Below, one piece after another: positions 1 to 11,614 of a stretch of DNA of 11,614 nt. The first letter of the stretch is position 1. Each line of letters starts with the position of its first letter. Origin of the DNA: Porticoccaceae bacterium UBA1117. Lineage in GTDB: Bacteria > Pseudomonadota > Gammaproteobacteria > Pseudomonadales > Porticoccaceae. The position numbers were made by a program, and so were the translations under genes. The stretch covers positions 1 to 11,614 of the forward strand of contig DCBC01000112.1 in assembly GCA_002313335.1 (NCBI GenBank). The letters run 5' to 3'. Below the pieces are notes generated by a model that worked only from the letters and a program-made list of their open reading frames with translations, was not told the origin of the DNA and ran no database searches.

Positions 1-693
1 GCGGCCATGGCATTGGTGAATGTCCATCACTTTGCATCTCTTTGGGTAGAAGTAGAGCCGATTGCTGAGGCAGGTTTAGTCGCAATGGCCTTCACCACGT
101 ATAAGCCTGCGGTGGTTCCTGCGGGCGCCAAGAAACCTTTGTTTGGCACTAATCCTATGTGCTTTGGTTGGCCTAGAGGTGATAAACCTCCATTAGTATT
201 TGACCAAGCATCGGCATCGATGGCTCGAGGTGAAGTAATGATTGCGGCGCGTGATGGGCATCCTGTGCCCATGGGCACAGGTGTTGACGCTGACGGTGAT
301 TTAACTACGGACGCGAAAAAGATTATTGACGGCGGTGCTTTACTGCCGTTTGGCGGGCATAAGGGTTCAACTATAGCGATGATGATTGAATTATTGGTAG
401 CAGGTCTTACCGGGATGGATTTTAGCTATGAAGCCCAAGTCAATGACAATAATGACGGTGGTCCACCTAATGGTGGTGAGTTTATGCTGGCCATAGACCC
501 TAATAAGTTTGGTGATGCCGATAACTGGTTACAACACTCAGAAGAGTTTATCGCCCGTCTAGCGGCTATGGAGGGCGCACATATCCCCGGCAATCGACGC
601 TATGCTAACCGAGCAAAGCATCTGGTCGATGGAATTGCTATTAAAGAATCTGTTTATGCTAGCTGTATTGAGTTTACCAAAACCGCTAAATAG
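1..693 (+). CDS. dpkA: Ldh-family imino-acid reductase (DpkA-like), 5' end missing
   Basis: This is the C-terminal two thirds of a malate/L-lactate dehydrogenase (Ldh_2) family NAD(P)H oxidoreductase. The reading frame is open to the first base, and the family usually runs 330-350 aa against about 230 codons here, so the ATG at 7 is internal and the true start lies upstream. Visible motifs are VHHFASLW, the KPLFGTNPMCFGWPR segment that lines the cofactor/substrate pocket, FDQASASMARGE, LPFGGHKGS and NDGGPPNGGE. Together these resemble delta1-piperideine-2-carboxylate / delta1-pyrroline-2-carboxylate reductases (DpkA, hydroxyproline-cluster LhpI type) more than true malate dehydrogenases. Known role of that group: reduction of cyclic imines to L-pipecolate or L-proline in the cytoplasm during lysine or hydroxyproline catabolism. 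The gene converges on a LysR gene 19 bases away. The family call is firm; the exact substrate is inferred. Confidence 0.85.
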   Translation, partial: AAMALVNVHHFASLWVEVEPIAEAGLVAMAFTTYKPAVVPAGAKKPLFGTNPMCFGWPRGDKPPLVFDQASASMARGEVMIAARDGHPVPMGTGVDADGDLTTDAKKIIDGGALLPFGGHKGSTIAMMIELLVAGLTGMDFSYEAQVNDNNDGGPPNGGEFMLAIDPNKFGDADNWLQHSEEFIARLAAMEGAHIPGNRRYANRAKHLVDGIAIKESVYASCIEFTKTAK

Positions 694-700
694 CGATTTT
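679..700. terminator. Bidirectional intrinsic terminator between convergent genes
   Basis: A short stem CGCT/AGCG (684-687 with 692-695, loop AAAT) is flanked by AAAA at 679-682 and TTTT at 697-700. The arms are complementary over ten positions except for one mismatch (C683 against A696). A-run, stem and T-run give a terminator shape readable from both strands. It covers the last codons and TAG stop of the dpkA-like gene and lies 13 bases beyond the 3' end of the convergent LysR gene. The core stem is short, so strength is uncertain. Confidence 0.6.
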
Positions 701-712
701 CAGACGCTTGAT

Positions 713-1633
713 TTATTCAGACTCGGCGTCTTGCGATGGTGACAGTCCGAGCGCTCTTATTTGCGCGGGTATTTCATTAATAATAGTTTCAATCATGGCT
801 TGCGCGGCTGGAGACAGAGTCCAATCGTTACGCGTAATCAGGTGAATGTTACGTGTCTCTGATGGGACTAGTTCTCTGGACTTCAGTTCTGTGTCAGCCA
901 CAGGAATTGCGAGAGACGGTAACACGCTCACACCGAGGTTAGACCTGAGCATGGCTAACAATGTAGTAATGTTTGGAAAATCAAACTTTGATTGACCCAG
1001 CGCCTGACGAGAACGCATGCTCTTTGTTATTCCAGAGTCCAGAAACGTTTCCCCATGAAGGGCATCCCAGCACACAGGGTCTTCACTCTCCGATAAATAA
1101 TGATCTCGATGGAACACAAGTTCTAGTTTGTCGGCAAATAATGGCGTGTATTTGAGTAGACTACTAGGTTGCCAGATACTACCAATACCAAAGTCGACCT
1201 CATTACGCTCTACCTTTTGTTGGACAGCCCTAGCAGTATCATCACTAAGCAGAAGATTTATCCCGGGGTAGTTGTTGGCAAATTTTTTGACAATTGGCGG
1301 TAGTAACTGAGTCGCGACAGATGGGACGATGGCTATACTTACATTACCAATTCGCCGCTCGGCGGCAGCTTTAAGATCTGAGATAGCGGTATCAAAATCT
1401 CTAACAAGTCGCTCAGCTACAGGGATAAAGTTTTCTCCCTCAGCAGTAGGTACCACTCGGCGAGTCGTCCGATCTAATAACTTGAGGCCTACAAACTCTT
1501 CCAATTGTTTAATCGCTAGAGTGATGGCAGGCTGGGTACGAGACAGCTCCTCAGCCGCTCTATTAAAGCTTCCATAACGGGCAACAATGACAAAAGTACG
1601 TAAATGTCGCAGTGTAATGTTTAAGTATTTCAT
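713..1633 (-). CDS. LysR-type transcriptional regulator
   Basis: A full-length LysR-family regulator of 306 aa when started at the ATG at 1633. The N-terminal winged helix-turn-helix is clear (about residues 8-66): LRHLRTFVIVARYGSFNRAAEEL, in which the RAAEEL, QPAITLAIKQLE and LFDR-like LLDRTTRRV elements align with the family. A periplasmic-binding-protein-like effector domain follows (about 90-295). An in-frame ATG at 1693 would add 20 residues (MNIWHSCQ...), but family members start just before the first helix, so I prefer 1633. Neither start has a strong Shine-Dalgarno sequence. The gene is divergent from the aldehyde dehydrogenase gene across an AT-rich region, the classic LysR arrangement. 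It therefore probably controls the + strand dehydrogenase-dipeptidase genes, and perhaps the dpkA-like gene, in response to a pathway intermediate. The effector is unknown. Confidence 0.9.
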   Translation of the reverse strand: MKYLNITLRHLRTFVIVARYGSFNRAAEELSRTQPAITLAIKQLEEFVGLKLLDRTTRRVVPTAEGENFIPVAERLVRDFDTAISDLKAAAERRIGNVSIAIVPSVATQLLPPIVKKFANNYPGINLLLSDDTARAVQQKVERNEVDFGIGSIWQPSSLLKYTPLFADKLELVFHRDHYLSESEDPVCWDALHGETFLDSGITKSMRSRQALGQSKFDFPNITTLLAMLRSNLGVSVLPSLAIPVADTELKSRELVPSETRNIHLITRNDWTLSPAAQAMIETIINEIPAQIRALGLSPSQDAESE

Positions 1634-1811
1634 GAAAAGTAAGAATGCCTTTTTAGCGTAAAGCCTGGGCTGGCAACTATGCCATATATTCATAAATAAT
1701 TCTTATAAATGTATATAAATTTGTAAATAGATTTATTATTAAAAAGTACTAAACTAATAGGCTTGCTACGTATTTTAATTAGCTAATAGCGTTTATTTCT
1801 GAGGAAGAGAC
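1634..1811. promoter_or_regulatory. Divergent control region with A/T-phased repeats (LysR operator candidate)
   Basis: AT-rich stretch between the LysR gene and the aldehyde dehydrogenase gene. TATAAAT occurs at 1704-1710 and 1714-1720, exactly 10 bases apart, followed by TGTAAAT at 1722-1728. The first two also form an imperfect dyad at 1703-1718 (12 of 16 positions symmetric). This is the kind of A/T-rich dyad (T-N11-A class) that LysR regulators bind, placed where a divergent LysR operator is expected. No strong sigma-70 promoter stands out; weak -10-like sequences occur around 1747-1789. For the rightward gene GAGG at 1801-1804, 7 bases before the ATG, is a good ribosome binding site. 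If the longer LysR start is used, 1634-1693 is coding. Confidence 0.5.
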
Positions 1812-3257
1812 ATGACCAGTGAAGTGTATAGAAACTATATTAATGGCGAATGGGTTGATGGTTACGAGGTAATTAGTAACATTAATCCTTCAGACACTAG
1901 TGACATAGTCGGCCGTTATGCTAAGGCCAATGCAGGACATTGCCTAGATGCGATTAAAGCGGCGAATACAGCATTTGATAGCTGGTCACAAAGCGGTCTT
2001 GAGCAACGAAAAAATATTCTAGATTTTATCGGGGGAGAACTCATTGCTCGTAAAGAAGAAATAGGCGCTGTCTTGGCGCGTGAAGAGGGTAAAACTCTGG
2101 CAGAGGGAGTGGGTGAGGTAGGTCGCTCAGGTCAGTTTTTCCAATACTACGGTGCCGAAGCGTTACGATTAATGGGCGAAAATACCGCGTCTGTCCGGCC
2201 AGGTGTTGATGTAGAAGTTCACCGTGAACCTCTTGGTGTCGTAGGTATTGTAACGCCCTGGAATTTCCCAATGGCGGTTGCCGCGTGGAAAGTTGCACCT
2301 GCGCTATGTTACGGCAATGCAGTGGTTTTGAAGCCGGCAGAGTTAGTGCCCGGCAGCGCTTGGTTATTGGCTGAAATAATTAGTCGTAGCGGCCTTCCTG
2401 CAGGCGTATTTAACCTCGTTATGGGATCTGGACGTGAAGTAGGAGAAACACTTTGTACCTCAGCAGACATACAGGCGGTAACCTTCACAGGATCCGTAGC
2501 GGTGGGTCGTCATATTGCGCGTAATGCCATTGATAACATGGCTCGTGTGCAGCTTGAAATGGGTAGTAAGAATGCGTTGGTAGTTTTAAATGATGCCGAT
2601 ATGGATACGGCGATTCAATGTGCTATCTCTGGAGCGTACTTTGGCACCGGACAAAAATGTACTGCATCGTCTCGACTTATTGTTGAGTCAGGTATCCATG
2701 ATGAATTCGTCGCTAAAATGACAGATGCCATGAATAAATTGGTGGTGGGTAATTCAATGACTCCCGGTGTTCACATTGGTGCTGTAGTGGATGAGCGGCA
2801 ACTCAAGCAAAATCTAAAGTATATGGAGATTGCTAAGCAAGAGGGTGCGCAATTAGTTCAAGGGGGTGAGCGTTTATCCCTTGATACTGAGGGCTACTTT
2901 ATGTCACCGGCATTGTTCATAAACACGACTAATCAAATGCAGATTAATCGTGAAGAAGTCTTTGGTCCCATAGCATGTGTCATTAAAGTAGAGAGTTATG
3001 ACGAAGCGCTAGCGGCGTCAAATGATTCTGACTTTGGATTGACCTCCGGTATTATCACTACATCTTTAAAGTATGCGGGCCATTTTAAACGCCACTCTAA
3101 GTCTGGATGTGTGATGGTGAATCTGCCTACTGCAGGGACTGACTACCACGTACCTTTTGGTGGCCGTAAAGCATCAAGCTACGGCCCAAGAGAGCAGGGA
3201 CAATACGCCCGGGATTTTTACACGATCATAAAGACTAATTACAGCAAACCTTACTAA
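1812..3257 (+). CDS. NAD(P)+-dependent aldehyde dehydrogenase, probably 2-oxoglutarate semialdehyde dehydrogenase type
   Basis: A complete 481-aa member of the aldehyde dehydrogenase superfamily, normal length. Catalytic features: Asn151 in TPWNFP, Lys174 in VVLKPAE, the cofactor loop FTGSVAVG at 225-232, general base Glu249 in LEMGSKN, and the nucleophile Cys283 in GQKCTASSR. All residues for hydrolytic oxidation of an aldehyde to a carboxylate are present, unlike the CoA-acylating paralogue at 7723-9219. The EMGSKN motif and the C-terminal VPFGGRKASSYGPREQG segment (near residues 440-465) resemble the Bacillus YcbD/GucD group of 2-oxoglutarate semialdehyde (2,5-dioxopentanoate) dehydrogenases, which feed sugar-acid and hydroxyproline breakdown into the TCA cycle. 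It opens a + strand operon with the M19 gene 32 bases downstream, behind a good ribosome binding site. The superfamily is certain; the substrate is inferred from motif resemblance and the DpkA-like neighbour. Confidence 0.85.
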   Translation: MTSEVYRNYINGEWVDGYEVISNINPSDTSDIVGRYAKANAGHCLDAIKAANTAFDSWSQSGLEQRKNILDFIGGELIARKEEIGAVLAREEGKTLAEGVGEVGRSGQFFQYYGAEALRLMGENTASVRPGVDVEVHREPLGVVGIVTPWNFPMAVAAWKVAPALCYGNAVVLKPAELVPGSAWLLAEIISRSGLPAGVFNLVMGSGREVGETLCTSADIQAVTFTGSVAVGRHIARNAIDNMARVQLEMGSKNALVVLNDADMDTAIQCAISGAYFGTGQKCTASSRLIVESGIHDEFVAKMTDAMNKLVVGNSMTPGVHIGAVVDERQLKQNLKYMEIAKQEGAQLVQGGERLSLDTEGYFMSPALFINTTNQMQINREEVFGPIACVIKVESYDEALAASNDSDFGLTSGIITTSLKYAGHFKRHSKSGCVMVNLPTAGTDYHVPFGGRKASSYGPREQGQYARDFYTIIKTNYSKPY

Positions 3258-3289
3258 TATCATCTAAGGGAATGAAACGGGAGTTTTAA

Positions 3290-4288
3290 ATGCGTAACGA
3301 TATGCTCATGATTGACGGACTTCAGTATGTTAACTGGAACCGCGAACTGTTCGAAGAAGCCCAAAAAAGTGGTGTTCATACGATTCATGTAACAATTGCC
3401 TATTGGGAAAATATCCGCGAGACCTTAGAAAATATTGGCACATGGAACAGACATTTTATTAATCATGCCGATCTAATTATGCCGGTTCGGCAAGCTGCCG
3501 ATATCCTGGAAGCGAAACGAGTAGGGAAGGTCGGAATTATATTTGGCTTTCAAAACTGCTCTCCGATTGAAGATGATGTAAAGATGGTTGAGATACTACA
3601 TCAGTTGGGTGTGCGAATTATGCAACTGACCTATAACAATCAGAGTTTTCTGGCGACCGGTTGTTATGAGGAGCAAGACGGTGGTATTACTCGATTTGGC
3701 AGACAGGTAATAAAAGAGATGAATCGGGTTGGTATGGTCATTGATATGTCTCATAGTGCCGAGAAATCGACCTTAGAAGCGATTGAGATATCAGAACGTC
3801 CCATTGCCATTACGCATGCCAATCCTACTTTTTTTCATCAAGCATTGCGCAATAAGTCAGAAACAGTCATTCGGGCTATTGGTGAATCTGAGGGGATGCT
3901 TGGTTTCAGTATGTACCCATTTCATTTAAAAAATGGCTCTGACTGTACCTTGGAAGAATTTTGTCAAATGATGGCTCAAACCGCTGAGATGATTGGTATT
4001 GATCGTATTGGGATTGGCTCAGACCTGTGTTTGAATTGGGATTATACCGTGTTGGAGTGGATGCGAAGTGGCCGCTGGACGACCGGTGTTGATCATGGCG
4101 AAGGCTCTGCAGAAAAACCATCGTGGCCAAAACAACCTTCATGGTTCACAGGCTCAAAGGATTTATATACCATTGCCAGAGGGCTGTCCAATCAAGGTTT
4201 TAGCGATGATGATATCGCAAAGGTGATGGGTGAAAACTGGTTGTCGTTTTTTGAAAAATCATTCCCCGGAAATTTGATAGACTCCTGA
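3290..4288 (+). CDS. M19 (membrane/renal dipeptidase) family amidohydrolase with atypical metal site
   Basis: A 332-aa TIM-barrel amidohydrolase-fold protein of the M19 dipeptidase family; no signal peptide or membrane segment is visible, so it is probably cytoplasmic. Present are MVIDMSHS (His155), AITHANP (His176) and GIGSDL (Asp245), matching the second metal-binding half and the catalytic Asp of renal dipeptidase. The N-terminal HxD metal pair is replaced by IDGLQYVNW (9-16), and the bridging Glu of the usual GxEG motif by Gln in GFQNC (86-90). A classical two-zinc site therefore looks absent. From memory, homologues near glycine-betaine and amino-acid catabolic genes in Pseudomonas (PA5396-like) share this pattern and the tail (GRWTTGVDHGEGSA, GENWLSFF), so it is probably a subfamily trait. 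GGGAG at 3279-3283 lies 6 bases before the ATG. It is likely cotranscribed with the aldehyde dehydrogenase; the substrate is unknown. Confidence 0.85.
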   Translation: MRNDMLMIDGLQYVNWNRELFEEAQKSGVHTIHVTIAYWENIRETLENIGTWNRHFINHADLIMPVRQAADILEAKRVGKVGIIFGFQNCSPIEDDVKMVEILHQLGVRIMQLTYNNQSFLATGCYEEQDGGITRFGRQVIKEMNRVGMVIDMSHSAEKSTLEAIEISERPIAITHANPTFFHQALRNKSETVIRAIGESEGMLGFSMYPFHLKNGSDCTLEEFCQMMAQTAEMIGIDRIGIGSDLCLNWDYTVLEWMRSGRWTTGVDHGEGSAEKPSWPKQPSWFTGSKDLYTIARGLSNQGFSDDDIAKVMGENWLSFFEKSFPGNLIDS

Positions 4289-4410
4289 CCGCATTCAGGG
4301 TAAATATCTTTTATTTTAGCGATGATCTTCGGCCGGTTTTCACGCGTAAAAGCGCCGTCAGAATGCTAATTTTATTTCTGTTTATAGATTAATAGAGTAA
4401 CCCAAAGATC
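4289..4410 (+). promoter_or_regulatory. 122-base gap with an imperfect stem-loop
   Basis: The gap separates the dipeptidase-like gene from the 581-aa unknown gene. CGGC at 4330-4333 can pair with GCCG at 4354-4357, and TTTT at 4337-4340 with AAAA at 4348-4351, with a small asymmetric interior loop and CACGCGT at the tip. It is followed by a T-rich stretch near 4368-4383. It could be a weak terminator or processing site. TATAGA at 4383-4388 is a possible -10 for a separate promoter, but I see no convincing -35. No clear Shine-Dalgarno precedes the ATG at 4411. Confidence 0.3.
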
Positions 4411-6156
4411 ATGCATAACTCATTTCAACAGGCTGGTAACCATAGCAATGCAAAAGCATTGCCGATGCGTCCTGCCAATAAAGTTATGCAGTTGAGTCGA
4501 CTGGGTAGTTTGCATCAATCTCGACTCAGTTTTATGCGTACATTAGTACGCCGTATGGTGGCAGAAAACTGGCAAATCAGTAGCCCAGTGTTTGATCTGG
4601 ACGAGCATGGGTATGGTACTGTGGTCTATCAGATTGAGGCTAAGTACGGCACCTTCAGTTATGTCTTGTTCTCTCATTATTTGGATCCTGAACGTCGCAA
4701 TGATCGAGTTATTGCTGATCAGTGGGATCTAACGATGGCTCTTTGTGAGGGGACAGTCGATACAAAGCAACTAGATTTTTTACGTAACAATGTACCTAAG
4801 CAGGAAGCTGGCCGAGTAGATTCAAGAGTGCTGGTTTTATCCCGTGCCAATCGTAGTGCACGACTCTTTGAGTATGTGGTTAACGAGTTGGCCCAAGGGT
4901 CTCAGCCAGACATAGATATGATCGCTGATGTCGGCTATCTCTATCGGACTACCGCTGCTTATGGCAGTGGTAAGTTGGGTATGGCAGATTGGGAAAAGGT
5001 CTGGACAAAACATCGAGATTTCGCTCGCCCCTTTGCCGCTGAGATGTTTACCTGTTACATGCTTCGTCACTTCAGTACCCAGCAAGCCGACTATTTAGCG
5101 TCCCAGCGTTCACCAACACAGGCAGTGGCACTGCATGAGGATATTAAGCGCTACATAGGTATTGGCAATTCTACGGGTTTGGGTATGGCGCCATTTTTGA
5201 TTAATCACCCGCTATTGATTAATCAATGGATTGAAATGCGGGAAACCGCGTTGGCCACCGTCGTTGCTGCGAGTGAATCAGGCATTGATCAAGAGATGCT
5301 CTCGCGGTTTGACATATCTGTTCAGCGTGTGATTCAACATCTAAGTGAAATTATCACCGCTGATGAGCGACAAAGTAAGGCGAATATTCAGGTAGGCGAA
5401 GAATTACAGTTACTGCATGCATGGTTACATGAGCAGGGCGAAGTGTTGGTAAAAAATCACTACGTGTGGGCATCTCTCACGCATTATGCCGAACAAAATT
5501 GGCTTACAGAGACGCAGGAAGTTATCAATACACTTTTGATTGAACTTTATCCTGAGCTGGTTGATGGCTTTGAAGAACATATGTGGGTGGAGGAATCTTA
5601 TCAAGTAACCCCTGAAATGTCGGTTGCTGAGATGTTAGAGGTGATCGAACAGAAGTATGATTGGGCGTTAGCTATCGATTTTAGCAAGTATGAGTCTATG
5701 GGTGCATTTTGGTACCGCTCTCAAGAAAAAATGGAGCCGCGTCTCGGTCAGACTAATATTGATATGGGGATGGAAAAAGAGATGCCTCTGGGGATAGGTC
5801 GTCGGGTACGCGAATGTTACGATCAGATGTATGGCTACAACCAGACTTGTCCTAATCAAGATGTGGCTCATTTTGTAGTCCAGAATCCTACCTTTAGTGG
5901 GATCGTCGCTCGGATTCAAACAATGGCTCAGAGTCAGTATGGCGATATTCGTGAAAATCTTGTGCATTCAGATGTACTTCCCATTCACTTACTACGTTGC
6001 AAATTATCATTTTTTGGGGTCAGTAAATTTGATCCACGCTCGCGCCTATGGGTGCGTAATACGATGTTTCAGGGCGCTCCTCTGATTAGTGATTTTGGCA
6101 AGGTCTTTGCTGATGACTGGCAGTTTCCCGTCAAACCCACTGCGATCTCTGAGTAA
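4411..6156 (+). CDS. Conserved-looking protein of unknown function, 581 aa
   Basis: I do not recognise a named family. The protein appears soluble: no signal peptide, no membrane helices, no obvious nucleotide-binding loop, and no zinc-finger or helix-turn-helix motif. It has a polar N-terminal tail of about 25 residues, then a mixed alpha/beta region (about 30-115; GYGTVVYQIEAKYGTFSYVL, SHYLDPERRNDRVIADQWD). A segment with VLSRANRSARLFEYVV (142-157) follows, then a Gly-rich GNSTGLGMAPF (252-262), a largely helical middle (about 265-400), and a Trp/Arg-rich FWYRSQEKMEPRLG (433-446) ahead of LGIGRRVREC. The motif-like clusters of Ser, Asn, Arg, Glu and Trp look like an active site or ligand pocket rather than a scaffold. 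I have an uncertain memory of similar unnamed proteins beside DUF3726 genes in other proteobacteria. The start is uncertain: no strong ribosome binding site, and internal Met19 and Met26 are possible. The DUF3726-like gene follows by 5 bases, implying joint translation and function. Confidence 0.8.
   Translation: MHNSFQQAGNHSNAKALPMRPANKVMQLSRLGSLHQSRLSFMRTLVRRMVAENWQISSPVFDLDEHGYGTVVYQIEAKYGTFSYVLFSHYLDPERRNDRVIADQWDLTMALCEGTVDTKQLDFLRNNVPKQEAGRVDSRVLVLSRANRSARLFEYVVNELAQGSQPDIDMIADVGYLYRTTAAYGSGKLGMADWEKVWTKHRDFARPFAAEMFTCYMLRHFSTQQADYLASQRSPTQAVALHEDIKRYIGIGNSTGLGMAPFLINHPLLINQWIEMRETALATVVAASESGIDQEMLSRFDISVQRVIQHLSEIITADERQSKANIQVGEELQLLHAWLHEQGEVLVKNHYVWASLTHYAEQNWLTETQEVINTLLIELYPELVDGFEEHMWVEESYQVTPEMSVAEMLEVIEQKYDWALAIDFSKYESMGAFWYRSQEKMEPRLGQTNIDMGMEKEMPLGIGRRVRECYDQMYGYNQTCPNQDVAHFVVQNPTFSGIVARIQTMAQSQYGDIRENLVHSDVLPIHLLRCKLSFFGVSKFDPRSRLWVRNTMFQGAPLISDFGKVFADDWQFPVKPTAISE
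4445..4462 (+). repeat. Perfect 7-bp inverted repeat inside the start of the 581-aa gene
   Basis: GCAATGC (4445-4451), loop AAAA, GCATTGC (4456-4462) form a perfect hairpin 34 bases after the proposed ATG. In mRNA it would sit at the edge of the initiating-ribosome footprint. It could modulate translation, be an operator-like dyad, or be a coding coincidence in the poorly conserved N-terminal tail. Confidence 0.45.
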
Positions 6157-6161
6157 GCAGT

Positions 6162-6893
6162 ATGAAAGTCTCTAAGAATGAATTACTGGCTTCTTTAAAG
6201 AAGGCCTTTGAGGCTCTGGGATTTCAGCCCGGCGATTACTACGACGCTGCGGATATGGTGGTTTGGTTAGAGACACATGGTTTTTATGGCTTTGACCGAT
6301 TGCTAGCAGTCTTAACTTATCTGAATACCACTGCGCCTGTTCACGCAGATCTTGTGCAAGAAGATACCCATAACTTTGTACTTGATGGGAAAGGTACCTC
6401 TGTTTTATTGTGCGGTAGCGAAGCTGTTGATCTAATCCGATCTAAGGTGATGAAAGGTTCGTGTGCCGGACTAGAGTTGATCAATTGCTATAACCGAACA
6501 TTCATCGTGCAAAGACTGATTAAAGCGGCGCAGCGCAATCTGGCATTCATTGCATATTGGCGGCAGCTTGATTATTGCGTCAAAGTATCTGTGAAACCAG
6601 GTGCATATCTTCCTGAGTATCAGACTTTTACTATGCTGCAGGTAGTTGATTTACAATCGCTACGAATTTTTTGTGGAAAAAATTTAGATGCTATTGAAGA
6701 GCAATATGTGACGGAGCTAGAGTTTGGAACTCTTGTTGATACCTTTTCTGAGACTGAAATGGCAAATAGTTACAGAAATTCAGTGGAAGATGGCATAGAA
6801 ATAGATGAGACTCTTTGGAAAACGCTAGATACGCTAGTGGCTAGAGTACTGGTTGAATCTACTGATGACTCGCGTGCAGGTGCAGGTGATTAG
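6162..6893 (+). CDS. DUF3726-like protein of unknown function
   Basis: A 243-aa protein whose N-terminus (VSKNELLASLKKAF, then DAADMVVWLETHGFYG at about 28-43) matches my recollection of DUF3726 proteins, in which an N-terminal 'SLNE...KKAARGAG' helix is followed by 'WL..HG..G'. The rest is predicted mixed alpha/beta up to about residue 195 with an acidic C-terminal tail (ESTDDSRAGAGD). No catalytic motif, signal peptide or membrane span is visible. The ATG lies only 5 bases after the stop of the 581-aa gene with no strong Shine-Dalgarno of its own, so translation is probably coupled and the two products likely act together. The biochemical role is unknown; the genomic setting suggests an accessory or enzymatic role in amino-acid-related catabolism. 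The family assignment is from memory of the N-terminal signature. Confidence 0.75.
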   Translation: MKVSKNELLASLKKAFEALGFQPGDYYDAADMVVWLETHGFYGFDRLLAVLTYLNTTAPVHADLVQEDTHNFVLDGKGTSVLLCGSEAVDLIRSKVMKGSCAGLELINCYNRTFIVQRLIKAAQRNLAFIAYWRQLDYCVKVSVKPGAYLPEYQTFTMLQVVDLQSLRIFCGKNLDAIEEQYVTELEFGTLVDTFSETEMANSYRNSVEDGIEIDETLWKTLDTLVARVLVESTDDSRAGAGD

Positions 6894-6909
6894 CTCTATT
6901 GGGCTAATC
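6888..6909. repeat. Inverted repeat between convergent genes (possible terminator)
   Basis: GATTAGC (6888-6894) and GCTAATC (6903-6909) form a perfect 7-bp stem with an 8-base loop. The left arm includes the TAG stop of the DUF3726-like gene. The iclR gene ends convergently at 6918. There is no T-run directly after the stem on either strand, so it is not a textbook intrinsic terminator, but its position suggests mRNA 3'-end formation or stabilisation. Confidence 0.4.
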
Positions 6910-6917
6910 CAAACCCG

Positions 6918-7709
6918 CTAGTCAGAGTTTTTACTATCCTCGTCAGCTCCATCAACAAGACAACTTAACTCTTTGGCTGCTTTGGCAAGTACAGGCACAT
7001 AATGCAGTAGTTCATGAAGACTTTTACGTATTACTGGTGCATGGGTAAAGAGACATGCAAATAATCTGCCTTTAGCATCATATACCGGCACTGCACAGGC
7101 GACCATCCCATCAACGAACTCCTCATTGTCGGTCCCAATACCGCTTTTTTTAATCCCTTGTAACTCTTCTTCTAGGATATTCGCATCGGTAATAGTATTA
7201 CGCGTGTACTGTTTGAGCGGTAGTTTGTTGATCAGACGTAGCCGTCTATCTTTAGTGATGCTACTGAGATACAACTTACCACTGGCCGTGCACCAACTCG
7301 GAGTGTGGCTGCCTACCTGTAAATGGATCTGCAAGGGCCAGTCAGTCTGTACTCGATCGTAGTAGATCATTTCTGTACCGTTGGGAATGGCGATACCACA
7401 GGTCTCGCCAATCTCATCAGTTAACTTTTGTAATATCGCTTGCCTCAGAGCTTTGAAGCGGCTGCTATAAAGAATACCCAGAGCCATGCCGTGTAGTCGA
7501 TCACCTGGCACTATCAGGCCGCGCATCGATGTTTGCAAATAACCGTCGCCTTCCAACTGGCTAATCAACCGGTGAACACTTGGTTTAGGAATATCTAACT
7601 GGTGGCAAAGATCGGCTGGCGACAGCGGTCGCTCAGCCTTGGACACAGCTTCAATAATTGCCATTGCTCTAGCAATTGCTGATCCTCTCTCTTTGCCATT
7701 GGTGGTCAT
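6918..7709 (-). CDS. IclR-family transcriptional regulator
   Basis: A complete IclR-type regulator of 263 aa from the ATG at 7709. An N-terminal winged helix-turn-helix (about residues 12-70: SAIARAMAIIEAV, LSPADLCHQLDIPKPSVHRLISQLE) is followed by a GAF-like effector domain (about 80-250) with the typical SGKLYLS, GTDNEEFVDGMVACAVPV and FACLFTHAP elements. A GTG at 7721 could add four residues, but GGAAAA at 7714-7719 is a good ribosome binding site for the ATG and overlaps the GTG, so I prefer 7709. The gene starts 13 bases after the mmsA stop and is the last gene of the alcohol dehydrogenase-mmsA-iclR unit. A self-regulating feedback on that catabolic unit is the simplest reading. The effector is not readable from sequence; a 3-hydroxypropionate or semialdehyde-related acid is plausible. 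Confidence 0.92.
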   Translation of the reverse strand: MTTNGKERGSAIARAMAIIEAVSKAERPLSPADLCHQLDIPKPSVHRLISQLEGDGYLQTSMRGLIVPGDRLHGMALGILYSSRFKALRQAILQKLTDEIGETCGIAIPNGTEMIYYDRVQTDWPLQIHLQVGSHTPSWCTASGKLYLSSITKDRRLRLINKLPLKQYTRNTITDANILEEELQGIKKSGIGTDNEEFVDGMVACAVPVYDAKGRLFACLFTHAPVIRKSLHELLHYVPVLAKAAKELSCLVDGADEDSKNSD

Positions 7710-7713
7710 TGGA

Positions 7714-7719
7714 TTTTCC
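7714..7719 (-). promoter_or_regulatory. Ribosome binding site deciding the iclR start
   Basis: GGAAAA on the minus strand, 4 bases before the ATG at 7709 (7 bases from the GGA core). It overlaps the alternative GTG codon at 7719-7721, which argues for the ATG. Confidence 0.5.
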
Positions 7720-7722
7720 ACA

Positions 7723-9219
7723 TTAGCTCATGGTAGGCATGGAGAATTGAGCACCTTCGCGAACACCTGCTGATGGCCAGCGCTGAGTGATTGTTTTACG
7801 CTTAGTATAGAAGCGTACACCATCTGGGCCATAAGCATGTAAATCACCAAATAAAGAACGTTTCCAACCACCAAAGCTATGATATGCAACAGGAACGGGT
7901 AATGGAATGTTAATACCAACCATGCCTACTTGAATATGATCTGAGAAGTAGCGTGCAGCTTCACCGTCGCGTGTAAATATGCAGGTTCCGTTACCATACT
8001 CATGCGCATCAATTAGATCCATGGCTTGCTGCATAGTATCTACCCGGACAACTTGCAGTACTGGGCCAAAAATTTCAGCATTATAGCTGTCCATCTGTGG
8101 TGTGACTCTATCGATCAGTGTGCCCCCAACATAGAAACCATCCTCATGGCCAACAACGGTTGGGTTACGGCCATCAACGACAATCTCAGCGCCGTCTTGC
8201 TCTGCACTGTCTATGTAACCAAATACCTTTTGCTGGTGCTGGCGAGTAATCACAGGACCAAAATCGTTATCGGCATCGTGGCAGGGTCCAATTTTAAGAC
8301 CTTTCATCGCTGCACTCATTTTGCTGACCAATTGATCGGCTGCGGCATCACCCACGGCGACAGCGACTGATAGGGCCATGCAGCGTTCGCCAGAAGAACC
8401 AAAGGCGGCGCCCAATAATTGGGCAACGGCATTGTCCATATCAGCATCAGGCATGATGATAGCGTGATTTTTTGCTCCACCTAGTGCTTGGCAGCGTTTG
8501 CCGTGTGCGCTGGCTGTACTGTAGATATATTCAGCAATAGGTGTGGAACCCACAAAGCTCACAGCTTTGACACGCTCATCTGTCAAAAGTGTATCTACCG
8601 CCTCTTTATCACCGTTAATTACGCTCATAACACCGTCAGGCAAGCCAGCTTCTTTAAGAAGCTCTGCAATAAATAATGTTGAACTTGGATCACGCTCCGA
8701 AGGCTTGAGAATAAAGCAGTTTCCACAGACAATAGCCATGGGATACATCCACAGTGGCACCATCGCTGGGAAATTAAACGGGGTAATTCCAGCAACTACA
8801 CCCAAAGGCTGGAATTCACTCCAGGAGTCAATATTGGGGGCTACATTCTTACTGTGTTCACCTTTAAGTAGTTCTGGGGCACAACACGCATATTCCACAT
8901 TTTCGATGCCCCGTTGCAATTCACCGGCGGCATCATGGGAAATCTTTCCGTGTTCCTCACCAATCAATGCACAGATCTTGTCCGCATTTTGCTCGAGTAA
9001 ATCTTTAAACTTAAACATCACTCGTGCGCGCTTAATAGCCGGCGTATTGCGCCAAGCCGGATAGGCTGCCTCAGCCACAGCAATTGCTTGCTCAACAGTA
9101 GCTTTAGATGCCAGTGCAACTTGCTTGCTGACCTCGCCAGTAGATGGGTTATAAACGTCTTGAGTTCGGCCGCCATCAGGGCTAGTCTGGCCATTAATTA
9201 GGTGTCCTACAGTGATCAT
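7723..9219 (-). CDS. mmsA: CoA-acylating (methyl)malonate-semialdehyde dehydrogenase
   Basis: A 498-aa aldehyde dehydrogenase of the MmsA/IolA group, full length. It oxidises malonate or methylmalonate semialdehyde with NAD+ and CoA, releasing CO2 and acetyl-CoA or propionyl-CoA in the cytoplasm. Visible are GITPFNFPAM (Asn149), SFVGSTPIAE at 221-230, and the nucleophile Cys280 in SSGERCMAL. The usual general-base Glu is absent: the region reads ALGGAKNH (Ala245), as in CoA-acylating members where CoA rather than water resolves the thioester. The group-typical LLKGEHS (near 117-123) and the MPTM C-terminus are also present. A TTG at 9240 would add seven residues, but AAGGA at 9228-9232 lies 8 bases before the ATG at 9219, so I chose that. 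The iron alcohol dehydrogenase gene is 54 bases upstream and iclR directly downstream. As in DddB-DddC pairs, the likely job is malonate semialdehyde to acetyl-CoA; valine or inositol breakdown are alternatives. Confidence 0.93.
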   Translation of the reverse strand: MITVGHLINGQTSPDGGRTQDVYNPSTGEVSKQVALASKATVEQAIAVAEAAYPAWRNTPAIKRARVMFKFKDLLEQNADKICALIGEEHGKISHDAAGELQRGIENVEYACCAPELLKGEHSKNVAPNIDSWSEFQPLGVVAGITPFNFPAMVPLWMYPMAIVCGNCFILKPSERDPSSTLFIAELLKEAGLPDGVMSVINGDKEAVDTLLTDERVKAVSFVGSTPIAEYIYSTASAHGKRCQALGGAKNHAIIMPDADMDNAVAQLLGAAFGSSGERCMALSVAVAVGDAAADQLVSKMSAAMKGLKIGPCHDADNDFGPVITRQHQQKVFGYIDSAEQDGAEIVVDGRNPTVVGHEDGFYVGGTLIDRVTPQMDSYNAEIFGPVLQVVRVDTMQQAMDLIDAHEYGNGTCIFTRDGEAARYFSDHIQVGMVGINIPLPVPVAYHSFGGWKRSLFGDLHAYGPDGVRFYTKRKTITQRWPSAGVREGAQFSMPTMS

Positions 9220-9227
9220 GATGTCTT

Positions 9228-9232
9228 TCCTT
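9228..9232 (-). promoter_or_regulatory. Ribosome binding site deciding the mmsA start
   Basis: AAGGA on the minus strand, 8 bases before the ATG at 9219. It lies inside the possible TTG-initiated extension (9240), which supports the shorter protein. Confidence 0.6.
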
Positions 9233-9273
9233 TTGGTCAAGAATAATTAAATTTTAATGATAAAGATGTTGGG

Positions 9274-10431
9274 TTACCAAAGTTTTTTGTAAAGCTGAAT
9301 AATGTCATCAGCATCGGGGACTCTTGGATTATTTGCCGGAGAACCTGATGCCATTGCTTGATCTGCCATGGTTTGAAGATTACCAAAGAAATGCTCTCGC
9401 TCTATACCAAAGTCCTCTGGTGAGGGAACTTGCAGCTCTTCGTTAAGCGCACGTAGCTCATTCATTAACTTAGTCGTCGCTATGTCAGTGCTGTCGTTCT
9501 GATCGGAAACCCCAATCGCACGCGCACAGTCGGCATAGCGCTCTGCTGCTGCGGGGATTGAGTACTCAGTTACCGTAGGTAATAGCATTGCGTTAGAAAG
9601 ACCATGAGGGACATGATAGGACGCACCTATGGGTCTGCTCATACCATGCACTAGTGCCACAGACGCATTAGAAAATGCGGCACCGGCTAAGGTCGACCCA
9701 AGCATCATTTTTTCGCGTGCCTGTTTATCGCTCCCATCGTGATATACCTTCCTAAGATTTGGCCCAAGTAATTTCATTGCCGCAATCGCTTGGGTGTCCG
9801 TATAGACACTAGCCTTTTTACTAACATAGGCCTCAATAGCATGAGTCAGGGCATCAATTCCTGTGTCTGCTGTTGTGCGCGCTGGCACACTCAGTGAAAG
9901 CTCATAGTCTACCAGCGCCACAATAGGCATAAAACCAATACCCATGCACATCATCTTTTCATCAGTAGTTTCGTCCGTGATTACGGTCACTTTGGTTACT
10001 TCAGAGCCGGTTCCTGCGGTAGTGGGGATGGCAATAATCGGTAAACCTGGTTCATCAACAATACGTGGGAACTTGTAATCTCGCATCTGACCACCATATT
10101 TCCCCAATACGGCAATAGCCTTGGCACTATCTATTGGGCTACCACCACCAAGAGCAATAATACAATCATAATTGCCACCACGAACCTTCTCGACGCCCGC
10201 TTGAATTGAGCTAACTGTTGGCTCAGGCACAGTATCATCAAAGATGTCTACTCTTATGGCCTCATCAGTCATACATTCAATAATACGTTCGATATAGCCA
10301 AGCTGAACCATTATTTTATCAGTGACAATTAGCGGTCGATACAGACCCATACTCTTCAGTATGTTACCGACTTCTTTGCTGGCTCCTGCACCGATTTGTA
10401 AAATACGTGGCAGAACTATTTTCGATGACAT
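9274..10431 (-). CDS. Iron-containing (group III) alcohol dehydrogenase, DddB-like
   Basis: A complete 385-aa Fe-ADH family protein, usual length. The N-terminal NAD(P)-binding domain carries ALGGGSPIDSAKA (GGGS at 95-98) and the IPTTAGTGSEVT loop (135-146). The C-terminal helical domain carries the metal ligands Asp193 and His197 in GIDALTHAIEAY, His262 in VHGMSRPIG and His276 in YHVPHGL. All four iron ligands are present, so it should be active. GAGG at 10437-10440, 5 bases before the ATG, is a strong ribosome binding site. Being first in a transcript with mmsA suggests it makes MmsA's substrate: 3-hydroxypropionate (or 3-hydroxyisobutyrate) to the corresponding semialdehyde. This is the DddB role in DMSP catabolism, where dddB and dddC (an mmsA homologue) are adjacent. 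The family is certain. The substrate is inferred; other short-chain alcohols or 4-hydroxybutyrate are possible. Confidence 0.9.
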   Translation of the reverse strand: MSSKIVLPRILQIGAGASKEVGNILKSMGLYRPLIVTDKIMVQLGYIERIIECMTDEAIRVDIFDDTVPEPTVSSIQAGVEKVRGGNYDCIIALGGGSPIDSAKAIAVLGKYGGQMRDYKFPRIVDEPGLPIIAIPTTAGTGSEVTKVTVITDETTDEKMMCMGIGFMPIVALVDYELSLSVPARTTADTGIDALTHAIEAYVSKKASVYTDTQAIAAMKLLGPNLRKVYHDGSDKQAREKMMLGSTLAGAAFSNASVALVHGMSRPIGASYHVPHGLSNAMLLPTVTEYSIPAAAERYADCARAIGVSDQNDSTDIATTKLMNELRALNEELQVPSPEDFGIEREHFFGNLQTMADQAMASGSPANNPRVPDADDIIQLYKKLW

Positions 10432-10590
10432 AATAACCTCAATATTTCAATGTCTAGTGACGTACCTACCGGGCGTGATCCCATTGAGATACGACAACTT
10501 GCGCGCAGTTACACTCGCGGTATTTTATATCAAAAACGATACGAATCATATTGTTTAGGTGTGATTGGTGAATGTAGAAAGATTTTTATT
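10432..10590 (-). promoter_or_regulatory. Promoter/leader region of the alcohol dehydrogenase-mmsA-iclR unit
   Basis: A 159-base gap upstream of the Fe-ADH gene. On the minus strand TGATATAAA (10532 down to 10524) reads as an extended -10 (TG-N-TATAAA); no good -35 accompanies it, as is common for extended -10 promoters. A start near 10517 would leave a leader of roughly 85 bases. Just downstream of the -10 lies AACT-N7-AGTT at 10496-10510, around the 8-bp palindrome TGCGCGCA at 10500-10507, well placed for a repressor or regulator. No convincing terminator for the upstream zinc-finger gene is seen. Confidence 0.45.
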
Positions 10591-10935
10591 TCAGATGGAT
10601 TCAAACGCGCATTTGACACAGCAGCTGTATGTCGGGTCAATACGCAATCTGCCGATGACGATGAGCTCATCACATTCTAAGCAACGACCAAAGTCGCCGG
10701 ATTCAATTCGAGCCAATGCTAAGGGGATTCTAGCCAACTGCAATTTACGCCGGCGGGATGCTTCTTGAGCCATTTCTGCACCTTGCATAGCGTCCATGCG
10801 AGAGAGTCGTCCAACTGCAGACTGATCTAGTACCACAGGTTTTATAGCATCTTTTGAGATGAACTCGAGTTCTTCAAGTTGTGCTTTGAGATCTAAAAGA
10901 GCTTTATGGAATGAGTCTATCGTTGAGCTATCCAT
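10591..10935 (-). CDS. TraR/DksA-type C4 zinc-finger protein
   Basis: A small 114-aa protein of the TraR/DksA superfamily. Residues 1-78 form the expected helical coiled-coil region, including AVGRLSRMDAMQ, a segment typical of short DksA-like proteins. The C-terminus carries a four-Cys zinc site: Cys85 and Cys88 (CLEC), Cys106 and Cys109 (CVKC). It is shorter than DksA (about 150 aa) and longer than TraR (about 73 aa). The acidic D-x-x-D-x-A tip of DksA is reduced to a single Asp48-Ala, so ppGpp-type polymerase control cannot be assumed. Family members act in the RNA polymerase secondary channel; for this short group the function is not established to my knowledge. The ATG is 7 bases after the stop of the upstream LysR gene with no clear Shine-Dalgarno, so translation is probably coupled to it. 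Confidence 0.88.
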   Translation of the reverse strand: MDSSTIDSFHKALLDLKAQLEELEFISKDAIKPVVLDQSAVGRLSRMDAMQGAEMAQEASRRRKLQLARIPLALARIESGDFGRCLECDELIVIGRLRIDPTYSCCVKCAFESI

Positions 10936-10942
10936 GGGCGTG

Positions 10943-11614
10943 TTAAATGGCCGGCATTTCAGTGATAGGGAAGGCTTGCTGGTCTAGCCAAGGAGCAATG
11001 GCAACCATTTGGCCAACGACATCATCTGCATAAATAGAGCGACAGATATCAGCAATTTTAGCGGGCCAATCGCCGAGTTCGTTATTGCGGCACACCAGCG
11101 TCAGATAGCGCGCATTGGCGCCTTTGGTGAGTGATATTACCTGAGTCCCTTCGAGTAATTCTGGATATCGAACCAAGCATAGCGCTGATGTAAATGCCCA
11201 GCCTTGTCCTGATTGCACAAACCGCAGAAGTGTTTGTGTACTGTCTAACTCATAGCTAGCGTTGAGTTCTATATTCAATCGACGAGCAATAAGATCCGTT
11301 AGGCTACCGAGTCTAGACTGTCGGTTATAGTGCACAAACGGAACATTCTCGGCCAACCATGCCGATGTTACATTGCCGCCACTAGCGTACTGGTTAGGTA
11401 CGATCATCACAATTGGGTCTCTTAGCAGGGCAAGTCGCTGCAGCTCCGGATGTTCATCTATCGGGTCACTGGTAATTAAAAGATCAAGGTCACGGGCTAG
11501 TAGAGCTTGCGTTAACGGGGATACTAATCCAGTTCGTAATGCTAACTGGCTGGTAAACGGCTTTACTTTTTGAATGAACTGAAGGCCGGCAATATCACAA
11601 AAGGAATCAATCAT
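10943..11614 (-). CDS. LysR-type regulator, effector-binding domain only (N-terminus outside window)
   Basis: About 223 residues of a LysR-family regulator running off the right edge on the minus strand. The visible part is the two-lobed effector-binding domain: it begins at an IDSF strand where family members have about 90 preceding residues, then shows ALLARDLDLLITSDP, the PIVMIVP hinge and VQSGQGWAFTSALCLV. The helix-turn-helix half must lie beyond base 11614, so the Met at 11614 is internal. The C-terminus is complete, stop at 10943-10945. It precedes the zinc-finger gene by 7 bases and lies upstream of the alcohol dehydrogenase-mmsA unit on the same strand. That position recalls dddR (also LysR type) beside dddB-dddC, but no specific sequence evidence supports that identity here. 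Confidence 0.88.
   Translation of the reverse strand: MIDSFCDIAGLQFIQKVKPFTSQLALRTGLVSPLTQALLARDLDLLITSDPIDEHPELQRLALLRDPIVMIVPNQYASGGNVTSAWLAENVPFVHYNRQSRLGSLTDLIARRLNIELNASYELDSTQTLLRFVQSGQGWAFTSALCLVRYPELLEGTQVISLTKGANARYLTLVCRNNELGDWPAKIADICRSIYADDVVGQMVAIAPWLDQQAFPITEMPAI

Follow-up and report, generated by a model that had tools for sequence, protein, structure and literature searches.

The window analysed here, which is the whole stretch of 11,614 nucleotides from Porticoccaceae bacterium UBA1117, contains a gene for a 581-aa protein (U581) followed by a gene for a DUF3726 protein, and the pairing of the two is close to obligatory. Natural fusions are the strongest sign that both proteins work as one enzyme, and we infer that they form a single heteromeric enzyme. 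To judge from the neighbouring gene families, the operon in which they lie most likely degrades homarine (N-methylpicolinate) and is a recently described one. What is new here is the mutual exclusion of Ldh_2 and RidA genes around U581; it is suggestive and not proven, being significant by raw count but not after correction for relatedness.

Gene order around the pair

The window contains the following features:

1..693, + strand: Ldh_2 family oxidoreductase, 5' end missing; proposed imine reductase
713..1693, - strand: LysR-type regulator, divergent from the ALDH gene
1812..3257, + strand: aldehyde dehydrogenase (ALDH); the closest models are those for 2,5-dioxovalerate / alpha-ketoglutarate semialdehyde, with scores below their cut-offs
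3290..4288, + strand: M19-family amidohydrolase homologue, of a specialised subfamily (Gln versus Glu of a solved dipeptidase)
4411..6156, + strand: U581, 581 aa, proposed ring-opening catalytic subunit, without a matching family or solved fold
6162..6893, + strand: DUF3726 protein, 243 aa, shortened Ldh_2-like partner with a conserved C-terminal SR..GAG tail
6918-10431, - strand: IclR regulator, CoA-acylating methylmalonate-semialdehyde-type dehydrogenase and iron-type alcohol dehydrogenase
10591-10935, - strand: 114-aa protein weakly matching the DksA/TraR zinc finger (23.9 bits, cut-off 24.9)
10943-11614, - strand: LysR-type substrate-binding domain, running off the window

The Ldh_2 gene is incomplete because the window begins at base 1 of the contig. 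As the initial annotation had described, 5 bases separate the U581 stop from the DUF3726 start, both genes being on the + strand, and the ALDH and M19 genes lie upstream of them on the same strand. Among 34 related loci of public genomes, mostly named Porticoccaceae, SAR92 or HTCC2207, this gene order was kept in nearly all that had enough contig; no Ldh_2 was seen in L028 and L029, and no ALDH in L031. The genes at 6918-10431, whose CoA-acylating dehydrogenase scored above the cut-off of TIGR01722 (674.5 bits), are probably a separate catabolic unit, and most of the 34 loci have them adjacent to the U581 operon. Five loci (L005 to L009) have about 960 bp between DUF3726 and IclR, compared with 24 bp in the window, and an extra gene may sit there.

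The U581-DUF3726 pair and its M19 companion

U581 matched no Pfam family at E<=1 and no NCBIfam family at E<=0.1, in agreement with the earlier statement that it fits no family, and when 24 diverse relatives were compared with Pfam only scattered chance matches were obtained. The three motifs that had been singled out as conserved-looking all proved to hold residues invariant in 24 diverse homologues, namely R145, N147, S149 and R151 in the first, G252, N253, L257 and G258 in the second, and W434, Y435, S437, E442, P443, R444 and G446 in the third. The same alignment contained a single invariant His, and neither a cofactor site nor a metal site was seen in the searches and alignment that were run. 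The structure of U581 was predicted with confidence (pLDDT 88.6), and the structure searches found no solved structure resembling the model; the match to a characterised enzyme, by profile or by structure, that would have spoken against the initial annotation was thus not encountered.

The U581 gene is real and common. Matches were obtained for 7943 of 8000 scored candidates, so that the database holds at least 7943 such proteins. The gene was found in 29 of 398 proteobacterial genomes, the window's own among them, in 12 of 274 genomes from the class of the window (a count that includes the own genome and one more, both already in the 398-genome set), and in 115 of 248 genomes, or 114 of 247 genera, of the family of genome G115, one of the 115 (G501) having only a weak match of 52 residues. 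Relatives were also present in 168 plasmid records, including those of Phaeobacter, Ruegeria, Sulfitobacter, Sinorhizobium, Aminobacter, Vibrio, Caballeronia and Pseudomonas.

The second protein belongs to DUF3726 (PF12525, 41.7 bits, cut-off 22.1), and its gene followed that of U581 almost everywhere. In a survey of 71 distinct U581 genes, a partner ORF of 150 aa or more was present in 69, its start falling in a range from 28 bases upstream to 15 bases downstream of the U581 stop, while one gene was fused and one had no ORF that the script could find. A larger survey with ORFs of at least 140 aa detected the partner in 159 of 164 loci (the script picked the wrong frame in 2 of the 159); of the others, two were fused (L100 and L192), one was lost to a contig end and two were not found. 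A 4-base overlap was the most frequent junction (64 loci). PF12525 occurred in 27 of the 398 proteobacterial genomes, all among the 29 with U581, and each of its 29 places adjoined a U581 gene by the listed coordinates; the routine unlinking that would have weakened the case was not seen, as these 398 genomes showed no DUF3726 match away from U581.

A Mesorhizobium U581 protein is a fusion with DUF3726, and of the 120 proteins listed as most similar to it, 63 were fused, with lengths of at least 680 aa; L192 is a second, separate fused gene. When a fused homologue was modelled jointly, the prediction was confident (pTM 0.91). Adjacency, the 63 fusions among the 120 listed proteins, L192 and the fusion model together strongly support the proposal of a two-component enzyme or an enzyme with its accessory factor. 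It could be argued that DUF3726 is a maturation or chaperone factor and not a subunit, since the partner is far more variable than U581 (mean column identity 28% over 26 rows versus 50% over 24 homologues), but the frequency of fusions among the listed proteins and the confident joint model make this quite unlikely.

The DUF3726 half of the fused homologue has the predicted fold of a shortened Ldh_2, the family of type 2 malate-lactate dehydrogenases that includes YiaK, AllD and DpkA. The profile similarity is weak, the window's protein scoring 18.5 bits against Ldh_2 (PF02615), under the cut-off of 38.8, and about 150 residues of solved Ldh_2 proteins have no counterpart in the DUF3726 half. 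The Ser-His-Gly motif, which has a catalytic role in Ldh_2 and was invariant in seven aligned neighbouring true Ldh_2 proteins, was not conserved across 26 DUF3726 rows, although some of them, the window's included, have a His-Gly nearby. By a simple pattern, the C-terminal SR..GAG tail was present in all 63 fusions and in 148 of 159 separate partner proteins. DUF3726 may be described as a degenerate Ldh_2 fold that has seemingly lost its nucleotide-binding part and that would act as a structural or lid subunit.

Neighbours were counted within 8 kb in a set of 138 loci, each flanked on both sides by 6 kb or more. An M19 gene was present in 130 of the 138, so that the core appears as a trio of U581, partner and M19. 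The window's M19 homologue scored 249 bits to PF01244 (cut-off 26), and the best M19 match carried Gln88, His155, His176 and Asp245 in all 154 aligned loci. In M19 dipeptidases a Glu bridges two metals; the displayed alignment with the solved dipeptidase 5lx0 places a Glu at the position of Gln88, while 2i5g, the closest solved structure by sequence and called an 'amidohydrolase', shares the Gln. By its sequence, the M19 protein of the operon is a distinct subfamily, and because these homologues depart from the solved dipeptidase at a key position, the name 'deformylase' would be a guess.

Assignment of the operon to homarine

The neighbours of the pair (LysR, ALDH, M19, Ldh_2, betaine transporters and genes resembling N-methylglutamate or sarcosine dehydrogenases) fit homarine catabolism. 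Ferrer-Gonzalez et al. reportedly described in 2026, in Nat Microbiol, a homarine catabolism operon homABCDER with N-methylglutamate as product; LysR and the five structural genes (ALDH, M19, U581, DUF3726 and Ldh_2) fit that name, and we take the window's operon to be the same. PMC13390433 has a 2026 publication on the homarine pathway among its references and states that Mgd (N-methylglutamate dehydrogenase) takes part in homarine catabolism and that Ruegeria pomeroyi carries mgdABCD next to the AraC-type regulator gene tmaR. The cluster of Ruegeria sp. TM1040 begins with sarcosine-oxidase-like genes and continues with an AraC-type regulator, LysR, ALDH, M19, BCCT transporter, U581, DUF3726 and Ldh_2, an order shared by Phaeobacter inhibens 2.10; the TM1040 arrangement looks like the mgdABCD-tmaR arrangement.

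Similar clusters in Roseateles and Shinella include purU and a glycine-betaine ABC transporter, the Roseateles cluster having folD as well, and the presence of betaine transporters near the clusters suggests a zwitterionic N-methylated substrate. Genes of the soxA family (at least 40% identity) adjoin 9 of the 138 clusters, all of them with Ldh_2; the models used do not separate mgd from sarcosine oxidase, and these mgd-like genes could encode the latter. The own genome has soxB-, soxD- and soxA-like genes, all below the curated cut-offs and the last one cut by a contig end.

The initial annotation had expected a compound derived from an amino or imino acid. This was near the mark, in that an imino acid is a proposed intermediate, while the likely substrate, homarine, is a pyridinium betaine. 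It had also regarded the pair as the best candidate in the window for an undescribed system. As the operon has most likely been described recently, this was probably wrong at the operon level, given the 2026 publication on a homarine pathway that PMC13390433 cites.

Ldh_2, RidA and the proposed chemistry

Ldh_2 was found in 65 of the 138 loci and RidA in 27, never both together, and neither of them in 46 (Fisher p 2e-9 on raw counts). Both frequencies are far above the chance expectation for such stretches, which is 0.7% for Ldh_2 and 2.3% for RidA as estimated from 15 genomes of one family. Seven of the 27 RidA loci have the start of RidA about 750-830 bp past U581 and so directly downstream of the partner gene, a place often taken by Ldh_2 elsewhere. 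Proteins of the Rid family hydrolyse enamines and imines (RidA), and the absence of shared loci would be expected if Ldh_2 and RidA consumed one enamine/imine intermediate. One genome (G398) carries both an Ldh_2-type and a RidA-type locus; at the former, the U581 match runs across a stop codon and M19 was not detected. The mgd-like genes adjoin 9 of 65 Ldh_2-type loci and none of 27 RidA-type loci (p 0.054; p 0.0008 for Ldh_2-type versus all other loci). When relatedness was corrected for by independent pairs on a FastTree tree of U581, for which a long-branch warning applies, no pair was contrary to the exclusion, and the median sign-test p was 0.125 (range 0.03-0.5). The starred branches of the U581 tree force at least nine changes of the RidA label, so that the swap seems recurrent.

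We infer every chemical step that follows solely from the presence of the genes and from the families of their products. In the degradation of trigonelline by Acinetobacter baylyi, which involves TgnA/TgnB, TgnC and TgnE, TgnA is a luciferase-type flavin monooxygenase. The logic proposed here is similar, in that the ring would open to give an N-methylformamido aldehyde, which an ALDH would oxidise before hydrolysis, but the Bac_luciferase (TgnA-like) domain is absent from U581 and 23 relatives (Pfam, E<=1). To convert homarine into N-methylglutamate one carbon must be lost, and since ALDH, M19 and Ldh_2 each fit one later step, the ring opening is left for U581-DUF3726. With an Arg-rich active site in U581, the pair would open the pyridinium ring between C5 and C6 to yield 2-(N-methylformamido)-5-oxopent-2-enoate. 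ALDH would oxidise the aldehyde of this product, M19 would take off the N-formyl group to leave an enamine/imine, and Ldh_2 would reduce the latter to N-methylglutamate for N-methylglutamate dehydrogenase (Mgd); in other genomes, RidA would hydrolyse it to 2-oxoglutarate and methylamine. The account as a whole, ring opening by the pair followed by completion to N-methylglutamate by ALDH, M19 and Ldh_2, has in our judgement an even chance of being right.

The ring might instead be opened by addition of water (pseudobase hydrolysis) to 2-(methylamino)muconate semialdehyde, which ALDH would oxidise, a carbon being lost later. Neither U581 nor 23 relatives matched a flavin, haem or metal-enzyme family, which is consistent with this, as is the fact that no reductase linked throughout was seen in the annotated clusters, which is also awkward for an oxygenase role of U581. 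However, this route would offer no obvious carbon-loss step toward N-methylglutamate and would give the amidohydrolase no clear role, and we consider it rather improbable. The substrate could also be another betaine, such as trigonelline, proline betaine or carnitine: the transporter families would suit any of them, and 5 of the 138 loci have trimethylamine-methyltransferase-like genes within 8 kb. Ldh_2 and the mgd-like genes, on the other hand, point to N-methylglutamate as product, and PMC13390433 places Mgd in homarine catabolism, so that a betaine other than homarine is unlikely.

A further possibility is that U581, DUF3726 and M19 are a later, general module (cleaving, for example, an N-acyl or imine intermediate) and that some other enzyme with its gene elsewhere, for example a Rieske oxygenase, opens the ring. 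The trio does occur without adjoining ALDH and Ldh_2. In the Sinorhizobium/Aminobacter branch of U581 (28-30% identity), the loci on pSymB (L103, 9944-13390) and pAA02 (L104, 9956-13364) consist of IclR, U581, partner, M19 and an ABC transporter, lack the ALDH and Ldh_2 order, and likely act on a different substrate. In a large clade within the family of G115, linkage was found only among M19, U581 and partner, with housekeeping genes around them; the three loci inspected (L209, L214 and L218) have ycjX-like (DUF463) genes near, and neither ALDH nor Ldh_2 was found near them. Rieske ring-hydroxylating oxygenase genes, some with ALDH and FAD- or reductase-type genes, are present within 8 kb of the pair in four of the 138 loci (L099, L110, L083 and L146), examples being Pseudomonas sp. 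MPC6 and P. inhibens 2.10, and those of L099 and L110 are annotated next to a further aldehyde dehydrogenase; such an oxygenase could act on the same or another betaine. In one tblastn search the remaining 134 loci had no Rieske gene within 8 kb, and no other oxygenase was noticed as recurring in the annotated clusters; we therefore doubt that the pair is only such a later module.

Returning to ring opening by the pair itself, we propose tentatively, and at somewhat less than an even chance, that U581-DUF3726 represents a new enzyme class for opening the N-methylpyridinium ring, with an Arg-rich catalytic subunit of a fold unseen among solved structures and a worn-down dehydrogenase as partner, that the Ldh_2 and RidA branches are interchangeable, and that soil bacteria have adapted the U581-DUF3726-M19 core to other compounds. 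The kind of operon was probably described in 2026. If the pair opens the ring, it would be a widespread enzyme whose U581 part is unnamed in Pfam and NCBIfam, and the Ldh_2/RidA swap would predict from sequence whether the nitrogen is kept as an amino acid (N-methylglutamate) or released as methylamine. The presence of U581 in 115 of 248 genomes of one family, together with homarine being called a ubiquitous marine metabolite in PMC13390433, is why this would matter.
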